Assembly: GCF_041435015.1 (NCBI RefSeq)
Contig: NZ_CP107989.1
Span: 5,642,001 to 5,706,000 of the forward strand
Reading direction: 5' to 3'
Source: Streptomyces canus
Lineage (GTDB): Bacteria > Actinomycetota > Actinomycetes > Streptomycetales > Streptomycetaceae
Length of the DNA: 64,000 nucleotides
A program made the position numbers and the translations under genes. Numbering within the stretch: the stretch's first letter is position 1; every line of letters begins with the position of its first letter. Positions 1 to 64,000 of this stretch are shown here, piece by piece. The notes below the pieces were generated by a model. It did not search any database. It was not told where the DNA came from and saw only the letters and a program-made list of their open reading frames with translations.

Positions 1-237
1 GGCCAGGCCTTCGGACTGTGCGCCAACGAGTTCGCCCCGGCGGACGGCCGAGTGGTCTCGCTGTCCTACGGCTGCGGAGGCCACTCGGAGGCGGCGGTCA
101 TGCCGAAGCCCCCGCAGCCGGCCCCGCCGGTGATCGACGAGACCCGGGTGGACCCGTTCCCGCTGCGACCGGCATCCGACTCGGGGTCGGTGCCGCTGCT
201 GGCGGACGAGGACTCGGCGGAGCTGGGTCACTCGTAG
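1..237 (+). CDS. DUF3027-like protein, C-terminal fragment
   Basis: The reading frame is open from the first base and ends with a TAG stop at 235-237, so only the last 78 residues are present. The visible part has a cysteine-containing stretch (LCANEFAPADGRVVSL, then YGCGGHSE) that I recognise as the end of the DUF3027 family of actinobacteria, followed by a variable, proline- and aspartate-rich tail. Function is unknown. It converges on the CU044_5270-like gene, with an inverted repeat between them. The family call rests on a short tail only, so it is tentative. Confidence 0.6.
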   Translation, partial: GQAFGLCANEFAPADGRVVSLSYGCGGHSEAAVMPKPPQPAPPVIDETRVDPFPLRPASDSGSVPLLADEDSAELGHS

Positions 238-288
238 GAGGGGTGCCGGCTCCCGGGGTGCAGCACCCCCTGCCGTGCACATGCCGCG

Positions 289-331
289 GAGCGGGCGCCC
301 GTTCCCGTTGCCGGAGAACGGACGCCCGCTC
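289..331. terminator. Bidirectional terminator-like inverted repeat
   Basis: Arms at 289-304 and 316-331 are 16 bases each with one internal mismatch and an 11-base loop. It lies between two convergent genes, so it could end transcription from both sides. There is no obvious T-run, which is normal in streptomycetes. Confidence 0.6.
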
Positions 332-355
332 GCGGGCCGACGGACGGGCGATCGG

Positions 356-1303
356 TCAGGGGCGCTGGAACACCCGGTCCACCACGCCGTCGGCGACGAT
401 GTACTGCGACTGGTCGTAGACCTTGGTCGTCAGTTTCATCGTGGTCCGCTCACGCAAGCCCAGGTACCGGTACGTCTTCGCGTCGAAGAGCAGCACCCGC
501 CCGCCGTCCTCCCAGGGGGTGCCGCGCGGGCCGACGTACCGGACACCGATGGCCGTGTGCCCGTTGAACTCGGTCCGGTCCGGCAGCACCTCGACCCCGG
601 GGACGGCGGCGAGCGCCTCGAACGCCGCGGAGCGCAGCCCCTTGGGCAGGACGGAGTCGCGGAGCAGTCCGGCGAGGAAGAACTGGACCATCGGCCACTC
701 GTCGGCCCTGGTCTTCCGGCCGAAGTCGGGCTTCGTGCCCGACTCGCGCAGGACGATCGTCAGCCTGGCCGGGTCGAGGGGCAGCTTCTCCAGCTTCGAC
801 CACTCGGTCGGCGGCCAGGAGTACTGACCCTTCTGAGCCGGCGGCACCCACTGGGTGTGGCCCAGCTCGCTGACGTAGGACTTCTTGGACCCGTCGACCG
901 AGTTCCAGCTCTCGTCGACGTACTTCTTCACGGGACCGCCCGAGACCGGCTTGAGCTCGATGACCTCCTTGGTGTAGATGAACTGGTCGTCGCGCGGGGC
1001 GAGCGGCTTCTCCAGCCGGAGTGCCTCGGCCGCCGCCCCCCGCAGCACGGTGGTCGCGCTCACCGTCTGCGTGCGGGGTGCGCTCTCCCCGGTGTTCTGG
1101 GCGACCACCACGGTCGCGGTGACCGCGGTCGCGGCCGCGCAGGCCACGGCGATCCGCAGCAGCGGACGGCGGCCTACGGCGGCGGGGGCGGCGGCGGGGG
1201 CCTGCATCGCCTGGTAGAGGCGGAAGCGGGCGCGGGCGCGGGCGGTGTCCGTGAGAGGGGGCGCGTCCGCGTCCCACTCCCTCAGAAGCTCGATCTCATT
1301 CAT
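356..1303 (-). CDS. CU044_5270 family membrane protein, partner of the ECF sigma factor
   Basis: A 315-residue protein with a short cytoplasmic N-terminus, one membrane segment at about residues 50-68, and a long C-terminal domain expected outside the membrane. This architecture matches the CU044_5270 family, which is typically encoded right after an ECF sigma gene and may act as its anti-sigma factor or signal sensor. The start chosen is the ATG at 1303. It overlaps the end of the sigma gene by 8 bases, which implies translational coupling; a longer frame to 1354 would run deep into the sigma gene. The anti-sigma role is inferred from context, as no zinc-finger (ZAS) motif is seen. Confidence 0.75.
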   Translation of the reverse strand: MNEIELLREWDADAPPLTDTARARARFRLYQAMQAPAAAPAAVGRRPLLRIAVACAAATAVTATVVVAQNTGESAPRTQTVSATTVLRGAAAEALRLEKPLAPRDDQFIYTKEVIELKPVSGGPVKKYVDESWNSVDGSKKSYVSELGHTQWVPPAQKGQYSWPPTEWSKLEKLPLDPARLTIVLRESGTKPDFGRKTRADEWPMVQFFLAGLLRDSVLPKGLRSAAFEALAAVPGVEVLPDRTEFNGHTAIGVRYVGPRGTPWEDGGRVLLFDAKTYRYLGLRERTTMKLTTKVYDQSQYIVADGVVDRVFQRP

Positions 1304-1913
1304 CGTCGGATTCCTCTCGGAGAGCGGTCGGATCGGATCCGCCCAATGCCTCACGGACTTTTCTGCGGGCCCTGTACAACCGCGACCGGACCGTCCCCAC
1401 CGGCACGCTCAGGGCGGCCGCGACCTCCTCGTAGCCGAGGTCGGCCCAGGCGACCAGCAGCAGTACGTCCCGGTGCCGGGCGGGCAACCGGGCGAGGGCG
1501 CCGGCGAGTTCGCCGCGTACCGCCTGGGCGCTGACCCGTGCCGCCACCCGGTCCGCCACCGTCTCCTCGGCCGGCCCGTCGGGGGCGGCCGCGGGCAGCC
1601 GGCCAAGTGTCTTCAGCCGCCGGGCCTCGGCGCGCCGGTGGCGGCCGATGAGGTTGGTCGCGATGCCGAACAGCCAGGGGCGGGCGTCGGGCGCCTCCGT
1701 GCGGTACCGGAAGCGCTGCTGGAACGCGGTGGTGAAGGTCTCCGCCATCACGTCCTCGGCCGCTTCCGCACCGAGTCGGCGCGCCGCGTAACGGTGCACC
1801 GAGTCGGCATGGCGGTCGAAGAGCGCGGCGAACACCTCGGGCTCGTCCCACGACCGTTCGATCACCGAGGCGTCGCTGTCCTGCCCCACCCTGACGCCTG
1901 GTTCGACGGTCAT
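1296..1913 (-). CDS. ECF RNA polymerase sigma factor
   Basis: A 205-residue ECF-type sigma factor. Region 2 runs from roughly residue 25 to 95, including FDRHADSVHRYAARRLG and the PWLFGIATNLIGRHRR stretch. Region 4 runs from about 135 to 185, with LPARHRDVLLLVAWADLGY and an HTH ending in GTVRSRLYRARRKVREAL. It would direct RNA polymerase to a small regulon, probably including its own operon. The gene overlaps the CU044_5270-like gene downstream, the usual arrangement of an ECF factor and its membrane regulator. The signal it responds to cannot be read from the sequence. Confidence 0.9.
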   Translation of the reverse strand: MTVEPGVRVGQDSDASVIERSWDEPEVFAALFDRHADSVHRYAARRLGAEAAEDVMAETFTTAFQQRFRYRTEAPDARPWLFGIATNLIGRHRRAEARRLKTLGRLPAAAPDGPAEETVADRVAARVSAQAVRGELAGALARLPARHRDVLLLVAWADLGYEEVAAALSVPVGTVRSRLYRARRKVREALGGSDPTALREESDDE

Positions 1914-2084
1914 CGGGGCTCCTTTCGTCGCTGTGGCGCTGTGAAGCTCGGGCTTTCACCCGTACTTCGCCGCTCGCGGGAATCCGGTTCCCATGGAGAC
2001 AAGGTGTGAGGGCCACAGGGGCGGAGTTGCCGTCCCCCCTGCGCGCGGTACCTTCATCGTCACGCCGACGAGGAGAGTGTGAAC

Positions 2085-5000
2085 GTGAGCAAGTTCGTGC
2101 GGCCCGCCGCCGAGGGTGCCGACCCGTTCGGGACCGCCCGGCTCAGGCGAGGGGTGCTGGACGCCTGGGCCACCAGCCCCGCCCGGTTCCGGGAGGACGC
2201 CAACGCCGAGGAGGACCTCGTCCTCGGCGGGTACCGGGACCGACTCGTCGTCGAGCTCGCGCAGAACGCCGCCGACGCGGCGGCCAGGGCGGGCGTGCCG
2301 GGACGGCTCCGGCTCACCCTCCGCGAGGGCGTCCTGGTCGCCGCCAACACCGGCGCACCGCTGGACGCGGCCGGTGTCGAGTCCCTCTCCACCCTGCGGG
2401 CCTCCGCCAAGCGCGACAACCAGGACGGCTCGATCGGCCGCTTCGGCGTCGGCTTCGCCGCCGTGCTCGCCGTCACCGACGAACCCGCCGTCGTCGGCCG
2501 GCACGGCGGGGTCTGCTGGTCCCTCGCCGAGGCCCGCGAGCACGCCGCCGACACGGCGCGGCACAGTCCCGGACTCGGCGACGAGATCCGCCGCCGCGAC
2601 GGCCATGTCCCGCTGCTGCGACTCCCGTTCGCCGCCGAGGGCACCGCGCCCGACCCCTACGACACCGTCGTCATCCTCCCGCTGCGCGACACCGCCGCCG
2701 CCGACCTCGCCGAGCGCCTCCTGAACACCGTCGACGACGCTCTCCTCCTCGCCCTCCCCGGGCTCGAGGAGGTCGTGATCGAGACGGACACGACCCGCAC
2801 GATCAGCCGCCGCACCGAGGGCAACCTCATCGTCGTGGAGGACTCGCGAGACGGTACGACCGGCTGGCGTACGGCGTCCGCGCACGGGCCGCTCACCCCC
2901 GAACTCCTCGCCGGCCGGCCCGTCGAGGAGCGGCTGCGGCCGCACTGGTCGCTCACCTGGGCCGTGCCCGCCGACACCGACGGCACCCCGGCCCACCCCC
3001 GCACCAGCCCCGTCGTGCACGCCCCGACGCCCAGCGACGAGCCGCTCGGCGTCCCCGCCCTGCTCATCGCGTCCTTCCCGCTGGACACCACCCGCCGGCA
3101 CGCGGCACCCGGACCACTCACCGATTTCCTCGTGCAGCGCGCGGCGGACGTGTACGCCGAACTCCTCGCCGGCTGGCGGCCGGTGAGCGAAGGGATCATC
3201 GGGCTGGTGCCCGGCCCGTTGGGCAAGGGTGAGCTGGACGGGGCGCTGCGGCAGGCGATTCTCGATCGCCTCCCGCGCACGGCGTTTCTCCCACCCGCCC
3301 TCCCAGCGTTTCTCCCACCCGCCCTCCCAGCGTTTCTCCCACCCGCCCTCGAGCCCGGTGACGACTCAGAGCTGCCGGAGGTCCTGCGCCCCCGCGAGGC
3401 CGAGGTCGTCGAGGGCGCCGGCGCCGACACCGTGCGGGTGCTCGCCGAAGTACTGCCCACCCTGCTGCCCGCCGGTCTCGAACGGCGTGTGGAACTGCGG
3501 ACGCTGGGCGTCGCCCGCATCCCGCTGACCGACGCCGTCGACCGGCTCGCCGGGCTCGAGAAGGAGCCGGAGTGGTGGCAGCGGCTCTACGACAGCCTCG
3601 CGGGCGTCGACCCCGACCGGCTCTCCGGCCTTCCCGTGCCGCTGGCCGACGGGCGGACGACCATCGGGCCCCGGCAGGTCCTGCTGCCCACCTCGGACGG
3701 ATCCCTGATCGACCCGGAGATCCTCGCCCGGCTCGGCCTCAAGGTCGCCCACCCGGCCGCCGCCCACCCGCTCCTGGAGAAGCTCGGCGCGCTGCCCGCG
3801 ACGTCGCGCGCGGTGCTCACCACGCCCCAGGTGCGGGCCGCCGTGGCCGCCTCCCTGGACGACGACGGCGGGATGAGCTGGGAGGAGGACACCCCGGACG
3901 CCGAGGAGCTGGCCGACACCGTCCTCGCGCTCGTCAGGGACGCGGGACTCGAGCCCGGCGACGAGCCGTGGCTGGGCGCGCTCGCCCTGCCGGACGAGGA
4001 GGGGGAACTGGTCCCCGCCGGTGAACTCGTCCTGCCCGGCAGCCCGTTCGCCCAGGTCATGCGTGAGGACGAACTCGCCTACGTGGACGCCGAACTGGCC
4101 GGGAAGTGGGGCGAACAGCCTCTCGCGGCCTGCGGAGTGCTCGCCGGCTTCGCCCTGGTCCGGGCCACGGACGTGGTGTTGGACCCGGACGAACTGGAGC
4201 CCCGCGAGGGCGACTTCGCGGAGCCGGACGACGCCGGTCTGCTCGATGCCGTGGACGTGTGGTGCGAGGACATCCTCGACCGCTTCCCGGACACGCCGGT
4301 ACCGCCGGTCGCCACCGAACTGGTCGCCGTACGCGATCTCGACCTGGTCGACGAGGACAAGTGGCCCGAGGCGCTGGCCCTGCTGGCCCGGCCGCCCCTC
4401 CGGGACGCGATCACCCAGCAGGTCCGCATCCTCCTGCCGGACGGCACACATGAACTCGTACGGCCGTACACCGCCTGGTGGTTGCGCGGGAACCAGGTGC
4501 TCGACGGCCGCCGCCCCGCCGGTCTGCTGGCGGCCGGGGGAGACTCCCTCCTCCGCGGCCTGTACGACGAGGCGGACGCGACCGGGTTCGACGACGAGCA
4601 GGTGCTGCGGGCGCTGGGCGTGCGGACGTCGGTGGCCGCGCTGCTGGAGGAGCCGGGCGGGGCGGCGGAGCTGCTGGACCGCCTCGCCGACCCCGACCGA
4701 TCGGTGACGGGCGTCCAACTGCATGCCCTTTACAGTGCGTTGGCCGATCTCGATCCCGAACAGGTCACCCTCCCCGACGAGCTGCGGGCGGTGACCGACG
4801 GCCGGGTCGAGGTCGTGGACGCGGCCGACGCGGTGGTCGTCGACTCACCGGACCTGCTCCCGTTCACGCAGGGCGTCCCGCTGCTGCCGGTCCGCCCGCC
4901 CCGGGCCGCCGAGCTGGCCGAACTCTTCCAGGTCCGCCGCCTGAGCGAGTCCGTCACCGGTTCCGTCGACTCCGAGGGCACCGAGCACGACGTACCGGAT

Positions 5001-5249
5001 CCGGTACGGGTGCTGCTGGGCGCCCGTACCCCGTCCACCTACGTCGAGCACGACGAACTCGTCGTCGACGGCGTGGGGATCGACTGGCGCCTGACGAACG
5101 ACGGTGTCCTGCACGCTTCCACCCTGGAGGGCGTGGCCGCGGGCCTGGCCTGGGCGGCGGGCCAGTGGCCACGACGCTTCGAGGTGGCAGCGCTCCTGGA
5201 GGACCCGACCCGCACGGAGGAACTGGCCAGGGACCGCTGGTTCGACTGA
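2085..5249 (+). CDS. Sacsin/Hsp90-like ATPase-domain protein
   Basis: A very large protein of about 1054 residues. The N-terminal 200 residues carry GHKL ATPase features: an N-box (ELAQNAADA, near residue 60) and a nucleotide lid with SIGRFGVGFAAVL near residue 120. This matches the sacsin N-terminal ATP-binding-like family. The remaining 800 residues have no motif I can name. AGGAG at 2071-2075 sits 9 bases before the GTG at 2085 but too close to the in-frame GTG at 2079, so 2085 is preferred. It appears to be a single-gene unit diverging from the sigma operon. A tandem 24-bp repeat adds FLPPALPA units near residues 400-423. A chaperone-like role is only inferred from the ATPase fold. Confidence 0.8.
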   Translation: MSKFVRPAAEGADPFGTARLRRGVLDAWATSPARFREDANAEEDLVLGGYRDRLVVELAQNAADAAARAGVPGRLRLTLREGVLVAANTGAPLDAAGVESLSTLRASAKRDNQDGSIGRFGVGFAAVLAVTDEPAVVGRHGGVCWSLAEAREHAADTARHSPGLGDEIRRRDGHVPLLRLPFAAEGTAPDPYDTVVILPLRDTAAADLAERLLNTVDDALLLALPGLEEVVIETDTTRTISRRTEGNLIVVEDSRDGTTGWRTASAHGPLTPELLAGRPVEERLRPHWSLTWAVPADTDGTPAHPRTSPVVHAPTPSDEPLGVPALLIASFPLDTTRRHAAPGPLTDFLVQRAADVYAELLAGWRPVSEGIIGLVPGPLGKGELDGALRQAILDRLPRTAFLPPALPAFLPPALPAFLPPALEPGDDSELPEVLRPREAEVVEGAGADTVRVLAEVLPTLLPAGLERRVELRTLGVARIPLTDAVDRLAGLEKEPEWWQRLYDSLAGVDPDRLSGLPVPLADGRTTIGPRQVLLPTSDGSLIDPEILARLGLKVAHPAAAHPLLEKLGALPATSRAVLTTPQVRAAVAASLDDDGGMSWEEDTPDAEELADTVLALVRDAGLEPGDEPWLGALALPDEEGELVPAGELVLPGSPFAQVMREDELAYVDAELAGKWGEQPLAACGVLAGFALVRATDVVLDPDELEPREGDFAEPDDAGLLDAVDVWCEDILDRFPDTPVPPVATELVAVRDLDLVDEDKWPEALALLARPPLRDAITQQVRILLPDGTHELVRPYTAWWLRGNQVLDGRRPAGLLAAGGDSLLRGLYDEADATGFDDEQVLRALGVRTSVAALLEEPGGAAELLDRLADPDRSVTGVQLHALYSALADLDPEQVTLPDELRAVTDGRVEVVDAADAVVVDSPDLLPFTQGVPLLPVRPPRAAELAELFQVRRLSESVTGSVDSEGTEHDVPDPVRVLLGARTPSTYVEHDELVVDGVGIDWRLTNDGVLHASTLEGVAAGLAWAAGQWPRRFEVAALLEDPTRTEELARDRWFD
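3282..3350 (+). repeat. In-frame 24-bp tandem repeat, about three copies
   Basis: The unit GCGTTTCTCCCACCCGCC plus CTCCCA occurs twice exactly (3282-3305, 3306-3329), followed by a third copy that is exact until it diverges at its end (3330-3350). It encodes FLPPALPA repeats within the ATPase-domain protein and keeps the frame. The repeat is likely length-variable between strains. Confidence 0.85.
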
Positions 5250-5254
5250 GCGTC

Positions 5255-5491
5255 TCAGCCGGAGCTGGGGTCCAGGAAGTAGTCGTACTTCTCCAGGTCG
5301 AGCGTGATTCCGGTCAACTGCCGGACACGCTCGGCGTGTTCCTCCGTCAGAGGCACATCGCCGACGAGCCGGGACGGTGGAATCCCCACGAGGTCCGCGA
5401 GGACGTCCACGCCGACGGCGGTGACATCGACGGACGAGTCAAGGAACTCGTCGTCCTTCGGGAAGCGGGAGATGGCAAGTCGGCCGTTCAC
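5255..5491 (-). CDS. Small protein, second tandem copy (putative immunity, DUF7683-like)
   Basis: A 78-residue acidic, probably cytoplasmic protein, paralogous to the gene just upstream (both contain AERVRQLTGI, LDLE and YDYFL). The start is the GTG at 5491, whose bases overlap the upstream stop as GTGA, so the two genes are translationally coupled. The family resembles small streptomycete proteins I associate with DUF7683, but I am not sure of the number. Because the chain begins with a toxin-type C-terminus (5730-5813), an immunity role is a reasonable inference. It converges on the large ATPase-domain gene, with stops 5 bases apart. Confidence 0.65.
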   Translation of the reverse strand: MNGRLAISRFPKDDEFLDSSVDVTAVGVDVLADLVGIPPSRLVGDVPLTEEHAERVRQLTGITLDLEKYDYFLDPSSG

Positions 5492-5580
5492 AGGGAAGGG
5501 TCCTCCTCCGGTTCCAGGAAGTAGTCGTACCTCTCCAGGTCGAGCCTGATTCCGGTCAACTGCCGGACACGCTCGGCGTG
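5271..5580. repeat. 68-bp near-identical direct repeat in tandem small genes
   Basis: Positions 5271-5338 and 5513-5580 are identical except for two bases. They encode the conserved C-terminal segment of the two small paralogues. This degree of identity over 68 bases suggests a recent duplication or ongoing gene conversion. Confidence 0.9.
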
Positions 5581-5733
5581 CTGCTGCGTCAGCGGATACA
5601 CGTCGGCCAGCTGCTCCGGCGCCATCCCGAGGAGTTCTCCCCAGGCTTCCGCGCCGACCGCGGTGACGTCGGTGGACGACAGCGGCTGGTCGCCGTCCTT
5701 GGGATAGCAGGTGAGAGGGAAGTACACGGTCAC
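5488..5733 (-). CDS. Small protein, first tandem copy (putative immunity, DUF7683-like)
   Basis: An 81-residue acidic protein, clearly homologous to the next gene along its whole length. It starts at a GTG (5731-5733) overlapping the TGA that ends the toxin-like fragment, again as GTGA. It is therefore built as the second cistron after a polymorphic-toxin C-terminus, the usual position of an immunity gene. No catalytic motif or membrane segment is visible. The partner toxin here is a remnant, so any protective role would be against toxins of other cells, which is an inference. Confidence 0.65.
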   Translation of the reverse strand: MTVYFPLTCYPKDGDQPLSSTDVTAVGAEAWGELLGMAPEQLADVYPLTQQHAERVRQLTGIRLDLERYDYFLEPEEDPSL

Positions 5734-5813
5734 GTCGGCACCTTCCGGGTCGGATCGGCGGGCTTGGTCGGGGCTCCAGTATTGGGGTCGAACTCCCCGA
5801 GGTGCTTCAACGA
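5730..5813 (-). pseudogene. C-terminal remnant of a polymorphic (RHS/CDI-type) toxin
   Basis: The last 27 codons before the TGA at 5730-5732 read as SLKHLGEFDPNTG followed by a stretch with KPADPTRKVPT. This is the characteristic tail of secreted polymorphic toxins of several families (EFDP-T-G ... K-ADP-R). Upstream of about 5813 the frame loses any resemblance to a toxin, and no start or secretion domain exists, so only the tail survives. Its stop overlaps the start of the small gene as GTGA, showing that the original toxin and immunity genes were coupled. The toxin activity cannot be identified. Confidence 0.55.
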
Positions 5814-6006
5814 CGGCCTGGGCCGGGTGCTGCGCGAGACGCAGAGCGAGAGCAACGCCGTACAGAAGGCGCAGACGGATCCGATTCTCGCGGTTACGCC
5901 GGTGACGGCTCGTGGAAAATCAGGCCGTCTGCTGCAACGCTTCACCCCGCTCGCGCATCTGACCCCACGAGCCGCCAGGCTCCACGACCAGTCCCTGGGG
6001 GAACGC

Positions 6007-6858
6007 ATGCGCATCCGCACCACCGTGGCCGCCGTCTCCGGCGGCCTCGTCCTCTCCGCCCTCGCCGTCCCGGCCGCGCAGGCCGACGGCGGGGGCCTCC
6101 ACAAACCCACCGCCGCGGAGCGTTTCGGCGTCTCCAGAGCCGCGATGAGCGCCGCCGCCGACGATGAAGTGCCGGTCATCTCCGACGTGAAGGTCAACGG
6201 CGGCAAGAGCATCGTGTTCGGTACGACTGGCGTCAAGACGTTCGCTGTGTCGCTGACCGCCAGTCACTCCGCCGGTATCCAGGACGCGTACATCGACTTG
6301 TGGCACGGCAAGGACCTGGCCCACCACGACGGCGTGTTCGCTCCGAACGAGCAGAACGCCACCTGCACCGCGGTCAGTGCCACGACCTCGAACTGCAAGC
6401 TCACCATCACGGTCGACGCCGGCCGGGAGCTGTACATGAACTCGCTGGCCGGTACCTGGCACGTGACGGCCGCCGCGATCGCCGCCGACGAGGCCGGGAG
6501 CGACTACTGGAACGACTTCTACGGCACCCACAAGCTCCAGCGCCTCTCCAAGCTCACGGCCAATGCCTCCCCCGAACCGGTGAAGAAGGGCAAGACGATC
6601 ACCGTCACCGGCAAGCTGACGCGGGCCAACTGGGAGACGCGTAAGTACGCCGGTTACTCGACCCAGCCGGTGAAGCTGCAGTTCCGCAAGAAGGACTCCG
6701 ACACCTACACCACCGTGAAGACCATCAAGACCAACAACAAGGGTGACCTGAAGACCACGGTCAAGGCCACGGTCGACGGCTTCTTCCGCTGGAGCTTCGC
6801 GGGCACCTCCACCACCCCGGCGGTCAACGCCGCGGGCGACTTCATCGACGTCAAGTAA
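6007..6858 (+). CDS. Secreted DUF5707-like protein, copy 1
   Basis: A 283-residue exported protein. The signal peptide spans about residues 1-27 (MRIRTTVAAVSGG ... AAQA). The middle part is beta-rich with one cysteine pair (NATCTAV, SNCKLT), and the last 100 residues form a module beginning NASPEPVKKGKTITVTGKL. GGGGGAACGC precedes the ATG at 6007; an earlier in-frame start is ignored because the signal peptide begins here. The C-terminal module is nearly the same in the next gene, so the pair arose by tandem duplication. I associate the family with DUF5707; the function is unknown. Confidence 0.8.
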   Translation: MRIRTTVAAVSGGLVLSALAVPAAQADGGGLHKPTAAERFGVSRAAMSAAADDEVPVISDVKVNGGKSIVFGTTGVKTFAVSLTASHSAGIQDAYIDLWHGKDLAHHDGVFAPNEQNATCTAVSATTSNCKLTITVDAGRELYMNSLAGTWHVTAAAIAADEAGSDYWNDFYGTHKLQRLSKLTANASPEPVKKGKTITVTGKLTRANWETRKYAGYSTQPVKLQFRKKDSDTYTTVKTIKTNNKGDLKTTVKATVDGFFRWSFAGTSTTPAVNAAGDFIDVK

Positions 6859-6991
6859 GTCGGCTTGAAGTAAAGCGTTGCGCATGTGCGGCTAAAAAAA
6901 CGCCTCACGCGTACAACCTGTCCCAGGAGTCACGGATCTACGGACTGAGTCATCAGACTCCGAGATCCTTCTCTCCTCATGGGGAACGCAC

Positions 6992-7792
6992 ATGCGCATA
7001 CGCGCCCTCGTCCTCGTCGCCTCCGGCGCCGTGGCACTCTCCACCCTTGCCGTGCCGGCCGCCCAGGCCGCCACGGCCGGGCCCGCCGTCACCTTCTCCA
7101 ACCTGAAGGTCAACAGCGGCAAGAACATCGTGGTCGGCACGACGACGACGGTCACGGTCTCGGCGACCTACACCGTGACCAAGCCCGCGAGCCTGAACGC
7201 GAGTTCCTTCCAGACCGGGCCGGTCCTCTACCGCGGCGCCACTCTCGGCCTGAACTCCGACGACCTGCTCGGCGGTGACGACGCCGGCACCTGCACGGCG
7301 TCCTCCTCGACGGTGCTGAAGTGCACGGCGAAGATCCAGTTCCGCCCCAAGGGCTCCGACGAGGCCGACGACCTGGTCAGCAGTGAGGCCGGCACCTGGA
7401 AGCTGGGCGCCCTCGCGGTCAACGCGGACGACGGCATGACCTGGCAGGGCGACCTCGGCACCACCCACCTCCAGCGCAGGGCCACCCTCTCCGTCAACGC
7501 CTCCCCCGAGCCGGTGAAGAAGGGGAAGACGATCACGGTCACGGGCAAGCTCGCCCGCGCCAACTGGGACACCAACACCTACGCGGGTTACTCGACCCAG
7601 CCGGTGAAGCTGCAGTTCCGCAAGAAGGGCAGCAGCACCTACACGACCCTCAAGACCATCAAGACGACGTCCACGGGCACGCTGAAGACGACGACCACGG
7701 CGACGGCCGACGGCTACTACCGCTACAGCTTCGCGGGCACGACGACGACGCCGTCCGTGAGCGCGGCGGGCGACTACGTCGACGTTCAGTAG
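6992..7792 (+). CDS. Secreted DUF5707-like protein, copy 2
   Basis: A 266-residue exported protein with a signal peptide ending near residue 26 (LAVPAAQA). It shares the C-terminal module of its neighbour almost residue for residue (PEPVKKGKTITVTGKLARAN, then YAGYSTQPVKLQFRKKG). The N-terminal half differs more but again has one cysteine pair. GGGGAACGCAC precedes the ATG at 6992. The 133-base gap to copy 1 suggests the genes may be separately or jointly transcribed. No enzymatic motif is seen; a cell-surface or matrix protein is the simplest guess. Confidence 0.8.
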   Translation: MRIRALVLVASGAVALSTLAVPAAQAATAGPAVTFSNLKVNSGKNIVVGTTTTVTVSATYTVTKPASLNASSFQTGPVLYRGATLGLNSDDLLGGDDAGTCTASSSTVLKCTAKIQFRPKGSDEADDLVSSEAGTWKLGALAVNADDGMTWQGDLGTTHLQRRATLSVNASPEPVKKGKTITVTGKLARANWDTNTYAGYSTQPVKLQFRKKGSSTYTTLKTIKTTSTGTLKTTTTATADGYYRYSFAGTTTTPSVSAAGDYVDVQ

Positions 7793-7828
7793 AACGTGCC
7801 CCACAGGGGCGCGAGGCCGTATCTCATT

Positions 7829-7843
7829 CGCGGCTGCGCCGCG
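7829..7843 (+). terminator. Short GC hairpin after the secreted protein gene
   Basis: Arms CGCGGC and GCCGCG with a three-base loop, lying 37 bases past the stop at 7792 and before the convergent ATPase gene. The stem is only 6 bp, so this is a weak call. Confidence 0.35.
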
Positions 7844-7911
7844 CGGGCGCGACAGGCCACGACGGCGCCGCACACGACACACAGCGGCCCTGTCCCGGCT
7901 GAAGCCCAGCG

Positions 7912-10308
7912 CTAAGCGGGAACGCGGCGGTCCACCCACCTCCACAGGAGTTCCAGGGTGGCCGCCGCCACCACCGAGATGCCGACCGCGATCCACGGCA
8001 TCGTCACCCCCACCAGCTTCAGCGCGAAGAAGTCCTGGAGCCACGGCACCGCCAGGACCGCGACGAACGCGAGGCCCATCGCCGCGACCAGCGCGAGACG
8101 CCACCAGGTGTACGGGCGGGCGATGATCGCCAGCACCCACATCGAGATCAGGAACAGGGTCAGGGTCGCCGCGCTCGTCTCCGCGTCCAACGCGCCGGTG
8201 CCCGTGTAGTGGTGACGGGCGAGCAGATACGTCACGAAGGTCGCGACCGCCGCCACCACACCGCCCGGGACCGAGTACCGCATCACCCGGCGCACGAAGT
8301 GCGGTCGCGCGCGTTCCTTGTTGGGCGCGAGGGCCAGGAAGAAGGCCGGGATGCCGATCGTCAGCGTCGAGAGCATGGTCAAGTGTCGTGGCAGGAAGGG
8401 GTATTCGACCTGCCAGCACACCACGAAGACCGCCAGCAGCACCGAGTACACGGTCTTCACCAGAAACAGCGTCGCGACCCGGGTGATGTTGCCGATGACC
8501 CGTCGCCCCTCGGCGACGACGGACGGCAGCGTCGCGAAACTGTTGTCGAGCAGCACGATCTGCGCGACCGCCCGCGTGGCCTCCGACCCGGAGCCCATCG
8601 CCACCCCGATGTCGGCGTCCTTCAGGGCGAGCACGTCGTTCACCCCGTCACCGGTCATCGCGACCGTGTGGCCACGCGACTGCAACGCCCCCACCATGTC
8701 CCGCTTCTGCTGCGGGGTGACCCGACCGAACACCGTGCCCTCGTCGAGCTTCTTCGCCATCCCGTCCCGGTCGGCGGGCAGCTGACGTGCGTCGACCACG
8801 GAGCCGTTCAGCCCGAGCTTGGCCGCCACCGCCCCGACCGAGACCGCGTTGTCACCGGAGATGACCTTGGCGCGGACGTCCTGGTCGGCGAAGTACCGCA
8901 AGGTGTCGGCCGCGTCGGGCCGCAGCCGCTGTTCCAGGACGACGAGGGCGGTCGGCCGCGCTCCCCGGGCGACCTCGGGATCGTCGAGGTCGCGGGAGGC
9001 CCGGGCCAGCAGCAGCACGCGCAGTCCCTGTTCGTTGAGCCGCCCGGTGTCGGCCAGGGCGGGGTCGCCGGGCGCCAGGAGCACGTCCGGCGCCCCCAGC
9101 AGCCACGTACTGGACTCGCCGTCGCCCTCGCTGAAGGAGGCCCCGCTGTACTTGCGGGCGGAGGAGAAGGGGAGCGACTCGGTGCAGCGCCACTCCTCGG
9201 CGTCCGGGTAGGCGTCGATGATCGCCTGGAGGGAGGCGTTCGGCCGCGGGTCCGACTCACCGAGGGCGCCCAGGACCTTTCGTACGTACGACTCGTCGGC
9301 GCCCCGCAGCGGCCTGAGCTCGGTGACGTCCATGCCGCCCTCGGTGAGGGTGCCGGTCTTGTCGAGGCAGACCGTGTCGATGCGGGCGAGACCCTCGATG
9401 GCCGGGAGTTCCTGGACGAGCGCCTGTTTCCGGCCGAGCCGGATGACGCCGATGGCGAAGGCGACCGAGGTCAGCAGGACCAGCCCCTCCGGGACCATCG
9501 GCACGATCCCGCCGACCGTCCGGGCGAGGGAGTCCTTGAGGTCGTTGTCCTTCACGAAGAGCTGGCTGATGACCAGGCCGATCGCGGTCGGGACCATCAT
9601 CCACGTCACGTACTTGAGGATCGTGGAGATGCCCGAGCGCAGTTCGGAGTGGACCAGGGTGAACCGGGAGGCCTCCTCGGCGAGCTGGGCGGCGTAGGCC
9701 TCGCGGCCGACCTTGGTCGCCTCGAAGGCGCCGCCGCCGGCGACCACGAAGCTCCCGGACATCACCTGGTCGCCGGGCCGCTTCACCACCGGGTCGGCCT
9801 CGCCGGTCAGCAGTGACTCGTCGATCTCCAGACCGTCGGCCTCGACGACCACCCCGTCGACCACGGCCTTGTCGCCGGGCCCGATCTCGATGAGGTCGTC
9901 GAGGACGATCTCCGAGGTGCTGACCTGGGACGCGGTCCCGTCCCGCCGTACGGTCGGCCGGGCCTCGCCGATCACCGCGAGCGAGTCGAGGGTCTTCTTC
10001 GCCCGCCACTCCTGGATGATGCCGATCCCGGTGTTGGCGAGGATCACGTACCCGAACAGGCTGTCCTGGAACGGCGCGACGAACAGCATGACCAGCCAGA
10101 GCACACCGATGATCGCGTTGAACCGGGTGAAGACGTTCGCCCGGACGATCTCCGCCAGGCTCCGGCTGCTGCGCACCGGCACGTCGTTGACCTGTCCGCG
10201 CGTCACCCGCTCGGCGACCTCGGCCGCGGTGAGTCCGCCCGCCGCCGGTGCCCGGAGCCTCGTGGGGTGCACAGGGTCGAGTTCGGCGCCCGCGTCGGTG
10301 TGCGTCAT
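7912..10308 (-). CDS. ctpE: P-type cation-transporting ATPase, CtpE-like
   Basis: A 798-residue P-type ATPase in the cytoplasmic membrane. Visible motifs are the actuator TGE (residues 168-170), the membrane motif PEGL (273-276), the phosphorylation site DKTGTLTEG (Asp316) and the hinge GDGVND followed by ALKDADIG. The cytoplasmic loops and about eight to ten membrane segments are complete. The PEGL motif and the overall pattern match actinobacterial CtpE, described in mycobacteria as a calcium uptake pump. There is no N-terminal metal-binding CXXC domain, which argues against copper or zinc export. Calcium specificity is inferred from family resemblance. The gene stands alone. Confidence 0.8.
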   Translation of the reverse strand: MTHTDAGAELDPVHPTRLRAPAAGGLTAAEVAERVTRGQVNDVPVRSSRSLAEIVRANVFTRFNAIIGVLWLVMLFVAPFQDSLFGYVILANTGIGIIQEWRAKKTLDSLAVIGEARPTVRRDGTASQVSTSEIVLDDLIEIGPGDKAVVDGVVVEADGLEIDESLLTGEADPVVKRPGDQVMSGSFVVAGGGAFEATKVGREAYAAQLAEEASRFTLVHSELRSGISTILKYVTWMMVPTAIGLVISQLFVKDNDLKDSLARTVGGIVPMVPEGLVLLTSVAFAIGVIRLGRKQALVQELPAIEGLARIDTVCLDKTGTLTEGGMDVTELRPLRGADESYVRKVLGALGESDPRPNASLQAIIDAYPDAEEWRCTESLPFSSARKYSGASFSEGDGESSTWLLGAPDVLLAPGDPALADTGRLNEQGLRVLLLARASRDLDDPEVARGARPTALVVLEQRLRPDAADTLRYFADQDVRAKVISGDNAVSVGAVAAKLGLNGSVVDARQLPADRDGMAKKLDEGTVFGRVTPQQKRDMVGALQSRGHTVAMTGDGVNDVLALKDADIGVAMGSGSEATRAVAQIVLLDNSFATLPSVVAEGRRVIGNITRVATLFLVKTVYSVLLAVFVVCWQVEYPFLPRHLTMLSTLTIGIPAFFLALAPNKERARPHFVRRVMRYSVPGGVVAAVATFVTYLLARHHYTGTGALDAETSAATLTLFLISMWVLAIIARPYTWWRLALVAAMGLAFVAVLAVPWLQDFFALKLVGVTMPWIAVGISVVAAATLELLWRWVDRRVPA

Positions 10309-10420
10309 GCATTCGACGGTACGTGCGGTTTTGCGGCTTCACCCGCCGAGTGACCGGAAGTTCCGACCTGGGGAGGAGACGGGAACGGGCGAGTGATGCC
10401 GTGGGACTAGGGGACGCTCG

Positions 10421-10705
10421 TCACTCGGCAGCAGGGGTGGCGGCGGAGTCGGTGGTGGCCGCCTTCCTGATCGCCGCGTCCCGCTTCCGCACGTACCAGG
10501 TGCCGTACAGCCCGAGCACGCCCCCGGCCAGGCAGGTCCACAGCCACCAGGTGTGGTCGTGGTCCGCGAACCAGCCGTAGAAGGGAAGCTGCACGAGGAA
10601 GAGCACGAACCAGAGGATCGTGCCACCGGTGACGGTGGCGACGACGGGCCCTTCCAGGGGCTCCGGCGCCTCGTGCTTGATGGGTCCCGAAAAAAAACCG
10701 GCCAT
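10421..10705 (-). CDS. DUF2530-like small membrane protein
   Basis: A 94-residue protein with two hydrophobic segments at about residues 24-44 (VTGGTILWFVLFLVQLPFY) and 53-70 (WWLWTCLAGGVLGLYGTWYV), followed by a charged tail. The size and layout match DUF2530 proteins, which commonly lie beside purine permease genes in streptomycetes. It is divergent from the NCS2 permease, so the two share the 112-base region 10706-10817. Function unknown. Confidence 0.75.
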   Translation of the reverse strand: MAGFFSGPIKHEAPEPLEGPVVATVTGGTILWFVLFLVQLPFYGWFADHDHTWWLWTCLAGGVLGLYGTWYVRKRDAAIRKAATTDSAATPAAE

Positions 10706-10817
10706 GGGGACAGCTTACGAGGCGATCACATCTACGCGCGGAGATGGTCATGGTCGACGTTATACGTTCATACTGAAACAGTTTCTCTCTGTCCACATCT
10801 GCTCGTAGGAACATCCA

Positions 10818-12212
10818 ATGCCGACCGCCCTCGACCGCTACTTCAAGATCTCCGAGAGGGGCAGCAGTCTGCCCCGGGAGATCCGGGGCGGCTTCGCCAC
10901 GTTCTTCGCGATGGCCTACATCATCGTGCTGAACCCGATCATCCTCGGCAGCGCCAAGGACATGTACGGCCACCAGCTGGACAACGGCCAGCTGGTCACC
11001 GCGACCGCCCTGACCGCGGCCTTCACCACGCTCCTCATGGGCGTGGTCGGCAACGTCCCGATCGCGCTGGCCGCGGGGCTCGGTGTGAACTCGGTCGTCG
11101 CGCTCCAGCTCGCGCCCCGGATGTCCTGGCCGGACGCGATGGGCATGGTGGTCCTGGCGGGCTTCATCGTGATGCTGCTGGTCGCCACCGGTCTGCGCGA
11201 GCGCGTGATGAACGCGGTGCCCTTCGGGCTGCGCAAGGCGATCTCCATCGGTATCGGCCTGTTCATCATGCTGATCGGGCTCGTGGACTCCGGTTTCGTC
11301 TCCCGCATCCCGGACATCGCCCGTACCACCGTCCCGCTCCAGCTCGGCGCCGACGGCCACCTCAACGGCTGGCCGGTCCTGGTGTTCATCCTGGGCGCCC
11401 TGCTGACCCTCGCGCTCATCGTCCGCAAGGTCTCCGGCGCGATCCTGATCTCGATCGTCACGATGACCGTCGTATCGATGATCATCGAGGCCGTCGCCAA
11501 GGTCCCGTCCTGGGGGCTCACGGTCCCGAAATGGCCCGGCAACCCGGTCGCCACCCCGGACTTCGGTCTGATCGGCAAGGTCAGCCTCTTCGGCGGCTTC
11601 GACAAGGTCGGCGTGCTGACCGGCATCCTCTTCGTCTTCACGGTCCTGCTGTCGTGCTTCTTCGACGCGATGGGCACGATCATGGGCGTCTCCGACGAGG
11701 CCAAGCTCACCGACGCCCAGGGTCAGATGCCCGGCATCAACAAGGTGCTCTTCGTGGACGGCCTCGCGGTCGCCGCGGGCGGCGCGAGCTCGTCGTCGGC
11801 GACGACGGCCTTTGTGGAGTCGACGGCGGGAGTCGGCGAGGGTGCGCGCACCGGTGTCGCCAACATCGTCACCGGCGGTCTCTTCACCCTTGCGCTGTTC
11901 CTCACGCCGGTCGCGACGATGGTCCCGTCCCAGGCGGCGACCCCGGCCCTGCTGGCGGTCGGCTTCCTGATTCTGGCGGGGAACGTCAAGGACATCGACT
12001 GGGCCGACTACACGATCGCCATCCCGGCCTTCATCACCATGGTGATGATGCCCTTCACCTACTCGATCACCAACGGCATCGGCATGGGCTTCATCACCTT
12101 CGTGGTGCTGCGGCTGGCGGCCGGACGGGGCCGGGAGGTTCCGGTGCCGATGTACGTCGTCGCGGCGGTGTTCGGCTTCTACTACCTGATGCCGGCGCTG
12201 GGCCTGACGTGA
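10818..12212 (+). CDS. NCS2 family purine permease (AzgA-like)
   Basis: A 464-residue, highly hydrophobic protein of the AzgA branch of NCS2 transporters. It has the N-terminal signature REIRGGFATFFAMAYIIVLNP, the GLGVNSVVALQL segment and a G-rich SSSSATTAFVESTAGVGEG region, all typical of adenine/guanine/hypoxanthine proton symporters. About 12 to 14 membrane spans are expected. It would import purine bases for salvage. The length is normal for the family, and the ATG at 10818 directly precedes the conserved N-terminus. The exact base preference cannot be read. Confidence 0.88.
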   Translation: MPTALDRYFKISERGSSLPREIRGGFATFFAMAYIIVLNPIILGSAKDMYGHQLDNGQLVTATALTAAFTTLLMGVVGNVPIALAAGLGVNSVVALQLAPRMSWPDAMGMVVLAGFIVMLLVATGLRERVMNAVPFGLRKAISIGIGLFIMLIGLVDSGFVSRIPDIARTTVPLQLGADGHLNGWPVLVFILGALLTLALIVRKVSGAILISIVTMTVVSMIIEAVAKVPSWGLTVPKWPGNPVATPDFGLIGKVSLFGGFDKVGVLTGILFVFTVLLSCFFDAMGTIMGVSDEAKLTDAQGQMPGINKVLFVDGLAVAAGGASSSSATTAFVESTAGVGEGARTGVANIVTGGLFTLALFLTPVATMVPSQAATPALLAVGFLILAGNVKDIDWADYTIAIPAFITMVMMPFTYSITNGIGMGFITFVVLRLAAGRGREVPVPMYVVAAVFGFYYLMPALGLT

Positions 12213-12219
12213 CCCGCTC

Positions 12220-12402
12220 TCACGTGACCCCGTAGAACTTCTCGGTCTCGTCGACGGCGGTCTGGAACCGCTCGTCGAAGTCGTCCCGGATGAGCGTTCG
12301 GATCACATAGTCCTGGACGCTCATCCCCCTTTTGGCCGCATGGTCGCGGAGCCGCTCGAGCAGCTCCCCGTCTATCCGCAGGCTGAGCACGCTGGTCCCC
12401 AT
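12220..12402 (-). CDS. Ribbon-helix-helix DNA-binding protein
   Basis: A 60-residue protein beginning with SVLSLRIDGELLERLRDHAAKRG followed by a second helix with SVQDYVIRTLI, the ribbon-helix-helix (CopG/Arc-like) pattern. It is short enough to be an antitoxin-like regulator, but no toxin gene is adjacent. It converges on the purine permease with a gap of only 7 bases between stops. Good streptomycete codon use supports a real gene. The target is unknown. Confidence 0.65.
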   Translation of the reverse strand: MGTSVLSLRIDGELLERLRDHAAKRGMSVQDYVIRTLIRDDFDERFQTAVDETEKFYGVT

Positions 12403-12522
12403 GAGGACGAGGGTCGCCGCCCACGCCGAGCGGCGTTCACATTCCGCCGCCGACTCACTCGTATGGGTGAAGATCGGGTTTCAGTGGCCGGGGTCACGGG
12501 AATCCCCGTGCGCGCGAGCTTG

Positions 12523-12550
12523 TTTAGCGAGGGTAATGAGTTACGCTAAA
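12523..12550. promoter_or_regulatory. Candidate MarR operator
   Basis: A perfect inverted repeat, TTTAGCG (12523-12529) and CGCTAAA (12544-12550), separated by 14 bases. It lies just before the MarR start at 12554, and MarR repressors usually bind such symmetrical sites to control themselves and the neighbouring exporter. The symmetry is seen directly; the binding is inferred. Confidence 0.55.
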
Positions 12551-12553
12551 GAG

Positions 12554-12991
12554 ATGCCGGACCTTACCCATGGCGACGACGTTGCCGCCGTGAACTCCCT
12601 GCGATCAGCCGTGATGCGACTGTCCCGTCGGCTCAAGCACCAGCGGGTCGACGAGTCGCTCAGCCCCACCGAGATGTCGGTGCTGGGCACCCTCTCCCTC
12701 TGCGGCAAGGCCACCCCGGGCGAGCTCGCCCGCAAGGAGCACGTCCAGCCGCCGTCGATGACCCGCATCGTGGCGCTGCTGGAGGCCAAGGGACTCGTCC
12801 GGCTGGAGCCGCACCCCGAGGACCGGCGCCAGAAGGTCGTCACGAAGACCGAGCAGGCCGAGGCCATGCTCGCGGAGAGCCGCGCCAAGCGGAACGCCTT
12901 CCTGGCCACCCTGGTCGACAGCCTCGACGAGGACGAGTGGGCGAAACTGCGCGAAGCCGCCCCCGTGCTGGAGAAACTCGCACACCTGTAA
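12554..12991 (+). CDS. MarR family transcriptional regulator
   Basis: A 145-residue winged-helix regulator. The DNA-binding part spans about residues 35-100, with ELARKEHVQPPSMTRIVALLEAKGLV as the recognition region and HPEDRRQKVV as the wing. It sits 25 bases before an MFS exporter gene in the same direction, the classic arrangement for a ligand-responsive repressor of drug or metabolite efflux. The start at 12554 follows the common family N-terminus (MPDLTHGDD); an in-frame ATG at 12536 lies inside the operator-like repeat. The ligand is unknown. Confidence 0.88.
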   Translation: MPDLTHGDDVAAVNSLRSAVMRLSRRLKHQRVDESLSPTEMSVLGTLSLCGKATPGELARKEHVQPPSMTRIVALLEAKGLVRLEPHPEDRRQKVVTKTEQAEAMLAESRAKRNAFLATLVDSLDEDEWAKLREAAPVLEKLAHL

Positions 12992-13016
12992 GCCACAAAG
13001 AGGAGGCGAACGCACT

Positions 13017-14357
13017 TTGAGTACGGGACCCGGAGCACACTCCGCCCCCGCACCGACCACCCACGACCCCCGCAAGTCCTCGATGTTCAGCTCGCTGACG
13101 GTCAGGAACTACCGCCTGTTCTTCGTCGGTCAGGTCGTCTCCAACATCGGCACCTGGATGCAGCGCATCGCCCAGGACTGGCTGGTGCTCAGCCTCACCG
13201 GCTCCGCCACCGCCGTCGGCGTGACGACGGCCCTGCAGTTCCTGCCGATGCTGCTCTTCGGCCTCTACGGCGGTGTCCTCGTCGACCGGCTGCCCAAGCG
13301 CCGCGCGCTGCTGTTCACGCAGTCCGCGATGGGCGCCACCGGTGTCGTGCTCGCCGCCCTCACCCTGACCGGCCACGTCCAGGTCTGGCACGTCTACCTC
13401 GCCGCCTTCGTGGTGGGTCTCGCGACCGTCGTCGACAACCCGGCCCGCCAGTCCTTCGTCTCCGAGATGGTCGGACCGGACCAGCTGCAGAACGCGGTCA
13501 GCCTGAACTCCGCGAACTTCCAGTCGGCCCGTCTGGTCGGCCCCGCGGTCGCGGGTGTCATGATCACCGGCGTGGGCACCGGCTGGGCGTTCCTCGCCAA
13601 CGGCCTGTCCTTCGTCGCCCCGCTCATCGGCCTGATGATGATGCGGGCGCGTGAGCTGTACGTCGTCGAGCGGGCCCCGCGGGCCAAGGGACAGCTGCGG
13701 GAGGGCCTGCAGTACGTGGCCGGCCGCCCCGAGCTGATCTGGACCATCGTCCTGGCCGGGTTCGTCTCCACCTTCGGCTTCAACTTCCCCGTCTTCCTGT
13801 CCGCCTTCGCCGACGACGTCTTCCACGCGGGCGCCGGCTCCTACAGCCTCTTCAACACGCTGATGGCCGTCGGCTCCCTCGCCGGCGCCCTGCTCGCGGC
13901 CCGGCGCGGCACCGCCCGGATGCGAGTGCTGCTGGCGGGCGCGGTGGCCTTCGGGGCGCTGGAGATCGTGGCCGCGATCGCCCCCTCGCTGTGGCTGTTC
14001 GCCCTGCTCATGGTCCCGATCGGGATGTTCGGCATGACGGTCAACGTCACCGCCAACAGCAGCATCCAGATGAGCACCGACCCGGCCATGCGGGGCCGTG
14101 TGATGGCCCTGTACATGATGGTGTTCATGGGCGGAGCGCCGGTGGGCGCGCCGATCGCCGGCTGGGTCACCGACGCGTACGGCGTCCGCGCCGGCCTCGC
14201 GTCGGGCGGCGCGATCGCCGCGGCGGCGGCCGTCACGATCGCCCTGGTCCTGGCCAGGGTCGGCAACCTGCGCCTGTCGGTGGGCTGGAACCACGGTCAC
14301 CCGCACGTCCGGTTCGTGCCGCGCGAGGCCCAGGAGCAGCTGGCCGCGGCGGCCTGA
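13017..14357 (+). CDS. MFS exporter (enterobactin-exporter-like MFS_3)
   Basis: A 446-residue transporter with about 12 membrane segments. The first span is preceded by MFSSLTVRNYRLFFVGQVVS and contains NIGTWMQRIAQDWLVLSLTGSA, a pattern of the MFS_3 (EntS-like) drug/siderophore exporter group. The loop motif DRLPKRR follows span two. The start is TTG at 13017, with AGGAGG at 13001-13006 ten bases upstream; a downstream ATG at the MFSSL position would lose the SD sequence. It lies directly behind the MarR gene, so efflux is probably induced by a compound sensed by that regulator. Confidence 0.85.
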   Translation: MSTGPGAHSAPAPTTHDPRKSSMFSSLTVRNYRLFFVGQVVSNIGTWMQRIAQDWLVLSLTGSATAVGVTTALQFLPMLLFGLYGGVLVDRLPKRRALLFTQSAMGATGVVLAALTLTGHVQVWHVYLAAFVVGLATVVDNPARQSFVSEMVGPDQLQNAVSLNSANFQSARLVGPAVAGVMITGVGTGWAFLANGLSFVAPLIGLMMMRARELYVVERAPRAKGQLREGLQYVAGRPELIWTIVLAGFVSTFGFNFPVFLSAFADDVFHAGAGSYSLFNTLMAVGSLAGALLAARRGTARMRVLLAGAVAFGALEIVAAIAPSLWLFALLMVPIGMFGMTVNVTANSSIQMSTDPAMRGRVMALYMMVFMGGAPVGAPIAGWVTDAYGVRAGLASGGAIAAAAAVTIALVLARVGNLRLSVGWNHGHPHVRFVPREAQEQLAAAA

Positions 14358-14360
14358 GCT

Positions 14361-14891
14361 TTACGGCAGCACCCGCATGGCCAGTACCTGACCCGGCCAG
14401 TCGTTGTTCGCCCCGGCGGTGTACGTCTCCGTCGGGGCGAAGCCGTTGGCCTCGTAGTAGGCGACCAGCTTGCGGTCGTCGCCCGCGTAGCAGTCCACCC
14501 GCAGCAGGGCGACGCCCGCGCGCCGGGTCTCCTCGGCGGCGTGCGCGAGGAGGGCGCTGCCCACGCCGTGGCCCTTGAAGCGGCGGTCCGAGGCGAGCCA
14601 GTGGATGTACCGCTCGGGCTCACCGGGCGGCGGGAGATGTGCCAGATAGGCGCCGGGCGCGTCGGTGATCGTGAGGGTCGCGGCCGGGACGCCGTCGGCC
14701 TCGGCGATGAACACGCTGCCCTCGTCGATGTACCGGGCGACGGACTCCACGGTCCTGGGGCTCCCGGACAGCGGCTCGGTCCCCCACTGACCGGGACGCC
14801 CCTGCGCGACCAGCCACTCCACGCAGCTGTCGAGCATGCCGAGGATCACGGGTATGTCGTCGGGTCCGCCGTCCCTGATGCTGATCTCCAT
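14361..14891 (-). CDS. GNAT family N-acetyltransferase
   Basis: A 176-residue acetyltransferase. The acetyl-CoA binding motif is near residues 105-125 (RRFKGHGVGSALLAHAAEE), followed by the family's closing YYEANGFAPTE. The N-terminal part (RDGGPDDIPVILGMLDSCVEWLV) is typical of the group. The substrate is not evident. It converges on the MFS gene with 3 bases between stops and diverges from the ThpR gene. Confidence 0.82.
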   Translation of the reverse strand: MEISIRDGGPDDIPVILGMLDSCVEWLVAQGRPGQWGTEPLSGSPRTVESVARYIDEGSVFIAEADGVPAATLTITDAPGAYLAHLPPPGEPERYIHWLASDRRFKGHGVGSALLAHAAEETRRAGVALLRVDCYAGDDRKLVAYYEANGFAPTETYTAGANNDWPGQVLAMRVLP

Positions 14892-14917
14892 GCCCTCATG
14901 GTGACAGGCTGATTGCC

Positions 14918-15490
14918 ATGAGACTCTTCGCCGCGGTGCTGCCTCCGCAGGACGTGTCCGACGAACTCGCGCTGAAGGTCGCTGAGTTGAGGCGGCTCCC
15001 CGGAGCGTCCGAGCTGCGCTGGACCGGCGTCCCCGGGTGGCACTTCACCCTGGCCTTCTACGGCGAGGTCGACGAAGCCGTCGTCCCCGAACTGTCGGCG
15101 CGGCTGGAGCGGGCGGCTCGGCGGACCCCGTGTTTCCCCCTGGCCCTGCGCGGGGGCGGGCAGTTCGGGCACGGGCGGGCACTGTGGACGGGGGCCTCCG
15201 GCGATCTGCCGGTGCTGCGGCTGCTGGCCGAGCGGGCGGAGGCGGCGGCGCGGAAGGCGGGGGTGGAGACGGGGGAGCACCGGCGGTACAAGGCGCATCT
15301 GACCGTGGCTCGCAGTCGGGAGGCGGTGGATGTACGGCCGTATCTCTCGGTTCTGGACGGATTCACGAGCCGCACCTGGACCGTCGACGAGCTGGCGCTG
15401 GTGCGGAGCAACCTTCCGCAGTCCGGAGTGCCGGGCGAGCAGCCCCGCTATGAGGTGGTCGGCCGCTGGGCGCTGAGCGCGGCCGGTTAG
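14918..15490 (+). CDS. thpR: RNA 2',3'-cyclic phosphodiesterase
   Basis: A 190-residue member of the 2H phosphoesterase family (LigT/ThpR). Both catalytic HXTX motifs are present: HFTL near residue 48 and HLTV near residue 128. These enzymes open 2',3'-cyclic phosphates on RNA ends in the cytoplasm. The N-terminus MRLFAAVLPP is typical. The gene is divergent from the GNAT gene across 26 bases and is followed closely by a tiny membrane-peptide ORF and a strong hairpin. Confidence 0.85.
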   Translation: MRLFAAVLPPQDVSDELALKVAELRRLPGASELRWTGVPGWHFTLAFYGEVDEAVVPELSARLERAARRTPCFPLALRGGGQFGHGRALWTGASGDLPVLRLLAERAEAAARKAGVETGEHRRYKAHLTVARSREAVDVRPYLSVLDGFTSRTWTVDELALVRSNLPQSGVPGEQPRYEVVGRWALSAAG

Positions 15491-15499
15491 GCTCGATGC

Positions 15500-15589
15500 G
15501 TGGACCCGAAGACCCGGAACCGGATCATGGCCGGTGTACTTGTGATGATGTTCGTCGTTGTGGCGTTGGCCGCCGCGCTCGGCAGGTAG
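15500..15589 (+). CDS. Tiny predicted membrane peptide
   Basis: A GTG-started frame of 29 codons reading MDPKTRNRIM followed by an almost uninterrupted hydrophobic stretch (AGVLVMMFVVVALAAALG) and a final arginine. It lies 9 bases after thpR in the same direction and just before the terminator, so it is probably co-transcribed. The composition, one membrane helix with a charged N-terminus, suggests a genuine small membrane protein, but the length makes this uncertain. Confidence 0.45.
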   Translation: MDPKTRNRIMAGVLVMMFVVVALAAALGR

Positions 15590-15610
15590 GGGACTGCGGC
15601 CGGTCGCGCC

Positions 15611-15645
15611 CGCGGGGCGGAGCCCCATATCGACTCCGCCCCGCG
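15611..15645. terminator. Strong 12-bp hairpin between convergent genes
   Basis: Perfect arms at 15611-15622 and 15634-15645 (CGCGGGGCGGAG and its complement) around an 11-base loop. It follows thpR and the small peptide gene, and lies just beyond the end of the convergent aldo/keto reductase, so it can serve both directions. Confidence 0.7.
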
Positions 15646-15657
15646 CCTGAAGGGGCG

Positions 15658-16650
15658 CTACCAGGCGAAGGCCTCCGGAGACGGGCCCGGGCCCGGGAAG
15701 ATCTCGTCCAGGCCCGCCAGGACCTCCTCGCTCAGCTCCAGCTCCACCGCGCGGATCGCCGACTCCAGCTGCTGCGCCGTGCGCGGGCCGACGATCGGCC
15801 CCGTCACGCCGGGGCGGGTCAGCAGCCACGCCAGGGCCGCTTCCCCGGGCTCCAGGCCGTGCTTCTCCAGCAGGTCCTCGTACGACTGGAGGCGCGCACG
15901 GGCGGCCGGGTCGGCGAGGGTGTCGGCGGCGCGGCCGGAGGCGCGGCGGCCGCCCTCGGCCTCCTTCTTGATGACACCGCCGAGCAGGCCGCCGTGCAGC
16001 GGCGACCAGGGGATGACACCGAGGCCGTACTCCTGCGCGGCCGGGATGACCTCCATCTCGGCGCGGCGTTCGTAGAGGTTGTACAGGCACTGCTCGCTGA
16101 CCAGACCGATGGTGCCGCCCCGCCGGGCGGCGATCTCGTTGGCCTGCGCGATCTTGTAGCCGGGGAAGTTGGAGGACCCGACGTACAGGATCTTGCCCTG
16201 CTGGACCAGGGTGTCGATCGCCTGCCAGATCTCCTCGAAGCCAGTGGCGCGGTCGACGTGGTGGAACTGGTAGATGTCGATGTGGTCCGTCTGGAGCCGC
16301 TTGAGCGAGGCGTCGACGGCGCGGCGGATGTTCAGCGCCGACAGCTTGTCGTGGTTCGGCCAGGCCTCCCCGTCCGCGGCCATGTTGCCGTAGACCTTGG
16401 TGGCGAGGATGACCTTGTCGCGGTGGGCGGCGCTCTTCGCGAACCAGCTGCCGATGATCTCTTCGGTACGGCCCTTGTTCTCGCCCCAGCCGTACACGTT
16501 GGCGGTGTCGAAGTAGTTGATTCCCGCGTCGAGAGCCGAGTCCATGATCGCGTGGGAGTCGGTCTCGTCGGTCTGCGGGCCGAAGTTCATGGTGCCGAGG
16601 ACGAGTCGGCTGACCTTGAGTCCGGTGCGTCCGAGCTGCGTGTACTTCAT
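15658..16650 (-). CDS. Aldo/keto reductase
   Basis: A 330-residue NADPH-dependent oxidoreductase of the AKR superfamily. The fold markers are GRTGLKVSRLVLGTMNFG at the start, the catalytic Asp and Tyr in FDTANVYGWGENKG (near residues 48-60), the Lys in KVILATKVYG and the His in IYQFHHVD. The full length is present. The likely role is reduction of aldehydes or ketones in the cytoplasm. It is monocistronic and divergent from the amidase gene. The substrate cannot be predicted. Confidence 0.88.
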   Translation of the reverse strand: MKYTQLGRTGLKVSRLVLGTMNFGPQTDETDSHAIMDSALDAGINYFDTANVYGWGENKGRTEEIIGSWFAKSAAHRDKVILATKVYGNMAADGEAWPNHDKLSALNIRRAVDASLKRLQTDHIDIYQFHHVDRATGFEEIWQAIDTLVQQGKILYVGSSNFPGYKIAQANEIAARRGGTIGLVSEQCLYNLYERRAEMEVIPAAQEYGLGVIPWSPLHGGLLGGVIKKEAEGGRRASGRAADTLADPAARARLQSYEDLLEKHGLEPGEAALAWLLTRPGVTGPIVGPRTAQQLESAIRAVELELSEEVLAGLDEIFPGPGPSPEAFAW

Positions 16651-16774
16651 GACTCCTCAGCCAACGCCTTCGAGTGCGCTCAAGGCAAGCACCTGCTTCG
16701 GGGGGATTGCTCCCCTGCCGAATCGGGGGACAGCCGGAGGGAGTTGAGGCGGTTTCGTCTCTAGCGTGCCGTGC

Positions 16775-18379
16775 ATGAGGCATACGGAGGGAACCCACGC
16801 CACCCGGCGGAACGTGCTGGCGCTCGGCACCGCGGCGGCGGCCGCCCCCTGGCTGGGCGCGGCCCCGGCCCAGGCGGCGGATGTCAGGCCCGGGGAGTTC
16901 GACGAGCTGGGCATCACCGAGCTGCGCGGGCTGATGACCCGGGGACGACTCGACGCGGAGCGGCTCACCCGTCACTACCTGGAGCGGATCGAGCGCATCG
17001 ATCCGCTCCTGCACGCGGTGATCGAGGTCAACCCCGACGCGCTGCGGGAGGCGCGGCGGCTGGACGCGAGCGGGCGCCCCCGGGGCCCGCTGCACGGCAT
17101 GCCCGTGCTGCTGAAGGACCTGGTCGAGACCGCGGACCGGATGCACACCACGGCCGGCTCCCTCGCCCTGCAAGGGCTCCGGCCCGCGCGGGACGCCACG
17201 GTCGCCGCCCGGCTCCGGGCCGCCGGTGCCGTCATCCTCGGCAAGACCAACCTCAGCGAGTGGGCGGGCGGCCTGTCGCTCACCCACCACGCCGGGTGGA
17301 GCGCGCGCGGCGGCCAGACCCGCAACCCGTACAAGCTGGACCGCTCGCCCAACGAGTCCAGTTCCGGCACCGGCGTCGCCGTCGCGGCGAACCTGTGCGT
17401 CGCCGGCATCGGCACCGAGACCAACGGCTCGATCATCGACCCGTCGTCGGCGAACTGTGTCGTGGGCGTCAAGCCGACGGTCGGACTGGTCGGCCGGGGC
17501 GGGGTGATCCCCGGTGTGCCCAGTCAGGACAGCGTCGGCCCGATGGCACGCACGGTCCGGGACGCGGCGATCATGCTCGGCACGCTGGTGGGGGTCGACG
17601 GGAGGGACCCGGCGACCGCGGCGAGCCGGGGTCGTTTCCACCGCGACTACACCCGTTTCCTGGACGTGGACGGGCTGCGCGGGGCGCGTATCGGTGTTCC
17701 GCGGACCGTGTACTACGGCTACAGCGACCACGCCGACGAGATCGCGGAACGCGCGATCGGGGTGCTTCGCGCGGCCGGGGCGGTGATCGTCGACCCTGCC
17801 GACATCCCCACGGCCGAGCAGTTGGAGGACCTGCCCGGCTCGATGGTCGTCCAGGCCTACGAGTTCAAGCGGGCGCTGAACACGTACCTGGCCGGGGCCG
17901 GTGGTGAACATCCGCGCGACCTGGCGGAGTTGATCGCCTTCAACCGCGCGCACGCGGACCGTGAGCTGCGCTATGTACGGCAGGACGGGCTGGAGACGGT
18001 ACAGGGGCTGGACTTCTCGGAACGGGAGTACCGGGAGGCGCTGGCCACGAACCGCCGGCTGTCACGGGCCGAGGGCATCGACGCCGTCCTGCGCCGACAC
18101 CGCCTGGACGCCCTGGTGATGCCCACGTCCGGCCCGCCGGCCAAGATCGATCTGATCCGGGGGGACACGTACGGGGGCGGTGCGTCCACGCCCGCGGCTC
18201 TCGCCGGGTATCCGGCGGTCAGTGTGCCGGCGGGGTTCGCGTTCGGGTTGCCGGTCGGGCTGACGTTCATGGGGACGGCGTGGAGCGAGCCGGTGCTGCT
18301 GCGGCTCGCGTACGCGTACGAGAGGGCGAGCGGGGTGCGGCGGGTGCCGACGTATCGGGGGGCGGACGTGGGGTTCTGA
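16775..18379 (+). CDS. Tat-exported amidase-signature enzyme
   Basis: A protein of about 534 residues with an N-terminal RRNVLALG followed by a hydrophobic stretch ending PAQAA, a twin-arginine signal. The amidase signature is seen as the catalytic Lys in PVLLKDLVETA, the cis-Ser region in NESSSGTGVAVAAN, and GIGTETNGSIIDPSS containing the nucleophile Ser. It hydrolyses amide bonds, possibly of peptides or aryl amides, outside the cell. The ATG at 16775 is preferred over the GTG at 16766, but neither has a clear ribosome-binding site. The gene is divergent from the aldo/keto reductase. Confidence 0.85.
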   Translation: MRHTEGTHATRRNVLALGTAAAAAPWLGAAPAQAADVRPGEFDELGITELRGLMTRGRLDAERLTRHYLERIERIDPLLHAVIEVNPDALREARRLDASGRPRGPLHGMPVLLKDLVETADRMHTTAGSLALQGLRPARDATVAARLRAAGAVILGKTNLSEWAGGLSLTHHAGWSARGGQTRNPYKLDRSPNESSSGTGVAVAANLCVAGIGTETNGSIIDPSSANCVVGVKPTVGLVGRGGVIPGVPSQDSVGPMARTVRDAAIMLGTLVGVDGRDPATAASRGRFHRDYTRFLDVDGLRGARIGVPRTVYYGYSDHADEIAERAIGVLRAAGAVIVDPADIPTAEQLEDLPGSMVVQAYEFKRALNTYLAGAGGEHPRDLAELIAFNRAHADRELRYVRQDGLETVQGLDFSEREYREALATNRRLSRAEGIDAVLRRHRLDALVMPTSGPPAKIDLIRGDTYGGGASTPAALAGYPAVSVPAGFAFGLPVGLTFMGTAWSEPVLLRLAYAYERASGVRRVPTYRGADVGF

Positions 18380-18412
18380 CCCCGGGTCGGTGTTCTTGGA
18401 GAGAGGGGTCAG
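18376..18412. terminator. Inverted repeat at convergent gene ends
   Basis: CTGACCCC (18376-18383) and GGGGTCAG (18405-18412) form an 8-bp stem. The arms contain the stop codons of both convergent genes. The loop is long (21 bases), so the call is modest. Confidence 0.4.
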
Positions 18413-19326
18413 GAAGGGCGGCCCGCCTGGACCTCGCGGTGGATCGCCCACGCGTCCGCGACCGGGCCCACGTGGCCGAGTTTGTCGGGGTTGATCACCG
18501 CGCGAATCGTCTGGATGCGGCCGTCGAGGATGTCCAGGGCGAGGGTGTGGAGGACCTTGCCGTCGCGGTCGTAGAAGATCGCGCCCGGCTGGCCGTTGAG
18601 TTCGTGCGGCTCGAAGGTCACCTCGATCCGGGCCATCCGGGGGAAGACCGAGCCCAGCAGCCGGGCCACGTTCTGCGCGCCTGCGACCGCCTTCGCCAGC
18701 TGCGGGGCCCTGCCGCCGCCGTCGCCGACCATCGACACGTCGGCGGCGAGCAGTCCCCGCAGGCCGTCCACGTCGCCTTCGCGGAGGGCTGCGAAGAAGC
18801 GTGACGCCAGTTCCTCGCGCTCTTCCCGGTCCGCCTCGAAGCGGGGGCGGCCCGCCGCCATGTGGCGCCGGGCCCGGGACACGAGTTGCCGGCATGCCGC
18901 CTCCGAGCGGCCCACCGCCGCCGCGACCTCGGGGAAGCCGAAGTCGAAGACCTCCCGCAGTACGAAGGCCGCGCGCTCGAGCGGGCTGAGGCGCTCCAGC
19001 AGCAACAGGGCGGCCATCGATACCGACTCGGCCAGTTCGGCCGCCCGCTGCGGGTCCTCGTAGGGGTCGTCGAGGAGTGGCTCGGGGAGCCATTCGCCCA
19101 CGTACTCCTCCCGGCGGACGCGGGCCGAGCGCAGTACGTCGATCGCGATGCGGGTCACCATGGTCGAGAGGTAGGCCTTCACCGACCTGGGCTCGGTCGC
19201 GGTGTCCTCGTAGCGCAGCCAGGTCTCCTGGACCGCGTCCTCGGCCTCGCCGACGCCGCCGAGGATCCGGTAGGCGATCGAGAACAGCAGTGGCCGTAGC
19301 TCCTGGAACTCCTCGGTCCTGCTCAT
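18409..19326 (-). CDS. sigJ: ECF41-type sigma factor with SnoaL-like C-terminal domain
   Basis: A 305-residue sigma factor. Regions 2 and 4 occupy about residues 1-165 (EFQELRPLLFSIAYRILGG, then ERAAFVLREVFDFGFPEVAAAVGRS). An extra C-terminal SnoaL-like domain of about 130 residues follows, containing VSMVGDGGGRAP and later INPDKL, motifs typical of ECF41/SigJ proteins. In this group the C-terminal domain senses the signal and replaces a separate anti-sigma factor. It follows the DoxX gene by 18 bases in one operon. The gene symbol is by family only; its target genes are unknown, but ECF41 factors usually control the neighbouring gene. Confidence 0.85.
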   Translation of the reverse strand: MSRTEEFQELRPLLFSIAYRILGGVGEAEDAVQETWLRYEDTATEPRSVKAYLSTMVTRIAIDVLRSARVRREEYVGEWLPEPLLDDPYEDPQRAAELAESVSMAALLLLERLSPLERAAFVLREVFDFGFPEVAAAVGRSEAACRQLVSRARRHMAAGRPRFEADREEREELASRFFAALREGDVDGLRGLLAADVSMVGDGGGRAPQLAKAVAGAQNVARLLGSVFPRMARIEVTFEPHELNGQPGAIFYDRDGKVLHTLALDILDGRIQTIRAVINPDKLGHVGPVADAWAIHREVQAGRPS

Positions 19327-19344
19327 GCCGTTCGTCGGCTCCTC

Positions 19345-19728
19345 TCAGCCGGTGAAGGACTCGGGGCCGAAACGGCCCCACGCGATGAACACCGCGAGTG
19401 CCAGGTAGGCCAGGTTCAGCACCACGAACGCGGACTCGCCCCGGCGGCCGTGGGTGATCATCGCGCCGACCATCAGGAGGATCCAGCAGACGGCCGTCAC
19501 CGGCACCAGCACCGGTGCGATGTCGAGCGCGGCGGTCAGGACCAGGCCGGCCGCGGCCAGGAGTTCGAGGATGCCGAGGGTCTTCACGAAGGCCGTGCCG
19601 ACCTCTCCGGTCCATCCTCCGCCGTGGGCCGCGGCCAGCTTCTCCCTGGGCACGAAGGTCTTGGTGACACCACCGGTCAGGGCCACCGCGGCCAGCAGTC
19701 CGGCGGCGATCCACAGCGCGAGGTTCAT
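19345..19728 (-). CDS. DoxX family membrane protein
   Basis: A 127-residue protein with four hydrophobic segments and the DoxX-like pattern (ALTGGVTKTFVPREKL, then VKTLGILELLAAAGLVL). Such proteins are small membrane partners in redox or quinone-linked processes. It begins at an ATG at 19728 and is followed 18 bases later by the ECF41 sigma gene, so it is the likely regulated partner. A longer frame extending to 20358 has no support. Confidence 0.82.
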   Translation of the reverse strand: MNLALWIAAGLLAAVALTGGVTKTFVPREKLAAAHGGGWTGEVGTAFVKTLGILELLAAAGLVLTAALDIAPVLVPVTAVCWILLMVGAMITHGRRGESAFVVLNLAYLALAVFIAWGRFGPESFTG

Positions 19729-19802
19729 CGTCCACTCCTTGATCGAGGCTTGCCTGCACCTCTCGGGACGAGACAGCTGCCTCCGCTGTGACATCCCCGG
19801 TC

Positions 19803-20432
19803 TCAGGGGCGGCTCAGGGTCGCGAACACGGCTCGGGTGCGGGTGCCGTCCGGGGCGACCCAGGCCCCGGAGACATGACCGGCGGTTCCCTCGGGGGTCG
19901 TGGGCCGCGGGCGTCGGTGCACGCGGAGAACCGTGCCGTCCGGGAGGGTGAGCTCGGTGCCGTCCTGGTCCTCGGTGACCTCGGCGGGGCCGGTGGGGAG
20001 GGCGGGGCCCGGGTAGGAGTGGGTGACCTCGTGGTCGGGGGTGTCGGTGAGGCTCTGGGCCTGGGCCTGGGTGCGGCCCTCGAACAGGGCGAGGAGTGCG
20101 GTGCGCAGGACCGGGTCGTGGGTGCCGTCGTAGGCCCAGCGGGGGCCCAGTACGCCGTGTGCCATGGTGCCGACGAGGGCGTGGTCCGCGCCGGGGAGCG
20201 GGGCGGCGCGGTAGGTGAGGGGGGCCAGATAGGCGGCGGGTCCGGGGCCGGAGGAGTCGACGGCCACCATGAACTCGATCCCGACCTCGCCCTCCGGGTC
20301 GTCCAGCCGGAAGCCGCCGGCCTTGGTCAACTCGGGGGTGCCGGTGCCGGTGTACCACGGGCGGGTGGGCAGCCAGGCGGTGAGCAGGTCCAGCTTGGTG
20401 GGCTTGAGGGTGGTGTGGTGGATGATCGCCAT
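19803..20432 (-). CDS. Maltokinase N-terminal cap-like (CG0192 family) protein
   Basis: A 209-residue soluble protein. The start MAIIHHTTLKPTKLDLLTAWLPTRPW and the GGFRLDDPEGEVGIEF segment match the cap-like N-terminal domain of actinobacterial maltokinases, found alone in CG0192-type proteins. The kinase domain itself is absent, so it cannot phosphorylate maltose. Its biochemical role is unknown. It is the last gene before the Uma2 gene on the same strand, but each has its own start region. Confidence 0.7.
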   Translation of the reverse strand: MAIIHHTTLKPTKLDLLTAWLPTRPWYTGTGTPELTKAGGFRLDDPEGEVGIEFMVAVDSSGPGPAAYLAPLTYRAAPLPGADHALVGTMAHGVLGPRWAYDGTHDPVLRTALLALFEGRTQAQAQSLTDTPDHEVTHSYPGPALPTGPAEVTEDQDGTELTLPDGTVLRVHRRPRPTTPEGTAGHVSGAWVAPDGTRTRAVFATLSRP

Positions 20433-20449
20433 ACGGCGGATTCTGTCAG

Positions 20450-21037
20450 TCAGTCGCGGGGGAACTCATCGGTTTTGAGGGTGAGTTCGAGAGGGGTGGT
20501 GGTCATGTCGACGTCTGCTCCGAAGGCGACGGACAGTTCGGTGAGGTATTCGCCGTCCTTGGGCTGGGTGTAGAGGTGACACTTGCCCTGGTAGGGGTCG
20601 GCGATGAGGTAGACGAGGACCTCGGCGAGCGCGTAGGCGATCTTCTTGGGGCCGTAGTCGTTGGCGGCCGTGCCTTTTGAGATGACCTCGGCGACGAACT
20701 CGATGTCCTTGGACTGCCACAGCCCCTTGTTGTCCTTCTCGGCGCCCTCGGCCACCAGCGTCACGTCGGAGGCGAAGCCATTGAGGTGCCCTGGGTAGTC
20801 GACGCGGACATCCGACTTCACGCGCTTGCGCGGGTACTTGGTGCGCAGTTGCTCGTAGATGGCGGCGATGATCTCCCAGTGCGTGTCCCGCTGCGGCGAC
20901 ATGAAGACGGCCCCCTCGACGATCTCGACCTTGTATCCCTCGGGGACGGGCATGTGCTCAAGGCGCTCGAACAGTGCGTCGAGCGTGAGCTCCTCGCTCT
21001 CGTGGGCCATCTCGATCCTGTCTTCAAGGACGGTCAT
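20450..21037 (-). CDS. Uma2 family nuclease-like protein
   Basis: A 195-residue PDDEXK-fold protein of the Uma2 (DUF820) family, abundant in streptomycetes. It has the family N-terminal helix, GYKVEIVEGAVFMSP, SDVTLVA (acidic core) and DIEFVAEVISKGTAANDY with the E-V-I-S core. GGAGGAG precedes the ATG at 21037; a longer frame to 21199 is unlikely. A DNA-cleaving function is assumed for the family, but true substrates are unknown and no mobile element is adjacent. Confidence 0.82.
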   Translation of the reverse strand: MTVLEDRIEMAHESEELTLDALFERLEHMPVPEGYKVEIVEGAVFMSPQRDTHWEIIAAIYEQLRTKYPRKRVKSDVRVDYPGHLNGFASDVTLVAEGAEKDNKGLWQSKDIEFVAEVISKGTAANDYGPKKIAYALAEVLVYLIADPYQGKCHLYTQPKDGEYLTELSVAFGADVDMTTTPLELTLKTDEFPRD

Positions 21038-21119
21038 CGTGGCGCTCCTCCCCGGCTGCTCCATGGACAAGCACCGCCGCGCGGTACAACGATACGCACG
21101 CTGACCAGGACACGGAGGG

Positions 21120-21884
21120 ATGACGCACATGCCAGTCGACGGCGCCCCGGCAGTCGCGCGCACCGTCCACCGCACCCTCTCCGACACCCCCCTCGGCATC
21201 TACCTCCACGGCTCCGCCGTCCTCGCCGGTCTTCGCCCGCACAGCGACATCGACGTGCTGGTCGTCGTTCGGAGGTCGCTGACCCGTGACGAACGCCGGG
21301 CCCTGGTGAGCGAGTTGATGCGGGTGTCCGGTGTTCCGGGCGCTCGGCCCGTCGAGCTGATCGTCGTCGTACAGGACGAGGTACGGCCCTGGCGGTACCC
21401 GCCCGTCTGCGACTTCCTCTACGGGGAGTGGCTGCGCGCGGAGTACGAGCGGGGTGTGCTTCCCGAGCCCGAGTCCAGTCCCGATCTCGCCCCCCTGCTC
21501 ACCATGACCCTGGCCGGGGACACCCCTCTGCACGGTCCTCCGCCCGCCCAACTCCTCGACCCCGTACCCCTCGTGGACCTCCGGCGCGCGATCGTCGCCG
21601 GAGTGCCGCAGCTCCTGGGCGACCTGGACCACGACACCCGTAACGTCCTGCTCACCCTCGCCCGTATCTGGACCACCCTCGCCACGGACACCATCCGCTC
21701 CAAGGACGCCGCCGCCGACTGGGCACTCGAGCGACTGCCGTCCGCACACCGGGCCGTCCTCGCCCATGCCCGGGCCATCTACCTCGGGGAGGAGAAGGAG
21801 CGGTGGGACGTCGGGCTGCGTGCCGGTGTCCGGCCCTGCGCCGGCTTCCTCGTCGACGCGATCGGGCGTCAGTCGCTCATGTAG
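21120..21884 (+). CDS. AadA-like aminoglycoside nucleotidyltransferase family protein
   Basis: A 254-residue protein with the nucleotidyltransferase motif GSAVLAGLRPHSDIDVLVVV near residue 31, giving the paired Asp metal ligands. The C-terminal helical part with LTLARIWTTLATDTIRSKDAAADWA is the DUF4111-type domain of AadA-like ANT(3'') and ANT(9) enzymes. It may adenylylate aminoglycosides such as spectinomycin, but chromosomal members in producers are often cryptic. It converges on the GbsR-like regulator, overlapping by 8 bases. Confidence 0.8.
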   Translation: MTHMPVDGAPAVARTVHRTLSDTPLGIYLHGSAVLAGLRPHSDIDVLVVVRRSLTRDERRALVSELMRVSGVPGARPVELIVVVQDEVRPWRYPPVCDFLYGEWLRAEYERGVLPEPESSPDLAPLLTMTLAGDTPLHGPPPAQLLDPVPLVDLRRAIVAGVPQLLGDLDHDTRNVLLTLARIWTTLATDTIRSKDAAADWALERLPSAHRAVLAHARAIYLGEEKERWDVGLRAGVRPCAGFLVDAIGRQSLM

Positions 21885-22611
21885 CGCTGTCCGAGGGTGT
21901 CTCCGGTTTCGTGTGCAGGACCTCGCGGGCCTGGTCCGCGGCGCGGGTGAGGCTTTCGGAGACGAAGTCGAGGAAGCGGGCGATGTTCTCCAGGCGGGTG
22001 GCGGCCGGGGTGCCCTGCCCGAGGATGCCCACGCCCTGACGGGCCGTCTCGGCGAGCTGGATGGTGCCGCGGGCACTGGCGATCATGGACTGGTACCAGA
22101 CGTCGTCGTCGGCGACATAGCGCTCGCGGCGGCGGTCGTCGCGTTCGCGGCGGACCAGGCCCTGGGTTTCGAGGTAGCTGATGGCCTTGGAGATGGAGGC
22201 CGGGCTGACCTGGAGGCGCTGAACGAGTTCGGCGGCGGTGAGGCTGCCGGTGTCGCTGGTGTAGAGGCAGGTCAGCACCCTCGACATCATCTTGGGCGCG
22301 CCCGTCTGCATGAGGACGGTGGTGAACGTCTCCTCGTACTCGCGCACCGCCTCGGGGTCGCGGCCATGGGGCAGTTCGGGGATCTGCGTCCCTCGGGGTG
22401 TGGTCTGGCGGCGGCGGTGGGCGCGGCGTTCGGTGGCGCGGTGGGCCAGGTCGGCGCGGTAGGCGGTGGGGCCGCCGTTGCGCATGACCTCGCGGGTGAT
22501 GGTCGAGGTGGGCCGCTCGAGGCGGCGGGCGATCTCCGCGTAGGCGAGGCCGTCGGCCACTCCCAGCGCGATCTGCTGACGTTCCTGCTGGGTGAGCCTG
22601 CCTCCCGGCAT
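21877..22611 (-). CDS. IS30-type HTH fused to GbsR/MarR regulator
   Basis: A 244-residue regulator. The first 60 residues (LTQQERQQIALGVADGLAYAE, then RRLERPTSTITREVMRNGG) are an HTH of the kind at the N-terminus of IS30-family transposases. A GbsR/MarR-type winged helix follows (about 100-190: LTAAELVQRLQVSPASISKAISYLE). No transposase catalytic domain exists, so it is a regulator, not an IS element. The ATG at 22611 has AAGGAG seven bases upstream; longer frames are rejected. It faces the DUF4097/DrrAB-like operon across a region with eight GCAAC/GTTGC half-sites and probably represses it and itself. Confidence 0.82.
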   Translation of the reverse strand: MPGGRLTQQERQQIALGVADGLAYAEIARRLERPTSTITREVMRNGGPTAYRADLAHRATERRAHRRRQTTPRGTQIPELPHGRDPEAVREYEETFTTVLMQTGAPKMMSRVLTCLYTSDTGSLTAAELVQRLQVSPASISKAISYLETQGLVRRERDDRRRERYVADDDVWYQSMIASARGTIQLAETARQGVGILGQGTPAATRLENIARFLDFVSESLTRAADQAREVLHTKPETPSDSAT

Positions 22612-22665
22612 CGCGGTCTCCTTCGTGGTCCCTGGTGCCCGCAGCATAGCGTTCGCTTGCATTCT

Positions 22666-22789
22666 ATTGCAACGAGAGAGCTTCTGACGTTGCGTTGCTT
22701 TTAGAGCCGTTGCAATGAAATAACCGCAACTACCTGCAGTGATAACGATACTTCGCAACGACTGTGTTGCCGGATCTATGAATGCAACG
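22666..22789. promoter_or_regulatory. Cluster of GCAAC/GTTGC operator half-sites
   Basis: Eight copies of GCAAC or GTTGC lie at 22669, 22689, 22694, 22709, 22726, 22755, 22766 and 22784. Two form an exact inverted pair, ATTGCAACG (22666-22674) and CGTTGCAAT (22708-22716). The cluster fills the divergent promoter region and is a likely binding array for the adjacent GbsR-type regulator. The motif is seen directly; the binder is inferred. Confidence 0.6.
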
Positions 22790-22834
22790 TAGCTTTTCGT
22801 TCATCGGAAACAGTGACCAACGCAGGAGCACCTG

Positions 22835-23503
22835 ATGCAGAAGTTCGACACCACCGCCCCCGTCACCACCGTCATCGACCTCCCCGCCGGCCGCGTCCAG
22901 GTCATCGCCGCCGACCGCACCGACACCACCGTCGAGATCCGGCCCGCCAATCCCGCCAAGAGCCGCGACACCCGGGCCGCCGAGCAGATCGAGGTCACCC
23001 ACGGCGACGACGGTGTCCTGCGGATCGCCGCCCCGGCCGCGAAGAACCAGTACTTCGGGCCCTCCGGCTCCGTCGAGATCACCGTCCAGCTCCCGACCGG
23101 CTCCCACGTCGAGGCGAAGACCGCCGCCGCCGAGTTCCGCGCCGTCGGACGCCTCGGGGACGTCGTCTTCCAGGGCGCTCACGGCCCGGTCAAGATCGAC
23201 GAGGCCGCGAGCATCCGCCTCACCGCCGCCGACAGCGACATCACCGTCGGCCGCCTCGCAGGACCCGCCGAGATCAGCACCCAGAAGGGCGACATCACCA
23301 TCGGCGAGGCCCTCACCGGCTCGGTCGTGCTGAGCACGCAGACGGGCGACATCACCGTCGGCACCGCCGCCTCCGCCTCCCTGGACGCCGGCACTTCCTA
23401 CGGCCGCGTCCACAACTCCCTCAAGAACACCGAAGGAGCCCATGCCGGCCTGGCCATCCGCGCCACCACCGTGCACGGCGACATCACCGCCCGCAGCCTC
23501 TGA
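22835..23503 (+). CDS. DUF4097 beta-strand-repeat protein
   Basis: A 222-residue protein made of short beta repeats, with recurring DITVG/DITIG units typical of DUF4097 (putative adhesin) proteins. No signal peptide or membrane segment is seen. It heads an operon with a DrrA-like ATPase (28 bases downstream) and its permease, and is divergent from the GbsR-like regulator. DUF4097 proteins often accompany efflux transporters, but their role is unknown. Confidence 0.82.
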   Translation: MQKFDTTAPVTTVIDLPAGRVQVIAADRTDTTVEIRPANPAKSRDTRAAEQIEVTHGDDGVLRIAAPAAKNQYFGPSGSVEITVQLPTGSHVEAKTAAAEFRAVGRLGDVVFQGAHGPVKIDEAASIRLTAADSDITVGRLAGPAEISTQKGDITIGEALTGSVVLSTQTGDITVGTAASASLDAGTSYGRVHNSLKNTEGAHAGLAIRATTVHGDITARSL

Positions 23504-23531
23504 CCCGCAGCCCTCACAAGGAGCACCCACC

Positions 23532-24494
23532 ATGACCGACCTGGCCATCGCGGCGAACGGCCTGCGCAAGTCCTACGGGGACAAGACCGTCCTCGACGGC
23601 ATCGACCTCCAGGTGCCCGCCGGCACGATCTTCTCCCTCCTCGGCCCGAACGGCGCCGGCAAGACCACCGCCGTCAAGATCCTCTCCACGCTCATCTCCG
23701 CCGACCCGGGCACCGGGGGCATCCACATCGGCGGCCACGACCTGGCCGCCGACCCGCAGGGTGTGCGTGCCGCGATCGGGGTCACCGGCCAGTTCTCCGC
23801 CGTGGACGGGCTGATCACCGGTGAGGAGAACATGCTCCTGATGGCGGACCTGCACCACCTGCCCAAGAGCGAGGGACGGCGGGTCGCGGCCGAACTGCTG
23901 GAGCGCTTCGACCTCACCGAGGCCGCCAAGAAACCCGCCTCCACCTACTCCGGCGGTATGAAGCGCCGCCTCGACATCGCCATGACCCTGGTCGGCGACC
24001 CGCGCATCATCTTCCTCGACGAACCGACCACCGGCCTCGACCCCCGCTCCCGGCACACCATGTGGCAGATCATCAGGGAGCTCGTCTCCGACGGCGTCAC
24101 CGTCTTCCTCACCACGCAGTACCTGGAGGAGGCCGACGAACTCGCCGACCGCATCGCCGTCCTCCACGACGGCAGGATCGCCGCCGAGGGCACCGCCGAC
24201 GAGCTGAAGCGGCTCATCCCCGGGGGGCACGTCCGGCTCCGCTTCACCGACCCGGCCGCCTACCGGAGCGCCGCCTCGGCACTGCGCGAGGTCACCCGGG
24301 ACGACCAGTCGCTGACCCTGCAACTCCCCAGCGGCGGCAGCCAGTCCGAGCTGCGCGCGATCCTCGACCGGCTCGACGCGGCCGGCATCGAGGCCGACGA
24401 GCTGACCGTGCACACCCCCGACCTCGACGACGTCTTCTTCGCCCTGACCGGCGGCACCGGCGTCACCGACCAGCCCAAGGAGACCGTCCGATGA
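23532..24494 (+). CDS. DrrA-like ABC transporter ATP-binding protein
   Basis: A 320-residue ATPase of an exporter. The Walker A motif GPNGAGKTT is at residues 38-46, the signature YSGGMKRR near 143, and the Walker B IIFLDEPTTGLD follows. The His switch lies in LTTQYLEEADELAD. The C-terminal extension of about 90 residues matches the daunorubicin-resistance (DrrA) subfamily. It overlaps the permease gene by 4 bases (ATGA). The start is ATG at 23532; a longer frame from 23442 has no support. The exported drug or lipid is unknown. Confidence 0.9.
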   Translation: MTDLAIAANGLRKSYGDKTVLDGIDLQVPAGTIFSLLGPNGAGKTTAVKILSTLISADPGTGGIHIGGHDLAADPQGVRAAIGVTGQFSAVDGLITGEENMLLMADLHHLPKSEGRRVAAELLERFDLTEAAKKPASTYSGGMKRRLDIAMTLVGDPRIIFLDEPTTGLDPRSRHTMWQIIRELVSDGVTVFLTTQYLEEADELADRIAVLHDGRIAAEGTADELKRLIPGGHVRLRFTDPAAYRSAASALREVTRDDQSLTLQLPSGGSQSELRAILDRLDAAGIEADELTVHTPDLDDVFFALTGGTGVTDQPKETVR

Positions 24495-25276
24495 GCAACC
24501 TCTCCCTCGCCGTACGCGACTCGTCCACGATGCTGCGCCGCAACCTCCTGCACGCCCGGCGCTACCCCTCGCTCACCCTGAACCTGCTGCTCACGCCGAT
24601 CATGCTGTTGCTGCTCTTCGTCTACATCTTCGGCGACACCATGAGCGCGGGCATCGGCGGCGGCGACCGCTCCGACTACATCGCGTATCTCGTCCCGGGG
24701 CTGCTGCTGATGACCATCGGCTCCACCACGATCGGCACCGCGGTCTCCGTCTCCAACGACATGACCGAGGGCATCATCGCCCGCTTCCGGACCATGGCGA
24801 TCCACCGCGGTTCGGTGCTCGTCGGACATGTCGTCGGCAGTGTGCTGCAGTCGATCGTCAGCGTGGTCCTGGTCGGCGCGGTCGGCGTGGCCATCGGCTT
24901 CCGCTCCACCGACGCCACGGTCCTGGAGTGGCTCGCGGCCTTCGGACTGCTCGTGCTCTTCGCCACGGCGCTCACCTGGATCGCCGTCGGCATGGGCCTG
25001 ATCAGCCCCAACGCCGAGGCCGCCAGCAACAACGCCATGCCGCTGATCTTCCTGCCGCTCATCTCCAGCACGTTCGTCCCGGTCGACGCGATGCCGGGCT
25101 GGTTCCAGCCGATCGCCGAGTACCAGCCCTTCACCCCGGCCATCGAGACCCTGCGCGGACTGCTCCTGGGCACCGAGATCGGCCACAACGGCTGGCTGGC
25201 CGTCGCCTGGTGCCTCGGCCTCGCGGTGCTCGGCTACCGCTGGTCGACCGCGAAGTTCAACGCCGACCCGAAGTAG
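24491..25276 (+). CDS. DrrB-like ABC-2 type permease
   Basis: A 261-residue membrane protein with about six spans. It begins MSNLSLAVRDSSTMLRRNLLHARRYP and contains the DrrB signature region with IGSTTIGTAVSVSNDMTEGIIARFRTMA and PVDAMPGWFQPIAEYQPFTPA. It overlaps the ATPase by 4 bases, so the two make one exporter. It is the last gene of the GbsR-regulated operon; the stop at 25276 is followed by the end of the convergent SGNH hydrolase gene. Confidence 0.88.
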   Translation: MSNLSLAVRDSSTMLRRNLLHARRYPSLTLNLLLTPIMLLLLFVYIFGDTMSAGIGGGDRSDYIAYLVPGLLLMTIGSTTIGTAVSVSNDMTEGIIARFRTMAIHRGSVLVGHVVGSVLQSIVSVVLVGAVGVAIGFRSTDATVLEWLAAFGLLVLFATALTWIAVGMGLISPNAEAASNNAMPLIFLPLISSTFVPVDAMPGWFQPIAEYQPFTPAIETLRGLLLGTEIGHNGWLAVAWCLGLAVLGYRWSTAKFNADPK

Positions 25277-25385
25277 GCGCCATGACAGCGCGGGCAGGCT
25301 CCCGCACCCCGTCCCACCCCGGGCGGCGTACACCGACACCTCGTCGGAGTGCGCCGCCCCGTTCGTGTCCGCCTCGAAGCGCCGA

Positions 25386-26063
25386 TCAGTCGGCCTTGTA
25401 CGGCCCGCCCAGATCCCAGGCCTGGTGCATCGCCGCCGCGAAGGCCGCCGCGATCTTGTGCTCGCCGCTCGCGTTCGGGTGGGTGCCGTCGTAGGTGTCG
25501 TGGTTGATGTCGTACGACGCCGGGGGCGAGACCGGCAGCAGGGGGGAGCGGGGCTCGTCCAGGTCCGCGATCGCCTTGGCGAGGAGCTCGTTGAAGCGGG
25601 TGACCTCCGTCGCGAAGGGCGGGTCCGACTCCGCCCGGACATTGGGGATCACCGGGAGGACGGCCATCCGGATCCGGGGGTCGGCCCGGCGGGCCTCGGC
25701 GACGAAGGCGCGGACGTTCTCCGCCGTCTGTTCCGCGTTCGTGTAGAAGCCCAGGTCGATCAGGCCCAGCGACACCAGGAGCACGTTCGCGCGGTGTGCC
25801 CGAACCGCGTCGCCGATCAGCGGGGCCATGTGCAGCCAGCCCTCGCCCCAGCCGGCCAGGTGGGCCCGGGGGAAGTCGGGATCGGCGTACTCGTACGACG
25901 TCGGGGCGTCCGCCGCCTTGTCGTACAGCGTCTCGCGCGGGCCCACGAGGGCGAAGGGGCCGCCGCAGGTGTCACGCAGGTGCTGCCACATCCGGTAACG
26001 CCAGGTGTGCTCGCCCGCGCTTCCGATCGTCATCGAATCGCCGACCGGCATGAATCTGAGCAT
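25386..26063 (-). CDS. SGNH/GDSL hydrolase
   Basis: A 225-residue SGNH-fold hydrolase. Block I is PVGDSMTIG with the nucleophile Ser, and block V is YDGTHPNASGEHKI with the catalytic Asp and His. Block III reads LGLID rather than the common GTND, so the oxyanion-hole Asn is not obvious. No signal peptide is seen from this start. An ATG at 26117 with a good ribosome site (GGGAGG) would add 18 residues. An esterase or acyl hydrolase role is inferred. It diverges from the secreted propeller gene. Confidence 0.78.
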   Translation of the reverse strand: MLRFMPVGDSMTIGSAGEHTWRYRMWQHLRDTCGGPFALVGPRETLYDKAADAPTSYEYADPDFPRAHLAGWGEGWLHMAPLIGDAVRAHRANVLLVSLGLIDLGFYTNAEQTAENVRAFVAEARRADPRIRMAVLPVIPNVRAESDPPFATEVTRFNELLAKAIADLDEPRSPLLPVSPPASYDINHDTYDGTHPNASGEHKIAAAFAAAMHQAWDLGGPYKAD

Positions 26064-26176
26064 CCGCTCATGATGGATCATCGGTGGCGCAGTTGGCATG
26101 TGAGCCCGGCCACGCATCCCTTCTGCCCTCCCGGCCACACCCGTTCAAACGTGCGTCGGGATGGCAGGCTTGGGGC

Positions 26177-27169
26177 ATGCGTCGACCCTTCGCCCTCCTC
26201 GCCGGGACCCTGCTCGTGGGCGCCTTCACCCTGCCCGCCGCCGTGCCCGCCTCCGCCGCCGACGGGGACGGGAAGGGGGACAAGGGCTTCACCATCAGCG
26301 ATCCCCGGATCACCGAGTCCAGCGGGCTCGCCGCCTCGCGGCAGCACCCGGGCATCTACTGGACCCACAACGACCAGGACACCGGCGCGTACCTGTATGC
26401 CGTCGACAGCTCCACCGGCAAGACCGTCGCCAGGATCACCATGACCGGCGTCGGCACGCCGCGTGACGTCGAGGCCATCGCCATCGGGCCCGACAACGAG
26501 ATCTGGGTCGGCGACATCGGCGACAACGACGGGGTCACCTGGCCCTATGTGTGGATCTACAAGCTGCCCGAGCCGAAGGTCCTCAAGGACCAGTCCGTCA
26601 AGGCCACTCAGTACGTCGTGAAGTACACCGACGGCTCGCGCGACGCCGAGTCGATGGTCGTCCATCCCAAGACCGGGCGCGTCTACATCATCGACAAGCA
26701 CGAGGACGGCGGGCATCTCTACGAGGGACCCGTCACCCTCTCCCCCTCGGGGACGAACGTCTTCAAGCCCGTCAAGCCCGTCGACCTGTGGGCGACCGAC
26801 GCCGCGTTCTCGCCCGACGGCCGGCAGCTCGTCGTACGCGGGTACCTCGGCGGTATCTGGTACGACTGGAACGGCGGCGACATCAAGCGCCGCGGGCGGA
26901 TCAGCGTGCCGCTCGGGCAGGGGGAGTCCGTCTCCTACTCGCCCGACGGGACCAAGATCCTGCTCGGCATGGAGGGCGCGGACAGCGAGGTGGAGGCACA
27001 GGACGCACCCGGGGACGGCGGGTCCAAGTCGCCCTCCGGGAGCGGGAGTTCCTCTGCCTCCGGAAGCGACGGCGGAGGGATCTCCGACGGCACGATCAAG
27101 ATCGGCGCCCTCGCCCTGGGGGCCGTCGTCGCCCTCTTCGGACTCCGGCGGCTATTCCGGCGTAGCTGA
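26177..27169 (+). CDS. Secreted propeller-like protein with C-terminal anchor
   Basis: A 330-residue protein with a signal peptide (about residues 1-30, ending PASAA). The body resembles a WD40/TolB-type beta-propeller with repeats such as DNEIWVGDIGDNDG and AAFSPDGRQLVV. A serine/glycine-rich linker then leads to a single membrane segment (TIKIGALALGAVVALFGLRRL) and a short basic end. It is therefore exported and membrane-anchored. The function is unknown. The ATG at 26177 begins the signal peptide; a longer frame from 26084 is rejected. Confidence 0.75.
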   Translation: MRRPFALLAGTLLVGAFTLPAAVPASAADGDGKGDKGFTISDPRITESSGLAASRQHPGIYWTHNDQDTGAYLYAVDSSTGKTVARITMTGVGTPRDVEAIAIGPDNEIWVGDIGDNDGVTWPYVWIYKLPEPKVLKDQSVKATQYVVKYTDGSRDAESMVVHPKTGRVYIIDKHEDGGHLYEGPVTLSPSGTNVFKPVKPVDLWATDAAFSPDGRQLVVRGYLGGIWYDWNGGDIKRRGRISVPLGQGESVSYSPDGTKILLGMEGADSEVEAQDAPGDGGSKSPSGSGSSSASGSDGGGISDGTIKIGALALGAVVALFGLRRLFRRS

Positions 27170-27191
27170 GCACAAGGTGACGTCGACTGTC

Positions 27192-28806
<1,615 letters not shown>

Positions 28807-28925
28807 GGACCGGGTGACGGGGGCGCTCGGTGAGTGCCGGGCGCCCCTTCAACGGGCGCCGGAGCTGCTCTACTGACTCCTGGTTCATGTCAGCGAGGAT
28901 CTCGTCCTCACTCCGGAAGGACATG

Positions 28926-29600
28926 ATGAAGCTTCTCCTCACCGACTCCGGCGTCAAGAACACGCGCATCCAGGACGCGCTGGTCGACCTCCTGGGCAAG
29001 CCGATCGCCGAGTCCAGCGCCCTGTGCATCCCCACCGCGGGGTACGGGGCCCCCGACGCCGATCCGGGCGGGCCATGGCGATTCGTCAGCGGACGATCCC
29101 CCCACCCCATGACCGGCCTGGGGTGGAAGTCGGTGGGCGTGCTGGAGCTCACCGCGCTGCCCAGCATCGAGAAGGCGAGCTGGGTCTCCTGGGTCCGGGA
29201 GACCGACGCCCTGCTGGTCAACGGCGGTGACGCGCTGTACCTGGCGCACTGGATGCGGGAATCCGGGCTCGCCGGCCTCCTGCCGTCGCTGCCCGACACG
29301 GTCTACGTGGGACTCAGCGCCGGGAGCATGGTGATGACACCCCGCATCGGGCAGGACTTCGTGGGCTGGAAGCCGCCCGCCGGCGGCGACAGCACATTGG
29401 GCCTGGTGGATTTTTCGCTCTTCCCGCACCTGGATCACCCGGCTTGCCCGGAGAACTCCATGGCCTCGGCAGAACGATGGGCGGCCGAGATCGCGGGTCC
29501 GGCGTATGCGATCGACGAGCAGACCGCCATCAAGGTGGCGGACGGAACCGTCGAGGTGGTCTCCGAGGGAAACTGGAAGTTGTTCAACCCGGCCTCGTGA
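28926..29600 (+). CDS. S51 peptidase-like protein (PepE family)
   Basis: A 224-residue protein of the class-I glutamine-amidotransferase-like fold with the S51 nucleophile motif GLSAGSMV near residue 136 and a later LFPHLDHP that could supply the His. The first strand is MKLLLTDSG. The family includes alpha-aspartyl dipeptidase PepE. GGAAGG ends 5 bases before the ATG at 28926; the adjacent ATG at 28923 is a possible alternative. It overlaps a small antisense ORF at its end. The substrate is not known. Confidence 0.78.
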   Translation: MKLLLTDSGVKNTRIQDALVDLLGKPIAESSALCIPTAGYGAPDADPGGPWRFVSGRSPHPMTGLGWKSVGVLELTALPSIEKASWVSWVRETDALLVNGGDALYLAHWMRESGLAGLLPSLPDTVYVGLSAGSMVMTPRIGQDFVGWKPPAGGDSTLGLVDFSLFPHLDHPACPENSMASAERWAAEIAGPAYAIDEQTAIKVADGTVEVVSEGNWKLFNPAS

Positions 29601-29736
29601 AGCCCTCCTCCGTCGGACGTACTGGGTCGACCGCGTCCTCGGCCAGGCGGGCGGCGCGCTCGTCGAACTCCCGGCGTGCGCTCTGGATGGCGGTGATGTT
29701 CGCCTGCGACCAGTCGGTGATGGACTGGCTGGACAT
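29584..29736 (-). CDS. Small hypothetical protein
   Basis: A 50-codon frame opposite the end of the S51 gene, starting MSSQSITDWSQANITAIQSA and continuing with a charged, helical stretch rich in Arg, Glu and Ala. Codon use is typical of streptomycetes (almost all codons end in G or C), which favours a real gene. However, no clear ribosome-binding site is seen, and it overlaps the S51 stop by 17 bases. It diverges from the nuclease-like gene. Function unknown. Confidence 0.4.
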   Translation of the reverse strand: MSSQSITDWSQANITAIQSARREFDERAARLAEDAVDPVRPTEEGFTRPG

Positions 29737-29769
29737 AGGGCGCGTGTTCGCTCGATTACGTTCCGTCGC

Positions 29770-30393
29770 ATGGTCAGTTCGCAGCATGACGCTGTACATC
29801 GGATCTTCCGGGAGGAGCCGGATCTCCTGGCCCGTCTCGTGCCGGAGACGGGCGTCAGGTTCCCCGAGTACAGCTCGATCGAGCCACTCGACACCGACCT
29901 CACCGAGATCTGGCCGTTGGAGCGCCGGGTGGACAGCTTCTTCCGGGTCCGCACGGCCGACGACGAAGGGGGGTTTCTGCTCGCTGTCGAGTCGCAGAGC
30001 AAGCCGGACCCGGACAAGCACAACAGCTGGGCGTACTACTTGGCGCACATGTATGCCAAGTACCGGTTGCCGCCGATTCTGCTGGTGGTGTGCCGGGACA
30101 AGAAGACGGCGGAGTGGGCGAGGGACCCCATCCGAATCGGGCGCAGTTTCCACACGAGCATGGAGGTGTTCCCGTTGGTTCTGGGGCCGATCGGGGTGCG
30201 TCCGATCACCGACCCGGAGGAGGCGGCGAAGGACTTGGCGCTCACCACGTTCTCCATTCTCATCAACGCCAAGGATCCGGGCATCCTTGCCATACTGGAC
30301 GCGGTGGCGCCGGTGCTGGGGCCCAACGCGGACTGGGCGGAATACATCGAGGCCGGTCTGGACGAAGGACCCAGCCGCGATCATTGGAGGTAA
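29770..30393 (+). CDS. Rpn/PDDEXK nuclease-like protein, N-terminal part of a split gene
   Basis: A 207-residue protein of a family common in streptomycetes, with the pattern LTEIWPLERRVDSFFRV, then FLLAVESQSKPDPDKHNSWAY, resembling Rpn/PDDEXK transposase-associated nucleases (acidic core and E-x-Q/K). In typical homologues I recall, the reading continues about 90 residues beyond the W-R-x-L-M segment. Here a TAA (30391-30393) stops it, and the same frame resumes one codon later at ATG 30397. So the gene is split by one in-frame stop. The start at 29770 follows the family N-terminus (MVSSQHD). Confidence 0.7.
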   Translation: MVSSQHDAVHRIFREEPDLLARLVPETGVRFPEYSSIEPLDTDLTEIWPLERRVDSFFRVRTADDEGGFLLAVESQSKPDPDKHNSWAYYLAHMYAKYRLPPILLVVCRDKKTAEWARDPIRIGRSFHTSMEVFPLVLGPIGVRPITDPEEAAKDLALTTFSILINAKDPGILAILDAVAPVLGPNADWAEYIEAGLDEGPSRDHWR

Positions 30394-30396
30394 CTG

Positions 30397-30648
30397 ATGG
30401 CCGTGTACACGCCGAACTTCCCCGGTTTGGGCAGCGTGATGGAGGAGACATGGCGCGAGGTCCACGCCGACGGTGAGGCAAAGGGTGAGGCCAAGGCCAT
30501 CCTCCGGGTTCTTCGCAGGCGGGGTGTCGAAGTCTCCGAGTCCGTACAGGAACGGGTGATGGCCTGCGTCGACCTGGAGCTCCTGGAGACCTGGCTCGAC
30601 CGTTCCCTGGTCGTGGAGAACGCCGACGAACTGTTCGGCGAGGAGTAG
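30397..30648 (+). CDS. C-terminal part of the split nuclease-like gene
   Basis: An 83-residue protein in the same frame as the preceding gene, separated by TAA CTG. Its GEAKGEAKAILRVLRRRGVEV and ending VENADELFGEE match the usual C-terminal tail of the Rpn-like streptomycete family. GGAGG at 30386-30390 lies 6 bases before the ATG, so it can be translated by reinitiation. It could work as a separate subunit or be a remnant of a damaged gene. Confidence 0.6.
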   Translation: MAVYTPNFPGLGSVMEETWREVHADGEAKGEAKAILRVLRRRGVEVSESVQERVMACVDLELLETWLDRSLVVENADELFGEE

Positions 30649-30661
30649 CCCAAGCACGCGA

Positions 30662-30693
30662 GAAGGGCGCCCGGTGTCCGCCGGGCGCCCTTC
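30662..30693. terminator. 13-bp terminator hairpin
   Basis: Perfect arms GAAGGGCGCCCGG (30662-30674) and its complement (30681-30693) around a 6-base loop. It separates the convergent nuclease-like gene and serC. Confidence 0.8.
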
Positions 30694-30715
30694 GTCGTCG
30701 TATCCCAGAAAACGA

Positions 30716-34823
<4,108 letters not shown>

Positions 34824-34986
34824 GGGGATCCGGGGGCGTTGCCGGGAGGGCCCACAGGGCGACGTGTCACCGGTGAGGTCCAGTGGGACAGGCGGCCGGG
34901 AGCGCTCATGGGTCCGGACGGCGTGCAAGGGCTCAAAGGGCGGGACGACCGGACGAGTTCACGGAGGCCGTTGCGATACTCCCGCC

Positions 34987-35448
34987 GTGGAAACGAACAC
35001 GCCTCTCACGAGCTGGACCCTGCGTCCGGCGCACCCCGACGACGTCGAGCCGATAGCCGAGCTGCGGGCCATGGTGATGCGCCCCGACCTGGAGCGGCTT
35101 GGCCGGTTCGACGAGCACCGGGTGCGGCAGCGGTTCCGGGACGCCTTCGTCGAGCGGCACATGTCGATCATCATGGCCGAGGGGCGTTTCGCGGGCTGTG
35201 TCGCCCTGCGGCCGGCCGCGGCCGGCCACTGGCTGGAGCACTTCTTCATCGCCCCGGACCTCCAGGGCCACGGCCTCGGCTCGGCCGTCCTGCGCGGCCT
35301 GCTCGCGCGGACCGACGCCGACGGCGAACTCGTCCGCCTGAACGTCCTCCAGGGCAGCGCGGCCCGACGCCTGTACGAGCGCCACGGTTTCACCGTGGAG
35401 ACCGAGGACCCGGTGGACGTCTTCATGGTGCGGGGACCGCGCCGGTAG
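34987..35448 (+). CDS. GNAT family N-acetyltransferase
   Basis: A 153-residue acetyltransferase. The GNAT core has HWLEHFFIAPDLQGHGLGSAVL (acetyl-CoA loop) and later YERHGFTVE. The N-terminal ASP/GLU-rich WTLRPAHPDDVEPIAELRAMVM is typical of the group. The start GTG at 34987 follows the family N-terminus; a long upstream frame is rejected. The 163 bases before it show no gene. The substrate is unknown. Confidence 0.8.
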   Translation: METNTPLTSWTLRPAHPDDVEPIAELRAMVMRPDLERLGRFDEHRVRQRFRDAFVERHMSIIMAEGRFAGCVALRPAAAGHWLEHFFIAPDLQGHGLGSAVLRGLLARTDADGELVRLNVLQGSAARRLYERHGFTVETEDPVDVFMVRGPRR

Positions 35449-35550
35449 CGGACAGTCGTATAACGGGTTTACGCACATGACCAGGTCCACTATCGTGAAC
35501 CGAGTAGTGCATCATGATGGACGAACCCCGAGTCGATCCCTGGAAGCCCC

Positions 35551-36480
35551 GTGACCACCTCCAGTAGCGCCCCGACGTCGTCGCCGACCCCGGTGGGCAC
35601 CGCGCCCGCCCACGGGCCCCGCCGCTCCAGCTCTCTCGGTCCCGTCGGCCTGGTGCTCGCCGGGGGCATCTCCGTGCAGTTCGGCGCGGCGCTGGCCGTG
35701 ACCCTGATGCCGAGGGCGGGCGCCCTCGGGGTCGTGACCCTGCGGCTGCTGGCGGCCGCGGTCGTCCTCCTCGTCGTCTGCCGCCCCCGGCTGCGCGGGC
35801 ACTCCCGCACCGACTGGGGCACGGTTGTCGTCTTCGGCCTCACCCTGGCCGCGATGAACGGCCTCTTCTACCAGGCCGTCGACCGCATCTCCCTCGGCGC
35901 AGCCGTGACCCTGGAGTTCCTCGGACCCCTCGCCCTCTCGGTGCTCGCCTCCCGCCGCGCGGTCAACACCGTCTGGGCCGGACTAGCGCTCGCCGGTGTC
36001 TTCCTCCTGGGCGGCGGGGACTTCGGCGACCTGGACCCGGCGGGCGTCGCCTTCGCGCTGGGTGCGGGCGCCATGTGGGCGGCGTACATCGTCTTCAGCG
36101 CGAGGACCGGCCGCCGCTTCCCGCAGGCCGACGGCCTCGCCCTGGCGATGGCGGTCGGCGCGCTGGCGTTCCTGCCGCTCGGCATCGCGGAGTCGGGCAC
36201 CAGGCTCCTCGATCCGGTGACCGTGGGTCTCGGCGCGGCGGTGGCCCTGATGTCCTCCGTCCTGCCCTACACCCTCGAACTCCTCGCCCTGCGCACCCTG
36301 CCCGCCTCCGCCTTCGCCATCCTCATGAGCCTGGAGCCGGCCCTGGCCGCCCTCGCGGGCTTCCTGATCCTCGACCAGTCCCTGTCCGCGCTTCAGGCGC
36401 TCGCCGTCGCGCTCGTGATCGCGGCGAGCATGGGAGCGGTCCGGACGCAGGTGGGACGGGGTAAGGCGATCAGTCCGTGA
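35551..36480 (+). CDS. EamA family transporter (RhtA-like exporter)
   Basis: A 309-residue protein with ten membrane segments in two EamA repeats. The region from VDRISLGAAVTLEFLGPLAL to LGALSLEP-type segments (ASAFAILMSLEPALAALAG) matches the RhtA-like threonine/homoserine exporters. A serine/proline-rich N-terminal stretch of about 30 residues precedes the first span. The start is GTG at 35551. It is followed on the opposite strand by the methyltransferase. Confidence 0.85.
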   Translation: MTTSSSAPTSSPTPVGTAPAHGPRRSSSLGPVGLVLAGGISVQFGAALAVTLMPRAGALGVVTLRLLAAAVVLLVVCRPRLRGHSRTDWGTVVVFGLTLAAMNGLFYQAVDRISLGAAVTLEFLGPLALSVLASRRAVNTVWAGLALAGVFLLGGGDFGDLDPAGVAFALGAGAMWAAYIVFSARTGRRFPQADGLALAMAVGALAFLPLGIAESGTRLLDPVTVGLGAAVALMSSVLPYTLELLALRTLPASAFAILMSLEPALAALAGFLILDQSLSALQALAVALVIAASMGAVRTQVGRGKAISP

Positions 36481-36504
36481 ACCTCGAGCGGGCGTTACGC
36501 GGCG

Positions 36505-37245
36505 TCAGCCCGCGATCTTCTCCCACACCGAGACGTGTGTCTCGCTCTCGCTAATGAAGGGTGCCCGGCTCCAGTCCTCCCACCGGTCCCGCAGCCTCAT
36601 CCCCGCCAACCGCGCCATGAGATCCAGCTCCGCGGGCCAGACGTACCGGAAAGGGATGGTCCGGAAGGAACCCCGGCCGCCCTCGACCCTGACGTGGTTC
36701 GAGGCCATCGCCTGGGTGGCCACGTCGTAGGTGTCGAAGCCGAGGCGGTTCTCACCGACGTAGTACGGCACGGCGTTCTGGCCCGGCGGAAGCTTCCGCA
36801 GCTGAGGGATCATGACCTCCACGACGAAGGTCCCCCCGGGTGCCAGATGGGCCGCGACATTGCGGAAGCAGTCCACCTGGGCGTCCTGGGTCGTCAGATT
36901 CATGATCGTGTTGAAGACCAGGTAGCCGACCGAGAAGGTGCCCGGCACCCGGGCCGACGCGAAGTCCCCGATCGTCACCCCGACCGCCTCGCCGCCGGGC
37001 TTGGCCCGCAGTCGGTCCGCCATCGCCCGGGACAGGTCGATGCCGTGCACCTCGATCCCGCGCCGCGCCAGCGGCAACGCGATCCGCCCGGTGCCGACGC
37101 CCAGTTCCAGGGCCCTCCCCGCGCCGGCGAGCTCCGCCAGCACCTCCACGGCCGGCTCGACCGCATCCGGCGTGAACATCTCCGCCGACGACTCGTCGTA
37201 CGTCGCCGCGACGGACTCTCCGAAGTAACCGTCGTCATCGATCAT
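36505..37245 (-). CDS. SAM-dependent methyltransferase
   Basis: A 246-residue class-I methyltransferase. The SAM-binding motif is LELGVGTGRIALPLA near residue 48, and VHGIDLSRAM holds the acidic residue contacting the ribose. The C-terminal half has the family's GTFVVEVMIPQLR. The acceptor molecule is unknown. The start at 37245 (MIDDDGYFGES) is chosen because the frame extending to 37596 has no coding character. It diverges from the TIGR03084-headed operon. Confidence 0.82.
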   Translation of the reverse strand: MIDDDGYFGESVAATYDESSAEMFTPDAVEPAVEVLAELAGAGRALELGVGTGRIALPLARRGIEVHGIDLSRAMADRLRAKPGGEAVGVTIGDFASARVPGTFSVGYLVFNTIMNLTTQDAQVDCFRNVAAHLAPGGTFVVEVMIPQLRKLPPGQNAVPYYVGENRLGFDTYDVATQAMASNHVRVEGGRGSFRTIPFRYVWPAELDLMARLAGMRLRDRWEDWSRAPFISESETHVSVWEKIAG

Positions 37246-37287
37246 CGGAGGACCGTACTGCGGGGGAGGGTGCGGGCGCCCCTGAAT

Positions 37288-37334
37288 ATCGAGGACGCGA
37301 GCATAGGGCGGGCCCGCATCGAGGACGCGAGCAT
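37288..37334. repeat. 17-bp direct repeat upstream of the catabolic operon
   Basis: ATCGAGGACGCGAGCAT occurs at 37288-37304 and again at 37318-37334, with a similar GGGCCCGC-like flank. It lies in the divergent intergenic region and may be a duplicated regulatory site or a simple slippage product. Confidence 0.6.
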
Positions 37335-37372
37335 CGGGCCCGCGGGGCGGGCACCCGCTCTCGGAAATTAAT

Positions 37373-37386
37373 GCAAGCACGCTTGC
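37373..37386. promoter_or_regulatory. Candidate TetR operator of the catabolic operon
   Basis: GCAAGC (37373-37378) and GCTTGC (37381-37386) form a perfect inverted repeat with a two-base centre, 32 bases before the first operon gene. Such GCAAGC-type palindromes are typical TetR-family sites. The operon ends with a TetR gene, the likely binder. Confidence 0.55.
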
Positions 37387-37417
37387 TTGTTTCCGGGGTC
37401 GCTGACATTCTCGCCCC

Positions 37418-38212
37418 ATGGCAGACCCCACGCCCGTCATCGACGACCTGTGTGCGGAGAGCGAGGAGCTCGACCTGCTGGTAGCCGGACTCAGCCAGGA
37501 GCAGTGGTCGCTTCCGACCCCCGCCCCCGGCTGGACCGTCGCCCACCAGATCGCCCACCTCGCCTGGACCGACCACTCCTCCCTGCTCGCCGTCACCGAC
37601 CAGGCGGCCTTCTCCCGCGAGGTCGAGAAGGCGCTCGCAGCCCCCGGGGACTTCGTGGACGAGGGAGCGGAGGAGGGTGCCCGTAAGCCTCCGTCACGGC
37701 TGCTCGCCTACTGGCGGGCGGGACGCGAGGACCTCGCGGAGGCCCTTCGTACGGCACCCGAGGGTGCCCGTTTCCCCTGGTACGGCCCGCCCATGTCGAC
37801 CGCCTCCATGGCCACCGCGCGTCTCATGGAGACCTGGGCGCACGGACTGGACGTGGCGGACGCCCTGGGAGTGACCCGCACGCCCACCGACCGGCTCCGG
37901 CACATCGTCCGCCTCGGCGTCCGCACCCGCGACTTCGCCTTCGGGGTGCACGGACTGACCCCGCCGTTCGAGGAGTTCCGCATCGAACTCGCCGCCCCAT
38001 CAGGCGAGTTGTGGACCTTCGGCCCCGAGAACGCCACCGACCGCGTCACCGGCCCCGCCCTCGACCTCTGCCTCCTGGTCACCCAGCGGGCCCACCGCAC
38101 CGACCTCGCCCTGCGCGCGGAGGGCGAGGACGCCGACCGGTGGCTCGACATCGCCCAGGCCTTCGCGGGTCCGCCGGGCAAGGGCCGCACGCCGAAGAGG
38201 GCCGCCGGATGA
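37418..38212 (+). CDS. TIGR03084 family metal-binding protein
   Basis: A 264-residue DinB/maleylpyruvate-isomerase-like protein. The family markers are [16 protein letters not shown] and [14 protein letters not shown], whose His residues form the likely metal site. TIGR03084 proteins are actinobacterial and typically accompany acyl-CoA or terpene-type catabolic genes. It heads a long operon and overlaps the AtuA gene by 4 bases. The exact reaction is unknown; a thiol-dependent isomerase-like or CoA-linked role is possible. Confidence 0.8.
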
Positions 38213-39876
38213 CCCTCCGTATCGGCAACGCCTCCGGCTTCTACGGCGACCGCTTCGACGCGATGCGCGAGATGCTCACCGGCGGCGAACTCGACGTCCT
38301 CACCGGTGACTACCTCGCCGAGCTGACCATGCTCATCCTGGGCCGCGACCGGCTGAAGGACCCGGGGGCCGGGTATGCCCGCACCTTCCTGAGGCAGTTG
38401 GAGGAGTGCCTGGGGCTGGCGCGGGAGCGGGGCGTCAGAATCGTGGCGAACGCCGGAGGACTGAACCCGGCCGGACTCGCCTCCCGCATCAGGGAGTTGG
38501 CGGACCGTACAGGCCTCCCGGTCCGCGTCGCGCACGTCGAGGGCGACGACCTCACCCCCCTCCACCCCGGCAGCCTCGCCGCCCACGCCTACCTCGGCGG
38601 CTTCGGCATCGCGACCTGTCTGCGGGAGGGCGCGGACGTGGTCGTGACCGGCCGGGTGACGGACGCGGCCCTGGTCACCGGGCCCGCCGCCGCCCACTTC
38701 GGCTGGGGACCGACGGACTACGACCGGCTCGCGGGAGCCGTCGTCGCCGGGCACGTCCTGGAGTGCGGGACACAGGCGACCGGCGGGAACTACGCCTTCT
38801 TCCCGCAGGGAGACGTCCGCCGCCCCGGCTTCCCCCTCACCGAACTCCACGAGGACGGCACCGCCGTCATCACCAAGCACCCCGGCTCCGGCGGATTCGT
38901 CGACGTCGGCACGGTGACGGCCCAGCTGCTGTACGAGACGCAGGGCGCCCGGTATGCGGGCCCCGACGTCACCGCCCGCCTCGACACGGTCCGGCTCACC
39001 CAGGACGGCCCCGACCGCGTCCGGATCTCCGGCGTACGCGGCGAGGCCCCGCCGCCCACCCTCAAGGTCGGCCTCAACCGCCTCGGCGGCTTCCGCAACG
39101 AGGTCGCCTTCGTCCTGACCGGCCTCGACATCGAGGCCAAGGCCGCGCTGGTGCGGGACCAGATGGAACCGGCCCTCGCCAAGGCGGCCGAGGTGCGCTG
39201 GGGCCTGGTCCGCACGGACCGCCCGGACGCCGGCACCGAGGAGGCCGCGAGCGCCCTGCTGCGACTGGTCGTCCGGGACGCGAACCAGGAGATCGTCGGA
39301 CGCGCGCTCAGCGGGGCCGCCGTAGAACTGGCCCTGGCGAGCTACCCCGGGTTCCATGTGCTGGCGCCACCGGGAAAGGGCTCGCCCTATGGGGTCTTCG
39401 AGGATGTGTACGTCCCCCATGGGGCCGTGGACCATGTGGCCGTCCTCCACGACGGGCGACGGCTTCCCGTGGCACCGGCCCAGGAGACCGCCGTACTCGA
39501 TGATCCCCCGGCACCACCCCTGCCCGAACCGCTGCCGGAAGGCCCCACCCGCCGGGCCCCCCTCGGTCTGATCGCGGGCGCCCGCAGCGGCGACAAGGGC
39601 GGCAACGCCAACATCGGGGTCTGGGCCCGGACGGACGAGGCATGGCGGTGGCTCGCCCACACCCTCACCGTTGACCGCCTGCGCGAACTCCTCCCGGAGA
39701 CGGCGGAGTTGCCCGTCACCCGCCACGACCTGCCCCACCTCCGCGCCCTGAACTTCGTCGTCGAGGGCATCCTCGGCGAGGGCGTCGCCGCCCAGCACCG
39801 CTTCGACCCGCAGGCCAAGGCCCTCGGCGAATGGCTGCGCTCCCGCCACCTGGACATCCCGGAGGCCCTGCTATGA
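38209..39876 (+). CDS. AtuA family (DUF1446) protein
   Basis: A 555-residue protein of the AtuA/DUF1446 family, named after the first gene of the acyclic-terpene-utilisation cluster. The start [19 protein letters not shown] and segments such as [21 protein letters not shown] are characteristic. It overlaps the carboxylase beta gene by 4 bases (ATGA at 39873-39876). AtuA has no firmly assigned reaction; it co-occurs with CoA carboxylases. The ATG at 38209 overlaps the previous stop; an upstream extension is rejected. Confidence 0.82.
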
Positions 39877-41471
39877 CCGTCATCGACTCCGGCCTGGACA
39901 CGGCAGGTGCGGACTACCGCGACAACCGCGAGGCCATGCTCGCCAAGCTGGAGCAACTCACCGCCGAGCACACGAAGGCTCTCGCTGGCGGCGGCGAGAA
40001 GTACGTCGAGCGGCACCGGGGCCGCGGCAAGCTGCTCGCCCGCGAGCGCATCGAACTGCTCCTCGACCCGGACACGCCCTTCCTGGAGCTGTCGCCGCTC
40101 GCCGCCTGGGGCAGCGAGTACACGGTCGGCGCCTCCCTCGTCACCGGCATCGGGGTCGTCGAGGGCGTGGAGTGCCTGATCACCGCGAACGACCCGACCG
40201 TGCGCGGCGGCGCCAGCAACCCCTGGTCGCTGAAGAAGGCCCTGCGCGCCAACGACATCGCCCTCGCCAACCGGCTGCCCTGCATCAGCCTCGTGGAGTC
40301 GGGCGGCGCGGACCTCCCCTCCCAGAAGGAGATCTTCATCCCCGGCGGTGCCATCTTCCGGGACCTGACCCGGCTGTCGGCCGCCGGAATCCCCACCGTC
40401 GCCGTCGTCTTCGGCAATTCCACGGCCGGCGGCGCCTACGTCCCGGGCATGTCCGACCACGTGATCATGGTCAAGGAGCGGGCCAAGGTGTTCCTCGGCG
40501 GCCCGCCCCTCGTCAAGATGGCCACCGGCGAGGAGAGCGACGACGAGTCCCTCGGCGGTGCCGAGATGCACGCACGCGTGTCGGGCCTCGCGGACTACTT
40601 CGCCGTGGACGAGCAGGACGCGCTCAGGCAGGCCCGGCGGGTCGTGGCCCGCCTCAACCACCGCAAGGCGTACGGCGATCCCGCCCCCGCGGCGCCCCCC
40701 AAGTACGACGCCGACGAACTGCTGGGGATCGTCCCCGGCGATCTGCGCACCCCCTTCGACCCGCGCGAGGTGATCGCCCGGATCGTCGACGCGTCCGACT
40801 TCGACGAGTTCAAGCCCCTGTACGGGACGAGCCTGGTGACCGGCTGGGCCGAGCTGCACGGCTATCCGGTGGGCGTCCTGGCGAACGCCCAGGGTGTTCT
40901 GTTCTCGGAGGAGTCCCAGAAGGCGGCCCAGTTCATCCAGCTCGCCAACCAGCGCGACATCCCGCTGCTCTTCCTGCACAACACCACCGGCTACATGGTC
41001 GGCAAGGAGTACGAACAGGGCGGCATCATCAAGCACGGCGCGCTGATGATCAACGCGGTGAGCAACTCGAAAGTCCCGCACCTCTCCGTCCTCATGGGCG
41101 CCTCCTACGGGGCCGGCCACTACGGCATGTGCGGCCGCGCCTACGACCCCCGTTTCCTCTTCGCCTGGCCCAGCGCCAAGTCGGCCGTGATGGGCCCCCA
41201 GCAGCTCGCCGGCGTGCTCTCCATCGTCGCCCGCCAGTCGGCGGCCGCGAAGGGACTGCCGTACGACGAAGAGGGCGACGCGGCCCTGCGCGCCATGGTG
41301 GAGCAGCAGATCGAGGCCGAGTCGCTGCCCATGTTCCTGTCCGGGCGGCTCTACGACGACGGCGTCATCGACCCCCGCGACACCCGGACGGCACTGGGAA
41401 TGTGCCTGTCCGCGATCCACACCGCCCCCTACGAGGGCGCACGCGGCGGCTTCGGCGTCTTCCGGATGTGA
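39873..41471 (+). CDS. Acyl-CoA carboxylase beta subunit (carboxyltransferase)
   Basis: A 532-residue biotin-dependent carboxyltransferase. The CoA-binding N-terminal domain holds GGASNPWSLKKALRANDIA and VFGNSTAGGAYVPGMS, and the C-terminal domain holds LFLHNTTGYMVGKEYEQGGI and MGASYGAGHYGMCGRAY. This pattern is close to methylcrotonyl-CoA or geranyl-CoA carboxylases rather than propionyl-CoA carboxylase. It carboxylates its acyl-CoA using carboxybiotin from the next gene's product. Operon position and companion genes suggest a leucine/terpene-like branched acyl-CoA. Confidence 0.88.
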   Translation: MTVIDSGLDTAGADYRDNREAMLAKLEQLTAEHTKALAGGGEKYVERHRGRGKLLARERIELLLDPDTPFLELSPLAAWGSEYTVGASLVTGIGVVEGVECLITANDPTVRGGASNPWSLKKALRANDIALANRLPCISLVESGGADLPSQKEIFIPGGAIFRDLTRLSAAGIPTVAVVFGNSTAGGAYVPGMSDHVIMVKERAKVFLGGPPLVKMATGEESDDESLGGAEMHARVSGLADYFAVDEQDALRQARRVVARLNHRKAYGDPAPAAPPKYDADELLGIVPGDLRTPFDPREVIARIVDASDFDEFKPLYGTSLVTGWAELHGYPVGVLANAQGVLFSEESQKAAQFIQLANQRDIPLLFLHNTTGYMVGKEYEQGGIIKHGALMINAVSNSKVPHLSVLMGASYGAGHYGMCGRAYDPRFLFAWPSAKSAVMGPQQLAGVLSIVARQSAAAKGLPYDEEGDAALRAMVEQQIEAESLPMFLSGRLYDDGVIDPRDTRTALGMCLSAIHTAPYEGARGGFGVFRM

Positions 41472-41482
41472 GGAACCCTTCA

Positions 41483-43324
41483 GTGATCACTTCTGTGCTC
41501 GTCGCCAACCGGGGCGAGATCGCCTGCCGGATCTTCCGCACCTGTGGTGAGTCGGGAATCCGAACCGTCGCGGTGCACTCGGACCCGGACGCGAACGCCC
41601 TCCACACGCGCGTGGCGGACGCGGCCGTACGACTCCCGGGAGCGGCCCCCGCCGACACCTACCTGCGCGCCGACCTGATCGTGAAGGCGGCGATCGCCTC
41701 CGGCGCCGACGCCGTGCACCCCGGCTACGGCTTCCTCTCCGAGAACGCCGACTTCGCGCGGGCGGTTCTGGACGCGGGCCTGGTCTGGATCGGTCCCCCG
41801 CCGTCCGCGATCGAGGCGATGGCGTCCAAGACGCGTGCGAAGGAACTGATGGGGCTGGCGCCCCTGAGGGACGTGACACCGGCCGACCTGCCGGTGCTGG
41901 TGAAGGCGGCCGCGGGTGGCGGAGGACGCGGAATGCGTGTCGTCCGCCGCATCGAGGACCTGGCCGCCGCCCTGGAGAGCGCACGCGCCGAGGCCGCGAG
42001 CGCCTTCGGCGACGGCGAGGTCTTCGTCGAGCCGTACGTCGAGGACGGCCGCCACGTCGAGGTCCAGATCCTCGCCGACACCCACGGCACGGTGTGGGCC
42101 CTGGGCACCCGCGACTGCTCCCTCCAGCGCCGCCACCAGAAGGTGATCGAGGAGGCCCCGGCCCCCGGACTCCCGCAGGACCTCAGTGAGGAACTGCACG
42201 AGCTGGCGGTACGAGCCGCGCGCGCGGTGGACTACGTGGGCGCGGGCACGGTCGAGTTCCTGGTCTCCGGCACCAAGGCCCACTTCCTGGAGATGAACAC
42301 CCGCCTCCAGGTCGAACACCCGGTGACGGAGGCGGTGTTCGGCATCGACCTGGTGGCGGAACAGATCCGCGTCGCCGAAGGGGCCCCTCTGCCCGACGAG
42401 CCCCCACGCGCGCGTGGCCACGCCGTCGAAGCGCGCCTCTACGCCGAGGACCCCGCGCGGGACTGGACCCCCCAGACCGGCACCCTGCACCACCTGTCGG
42501 TCCCCCCGTCCGTCCGCCTGGACACGGGCTACGAGAACGGCGACGACATCGGCGTCCACTACGACCCGATGCTCGCGAAGGTCGTCGCGTACGCCCCCAC
42601 GCGCGCGGAGGCGGTCCGCACTCTGGCGGGCGCCCTGGAGAGGGCGACGATCCACGGCCCGACCACGAACAGGGACCTGCTGGTGAACTCCCTGCGCCAC
42701 AAGGAGTTCACGACGGCCCGCATGGACACGGGCTTCTACGACCGTCACCTGCCCGAACTCACCGAGCCGCACTCCGACCCGCACGCCCCCCTGGCCGCGG
42801 CGCTCGCGGACGCGGTCGGCCGCTCCCGCTTCGGCGGCTGGCGCAACCTGCACTCGGCCCCGCAGACGAAGCGGTACGCGATGGCGGGGGAGGAGCACGA
42901 GGTCCACTACCGCCACACGAGGGAGGGCCTGGACGCGGACGGGGTGCGGGTTCTCCACGCGGACACGAGCGGAGTCGTACTCGAAGTGGACGGCGTGCGG
43001 CGGAAGTTCGAGGTGGCGCGGTACGGCGACCAGGTGTACGTCAACGGGACGACTCTGACGGCCCTGCCCCGCTTCCCCGACCCGACGGCCCAGCACGCAC
43101 CGGGTTCCCTCCTGGCTCCGATGCCGGGAACGGTTGTCCGCGTGGCCGACGGACTGGCCGTAGGGACCGCCGTACAGGCGGGAGAGCCCCTCCTGTGGCT
43201 GGAGGCGATGAAGATGGAACACAGGATCACGGCGCCCCACGCAGGAACGCTGAGCGCCTTGGAGGCAGTACCCGGCCAACAGGTAACGGTCGGCTCTCTA
43301 CTAGCGGTGGTGGACGCACCTTAG
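41483..43324 (+). CDS. Acyl-CoA carboxylase alpha subunit (biotin carboxylase and biotin carrier)
   Basis: A 613-residue protein. The biotin-carboxylase domain starts SVLVANRGEIACRIFRTC, has the ATP-grasp loop KAAAGGGGRGMRVVRR, and has EMNTRLQVEHPVTE. The C-terminal carrier domain carries the biotinylated Lys577 in EAMKMEH. The stretch after residue 115 (about GLAPLRDVTPADLP) is shorter than usual, with the segment between the ATP-grasp subdomains trimmed. GAGGAA precedes the GTG at 41483. It works with the beta subunit in the same operon. Confidence 0.9.
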   Translation: MITSVLVANRGEIACRIFRTCGESGIRTVAVHSDPDANALHTRVADAAVRLPGAAPADTYLRADLIVKAAIASGADAVHPGYGFLSENADFARAVLDAGLVWIGPPPSAIEAMASKTRAKELMGLAPLRDVTPADLPVLVKAAAGGGGRGMRVVRRIEDLAAALESARAEAASAFGDGEVFVEPYVEDGRHVEVQILADTHGTVWALGTRDCSLQRRHQKVIEEAPAPGLPQDLSEELHELAVRAARAVDYVGAGTVEFLVSGTKAHFLEMNTRLQVEHPVTEAVFGIDLVAEQIRVAEGAPLPDEPPRARGHAVEARLYAEDPARDWTPQTGTLHHLSVPPSVRLDTGYENGDDIGVHYDPMLAKVVAYAPTRAEAVRTLAGALERATIHGPTTNRDLLVNSLRHKEFTTARMDTGFYDRHLPELTEPHSDPHAPLAAALADAVGRSRFGGWRNLHSAPQTKRYAMAGEEHEVHYRHTREGLDADGVRVLHADTSGVVLEVDGVRRKFEVARYGDQVYVNGTTLTALPRFPDPTAQHAPGSLLAPMPGTVVRVADGLAVGTAVQAGEPLLWLEAMKMEHRITAPHAGTLSALEAVPGQQVTVGSLLAVVDAP

Positions 43325-43366
43325 GGGCGCGGGGAACTGCGCGACCAGCCACGACGAAGGAGCCAC

Positions 43367-44497
43367 ATGCCCACGATCGAAACCGATGAGCACAAGTCCC
43401 TACGCGAAGCCGTAGCCGCCCTGGGCAAACGCCACGGCCGCGACTTCATCCGAGAACAACTCTGGTCCGAAGCCGCCAAACTCGGCTACCTGGGAGTCAA
43501 CCTCCCCGAGGAATACGGAGGCGGAGGCGGCGGAATCGCGGAACTCTCCATAGTTCTCGAAGAGTTGGGCGCAGCCGGCTGCCCCCTCCTCATGATGGTC
43601 GTGTCTCCCGCCATCTGCGGCACAGTGATCGCCCGCTTCGGCACGGAAGCCCAGAAACAGGAGTGGCTCCCCGCCCTCGCCGACGGCACCCGCACCATGG
43701 CCTTCGGCATCACCGAACCGGACGCCGGTTCCAACTCCCACCGCATCACCACCACGGCCCACCGCGACGGAGCCGACTGGCTGCTCACCGGCCGCAAGGT
43801 CTTCATCTCCGGCGTGGACATAGCCGACGCCACCCTCATCGTCGGCCGCACGGAAGACTCCCGCACCGGCCGTCTCAAGCCCTGCCTCTTCATCGTCCCC
43901 CGAGACGCCGCAGGCTTCACGCGCCGCCAGATGGACATGGAACTCCAGGCGGCGGAAAAGCAGTTCGAGCTGACCCTCGACGACGTACGTCTGCCCGGCG
44001 AGGCCCTCGTGGGAGACGAGGACGCGGGCCTTCTCCAGCTCTTCGCCGGCCTCAACCCCGAACGCATCATGACGGCGGCCTTCGCGATCGGCATGGGCCG
44101 CTACGCCCTCTCGCAGGCGATCACCTACGCCAGGGACCGCACGGTCTGGAACACCCCCATCGGCGCCCACCAGGCCATCGCCCACCCCCTCGCCCAGGCC
44201 CACATCGACCTCGAACTCGCCCGCCTGATGATGCAGAAGGCCGCCCACCTCTACGACGCCGGAGACGACGTGGCCGCGGGAGAGGCCGCCAACATGGCGA
44301 AGTACGCCGCGGGAGAGGCCTGTGTGAAGGCGGTGGACCAGGCGGTCCACACCCTCGGCGGCAACGGCCTCACCCGCGAGTTCGGGCTCGCCTCCTTGAT
44401 AACGGCCGCGCGCGTGGCTCGTATCGCACCGGTGAGCAGGGAGATGATTCTCAACTACGTCTCCCACCAGACCCTGGGCCTGCCCAAGTCGTACTAG
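43367..44497 (+). CDS. Acyl-CoA dehydrogenase
   Basis: A 376-residue FAD-dependent acyl-CoA dehydrogenase. It has the family segments MAFGITEPDAGSNSHRITTTA and ARDRTVWNTPIGAHQAIAHPL, and the C-terminal LGGNGLTREFGLASL. The catalytic base lies in the C-terminal quarter, but I did not pin it down. It would oxidise the acyl-CoA before or after carboxylation, in line with a citronellyl-CoA or isovaleryl-CoA type step. It lies 42 bases after the carboxylase alpha gene. Confidence 0.88.
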   Translation: MPTIETDEHKSLREAVAALGKRHGRDFIREQLWSEAAKLGYLGVNLPEEYGGGGGGIAELSIVLEELGAAGCPLLMMVVSPAICGTVIARFGTEAQKQEWLPALADGTRTMAFGITEPDAGSNSHRITTTAHRDGADWLLTGRKVFISGVDIADATLIVGRTEDSRTGRLKPCLFIVPRDAAGFTRRQMDMELQAAEKQFELTLDDVRLPGEALVGDEDAGLLQLFAGLNPERIMTAAFAIGMGRYALSQAITYARDRTVWNTPIGAHQAIAHPLAQAHIDLELARLMMQKAAHLYDAGDDVAAGEAANMAKYAAGEACVKAVDQAVHTLGGNGLTREFGLASLITAARVARIAPVSREMILNYVSHQTLGLPKSY

Positions 44498-44514
44498 GCG
44501 CTCTTGGAGGAACC

Positions 44515-46083
44515 GTGTTCCGCAGCGAGTACGCAGACGTCCCGCCCGTCGAACTCCCCATCCACGACGCGGTCCTCGCCCGGGCCGCCGAGTTCGGTGA
44601 CGCGCCCGCCCTGATCGACGGGACCGACGGGGCCACCCTCACCTACGGACAGCTCGACCGGTTCCACCGCCGGGTCGCCGCCGGTCTCGTGGAGGCGGGC
44701 GTCGCCAAGGGGGACGTGCTCGCGCTGCACAGCCCCAACACGATCGCCTTCCCGGCCGCGTTCTACGCCGCCACGCGCGCGGGTGCCTCCGTCACGACCG
44801 TGCACCCGCTCTCCACGCCCGAGGAGTTCGCCAAGCAGCTCAGTGACTCCGCGGCCCGATGGATCGTCACCGTCTCCCCCCTCCTGGAGACGGCACGTCG
44901 GGCCGCCGGACTCGCGGGCGGGGTAAGGGAGATCTTCGTCTGCGACAGCGCGCCCGGTCATCGCTCCCTGATCGACATGCTGTCCTCGACGGCCCCCGAG
45001 CCGGACCTCGCCATCGACCCGGTGACGGACGTGGCGGCACTGCCGTACTCCTCGGGCACCACCGGCACCCCCAAGGGTGTGATGCTCACCCACCGGCAGA
45101 TCGCCACCAACCTCGCGCAGCTCGAACCGCTGATGGCGGCGGGCCCCCAGGACCGCATCCTCGCGGTCCTGCCCTTCTTCCACATCTACGGCCTCACGGC
45201 CCTCATGAACGCACCCCTGCGCCTCGGCGCCTGTGTCGTCGTCCTGCCCCGCTTCGACCTGGAGACCTTCCTCGCGGCGATCCAGAACCACCGCATCACC
45301 GGCCTGTACGTGGCCCCGCCGATCGTCCTCGCCCTCGCCAAACACCCGCTGGTCGAGCACTACGACCTGTCCTCCCTGCGCTACATCGTCAGCGCCGCCG
45401 CCCCCCTGGACGCCCGGCTCGCCGCCGCCTGTTCGGCCCGGCTCGGCCTCCCGCCCGTCGGCCAGGCGTACGGCATGACGGAACTCTCGCCCGGCACCCA
45501 CGTCGTCCCCCTGTCCGCCATGCGCGAGGCACCCCCCGGGACGGTCGGCAAGCTCATCGCCGGCACCGAGATGCGCATCGTCTCCCTCGACGACCCCGAC
45601 AAGGACCTCGACGTCGGCGAGCCCGGCGAGGTCCTGATCCGCGGCCCGCAGGTCATGAAGGGCTACCTCGGCCGCCCCGACGACACCGCCGCGATGATCG
45701 ACCCCGACGGCTGGCTGCACACCGGCGACGTCGGCCATGTCGACGCCCACGGCTGGCTGTTCGTCGTCGACCGGGTCAAGGAGCTGATCAAGTACAAGGG
45801 CTTCCAGGTGGCCCCCGCCGAACTGGAGGCCCTCCTGCTCACCCACCCCGGCATCGCCGACGCGGCCGTCATCGGCGTCTACAACGACGACGGCAACGAG
45901 GTCCCGCACGCCTTCGTCGTCCGCCAGCCGGCCGCCGCCGTCCTCTCCGAGGGCGAGGTCATGATGTACGTCGCCGAGCGCGTCGCCCCCTACAAACGCG
46001 TTCGCCAGGTCACCTTCCTCGCCGGAGTGCCCCGGGCCGCCTCCGGCAAGATTCTCCGACGACAGCTCAGGGAGCGCGCATGA
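44515..46083 (+). CDS. Acid:CoA ligase, 4-coumarate/cinnamate:CoA ligase type
   Basis: A 522-residue adenylate-forming ligase. The phosphate loop is SSGTTGTPKGV near residue 180, the second motif YGMTELSPGTH, and the final catalytic Lys lies in PRAASGKILRRQL. The length and sequence fit the S. coelicolor cinnamate:CoA ligase (ScCCL), which activates cinnamate and 4-coumarate. GGAGGAACC precedes the GTG at 44515. In this operon it would supply the CoA thioester for the dehydrogenase and carboxylase. Its true substrate here may differ. Confidence 0.88.
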   Translation: MFRSEYADVPPVELPIHDAVLARAAEFGDAPALIDGTDGATLTYGQLDRFHRRVAAGLVEAGVAKGDVLALHSPNTIAFPAAFYAATRAGASVTTVHPLSTPEEFAKQLSDSAARWIVTVSPLLETARRAAGLAGGVREIFVCDSAPGHRSLIDMLSSTAPEPDLAIDPVTDVAALPYSSGTTGTPKGVMLTHRQIATNLAQLEPLMAAGPQDRILAVLPFFHIYGLTALMNAPLRLGACVVVLPRFDLETFLAAIQNHRITGLYVAPPIVLALAKHPLVEHYDLSSLRYIVSAAAPLDARLAAACSARLGLPPVGQAYGMTELSPGTHVVPLSAMREAPPGTVGKLIAGTEMRIVSLDDPDKDLDVGEPGEVLIRGPQVMKGYLGRPDDTAAMIDPDGWLHTGDVGHVDAHGWLFVVDRVKELIKYKGFQVAPAELEALLLTHPGIADAAVIGVYNDDGNEVPHAFVVRQPAAAVLSEGEVMMYVAERVAPYKRVRQVTFLAGVPRAASGKILRRQLRERA

Positions 46084-46814
46084 CACTGATCGGCCGCACG
46101 CGCGCGCGTGGCATCGAAACCCTCACCCTCGACTCCCCGCACAACCGCAACGCCCTGTCGGCGGCGCTGGTGGGGGAGCTGGCCTCCTGCCTGGCGGACT
46201 GCGCCAAGGAGGACGCCGCGCGCGCGATCGTCCTCACCCACACCGGCAACACCTTCTCGGCGGGCGCCGATCTCAAGGACCCCCCGGACCCGGACGCCCT
46301 GGTCGGGCTCCTGCGGCAGATCGTGGAGCTAGGCAAGCCGGTCGTCGCACGCGTCACCGGCCACGTCCGCGCGGGCGGCCTCGGCCTCCTCGCCGCCTGC
46401 GACATCGCGGCCGCGTCCACGGAGTCGACGTTCGCCTTCACCGAGGTACGGATCGGGGTCGCCCCCGCGGTCATCTCGCTGACGCTGCTGCCCCGCACCG
46501 ACCCCCGCGCCCTGGCCCGCCACTACCTCACCGGCGAGCGCTTCGATGCCGCCGAGGCGGCCCGTATCGGCCTGGTGACGACGGCGGGCGACGACGTGGA
46601 CGCCGTACTCGAACCGATCCTGGACGGTCTGCGCCGGGCCGCCCCCGAGGCCCTGACCGAGACGAAACGGCTGCTCACGGCTAAGGTGCTGGAGACCTTC
46701 GACCGGGACGCGGCCCACCTGACCGCGCTCTCGGCACGGCTGTTCGCCTCACCGCACGCGCGCGAGGGCATGACAGCCTTCCTGGAACGACGGGATCCCT
46801 CATGGGTGGAGTGA
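46080..46814 (+). CDS. Enoyl-CoA hydratase family protein
   Basis: A 244-residue crotonase-fold enzyme. The oxyanion-hole region is GNTFSAGADLKDPP, and VRAGGLGLLAACDIAAAS is the second site. The catalytic Glu positions typical of hydratases are not clearly seen, so it could be a hydratase or an isomerase. It overlaps the ligase gene by 4 bases (ATGA) and the TetR gene by 13 bases. In the proposed pathway it would hydrate the product of the carboxylase, like AtuE or LiuC. Confidence 0.85.
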   Translation: MTLIGRTRARGIETLTLDSPHNRNALSAALVGELASCLADCAKEDAARAIVLTHTGNTFSAGADLKDPPDPDALVGLLRQIVELGKPVVARVTGHVRAGGLGLLAACDIAAASTESTFAFTEVRIGVAPAVISLTLLPRTDPRALARHYLTGERFDAAEAARIGLVTTAGDDVDAVLEPILDGLRRAAPEALTETKRLLTAKVLETFDRDAAHLTALSARLFASPHAREGMTAFLERRDPSWVE

Positions 46815-47416
46815 CCACGATCGGCGACCGCGCCGAACGCGTGCCCAAGCAGGACCGCAGCCGGGCCACCCGGCAGCGCCTCCTCGAAGCCGCCGTGGCC
46901 TGCCTCGCCGAACACGGCTGGGCCGGCTCCACCGTCACCGTCGTCGCCGAACGCGCCGGCGTCTCCCGAGGCGCCGCCCAGCACCACTTCCCGACGCGGG
47001 AGGACCTCTTCACGGCGGCGGTCGAATACGTGGCGGAGGAGCGCTCCACGGCCCTGCGCGCCCTGTTCCCGCAGGGCGCGGCGGAAGACCGCCGCGCGGT
47101 GATCTCAGCCCTCGTGGACCTCTACACCGGCCCGCTGTTCCGCGCCGCCCTCCACCTCTGGGTCGCCGCCTCCAACGAGGAACAACTGCGCCCTCAGGTC
47201 ACCGAACTGGAGGCGCGCGTAGGCCGGGAGACCCATCGGATCGCGGTGGACCTGCTGGGCGCGGACGAGTCACGCCCGGGAGTCCGCGAAACCGTCCAGG
47301 GCCTCCTGGACATGGCAAGAGGCCTGGGCCTGGCCAACCTCCTCACGGACGACGCGGCCAGACGCGACCGTGTGGTCGCGCAGTGGGCGGTACTGCTGAA
47401 CGAGGCGCTGGCCTAG
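46802..47416 (+). CDS. TetR family transcriptional regulator
   Basis: A 204-residue repressor. The N-terminal HTH is RQRLLEAAVACLAEHGWAG followed by VAERAGVSRGAAQHHFP. The ligand domain is variable. It is the last gene of the operon, overlapping the enoyl-CoA hydratase gene by 13 bases, and probably controls the operon through the GCAAGC palindrome at 37373. An acyl-CoA intermediate is the likely inducer, an inference from the operon. Its stop overlaps that of the convergent citrate synthase by a shared CTAG. Confidence 0.87.
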   Translation: MGGVTTIGDRAERVPKQDRSRATRQRLLEAAVACLAEHGWAGSTVTVVAERAGVSRGAAQHHFPTREDLFTAAVEYVAEERSTALRALFPQGAAEDRRAVISALVDLYTGPLFRAALHLWVAASNEEQLRPQVTELEARVGRETHRIAVDLLGADESRPGVRETVQGLLDMARGLGLANLLTDDAARRDRVVAQWAVLLNEALA

Positions 47417-48525
47417 TCGGCGATGCCGCCGTACCCCTCGATGTCCCGGGGATCCCGCGCCGAGGGCCCCACATACCGCGCCGAAGGCCGCACCAGCCGC
47501 CCCGTCCGCTTCTGCTCGAGAATGTGCGCCGACCACCCCGCCGTACGCGCACACGTGAACATCGACGTGAACATGTGCGCCGGCACCTCCGCGAAGTCGA
47601 GCATGATGGCCGCCCAGAACTCCACGTTCGTGGCCAGCACCCGGTCCGGCCGCCGCGCATGCAGCTCCGCCAGCGCCGCCTTCTCCAGCGCCTCCGCGAT
47701 CTCGAACCGCGGCGCCCCCAACTCCCGCGCGGTACGACGCAGCACACGCGCGCGGGGATCCTCGGCCCGGTACACCCGGTGCCCGAACCCCATCAGCCGC
47801 TCACCCCGGTCCAGCGCCTGCTTCACGTACGCCTCGGCGTCCCCGGTCCGCTCGATCTCCTCGATCATCCCGAGCACCCGGGAGGGCGCCCCGCCGTGCA
47901 GCGGCCCGGACATGGCACCCACGGCCCCGGAGAGCGCGGCGGCGACATCGGCCCCCGTGGAGGCGATCACGCGCGCGGTGAACGTGGACGCGTTCATCCC
48001 GTGCTCCGCCGCCGACGTCCAGTAGGCGTCCACGGCGGCCACATGCTTGGGATCCGGCTCCCCCCGCCAGCGGATCATGAACCGCTCGACGACGGACTGC
48101 GCCTTGTCGATCTCCCGCTGCGGCACCATCGGCAGCCCCTGCCCGCGCGCGGACTGGGCGACGTACGAGAGGGCCATCACGGCGGCCCGGGCGAGGTCGG
48201 CACGCGCCTGCCCGGCATCGATGTCGAGCAGCGGCTTGAGGCCCCACACCGGCGCGAGCATGGCGAGCGCCGACTGTACGTCCACGCGGATGTCCCCGGA
48301 GTGCACCGGGATCGGGAACGGCTCGGCGGGCGGCAGACCGGGATTGAAGGCGCCGTCGACCAGCAGCCCCCACACGTTGCCGAACGAGACATGGCCGACC
48401 AGATCCTCGATGTCGACGCCCCGGTACCGCAGCGCGCCGCCCTCCTTGTCCGGTTCGGCGATCTCCGTCTCGAACGCGATGACCCCCTCGAGGCCAGGGA
48501 CAAAACCGGGGTCGAAGTCGGACAT
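47413..48525 (-). CDS. Citrate synthase 2
   Basis: A 370-residue citrate synthase. The active-site parts are [17 protein letters not shown] with the catalytic His, [12 protein letters not shown], and [18 protein letters not shown] with the Asp. The N-terminal third ([19 protein letters not shown]) is typical of the shorter actinobacterial citrate or methylcitrate synthase type. It condenses acetyl-CoA (or propionyl-CoA) with oxaloacetate. The start is the ATG at 48525; a longer frame is rejected. It diverges from pdxH. Confidence 0.88.
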
Positions 48526-48652
48526 CAGGCGGCTCCTCATGATGTGTACGACGGATGACTTCACGATATCCCCGAGTGCCACCTTTGGGGAGTCTCTGCG
48601 GCACTCAGTGCCACCATCGGTGGGCGAGCCATCCGTACGGCAAGATGACCGC

Positions 48653-49324
48653 GTGACCGACGCAGCAGACGCCGCCGCCCCGGACCCCGCCTCCATGCGC
48701 CAGCAGTACCGCACCGTGGGTCTCGCCGAGACCGACCTGGCCGCCACCCCCGTCGAACAGTTCGCGCGCTGGTTCAAGCAGGCGGCCACCGAGGCACACC
48801 TCTTCGAACCGAACGCCATGGTCGTCTCCACCGCCGACGCCGAGGGCCGCCCCAGCTCCCGCACGGTGCTCCTCAAGCAGTTCGACGAACAGGGCTTCGT
48901 CTTCTACACGAACTACGACTCCCGCAAGGCGCGGGACCTCGCACAGAACCCGTACGTCTGCCTGCTCTTCCCCTGGCACCCCATGGGCCGCCAGGTCATC
49001 GTCACCGGCCTCGCCCGCCGCACCGGCCGCGACGAGACCGCCGCCTACTTCCGCACCCGCCCCCACGGCTCCCAGCTCGGCGCCTGGGCCAGCGCCCAGT
49101 CCTCGGTGATCGACGCGCGCGAGCAGGTCGACACCGCATACGCCGAACTGGCCGCCCGCTACCCCGAGGGCGAACAGGTCCCGGTCCCCCCGAACTGGGG
49201 CGGCTTCCGAGTGGCACCGGACCAGATCGAGTTCTGGCAGGGCCGCGAGAACCGGCTCCACGACCGACTGCGGTACGTGGCGGAGGCGGACGGCAGCTGG
49301 CGGGTGGAGCGGCTGAGCCCCTGA
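48653..49324 (+). CDS. pdxH: Pyridoxamine 5'-phosphate oxidase
   Basis: A 223-residue FMN enzyme making pyridoxal phosphate in the last step of vitamin B6 salvage. It has [22 protein letters not shown] for FMN binding, [16 protein letters not shown], and the end [24 protein letters not shown], all hallmarks of PdxH. The GTG at 48653 fits; the frame is open further upstream, but that part lies over the divergent promoter. The gene is monocistronic and converges with the PAS protein gene. Confidence 0.93.
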
Positions 49325-49344
49325 AGGAGCGGCTCGACGCAGCC

Positions 49345-50757
49345 CTACGCCCGCCCCACCACCCCGCCCAGATCCAGCGCCGCGGCGATCCGGACCGCCA
49401 CGTCCTCCGCGTACACCGCGTCGCCCCGCTCGAACTGTCCCCTCCCGGACCCCCGCAGGAACGTCACGACTCCGAGCGTCCGCCCCCGGCTCCGCAGCAC
49501 CGCGCACAACGCGTGCACCACATCCGGAGGCCACTGCCGGGCCAGGGCCCACTCACGGGCCCGCTCGCCCGACACCGACCCCACACTCGCCCGCACCGAA
49601 CCCACCCGGTCCACGCACTGCAGCGCCGGATGCCCCTCCCCGTACCGCACGGGCAACCCGGCCTTGCCCGACGCCTGCAGACTCGGCCCAGGTGCCCCCG
49701 ACGGCGTCGCGGCGACCCGTACCAGACGGACCGGATCCGTCTCCTCGCCGTCGGCCACGGCGCCCCCGGACACCCGGTCGATCAGCGCGTGGTCGGCGAA
49801 CCCGGCAAGGGCGAAGTCCAGATGTACGACGGCAGCCTCGACCGGATCCTCGCACTCCGCGGCCGCCCGGGCCGCCCGGTGCAGCTGATTCGTCCGGAAC
49901 CGCAGCAGCGAGGCCTCCTGCTCGCTCTGCTTGGCCTCGGTGACGTCCTGGAACAGCCAGCCGACACCCAACGGCACCGGCTCCTCCGCGAGCGGCGAGG
50001 CCAGCCGCACGAACCCGCAGCGCCAGCAGCGCCGCTTCTCGCCGTCCGGTGTCCGCACCCCCACCCAGATCTCGGCCGGCGCCGGTGGCGCGCCCTCGGC
50101 CAGCACATGGGTGAGCGCGCTCTCCAGCTCCTCCACGCCCTGCGCGAGGAGCTCCCCCAGGGGCCGCCCCAGCACGGACGTACGCCCGATGCCCAGCGAC
50201 CGGGCCGCATGCGCGTTGACCACGGCCGGCCGAAGATCGGCGTCGACGAGCACGACACCCCACGAGGCGTCCTCGAACAGCGCCTCGCTCAGCGCGATCG
50301 ACCGCTCCAGGTCGATCTGCGTGTGCACCTCGCTGAAGGCGCAGTACACCCCGGCCGGCTTCCCGTCGGGCCCGCGTACGGCCGCGGACTGGGTGCGTAC
50401 GAGCACCCGGCCGCCGTCCTTGGTCAGCAGCGCGAACTCGTGCACCTGCCGCCCGAGGGCCTGCATGGCGGACATCAGCCGCGCCTCGACCTCTTCGGCG
50501 TCCGCGCGCCGTACCGCCCACCCGGCGAACCCGTGCCGCCCCACGGCCTCGGCCGCGGTCCAGCCGAGGATCCGCTCGGCCTCACGATTCCAATGGGTGA
50601 CGACACCGTCCGCGTCGAAGGCACACAGTGCCGCGTCCATCCCGTCGAGGAGCGCGGCGAGCAGGTCCGAGCCGCCGTCCGATCCCTCCGGACCGTCCGG
50701 CCCGGGCCCGTCCGGACCCAGCTCGTCGGTGGTCCCACTACGCCGGGAAGCACTCAC
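49345..50757 (-). CDS. PAS domain sensor protein
   Basis: A 470-residue cytoplasmic protein with two PAS domains (about 30-150, with ALCAFDADGVVTHWN and AERILGWTAAEAVG; about 155-280) and a GAF-like region at the end. Such streptomycete proteins usually feed a SpoIIE-like phosphatase or a kinase, but no output domain is present here. It may act with a partner through protein contacts. The ligand (heme, flavin or small molecule) cannot be told. It starts at a GTG with AGGGGG before it. Confidence 0.78.
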   Translation of the reverse strand: MSASRRSGTTDELGPDGPGPDGPEGSDGGSDLLAALLDGMDAALCAFDADGVVTHWNREAERILGWTAAEAVGRHGFAGWAVRRADAEEVEARLMSAMQALGRQVHEFALLTKDGGRVLVRTQSAAVRGPDGKPAGVYCAFSEVHTQIDLERSIALSEALFEDASWGVVLVDADLRPAVVNAHAARSLGIGRTSVLGRPLGELLAQGVEELESALTHVLAEGAPPAPAEIWVGVRTPDGEKRRCWRCGFVRLASPLAEEPVPLGVGWLFQDVTEAKQSEQEASLLRFRTNQLHRAARAAAECEDPVEAAVVHLDFALAGFADHALIDRVSGGAVADGEETDPVRLVRVAATPSGAPGPSLQASGKAGLPVRYGEGHPALQCVDRVGSVRASVGSVSGERAREWALARQWPPDVVHALCAVLRSRGRTLGVVTFLRGSGRGQFERGDAVYAEDVAVRIAAALDLGGVVGRA

Positions 50758-50878
50758 CTGGACCCCCTGCCGGCTGCTTCACTCACTAACAATCATTCAA
50801 CTCGAACGTGACGCAGCACACACCAGATTCCCGCAAGATTGAAGGAATCGTTGTACGCCGGAAACGCTCCGAATCCCC

Positions 50879-51346
50879 TTAAACAGCTCTCCGGTCCGGC
50901 TCCAGCCGCAGGTCGATCCACTCGTCGCTCTCGCCGTCCAGCACATACCGGTCGACCTCGACGAACCCGCGCGCCAGCGCGAACCGCACTCCGTCCCCAT
51001 TGACGGCCAGCACACATGTCTCGATCACCCGGGCGCCGAGCACACGCGCATGATCAAGACCCTTCTCGTACAGAGCCGTCCCGAAACCCCGCCTCCGGTA
51101 ATCGGGCAGCACGCGCGCGATGACGGTCGCCACGGAGTCGTCTCCGTGTGGGGGCCGCACGGTCGAGCAGCCCACGAGCGTGTCCCCGAGATACGCGTTC
51201 TCCAGCCGATACCGCCCGGCACGCTCGCGTGCCCCTTCGGCACTCATGGCAGCCGGCGGAACGATCGCGTTGTGCACATACCGCCACTGCTCGAGCATGC
51301 CGTCCCCGACGACGGGCTCGATCCGCAGATCAGACACGGTCACCAC
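50879..51346 (-). CDS. GNAT family N-acetyltransferase
   Basis: A 155-residue acetyltransferase with the acetyl-CoA loop LPDYRRRGFGTALYEKGLDHA near residue 80. The rest (VDRYVLDGESDEWIDLRL) is characteristic of the streptomycete GNAT group. It starts with a GTG that overlaps the end of the RidA gene by 17 bases, so the two are likely co-translated. The substrate is unknown. Confidence 0.78.
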   Translation of the reverse strand: MVTVSDLRIEPVVGDGMLEQWRYVHNAIVPPAAMSAEGARERAGRYRLENAYLGDTLVGCSTVRPPHGDDSVATVIARVLPDYRRRGFGTALYEKGLDHARVLGARVIETCVLAVNGDGVRFALARGFVEVDRYVLDGESDEWIDLRLEPDRRAV

Positions 51347-51707
51347 TTCCCCTCCGCGCGTCCACCTCTATCTCGATCTTCATCCGAGGGTCGGCGAGGC
51401 CGCACACGAACATCGTGGCGGCCGGCCGGACATCGCCGAAGTGGCGGCGCAGGACCGGCCAGCAGGGCTCGAAGTCCTCCCGGTCGGGCAGCAAGTAGCG
51501 CACCCGCACCACGTCCGCGAAGCTGCACTCCGCCTCGGCCAGCGCAGCCCCGATGTTCCGCAGACACTGCTCGGCCTGCTCCACCACGTCGTCCGAGATC
51601 GTCATCGCGGCATAGTCGAACCCGGTCGTCCCGGACACGTGCACCCAGTCCCCGTCGACCACGGCGCGCGCATACCCGATGCGTTCCTCGAAGGAGGAGC
51701 CGCTCAT
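51330..51707 (-). CDS. RidA family protein
   Basis: A 125-residue RidA/YjgF/UK114 family protein. The core YARAVVDGDWVHVSGTTGFDY, then EQAEQCLRNIGAALAEAECSFADVVRVRYLLPDREDF, is diagnostic. Members hydrolyse reactive enamine/imine intermediates, protecting PLP enzymes, though this family has divergent branches. The ATG at 51707 (MSGSSFEER) is chosen; a start at 51728 is possible. Its promoter would lie in the same region as the structured RNA upstream of iscB. Confidence 0.85.
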   Translation of the reverse strand: MSGSSFEERIGYARAVVDGDWVHVSGTTGFDYAAMTISDDVVEQAEQCLRNIGAALAEAECSFADVVRVRYLLPDREDFEPCWPVLRRHFGDVRPAATMFVCGLADPRMKIEIEVDARRGSGDRV

Positions 51708-51837
51708 GATCGCTCGTCGCTTTGTCATGCACGGAACGCTAATCGTTGTCAGACCCTCCTGGCGGACAGGTCGGCTTGACGAGATCCCCTAGCAGGTGGA
51801 TCGACTACGCGTTCGGCTGTTTGGGATCTTTCGCACT

Positions 51838-51990
51838 GATGAGTGCCTTCTGGTGATTCAACCGATCGGCTGGCACTTGATCACTAACGTTGCAGGCGCA
51901 CCGAAGAGGGGAGGTCACTCGCTCCCCAACCGCACGGTTGTCGAGTGACCAGCCCCAGTCATCGCGATCCGCAAGATCAGGGAGGTGCCC
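51838..51990 (+). ncRNA. Candidate omega-RNA (HEARO) of the IscB system
   Basis: The region directly 5' of iscB contains nested inverted repeats. GGTCACTCG (51913-51921) pairs with CGAGTGACC (51942-51950), enclosing CAACCG-CA-CGGTTG (51927-51940). GGGGAG just before can alternatively pair with CTCCCC in the loop, a pseudoknot-like option. AGTGCC (51842-51847) pairs with GGCACT (51872-51877). IscB nucleases are guided by an upstream-encoded omega-RNA of the HEARO class, so this segment is the natural candidate. The RNA's ends and the guide cannot be fixed from sequence alone. Confidence 0.5.
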
Positions 51991-51992
51991 CG

Positions 51993-53624
51993 ATGACTAC
52001 GTTCCCCGCAGGCGAGCAGACCCACCAGGCTGTGCTTCCTCAGCAGCCTGCTCCGGAATCCGTGAGAGCAGACACCCCCGGGAGCAGGGACGAAACGGCT
52101 CACGGACACCCCGCCACCGCGCGAGGCACCGGCCGGGAACATGGGCGAGGGGAGACCGACGGGCGCGGCACCAGGCCCCGTCGGCGTCACGCCAAGAACG
52201 CTGCCACGGCAGCGGAGGCGGCAGAGAACGGAAGCGGTGAGGCTTCCCCGCACAACCCGCCATACGCGGGCGGCATCGGCGCGAGCAGGGTCTTCGTGCT
52301 GTCCAAGGAGGGGGACCCCCTCATGCCCTGCCATCCGGCTCGGGTCCGCGAACTCCTGGGCAAGGGGAGGGCTGTCGTCGCTCGACAAGTGCCCTTCACC
52401 ATCCGGCTGAAGGACCGGACACGCGCGGAATCCGAAGTCGACGGCGTCCAGTTACGCATCGATCCCGGTTCCAAAGGCACCGGTCTCGCCCTCACCGACG
52501 AGAAGAAAGAAGTCGATGAGCAAGGCACGGTCGTCACCGTCAGACGCGGCCTCGTAGCGGTTGAACTCCAGCACCGCGGCGACCAGATCCACAGATCCAT
52601 GCAACAGCGAGCCGGCTACCGACACCGCCGACGCTCCGCCAACTGCCGCTACCGAAAACCCCGCTCAAACAACCGAACTCGCCCCACAGGCTGGCTACCA
52701 CCCTCCCTGCGCCACCGTGTCGACACCACCTACTCCCAGGCCGCCCGCCTCTGCCGCTACGCACCCGTCACCGAGATCCACATCGAACGCGTAGCGTTCG
52801 ACACCCACGCCATCGGTGAGGGAAGAGCCCTCACCGCAAGCGAATACCAACAGGGCACACTCGCCGGAACCGAAGCCCGCGCCTACCTACGCGCAAAGTG
52901 GAACAACGCCTGCGCCTACTGTGATGCCACCGGCGTACCCCTGAACATCGACCACCTCAGACCTCGCAGCCGAGGCGGCTCCAACCGCATCTCCAACCTC
53001 GTCCTCGCCTGCGCCCCCTGCAACCAGGCCAAGAACAACACCCCCGTCGAGATCTTCCTCGCCGACCAGCCCGACCGGCTTGCGAAGATCGTCCGTCAGC
53101 TCAGAACGCCACTCCAGGACGCCGCCGCCATGAACGCGACCCGATGGCAGCTCACGGGGAGACTCAGCGACCTCGGCAGGCCTGTTCACGCCTGGTCAGG
53201 CGGTCGTACGAAGTGGAACCGAAGTGCCATGGGGCTGCCGAAGACGCACACCTTGGACGCGCTGTCCGTCGGGCGTCTGGACCATGAGAGCGGCGACGCC
53301 ATCGTGCGGTATCCCGGGCAGGTGCTCGTCGTCAGAGCGACAGGACGCGGGTCGTACGCCCGCACAACTCCGGACCGCTTCGGATTTCCGCGGCTCCGCC
53401 GAGCCCGTGCCAAACAGCACTTCGGGTACGTGACCGGCGATCTCGTACGGGCCGATGTCCCGACGGGCAAGTGGGCAGGCGCCTGGACCGGCCGCATCTC
53501 CGTCCGTGCAAGGGGACAGCACAGCATGGCGATGCCCGAAGGCCGTATCAACGTTTCCCACTGGAATCTGAAGCTGTTGCAGCGGGGCGACGGATACGGC
53601 TACAGCACCCGCCTGGAGCCTTAA
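51993..53624 (+). CDS. iscB: IscB RNA-guided HNH/RuvC nuclease
   Basis: A 543-residue IscB, the nuclease family ancestral to Cas9, carried by IS200/IS605-like elements. The PLMP domain starts near residue 100 (VFVLSKEGDPLMP, PLMP at 109-112). RuvC-I has Asp157 (RIDPGSKGTGLAL), followed by an Arg-rich bridge helix (YRHRRRSANCRYRK). RuvC-II has Glu265. The HNH (about 300-350) has Cys307/310, D320-H321 and C340/C343. RuvC-III has His419/Asp422 (HTLDALSV). All catalytic residues are present. A low-complexity extension of about 98 residues precedes the PLMP domain. GGGAGG precedes the ATG. Leu154 is a TTA codon. It needs the upstream omega-RNA to cut DNA. Confidence 0.85.
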   Translation: MTTFPAGEQTHQAVLPQQPAPESVRADTPGSRDETAHGHPATARGTGREHGRGETDGRGTRPRRRHAKNAATAAEAAENGSGEASPHNPPYAGGIGASRVFVLSKEGDPLMPCHPARVRELLGKGRAVVARQVPFTIRLKDRTRAESEVDGVQLRIDPGSKGTGLALTDEKKEVDEQGTVVTVRRGLVAVELQHRGDQIHRSMQQRAGYRHRRRSANCRYRKPRSNNRTRPTGWLPPSLRHRVDTTYSQAARLCRYAPVTEIHIERVAFDTHAIGEGRALTASEYQQGTLAGTEARAYLRAKWNNACAYCDATGVPLNIDHLRPRSRGGSNRISNLVLACAPCNQAKNNTPVEIFLADQPDRLAKIVRQLRTPLQDAAAMNATRWQLTGRLSDLGRPVHAWSGGRTKWNRSAMGLPKTHTLDALSVGRLDHESGDAIVRYPGQVLVVRATGRGSYARTTPDRFGFPRLRRARAKQHFGYVTGDLVRADVPTGKWAGAWTGRISVRARGQHSMAMPEGRINVSHWNLKLLQRGDGYGYSTRLEP

Positions 53625-53824
53625 GAGTCGGCATCCCGAAAAACCAGTTGATCGGCGCCGGAACCCTTCCTAGTGTGTGGTTCACGCCGAAGGGAGGTGA
53701 TCGGGTACATGAATGAAACCCGGACTAGCGAGGTGGCTGCGGGCTAGCGCCCGTCACCCACTGAGTGCGGTGCCGGACCCGCGTGTACGAGATGCACGCA
53801 GCCGGCCAATTCAACGCAGTCACC

Positions 53825-53897
53825 CGACCCGCGAGCTCGCCGGTACGTCCGGCCGGCTCCCTCGCCGCAAGGCAGAGGGACCAGAGCTCGCGGGTCG
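53825..53897. repeat. 14-bp inverted repeat with an inner hairpin after iscB
   Basis: CGACCCGCGAGCTC (53825-53838) and its complement (53884-53897) enclose a 45-base loop that contains a second hairpin of TCCCTC and GAGGGA. It ends 12 bases before the SIS gene stop (53910). It may be a transcription terminator, or the right end of the element that carries iscB. Confidence 0.6.
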
Positions 53898-53909
53898 TCT
53901 GCGTTCTGA

Positions 53910-54686
53910 CTATTGCCGGTAGAAGATCCGGTCCCCGTACTCCTCGAACACCCGCTCATTCCACTCCAGCCCGCCGTCCACGTTCCCCGACCGCAGCAGC
54001 GGCGGCTCGATCCCCCGTTCCGCCAGCGCTCCGGCCGCCGTCGCCATCACCGCCTGGAGCAGCGCCGAGGTCACGACCGTGGAGGCGGGGGCGAAGGGGG
54101 CCGGGATGGTGTCCAGGGAGAGTTCCGCGTCGCCGACGGCGATCTTGGAGTCGAGGACGACGTCGCAGTGGTCCTTGAGGAAGGTGCCGGAGCTGTGGCG
54201 GGGCTGCGTCTGCGTCGTATAGGCGACCGACGTGACGCCGATGACCTTCACGCCGAGGGAGCGCGCGGTCAGGGCCATTTCCACGGGGAGGGCGTTGCGG
54301 CCGGAGAGGGAGATGATCACGAGGGCGTCGCCCGCGCGGAGGGGCGAGCAGTTCAGGACCGCGCTCGCGAGGCCGTCGACGCGTTCCAGGGCGGAGCCGA
54401 GGGTGGCCGGCATGACGTCGACGCCCACGACTCCCGGGACGGTCAGCAGGTTCATGAGGGCGAGTCCGCCGGCCCGGTAGACGAGGTCCTGCGCGGCGAG
54501 CGAGGAGTGCCCGGCACCGAAGGCGAAGAGGCGGCCACCGGCGGCGACGGTGTCGGCGAGCAGCTCGCCGGCCGTCGCGACGGACTCGGCCTCCTCGTCC
54601 CGGACTCGTTGCAGCAGCTCGATGGCGGCGTCGAAGAACTGCCCGGACAGCTTGCCGTCAGCGCTCTCGGAGCCCGTCTCGCCCAT
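53910..54686 (-). CDS. SIS domain protein, UPF0309 family
   Basis: A 258-residue sugar-isomerase-domain protein, matching UPF0309 (SCO4393 in S. coelicolor, from memory). The SIS fold shows FAFGAGHSSLAAQDLVYRAGG and later DALVIISLSGRNALPVEMALTARSLGV. Proteins of this group are thought to isomerise or bind phosphosugars, possibly in amino-sugar metabolism. It is divergent from dmdR1 and ends next to the structured DNA downstream of iscB. Confidence 0.87.
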   Translation of the reverse strand: MGETGSESADGKLSGQFFDAAIELLQRVRDEEAESVATAGELLADTVAAGGRLFAFGAGHSSLAAQDLVYRAGGLALMNLLTVPGVVGVDVMPATLGSALERVDGLASAVLNCSPLRAGDALVIISLSGRNALPVEMALTARSLGVKVIGVTSVAYTTQTQPRHSSGTFLKDHCDVVLDSKIAVGDAELSLDTIPAPFAPASTVVTSALLQAVMATAAGALAERGIEPPLLRSGNVDGGLEWNERVFEEYGDRIFYRQ

Positions 54687-54804
54687 GCGTCGTCCAACCC
54701 TTCGTCGCCGTGTCGCGGATCACCGTGCGGTCTGGACCAGTGGGATGTCAATACGGCCGCACGCCTGGTCGTAACCGCTTGGTTTCAACGGCGCGGCACG
54801 CTTG

Positions 54805-55563
54805 TCAGTGGTATCCGGCAGAATTGGTGCCAGGGCCAGCGCACGCGCCGGGAAGCTGTCGTGCTTCCGGCAATCTCATCAAGGGGCACGTATGTCCGGA
54901 CTGATCGACACCACGGAGATGTATCTCCGCACCATCCTCGAGCTGGAGGAGGAAGGTGTGGTCCCCATGCGCGCCCGGATCGCCGAGCGGCTCGACCAGA
55001 GCGGGCCGACGGTCAGCCAGACCGTGGCGAGGATGGAGCGGGACGGGCTGGTGTCGGTCGCCAGTGACCGGCATCTGGAGCTGACGGACGAGGGCCGGCG
55101 GCTGGCCACGCGCGTGATGCGCAAGCACCGGCTCGCGGAGTGTCTGCTGGTCGACGTGATCGGTCTGGAGTGGGAGCAGGTCCACGCGGAGGCGTGTCGC
55201 TGGGAGCATGTGATGAGTGAGGCGGTGGAGCGCCGGGTGCTGGAGCTGCTGCGTCACCCCACCGAGTCGCCGTACGGCAATCCGATCCCGGGTCTGGAGG
55301 AGCTGGGCGAGAAGGACGGTGCCGATCCGTTCCTGGACGAGGGCATGGTGTCGCTGGCCGAGCTGGACCCGGGTCTCGACGGCAAGACGGTCGTCGTACG
55401 GCGTATCGGCGAGCCGATCCAGACGGACGCGCAGCTGATGTACACGCTGCGTCGGGCGGGTGTGCAGCCCGGTTCGGTGGTGAGCGTGACGGAGTCGGCG
55501 GGCGGGGTGCTGGTGGGCAGCGGCGGCGAGGCCGCGGAGCTGGAGTCGGATGTTGCCTCGCAT
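54805..55563 (-). CDS. Antisense ORF over dmdR1 (Adm-like)
   Basis: A 252-codon open frame on the strand opposite dmdR1, running almost its full length. In S. coelicolor an antiparallel gene called adm was reported to overlap dmdR1 and to affect siderophore and antibiotic production, and this frame is in the same arrangement. The composition is unusual (rich in His, Gln, Arg and Leu), with no recognisable domain. Long antisense frames also arise by chance in high-GC DNA, so the evidence for this copy is weak. Confidence 0.25.
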   Translation of the reverse strand: MRGNIRLQLRGLAAAAHQHPARRLRHAHHRTGLHTRPTQRVHQLRVRLDRLADTPYDDRLAVETRVQLGQRHHALVQERIGTVLLAQLLQTRDRIAVRRLGGVTQQLQHPALHRLTHHMLPATRLRVDLLPLQTDHVDQQTLREPVLAHHARGQPPALVRQLQMPVTGDRHQPVPLHPRHGLADRRPALVEPLGDPGAHGDHTFLLQLEDGAEIHLRGVDQSGHTCPLMRLPEARQLPGACAGPGTNSAGYH

Positions 55564-55584
55564 GTGTTCGTGGCCAAGCGCTGA
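54892..55584 (+). CDS. dmdR1: Iron-dependent repressor DmdR1 (DtxR/IdeR family)
   Basis: A 230-residue repressor. The DtxR-type HTH is at residues 25-50 (RIAERLDQSGPTVSQTVARMERDGLV). The metal sites are in the dimerisation domain (CLLVDVIGLEWEQVHAEACRWEHVMS, with Met, Cys, Glu and His ligands), and the SH3-like domain ends the protein. With Fe2+ it represses siderophore and iron-uptake genes; DmdR1 is the main streptomycete iron regulator (SCO4394 in S. coelicolor). The length is exactly as expected. The region upstream shows no obvious iron box. An antisense ORF covers it. Confidence 0.93.
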   Translation: MSGLIDTTEMYLRTILELEEEGVVPMRARIAERLDQSGPTVSQTVARMERDGLVSVASDRHLELTDEGRRLATRVMRKHRLAECLLVDVIGLEWEQVHAEACRWEHVMSEAVERRVLELLRHPTESPYGNPIPGLEELGEKDGADPFLDEGMVSLAELDPGLDGKTVVVRRIGEPIQTDAQLMYTLRRAGVQPGSVVSVTESAGGVLVGSGGEAAELESDVASHVFVAKR

Positions 55585-55772
55585 CGGTCGCCAGGGGGTT
55601 CAACTCCCGGGTCCTGTGGGGCAGTTGTGGCGTTCCTGAGCCTCTTCCCGGGGGCCGTCGACACCAAGATTCAGTGTGCGGAATCGCAGCGCTTCGACGC
55701 TTCCCGTGCGAGGCTGTCGCGTGGGGCATATGACCTGAGGGGGGCGGGCGGATGTGCCGTAGGCGTATGGAT

Positions 55773-55800
55773 GGCCCCGGCACCTTTCGGTGCCGGGGCC
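55773..55800 (+). terminator. 12-bp hairpin terminator after dmdR1
   Basis: GGCCCCGGCACC, loop TTTC, GGTGCCGGGGCC: a perfect 12-bp stem with a 4-base loop, about 190 bases after the dmdR1 stop. Confidence 0.8.
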
Positions 55801-55967
55801 GGTCCTCCCCTGTGCTGACCCGGAGCCCCGAGCTCTCAGGGTCATTCCCCTCGGACCGATTTCCCCGAGCGGTCCGCCTCCCGCTGAAGATCTCCCCTCG
55901 GCGGCGGCGATCATTCCTTGAGCGAGGTCACTCGAACGAGGGGTGTTGTCGTTCCGAGGGCCCATCT

Positions 55968-55983
55968 TCGAATGCGCATTCGA
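55968..55983. promoter_or_regulatory. Perfect 16-bp palindrome, SOS-box-like
   Basis: TCGAATGCGCATTCGA resembles the actinobacterial LexA site TCGAAC-N4-GTTCGA with one symmetrical change in each half. It lies about 150 bases before the hydrolase gene. It may bind LexA or another dimeric regulator. Confidence 0.4.
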
Positions 55984-56131
55984 TAATCTGCGAGTGACGG
56001 GACGCACGAGGCGTGCGCTGGAGAGATGTACGGCGAGCAACGACAGACAGGACAGGCACGGCAGTCAGGACACGGTTCACAGGGCGGCCCGAGCGGGAGC
56101 GGGCGGTCCGGGCGGAGCTAGGGGGGTGCCA

Positions 56132-57052
56132 ATGGCGCGGCGCATCGACGTGACCGGGGCGGGCGGCGTACGTCTTGCGGCCTGGGAGTTCGGTGACCCT
56201 CCCAAGACCGACCCGGCGGATCCGGCGGATCCGGCGAGGGACCACCCGGAAGCTCCGGAGAAACGATCACCGGGGGTGCTGTTACTCCACGGCCTGATGG
56301 GCCGAGCCTCGCACTGGGCGTCCACCGCCCGCTGGCTCTCCGAGCGCTACCGCGCCGTCGCGCTCGACCAGCGCGGTCACGGCCAGAGCGACAAGCCCCC
56401 TCGGGCCGCTTTCACCCGTGACGCGTACGTCGAGGACGCCGAGGCCGCCCTCGAACAGCTCGGTCTGGCCCCGACCGTCCTGATCGGCCATGCCATGGGC
56501 GCCCTCACCGCCTGGCAGCTCGCCGCGCGGCGGCCCGATCTGGTCCGTGGGGTGATCATCTGCGACATGCGGGCCTCCGCGCTCGGCGCCGCCTCGCAGC
56601 GGGAGTGGGGCGAGTGGTTCAAGGCCTGGCCCGTCCCCTTCGCCACGCTCGCCGACGTACGCAAGTGGTTCGGCGAGGACGACCCCTGGGTGGAGCGGCC
56701 CAACCCGGCGCGCGGCGAGTTCTACGCCGAGGTGATGGCCGAGTCCCCCGACGGCTGGCGCCCCGTCTTCGAGCCCGACCAGATGCTGTCCTCCCGCGAG
56801 ACCTGGGTCTACGACGCCCACTGGGAGGAACTCACCCAGGTCAGGTGCCCCGCCCTGGTGGTCCGCGGCCTCGACGGTGAACTGGGCCGCGCCGAGGCCC
56901 AGGAGATGGTCCGCGTCCTGCCCCGCGGCCAGTACGCCGAGGTGGCCGACGCCGGCCACCTCGTCCACTACGACCAGCCGGAGGCATGGCGGGCAGCCAT
57001 AGAGCCCTTCCTGGACGGCCTGGACGGCCCGGCCGGCTTGGACAACGACTGA
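56132..57052 (+). CDS. Alpha/beta hydrolase lacking the serine nucleophile
   Basis: A 306-residue alpha/beta-hydrolase-fold protein. The oxyanion motif HGLMG and VALDQRGHGQSDKP are normal. The elbow is GHAMG (Ala121) instead of GHSMG; a single base change (GCC versus TCC) removes the nucleophile. The His in DAGHLVHYDQP remains. Some natural relatives also lack Ser. It may be a pseudoenzyme, a binding protein, or use another mechanism. Leu51, before HGLMG, is a TTA codon, so bldA may control it. The ATG at 56132 lies after GGGGGG. Confidence 0.78.
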   Translation: MARRIDVTGAGGVRLAAWEFGDPPKTDPADPADPARDHPEAPEKRSPGVLLLHGLMGRASHWASTARWLSERYRAVALDQRGHGQSDKPPRAAFTRDAYVEDAEAALEQLGLAPTVLIGHAMGALTAWQLAARRPDLVRGVIICDMRASALGAASQREWGEWFKAWPVPFATLADVRKWFGEDDPWVERPNPARGEFYAEVMAESPDGWRPVFEPDQMLSSRETWVYDAHWEELTQVRCPALVVRGLDGELGRAEAQEMVRVLPRGQYAEVADAGHLVHYDQPEAWRAAIEPFLDGLDGPAGLDND

Positions 57053-57143
57053 CGGGCCGCGGTAACCGCCAGGGCCTCCCGCGGCCGTCACCGCGCCCCC
57101 GCCCCCGGCCCGCGGCACCGTCCCGCCCGCCCGCGGCCACACG

Positions 57144-58733
57144 TCAGCCCTTGCTGACCGCCACCAGGATCTCCGGGAGTTGGCGGGCGGTTCGTGGGGC
57201 TGCCAGTCGTAGTCCCGCCAGCGTGATCGCGGTGCCGTACACCGCGCCGATCGGCAGCAGGACCCAGCTCCACTCGTCGCCGTCCGCGCTGAGGTTGGCC
57301 CAGATCGTCAAGGCGATCACGGGAGCGCACAGCAGGGCGGCCGAGACCATCCCTCCGACGACGGCGGCAGCGGCGAGGCCGGACTGTCCCGGGGCCACGT
57401 TCTTGTAGCCCTCCTGCGGAATCGAGTAGGGAAAGCGCGCCGACGTCCACGCCCCGGTCGCCAGCATCGCCCCGAGCAGAGCGAAGGACACGCCGAGCAC
57501 CTCGGGCAGCTTCGGCCAGTCGTCGATGAGCGCGGTCGTCAGTACTGTGACGAGGGTGGCGTACGGCAATGTGATCACCAGCAACGCCAGCGCACGCCCC
57601 CGCAGTTCGACGTAGGCGTCCCGCGTCGAGGAGATGGTCATCGCGACCATCCAGAACGCGGAGGTGTCCTGCCCGAACTGGTTGTACATCTGCACGCCGA
57701 GCATTCCCGCGGCGAAGCACGCGAAGTAGATGGACCCCGTGCCCTGCAGCGCGTTGAACACCGGCACGATCAGCCCGATGGCCAGCGAAGTCACCCACGC
57801 GGCCTTGGTCTTGGGGTCGCGCCACACATAGCGCAGGCTGCGTTCCATGACGGTGCCCGTGCGGCCGGCCGGCAGCAGCCGGGCGAGCCCCGTCGAGCTC
57901 CGCTCACGGGCGGCCCCCTGGGCGGCGGGGAGGGTGGAGCCGTCGGGGGAGGTCATCAACCGGGTCAGATGGCGGGACCAGAGGGCGAGCAGACCGACCA
58001 ACGCTGCTGCGGACAGAAGGAGTTGGAGGACAGCGATCCCGTACGACCCCTCGCTCGCCGAGTCGACCGCCCCGATCGCCGAGGCGGGCGGGATCCACTT
58101 CAGCACCTCGGCAGGCCCGTCCAGCTGCCCCAGCCCACCCGAACCGAGCCGCTGCGCACCGAAGTTCACGGCCTGCGCGCCGATCGCGATGACCAGTCCG
58201 CTCAGCACCGCCAGATCGCGGCCCTTGCGGCTGGTCAGCAGCCGGATGTTGGCCACGGCGACGGCCCGCGCGAGGGCCACGCAGACCAGCAGCGCGAGCA
58301 CGACACCGATCACGGAGACGACGTACGCCGACGCGCCGTGCGCGACCGAGACGACGGACCCGACGAGCATGCAGAGCGTGAACACCGGCCCGATACCGAC
58401 CAGCGAGGCCACCAGCAGCGCCCGTACGAGGGGCCGGGGCCGCAGCGGCAGCATCACCAGGCGGGTGGGGTCGAGGGTCTCGTCGCCGCCGGGGAAGAAC
58501 AGCGGCATCACGGCCCAGCCGGCCGCCAGCACGGCGACCAGCGGGACGACGACGGAGGCGGCGTGCTCGTCGCCGCGCAGGGCGATGAGGCCGAGCAGCT
58601 GAAGGGCGGAGAAGAGGAGTACGGCGACGGCCGAGGCGATGTAGGCGGCCCGCCGCCCGCCGGACTGCCGCAGGCCGTTCCTGAGCAGCGACAGCTTCAG
58701 CCGTACGACGACCGGGGTGATGTCTGGGGTCAT
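57144..58733 (-). CDS. ABC transporter membrane protein
   Basis: A 529-residue protein with about ten to twelve hydrophobic segments and a long loop around residues 275-315. It overlaps the ATP-binding gene by 4 bases, so it is its permease. Its layout (GGRRAAYIASAVAVLLFSALQLL and the long mid-loop with RSLRYVWRDPKTK) is typical of a streptomycete ABC exporter permease of unknown substrate. It may function as a dimer of one polypeptide type. The start is ATG at 58733; an upstream frame is rejected. Confidence 0.8.
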   Translation of the reverse strand: MTPDITPVVVRLKLSLLRNGLRQSGGRRAAYIASAVAVLLFSALQLLGLIALRGDEHAASVVVPLVAVLAAGWAVMPLFFPGGDETLDPTRLVMLPLRPRPLVRALLVASLVGIGPVFTLCMLVGSVVSVAHGASAYVVSVIGVVLALLVCVALARAVAVANIRLLTSRKGRDLAVLSGLVIAIGAQAVNFGAQRLGSGGLGQLDGPAEVLKWIPPASAIGAVDSASEGSYGIAVLQLLLSAAALVGLLALWSRHLTRLMTSPDGSTLPAAQGAARERSSTGLARLLPAGRTGTVMERSLRYVWRDPKTKAAWVTSLAIGLIVPVFNALQGTGSIYFACFAAGMLGVQMYNQFGQDTSAFWMVAMTISSTRDAYVELRGRALALLVITLPYATLVTVLTTALIDDWPKLPEVLGVSFALLGAMLATGAWTSARFPYSIPQEGYKNVAPGQSGLAAAAVVGGMVSAALLCAPVIALTIWANLSADGDEWSWVLLPIGAVYGTAITLAGLRLAAPRTARQLPEILVAVSKG

Positions 58734-59500
58734 CGGGCCCCGCCGCCCAGCCAGTCGAGGTTCGCGCCGGTGTCCTGCCCCTGGGCGCCGACCAGTTCGA
58801 GGAACGCCCGTTGCAGTGAGGGCGCGCCGCCCCGCACCTCGTCGAGCGTCCCGTGGGCGCGGATGCGCCCGGCGGCCATGACGGCCACCCAGTCGCACAG
58901 GGACTCCACGAGCTCCATCACATGCGAGGAGAAGACGACGGTGGCGCCGGAGGCCGTGTAGCGCTCCAGCACGCCCCGGATGGTCTGTGCGGAGACGGGG
59001 TCGACGCCCTCGAACGGCTCGTCGAGAAACAGCACTTCGGGGTTGTGGAGCAGGGCCGCCGCGAGCCCGATCTTCTTCCGCATCCCGGTCGAGTAGTCGA
59101 CGACCAGTTTGTGCTGGGCCCCGGCCAGATCGAGCACGTCGAGCAGCTGAGCGGTCCGCCGGTCGACCTCGGCCCCGGGCAGCCCCCGCAACCGGCCGGA
59201 ATAGGCGAGCAGTTCACGACCCGACAGCCGCTCGAACAGTCGCAACCCCTCGGGCAGGACGCCGATCCGTGCCTTGACGTTCACCGGGTCCTGCCACACG
59301 TCCTGCCCGACGATCTCGACGGACCCCTGATCGGGGCGGAGCAGCCCGGTGACCATGGAGAGAGTGGTGGTCTTCCCGGCCCCGTTGGGCCCGACAAGCC
59401 CGATGAACTTCCCAGCAGGCAGTTCGAGATCAATCCCGGCGACAGCAACCTGCTGCCCGAACCGCTTCCAGAGCCCACGCACACTCACAGCCGACGTCAT
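58730..59500 (-). CDS. ABC transporter ATP-binding protein
   Basis: A 256-residue ATPase. Walker A is GPNGAGKTTTL near residue 38, Walker B is VLFLDEPFEGVDP, and the signature reads YSTGMRKK rather than the common SGG form. The His switch is in SSHVMELVESL. It works with the overlapping permease in export. The ATG at 59500 is chosen over the TTG at 59509. The substrate is unknown. Confidence 0.87.
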   Translation of the reverse strand: MTSAVSVRGLWKRFGQQVAVAGIDLELPAGKFIGLVGPNGAGKTTTLSMVTGLLRPDQGSVEIVGQDVWQDPVNVKARIGVLPEGLRLFERLSGRELLAYSGRLRGLPGAEVDRRTAQLLDVLDLAGAQHKLVVDYSTGMRKKIGLAAALLHNPEVLFLDEPFEGVDPVSAQTIRGVLERYTASGATVVFSSHVMELVESLCDWVAVMAAGRIRAHGTLDEVRGGAPSLQRAFLELVGAQGQDTGANLDWLGGGAR

Positions 59501-59563
59501 GAACGCCAACCTTAGGCGCGTGGGTGCTGTGCCTTTTCATGCGGCTCCGCCGCGTGGCTCACG

Positions 59564-60226
59564 TCACCTGTCCCGACCGCAGGCGTAGGCGAGCGGGGAG
59601 ATCAACTCCTCGGCATCCGGAAGCCAACGGTTCGCAGGTGTCGGACGGCAGGCCCACTGAACGGCACCGGAGGACCCGTACCGAGTGGGGGGACCGGCGA
59701 CGTACGACCCTTCCCCCAGCGCGATCAGATCGAGCGACGAGGGAGTCCAGCCGAGCTTCCGCACCAGCTCCGGCACCTTCACCGACGCCCCCGGCAACAC
59801 GAAGAAGTGCATCCGGCGATCGGGCGTCAACGTCACGGGTCCCAGCGTCGACTCCATCCGCTCCATGCGGGCCAGCGCCAGAAACCCCGCCGTCTCCGGA
59901 ACGGAGATCGCGTCGAACGTCCGGCCGGTCGGCAACAGAATCGAGGCCGTCGGCTGCTTCTGCCACATCCGGCGCGCGACCGTCGCACTGCCGGTGGCCT
60001 GCGTCGCCCAGTCCTCCCGAGAGGGATGCGCCCCCGGCGCGGCGCACGCGGCGTCACCGCAGGAACACCGCTGCACCCCGTCGACGGCTTCCAGCCAGGT
60101 GCCGGGGAAGACGTCCCAGTGGCGCTCCTCGGCGTATCGAACGGCTGTCTCCAGCAGCGATTCCCCGCGCTGCTTCGGAATCTGAGCGGCTTCGGTGCCC
60201 GCGATCGTCTCTTCCACGCTCAGCAC
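59564..60226 (-). CDS. Primase-polymerase-like protein, probably inactive
   Basis: A 220-residue protein resembling the bifunctional DNA primase/polymerase (PrimPol) fold found in plasmid and phage replication proteins. It has AERHWDVFPGTW, then RCSCGDAACAAPGAHPSREDWA with a Cys-rich zinc-like site. However, the catalytic DxD position reads FDAISVPETAG and lacks the paired Asp, so it probably cannot polymerise DNA. The copy is short and has no helicase domain. It is a conserved streptomycete gene, not part of a mobile element here. The GTG at 60226 starts the frame. Confidence 0.7.
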   Translation of the reverse strand: MLSVEETIAGTEAAQIPKQRGESLLETAVRYAEERHWDVFPGTWLEAVDGVQRCSCGDAACAAPGAHPSREDWATQATGSATVARRMWQKQPTASILLPTGRTFDAISVPETAGFLALARMERMESTLGPVTLTPDRRMHFFVLPGASVKVPELVRKLGWTPSSLDLIALGEGSYVAGPPTRYGSSGAVQWACRPTPANRWLPDAEELISPLAYACGRDR

Positions 60227-60696
60227 AACTCCCGCGCCAACCTGGGGTTACGGCCGGGCCCCGGCGTCGGACCGACTTCTGCCCAGTGAAGCCGGCACGC
60301 GTTCCCCCATGTTCGGCTGCGTTCGCGCGGGGGGACCGCGGGGTGGCCCCCGTCGCCACCCGCGAGTCTCGTCCTTCGGGCGGACGGAACCAGTCCGACG
60401 CCAGGACCTGCGCGCGCGGGGGAGGAGCATTGATCGGGCATCTGGGGCGCATGGATGCATGTGTGGGGGCGCGCGAGAGGAACCGGGGCGTGAGCGGGGT
60501 AACCACGAGAGGGGGGCAGGCTTCTGCCTTTACCCCGGCAATCCTCGCATGCCTCGCATTTTAGACGTCACGGTGGGGCATTGATCTTCACGGCCGGATC
60601 TTTTCGGTGGGTTCGAAGGGATCCGACGGACCGATCCGGTGGAAGACACGTCAACTCGGTGCGTGGGCAGGCACCGCAGCCACAGGGGGTACGCCA
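60227..60696. other. Divergent intergenic region without a gene
   Basis: A 470-base region between the primase-like gene and the NsdA-like gene. Short frames here are not convincing. The only repeat is a weak GGATC...GATCC pair near 60619-60637. The promoters of both genes must lie here, but none can be assigned. Confidence 0.5.
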
Positions 60697-62082
60697 ATGG
60701 CCGCAAGGCCTCTCGTCGCGCGGCAGCCGAACGAACGGCTGCAGGCGCTCATCCAGGAGGCGGGGTGCTCGAACGCCGGGCTCGCCCGCCGGGTCAACAT
60801 GTGCGGCGCCGAGCACGGCCTCGACCTGCGCTACGACAAGACGTCCGTGGCCCGCTGGCTGCGCGGACAGCAGCCGCGGGGCAGGGCGCCCGCGATCATC
60901 GCGGAGGCCCTCGGGCGCAAACTCGGCCGTACCGTCACGATCGACGAGATCGGCATGGCCAACGGCAAGAACCTCGCCTCCGGCGTCGGGTTGCAGTTCT
61001 CGCCGACGGTCCTGGGCGCCATCGAGCAGGTGTGTGAGCTGTGGCGCAGTGACGTGGGCCGCCGGGACTTCCTGTCCGGGTCCTCGGTCGCCGCGTCCGC
61101 GTTGGTCGAGCCGAGCCGCGACTGGCTGATCTCCTCGCCCGACTCGCAGGTGGCGCGCCAGGCGGGCCCGCGCGTGGGGCAGTCCGACGTGGCGGCGGTG
61201 CGCGCGATGACGCAGGCGCTCGTCGACCTCGACCACCAGTACGGCAGCGGGCATGTGCGCCCGGTCGTCGTGCACTACCTCAACAGCGTGGTCTCCGGGC
61301 TGCTCGCGGGGTCGTACCGGGAGGCGATCGGGCGTGAACTGTTCGCCGCCGTCGCCCGGTTGACGGAGCTCGCCGGATACATGGCGATCGACACCGGGCA
61401 ACCGGGCCTGGCCCAGCGGTACTACATCCAGGCGCTGCGGCTCGCGCAGGCGGCGGGCGACCGCGGATACGGCGGCTATGTGCTCGCCGCGTCCATGAGC
61501 CACCTCGCCGCGCAGCTCGGGAACCCGCGCGAGATCGCCCAGTTGGCGCGGGCGGCGCAGGAGGGGGCGCGGGGTCGGGTGACACCGCGCGCAGAGGCGA
61601 TGTTCTACGCGGCGGAGGCCCGCGGGCACGCACTCATGGGCGACGCGCGGGCCACCCAGGTGGCGTCCGGACGGGCCGTGCACGCGCTGGAGGCGGCGGA
61701 CCCCTCCTCGGGCGACGATCCCGCCTGGATCGCGCACTTCGACGAGGCCTATCTGGCCGACGAGTTGGCCCACTGCCACCGCGACCTCGGTCAGGCCGAG
61801 GCGGCGGCGCGGTGCGCGCAGGAGTCCCTGGACGGGCTTCCCGAGAACAAGGCGCGTCGGCGGGCCATCGGTCTGGTCCTGCTCGCCTCCGCGCAGGTGC
61901 AGCAGCGCGAGATCGAACAGGCCTGCAACACCGGCCTGAAAGCGGTCGAGTTGCTGGAGACCGTGCGCTCCAACCGGGGCGCGGAGTACCTCGACGACTT
62001 CCAGCAGCGCCTGGAGCCGTTCCGGGACGAGGCCGTCGTCAGGGAGTTCGGGGCCCGGCTGGACCTTCAGGCGGCCGCGTAA
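60697..62082 (+). CDS. NsdA-like regulator with TPR-type repeats
   Basis: A 461-residue protein. The N-terminal 60 residues (LIQEAGCSNAGLARRVN, then RYDKTSVARWLRGQQPRG) form an HTH of the kind seen in NsdA/NsdB-type streptomycete regulators, and the remaining part is alpha-helical with tetratricopeptide-like repeats (AGYMAIDTGQPGLAQRYYIQALRLA). NsdA-like proteins repress development and antibiotic genes; here the target is unknown. GGGGGT precedes the ATG at 60697. A longer frame from 60607 is not used. Confidence 0.65.
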   Translation: MAARPLVARQPNERLQALIQEAGCSNAGLARRVNMCGAEHGLDLRYDKTSVARWLRGQQPRGRAPAIIAEALGRKLGRTVTIDEIGMANGKNLASGVGLQFSPTVLGAIEQVCELWRSDVGRRDFLSGSSVAASALVEPSRDWLISSPDSQVARQAGPRVGQSDVAAVRAMTQALVDLDHQYGSGHVRPVVVHYLNSVVSGLLAGSYREAIGRELFAAVARLTELAGYMAIDTGQPGLAQRYYIQALRLAQAAGDRGYGGYVLAASMSHLAAQLGNPREIAQLARAAQEGARGRVTPRAEAMFYAAEARGHALMGDARATQVASGRAVHALEAADPSSGDDPAWIAHFDEAYLADELAHCHRDLGQAEAAARCAQESLDGLPENKARRRAIGLVLLASAQVQQREIEQACNTGLKAVELLETVRSNRGAEYLDDFQQRLEPFRDEAVVREFGARLDLQAAA

Positions 62083-62252
62083 AGGAGGACGTATACAGCG
62101 GATGCGGGCCCGGAACTGTCACGTGATCTCCCGGGATTTGTTACTGCGGTCACAGGGACGCAGGTCACGTCCTGTGCTACGTGGCACCGGGCTCGGAGGA
62201 CCCGGTAGCGTGAACCGACGATTCCGAAGTTCCCGCATCAGTAGGAGTCCCG

Positions 62253-64000
62253 GTGACGCAGAGTGGACAGGGCGAGCAGCCCTCGGCGCGCGAAGCGCGC
62301 GAAGGCATCGTGCTGCCCTCCGACGGCGGGGAACCCCTGCTGCCGGGACAGACGGGTGGCCACGGCGGTCCGCAGCCCGGATACGGGCCCCCGCAGCAGG
62401 GCGGTTACGGCGGCCCTCCGCAGCCGGGCCCGTCCGGCCCGGCGCCCGACGCGGCGTACGGCCGGCCTTCGGACGCCCCGTCCTACGGCCAGCCGCCCGG
62501 CGGTCAGGCATGGGGCACCCCGTGGGGCCCCGGCCAGCAGCAGGACCAGGCCCAGCAGGGCCAGGATCAGCCGCAGGCCCAGGACTGGTCGCAGCCGCCC
62601 ACCCAGACCTGGGGCACACCCCAGTCGCCCGGCGGCATACCGCCCCAGTCCCAGCCGCAGCCCGCGCCGGGTTACGACACCGACGAGCCGACCTCGTACT
62701 ACCTGCCGCCCGTCGGTCAACCCGCCCCCCAGTCCCAGCCGCTGCCCCCGCAGCAGGGCCAGGTCGCGCCCTACGAGGCTCCCGGGGCCGGTGCGCCGCA
62801 GCAGCAGCCCGCGCCGGGCTACGACTCCAACGAGCCGACCTCCTACTACCTCCCGCCCGTGGGCCAGCCCCTCCCGTCGGGCCCCGGCATACCCGCCTCC
62901 GCGCCCCTGCCGCCCGCCGACGAGGGCGCCACGCAGTTCATACCGCCGGTCGCGGCCGCCCCCGCCACCCACGAGGGGGCCACCCAGTACCTCCCGCCCG
63001 TCCGCCCCGGCGCGCTCCCGCCCGAGGTGTCCGCCGAGGCGGCGCACTACCCGAGGCAGCACCCGCAGTCCCCGTACGGCGCGCAGTCCCCGTACGGCGC
63101 GCAGCCCCCGCAGAACGCGGCCCCCGGCGCCGGCGCGTTCCCGCCCGCAGCGCCGAGCGGCCCCGACGCCGAGGCCACGCAGTTCATCGCGCCCGTGCCC
63201 GGGCAGACCCCCGGCGCACCCTACGGCGGGGAACGGCAGCCGCCCTCCGAGTTCGACAACCTCTTCCGGGGTGGGCCGGGCGCTGACGGCGGGGCCGCGT
63301 CCACGCAGCAGATGCCGCGGTTCGCCCAGCCCGAGGCCGTACCGCCCGCGTACGGGGCCCAGCAGCAGGCGTACGGCGCCCAGCCGCCGTACGGCCCGCC
63401 CGGCGGTGACGTCTACGACGACGGCGACCGAGGTGGCCGCGGGCGGTCGCGGGTGCCGGTGATCGCAGCCGTGGGCATCGGTATCGTCGTGCTGGGCATC
63501 GGTGCGGGCGCGCTGCTCGCCGGGGGCGGGGGCGGCGACGGGGGCGACAAGAACGAGACCGTGTCGGCGACGGCCCCCGCGACCGACGGCTCCGCCTCTC
63601 CTTCCTCCGATCCCGCGAAGGGGCAGGCCGCCGAGCTGGACAAGTTGCTCGCCGACAGTGGCAACAGCCGTTCCTCGGTGATCAGCGCGGTGGCGAACGT
63701 GAAGTCCTGCAAGAACCTCGGCCAGGCGGCCAAGGATCTGCGGGACGCGGCGGCCCAGCGCACCGGCCTGGTGACTCGGCTCAAGGCGCTCCCCGTCGAC
63801 CAGTTGCCGAGCCACGCCGAGCTGACCGACGCCCTCACCAGGGCCTGGCAGGCGTCCGCGTCCGCCGACAACCACTACGCGGCCTGGGCCGACCAGTCCG
63901 CCGGCAAGAAGGGCTGCAAGAAGGGCCAGGCCCGCATCACGGGCCAGACCCAGGCCGGCAACCGGGACAGCGGCACCGCCAGCACCGAGAAGGCCGAGGC
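62253..64000 (+). CDS. Proline/glutamine-rich membrane protein, 5' part
   Basis: An open frame from GTG at 62253 to the window end (582 codons, no stop). GGAG six bases before the GTG supports the start. The first 390 residues are proline-, glutamine- and glycine-rich, with repeats of PGYD-DEPTSYYLPPVGQP and of E-ATQ-I-PPV. One membrane segment follows (VPVIAAVGIGIVVLGIGAGALLA), then a helical extracellular part with Cys. The T-Q-I motifs resemble phosphothreonine sites read by FHA domains, so a serine/threonine kinase may act on it. Function unknown. Confidence 0.75.
   Translation, partial: MTQSGQGEQPSAREAREGIVLPSDGGEPLLPGQTGGHGGPQPGYGPPQQGGYGGPPQPGPSGPAPDAAYGRPSDAPSYGQPPGGQAWGTPWGPGQQQDQAQQGQDQPQAQDWSQPPTQTWGTPQSPGGIPPQSQPQPAPGYDTDEPTSYYLPPVGQPAPQSQPLPPQQGQVAPYEAPGAGAPQQQPAPGYDSNEPTSYYLPPVGQPLPSGPGIPASAPLPPADEGATQFIPPVAAAPATHEGATQYLPPVRPGALPPEVSAEAAHYPRQHPQSPYGAQSPYGAQPPQNAAPGAGAFPPAAPSGPDAEATQFIAPVPGQTPGAPYGGERQPPSEFDNLFRGGPGADGGAASTQQMPRFAQPEAVPPAYGAQQQAYGAQPPYGPPGGDVYDDGDRGGRGRSRVPVIAAVGIGIVVLGIGAGALLAGGGGGDGGDKNETVSATAPATDGSASPSSDPAKGQAAELDKLLADSGNSRSSVISAVANVKSCKNLGQAAKDLRDAAAQRTGLVTRLKALPVDQLPSHAELTDALTRAWQASASADNHYAAWADQSAGKKGCKKGQARITGQTQAGNRDSGTASTEKAE

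What the first reader, a model, noticed from the sequence alone, without database searches (positions are those of the whole stretch)
51838..53624. Complete IscB nuclease with a candidate omega-RNA upstream
Directly seen: an ORF with PLMP, RuvC-I/II/III and HNH motifs, all catalytic residues present, and a strongly paired segment immediately upstream. Established: IscB nucleases use an omega-RNA (HEARO class) encoded 5' of the gene, with a guide at its 5' end, and are ancestral to Cas9. Inferred: this locus is an intact, possibly active RNA-guided DNA nuclease sitting in a chromosomal core region. No transposase accompanies it, so it may be domesticated.
Basis: partly seen in the sequence, partly recalled or inferred. 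Interest (0 to 1): 0.75.

Follow-up and report, generated by a model that had tools for sequence, protein, structure and literature searches.

The report
RNA-guided nuclease targeting rival strains' RNA gene
A small bacterial relative of Cas9 sits beside a conserved small RNA gene, and its guide fits the version of that gene found in other Streptomyces strains but not the version it sits next to, which is what a natural, self-sparing RNA-guided homing element would look like.

Summary
The IscB call is right. The window holds a full-length, catalytically complete iscB (ATG 51993-53624) with a HEARO-type omega-RNA. The RNA lies at 51914-52160, so it overlaps the coding start; the guide is 51898-51913. 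The new result is what the guide fits. In this Streptomyces lineage iscB sits next to the small RNA gene Ms_IGR-5 (53682-53903; found in 196 of 199 genus genomes searched). Across 28 guide/sRNA pairs, guides match Ms_IGR-5 of other genomes (best 0-3 mismatches in 16 nt, always just before GTG), but not their own copy (4-8 mismatches, background level). Twenty-six use a site at the RNA's start; two use a second site, again before GTG. The window's guide plus GTG has only two hits with at most one mismatch in 392 genomes apart from its own locus, and both are the start of Ms_IGR-5. The element lies upstream of the intact sRNA promoter, not inside the target. It is patchy, often broken, and no Y1 transposase was found in the genome. 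I read it as a free-standing RNA-guided homing (allele-exclusion) nuclease with a resistant own target. Cleavage, the adjoining motif and homing are inferred, not shown.

The parts
51746..53625 (+). whole inserted element (omega-RNA promoter region, omega-RNA, iscB) relative to the iscB-less locus of G140
   Evidence: blastn: window 51615-51745 and 53626-55904 are collinear with G140 at about 95%; 45 nt lie between them there
51885..51890 (+). -10-like hexamer (TAACGT) of a presumed omega-RNA promoter; many other carriers read TAGNNT at about this distance
   Evidence: read from sequence; no transcript data
51898..51913 (+). guide (16 nt, GCACCGAAGAGGGGAG)
   Evidence: ends where HEARO begins; one mismatch to the Ms_IGR-5 starts of G141 and G033, each followed by GTG
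51914..52160 (+). omega-RNA scaffold (HEARO), begins GTC, not GTG
   Evidence: cmscan RF02033 52.7 bits, model 1-211; conserved and covarying alignment A1
51979..51987 (+). Shine-Dalgarno AGGGAGGTG for iscB
   Evidence: sequence
51993..53624 (+). iscB coding sequence (543 aa and stop); the first 56 codons overlap the omega-RNA
   Evidence: NF040563; net length changes in 51993-52289 are multiples of three, stop at the upstream GTG 51945 position in 5 of 18 aligned loci
52461..52463 (+). RuvC-I catalytic D157
   Evidence: alignments
52785..52787 (+). RuvC-II catalytic E265
   Evidence: alignments
52953..52955 (+). HNH H321
   Evidence: alignments
53247..53258 (+). RuvC-III H419 and D422
   Evidence: alignments
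53637..53676 (+). Ms_IGR-5 promoter-like region, intact (AAAAACCAGTTGATCG; -10-like TAGTGT at 53671)
   Evidence: same layout in iscB-less genomes; coordinates
53681..53699 (+). own target site 1 of Ms_IGR-5 (TTCACGCCGAAGGGAG then GTG): differs, so the own guide does not fit it
   Evidence: 7 mismatches to the own guide at this position
53682..53903 (+). Ms_IGR-5 small RNA (RF02471), the presumed target gene of the guides
   Evidence: 79.8 bits, gathering 45
53717..53735 (+). own target site 2 of Ms_IGR-5 (AACCCGGACTAGCGAG then GTG), the site that the guides of L014 and L017 match in other genomes

Best explanation
This is a free-standing, RNA-guided homing nuclease. IscB plus its omega-RNA recognises the 5' end (or a second site about 36 nt further on) of the Ms_IGR-5 small RNA gene in strains that lack the element, with GTGR as the likely target-adjacent motif, and would cut it when the two alleles meet in one cell (for example during chromosomal conjugation). 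Repair from the carrier's chromosome would copy the neighbouring iscB and the carrier's own resistant Ms_IGR-5 variant. The carrier is spared because its own Ms_IGR-5 differs at the guide match and its omega-RNA locus continues GTC instead of GTG. Shown by sequence: intact nuclease, omega-RNA, guide matches to other alleles, no match to the own allele above background, position beside an intact sRNA gene, patchy and decaying distribution. Inferred: cleavage, the TAM, and biased inheritance.
For: Best 16-nt match of each of 28 guides in other genomes' Ms_IGR-5: 0-3 mismatches, 26 of 28 at most 2, each ending right before GTG; in the own Ms_IGR-5 region all 28 have 4-8. Control 16-mers from around the guide: best in others on average 3.9-5.0; against the own region 5.0-6.6, shuffled guides 6.5, real guides 5.9, so the own match is at background. 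0 of 28 own alleles lie within 3 mismatches, against a mean of 31% of 87 iscB-less alleles (product of non-matches 2e-6, kinship ignored). Kinship-aware: for 24 carriers the nearest rpoB relative's allele fits the guide better in 17, equally in 2, worse in 5 (means 4.3 and 5.9; within 3 mismatches 10 and 0 of 24; Wilcoxon P 0.005). Guides of L014 and L017 match site 2 exactly in other genomes, again before GTG. The L005/L007 guide plus GTG occurs exactly in 60 of 392 genomes, one hit each, one hit in all for the reversed control pattern; none of the 60 is among the 28 genomes with iscB or a remnant at this site (hypergeometric 0.008); the 27 hits that could be held against Ms_IGR-5 coordinates printed all fall on it. 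Window guide plus GTG, at most 1 mismatch, 392 genomes: G141 and G033 (both at Ms_IGR-5) and the own omega locus with GTC. 23 of 34 site loci have a full-length frame; all 23 keep D157, E265, H419, D422, and 22 keep HNH H321. Third codon positions differ most in the IscB core. On an rpoB tree of 58 chosen genomes the iscB label needs 18 changes, close to shuffled labels (mean 19.6).
Against: No cleavage, transcript or inheritance data. iscB distances follow rpoB (Spearman 0.68 among 26 carriers), so much of the history looks vertical. Permuting own sRNAs among carriers gives modest support: mean mismatch at fixed position P 0.16-0.21; count of good matches P 0.005, 0.028 and 0.050 at 12, 14 and 16 nt; best match anywhere P 0.015 and 0.037. 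The window's own nearest relative, G140, fits its guide no better than the own allele does (6 and 5 mismatches). Guides of L018 and L039 have only 3-mismatch partners in the sample, and the window's guide has no exact partner. HEARO stays below its gathering score. Some pairs come from loci with broken iscB.
Confidence: 0.65

Rival explanations
1. Ordinary IS200/IS605-type (ISC) transposon remnant: the guide is simply the flanking DNA recorded at insertion, and the nuclease guards the element's site.
For: IscBs are classically linked with such elements (PMC9755519, passage read); guide and omega-RNA order are as there.
Against: The iscB-less locus of G140 shows the element upstream of the sRNA promoter, not at the matched site. 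No Y1_Tnp match in the genome. The same neighbourhood is used in 26 of the 43 iscB-positive genomes.
Confidence: 0.1
2. Host-domesticated defence: the guide protects against an invader that carries Ms_IGR-5.
For: Protein core under purifying selection.
Against: No match to an iscB-less Ms_IGR-5 (L058) in 50,697 phage or 72,556 plasmid records and no exact consensus string in viral contigs; broken copies are common (11 of 34).
Confidence: 0.1
3. Self-regulation: the RNP binds or nicks the own Ms_IGR-5 gene through partial pairing and tunes it.
For: Adjacent location; guide and own site 1 share the end GGAG in most pairs.
Against: Own match is at the level of control and shuffled sequences.
Confidence: 0.05
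4. Guide and sRNA start look alike only because both carry a Shine-Dalgarno-like GGAG motif or share a duplicated promoter start that drifts neutrally.
For: Most guides and sRNA starts end in (A/G)GGAG; both follow a -10-like box.
Against: L014 and L017 guides match a different part of the same RNA; multi-base types such as ACACGAG, ACTTCGG and ACGCCG occur as guides in some strains and as sRNA starts in others; flanking 16-mers show no such match.
Confidence: 0.07

Closest known systems
IscB / HEARO (OMEGA) nucleases, e.g. OgeuIscB
   Same: PLMP-RuvC-HNH architecture, HEARO-type omega-RNA 5' of the gene with guide at its 5' end
   Different: fixed chromosomal neighbourhood, no Y1 transposase in the genome, guide fitting a neighbouring gene's alleles in other strains, omega-RNA overlapping the start of the coding sequence
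Free-standing homing endonucleases of phage T4 (SegF, SegG, SegB; 'intronless homing', PMC2988022, passages read)
   Same: nuclease gene beside but not inside its target; alleles of non-carriers are the presumed substrate
   Different: specificity is held in a guide RNA that changes quickly; bacterial chromosome instead of phage; homing not yet shown
TnpB-driven gene drive of insertion sequences in plasmids (PMC11870625, abstract and passages read)
   Same: RNA-guided nuclease attacks copies lacking the element
   Different: TnpB in IS200/605, guide records the insertion flank; here IscB without a Y1 transposase, guide is not the insertion flank, and the own target is an altered but intact gene

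Membership tests
IscB RNA-guided nuclease | IscB protein family match | tested here: met
   NF040563 411.7 bits, cut-off 175
IscB RNA-guided nuclease | RuvC and HNH catalytic residues | tested here: met
IscB RNA-guided nuclease | HEARO omega-RNA upstream | tested here: inconclusive
   full-length match but 52.7 bits, below gathering 83; sub-threshold hits in 15 of 15 loci given; covariation
IscB RNA-guided nuclease | RNA-guided DNA cleavage | not testable with these tools
   needs biochemistry
IS200/IS605 (ISC) transposon | Y1 transposase TnpA in the element or genome | tested here: not met
   no PF01797 match in G000; 5 of 14 control genomes ring
Free-standing homing endonuclease | gene lies close to but outside its recognition site | tested here: met
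   own site 1 ends 72 nt after the iscB stop; the fitting sequence is in other genomes' alleles
Free-standing homing endonuclease | element-less alleles carry the recognition sequence, carrier allele does not | tested here: met
   by sequence fit of the guide only
Free-standing homing endonuclease | patchy distribution with decaying copies | tested here: met
   iscB in 43 of 392 genomes, 26 of them at this site; 11 of 34 site loci broken plus remnants L147 and L158; rpoB tree
Free-standing homing endonuclease | biased inheritance / co-conversion | not testable with these tools
   needs crosses; iscB-rpoB correlation 0.68 suggests largely vertical descent

The most novel reading that the evidence does not exclude
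A natural RNA-guided gene drive in a bacterial chromosome: IscB is reprogrammed over evolution against the current alleles of a conserved small RNA gene in rival strains, while each carrier holds a resistant version of that RNA, giving a guide/target arms race in which guide types and resistant target types swap between lineages.
Probability: 0.5. Interest if true: 0.93.

Novelty: new variant of a known kind. Interest (0 to 1): 0.83.

Why it matters
What chromosomal IscBs without a transposase do is poorly known (recalled, not from a call). Here the likely target can be read from sequence, with internal controls: matches in other strains, none above background in the own copy, and a second site in the same RNA with the same adjoining bases. 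If right, it shows how an RNA-guided nuclease can live as a homing element by changing its guide and its own copy of the target, offers a concrete TAM (GTGR) and target to test for this IscB clade, and would help to explain why the start of a small RNA conserved across the genus varies so much among carriers.

Tried and rejected
Single-sequence folding gave no excess stability (z -0.27), so it was not used as evidence. First idea, rejected: insertion of the element into the target with a carried replacement of the sRNA start; the G140 locus shows the insertion lies upstream of the sRNA promoter. A first rpoB tree was wrong because antisense reading frames were picked for some genomes; it was replaced. 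A crude motif check of catalytic sites misjudged some loci (for example L012) and was replaced by an alignment. The sRNA 5' helix with the segment before site 2 is only moderately supported by duplex energies (P 0.08 for all 122, 0.008 for 53 distinct types, 0.010 for 28 carriers). Faster change of the sRNA start among carriers (about 6 of 16 nt) than among non-carriers (2.3 for the 6 closest pairs, 4.4-5.0 beyond) is suggestive only, because the non-carriers were hand-picked. Other Streptomyces IscB groups (L023-L025, L033/L091, L089/L096) keep the same or similar guides between species, but no close match was found in their own flanks. Rows dropped before the 28-pair counts: repeats of one locus (L001, L078, L081, L086, L103), L082 (same guide and sRNA as L039), and loci without a readable guide-scaffold start (L013, L022, L046, L084, L085, L088, L147). 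Four of the 28 guides were placed with help: L038 by hand, the others by the pattern. No structure prediction or fold search was run.

Full report
Observation. The ORF is an IscB. NCBIfam NF040563 matches at 411.7 bits (cut-off 175), Pfam RRXRR and HNH match, and solved IscBs align through PLMP, RuvC-I, RuvC-II, HNH and RuvC-III. It is the only full-length copy in the 10.7-Mb genome; two further weak hits cover only about 50 residues of the HNH region. Rfam HEARO aligns from model position 1 to 211 at 51914-52160 with 52.7 bits, below the gathering score of 83. A hit of this kind occurs in 15 of 15 loci given to the search, the window's own among them (42.2-74.8 bits, all below 83); where I compared coordinates (L004, L023, L026, L033) it begins right after the guide. 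Their alignment gives 60 consensus pairs, 30 with at least one compensatory change.

Coding start. Among 18 aligned loci (the window's and 17 relatives), net length changes between 51993 and 52289 are multiples of three, and 17 of 18 keep the ATG of 51993 (AGGGAGGTG lies upstream in the window). At the position of the upstream GTG 51945, 5 of 18 have a stop; L005 lacks the ATG and has a stop inside the extension. Within 51993-52160 all three codon positions change little (5-9%), while in the core the third position changes 32-44% against 7-17% for the others. I read this as an omega-RNA that doubles as the start of the coding sequence.

Neighbourhood. Directly downstream lies Ms_IGR-5 (53682-53903), a small RNA found in 196 of 199 genomes of the genus searched. 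It is marked as validated by RNA-seq in S. lividans TK24 (table in PMC8079986, passages read) and was matched by an sRNA transcription unit in S. avermitilis (PMC8780764, passage read). iscB was found in 43 of 392 genus genomes at E up to 1e-30; in 26 of these 43 the fetched locus also holds Ms_IGR-5 beside iscB. Against its close relative G140, which has no iscB there, the window carries an insert at 51746-53625 in place of 45 nt; the Ms_IGR-5 promoter region and gene are intact. A third close relative, G141, keeps only a remnant of iscB. rpoB groups the three tightly.

What the guide matches. The 16 nt before the omega-RNA scaffold resemble the 5' end of Ms_IGR-5 in other genomes. For 28 carriers (dropped rows are listed under Tried and rejected; some of the 28 have broken iscB) the best ungapped match in other genomes' Ms_IGR-5 has 0-3 mismatches (26 of 28 at most 2), in each case immediately before GTG; the best match in the own Ms_IGR-5 region has 4-8. 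Control 16-mers from around the guide give means of 3.9-5.0 as best in the others; against the own region they give 5.0-6.6, shuffled guides 6.5 and the real guides 5.9, so the own match is no better than background. Two guides (L014, L017) match exactly a second site about 36 nt further into the RNA, again before GTG. Genome-wide, the exact L005/L007 guide plus GTG occurs once in each of 60 of 392 genomes (one hit in all for the reversed control pattern). None of the 60 is among the 28 genomes with iscB or a remnant at this site (P 0.008), though a few (such as G220, G236, G257) carry other iscB copies elsewhere. Of the 60 hits, the 27 that could be held against Ms_IGR-5 coordinates printed all coincide with it, one more (G247) was read, and the rest were not checked. 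The window guide plus GTG, with at most one mismatch in 392 genomes, hits G141 and G033, both at Ms_IGR-5, and the own omega-RNA locus, which reads GTC. In its own genome there are, besides that locus, three hits with 3 mismatches, none at Ms_IGR-5, and one for the reversed control.

Strength and weakness of the self-avoidance signal. 0 of 28 own alleles lie within 3 mismatches, against a mean of 31% of 87 iscB-less alleles. Permuting own sRNAs among carriers gives P 0.005, 0.028 and 0.050 for the count of good matches at 12, 14 and 16 nt, but P 0.16-0.21 for the mean; for the best match anywhere P is 0.015 (all at least 4) and 0.037 (mean). An earlier version with 26 pairs gave P 0.14-0.20 for the mean. 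With kinship taken into account by the nearest rpoB relative in a set of 54 genomes, the neighbour's allele fits better in 17 of 24, equally in 2, worse in 5 (within 3 mismatches 10 against 0; Wilcoxon P 0.005). The window's genome is one of the 5: its nearest relative G140 has 6 mismatches, its own allele 5, while G141 has 1. The pair G104/G252 (1.5% apart in rpoB, 3.2% in iscB) is instructive: G252's guide is one mismatch from G104's sRNA start, and G252's own start differs; the G252 iscB, however, is truncated.

Mechanism. The best-supported reading is a free-standing RNA-guided homing nuclease: cut the element-less allele of the neighbouring gene, be copied in by repair, and spare the own altered allele. 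The parallel is the intronless homing of T4 Seg enzymes, whose cleavage sites lie away from the endonuclease gene (PMC2988022, passages read). TnpB acting as a gene drive in plasmids has been reported (PMC11870625, abstract and passages read). My literature searches (listings, some capped) showed no paper on IscB homing or on IscB beside Ms_IGR-5; many journals are not held. No match to an iscB-less Ms_IGR-5 was found in phage or plasmid records and no exact consensus string in viral contigs, which speaks against an invader as target. No Y1 transposase was found in the genome. Decay is common: 23 of 34 site loci have full-length frames, 11 are broken or truncated, and L147 and L158 are remnants; two of the 34 (L039, L082) share guide and sRNA and may be one species. 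L006 has Y in place of the HNH histidine. On the rpoB tree of 58 chosen genomes the iscB label needs 18 changes against a shuffled mean of 19.6. Against frequent long-range transfer: iscB and rpoB distances correlate (0.68).

Limits. Cleavage, the GTGR motif as TAM, transcription of the omega-RNA and biased inheritance are inferred. The genome sample holds one genome per species, so within-species dynamics are invisible.

Noticed in passing
L023-L025; L033 and L091; L089 and L096: Other Streptomyces iscB lineages at other loci keep the same or similar guide in different species, which suggests other fixed targets; no close match was found in their own flanks.
   Followed up: partly
G257 (L029, L097-L099): One genome carries four iscB copies with different guides.
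   Followed up: no
window 51833-51846: Upstream motif (GCACTGATGAGTGC here, CGCACGAATGAGCG-like in many carriers) about 65-80 nt before the guide; promoter element or old element end.
   Followed up: no
window 53709-53747: Ms_IGR-5 begins with a strong Shine-Dalgarno-like stretch and here an ATG opening a 12-codon frame (own reading); ribosome footprints on Ms_IGR-5 homologues are reported in mycobacteria (PMC4974804, passage read).
   Followed up: no
L220 (G140), L221 (G141): The neighbouring ridA-like gene is partly deleted in both close relatives of the window's genome.
   Followed up: no
L035: Neighbourhood rearranged: the dtxR region lies upstream of the iscB locus.
   Followed up: no
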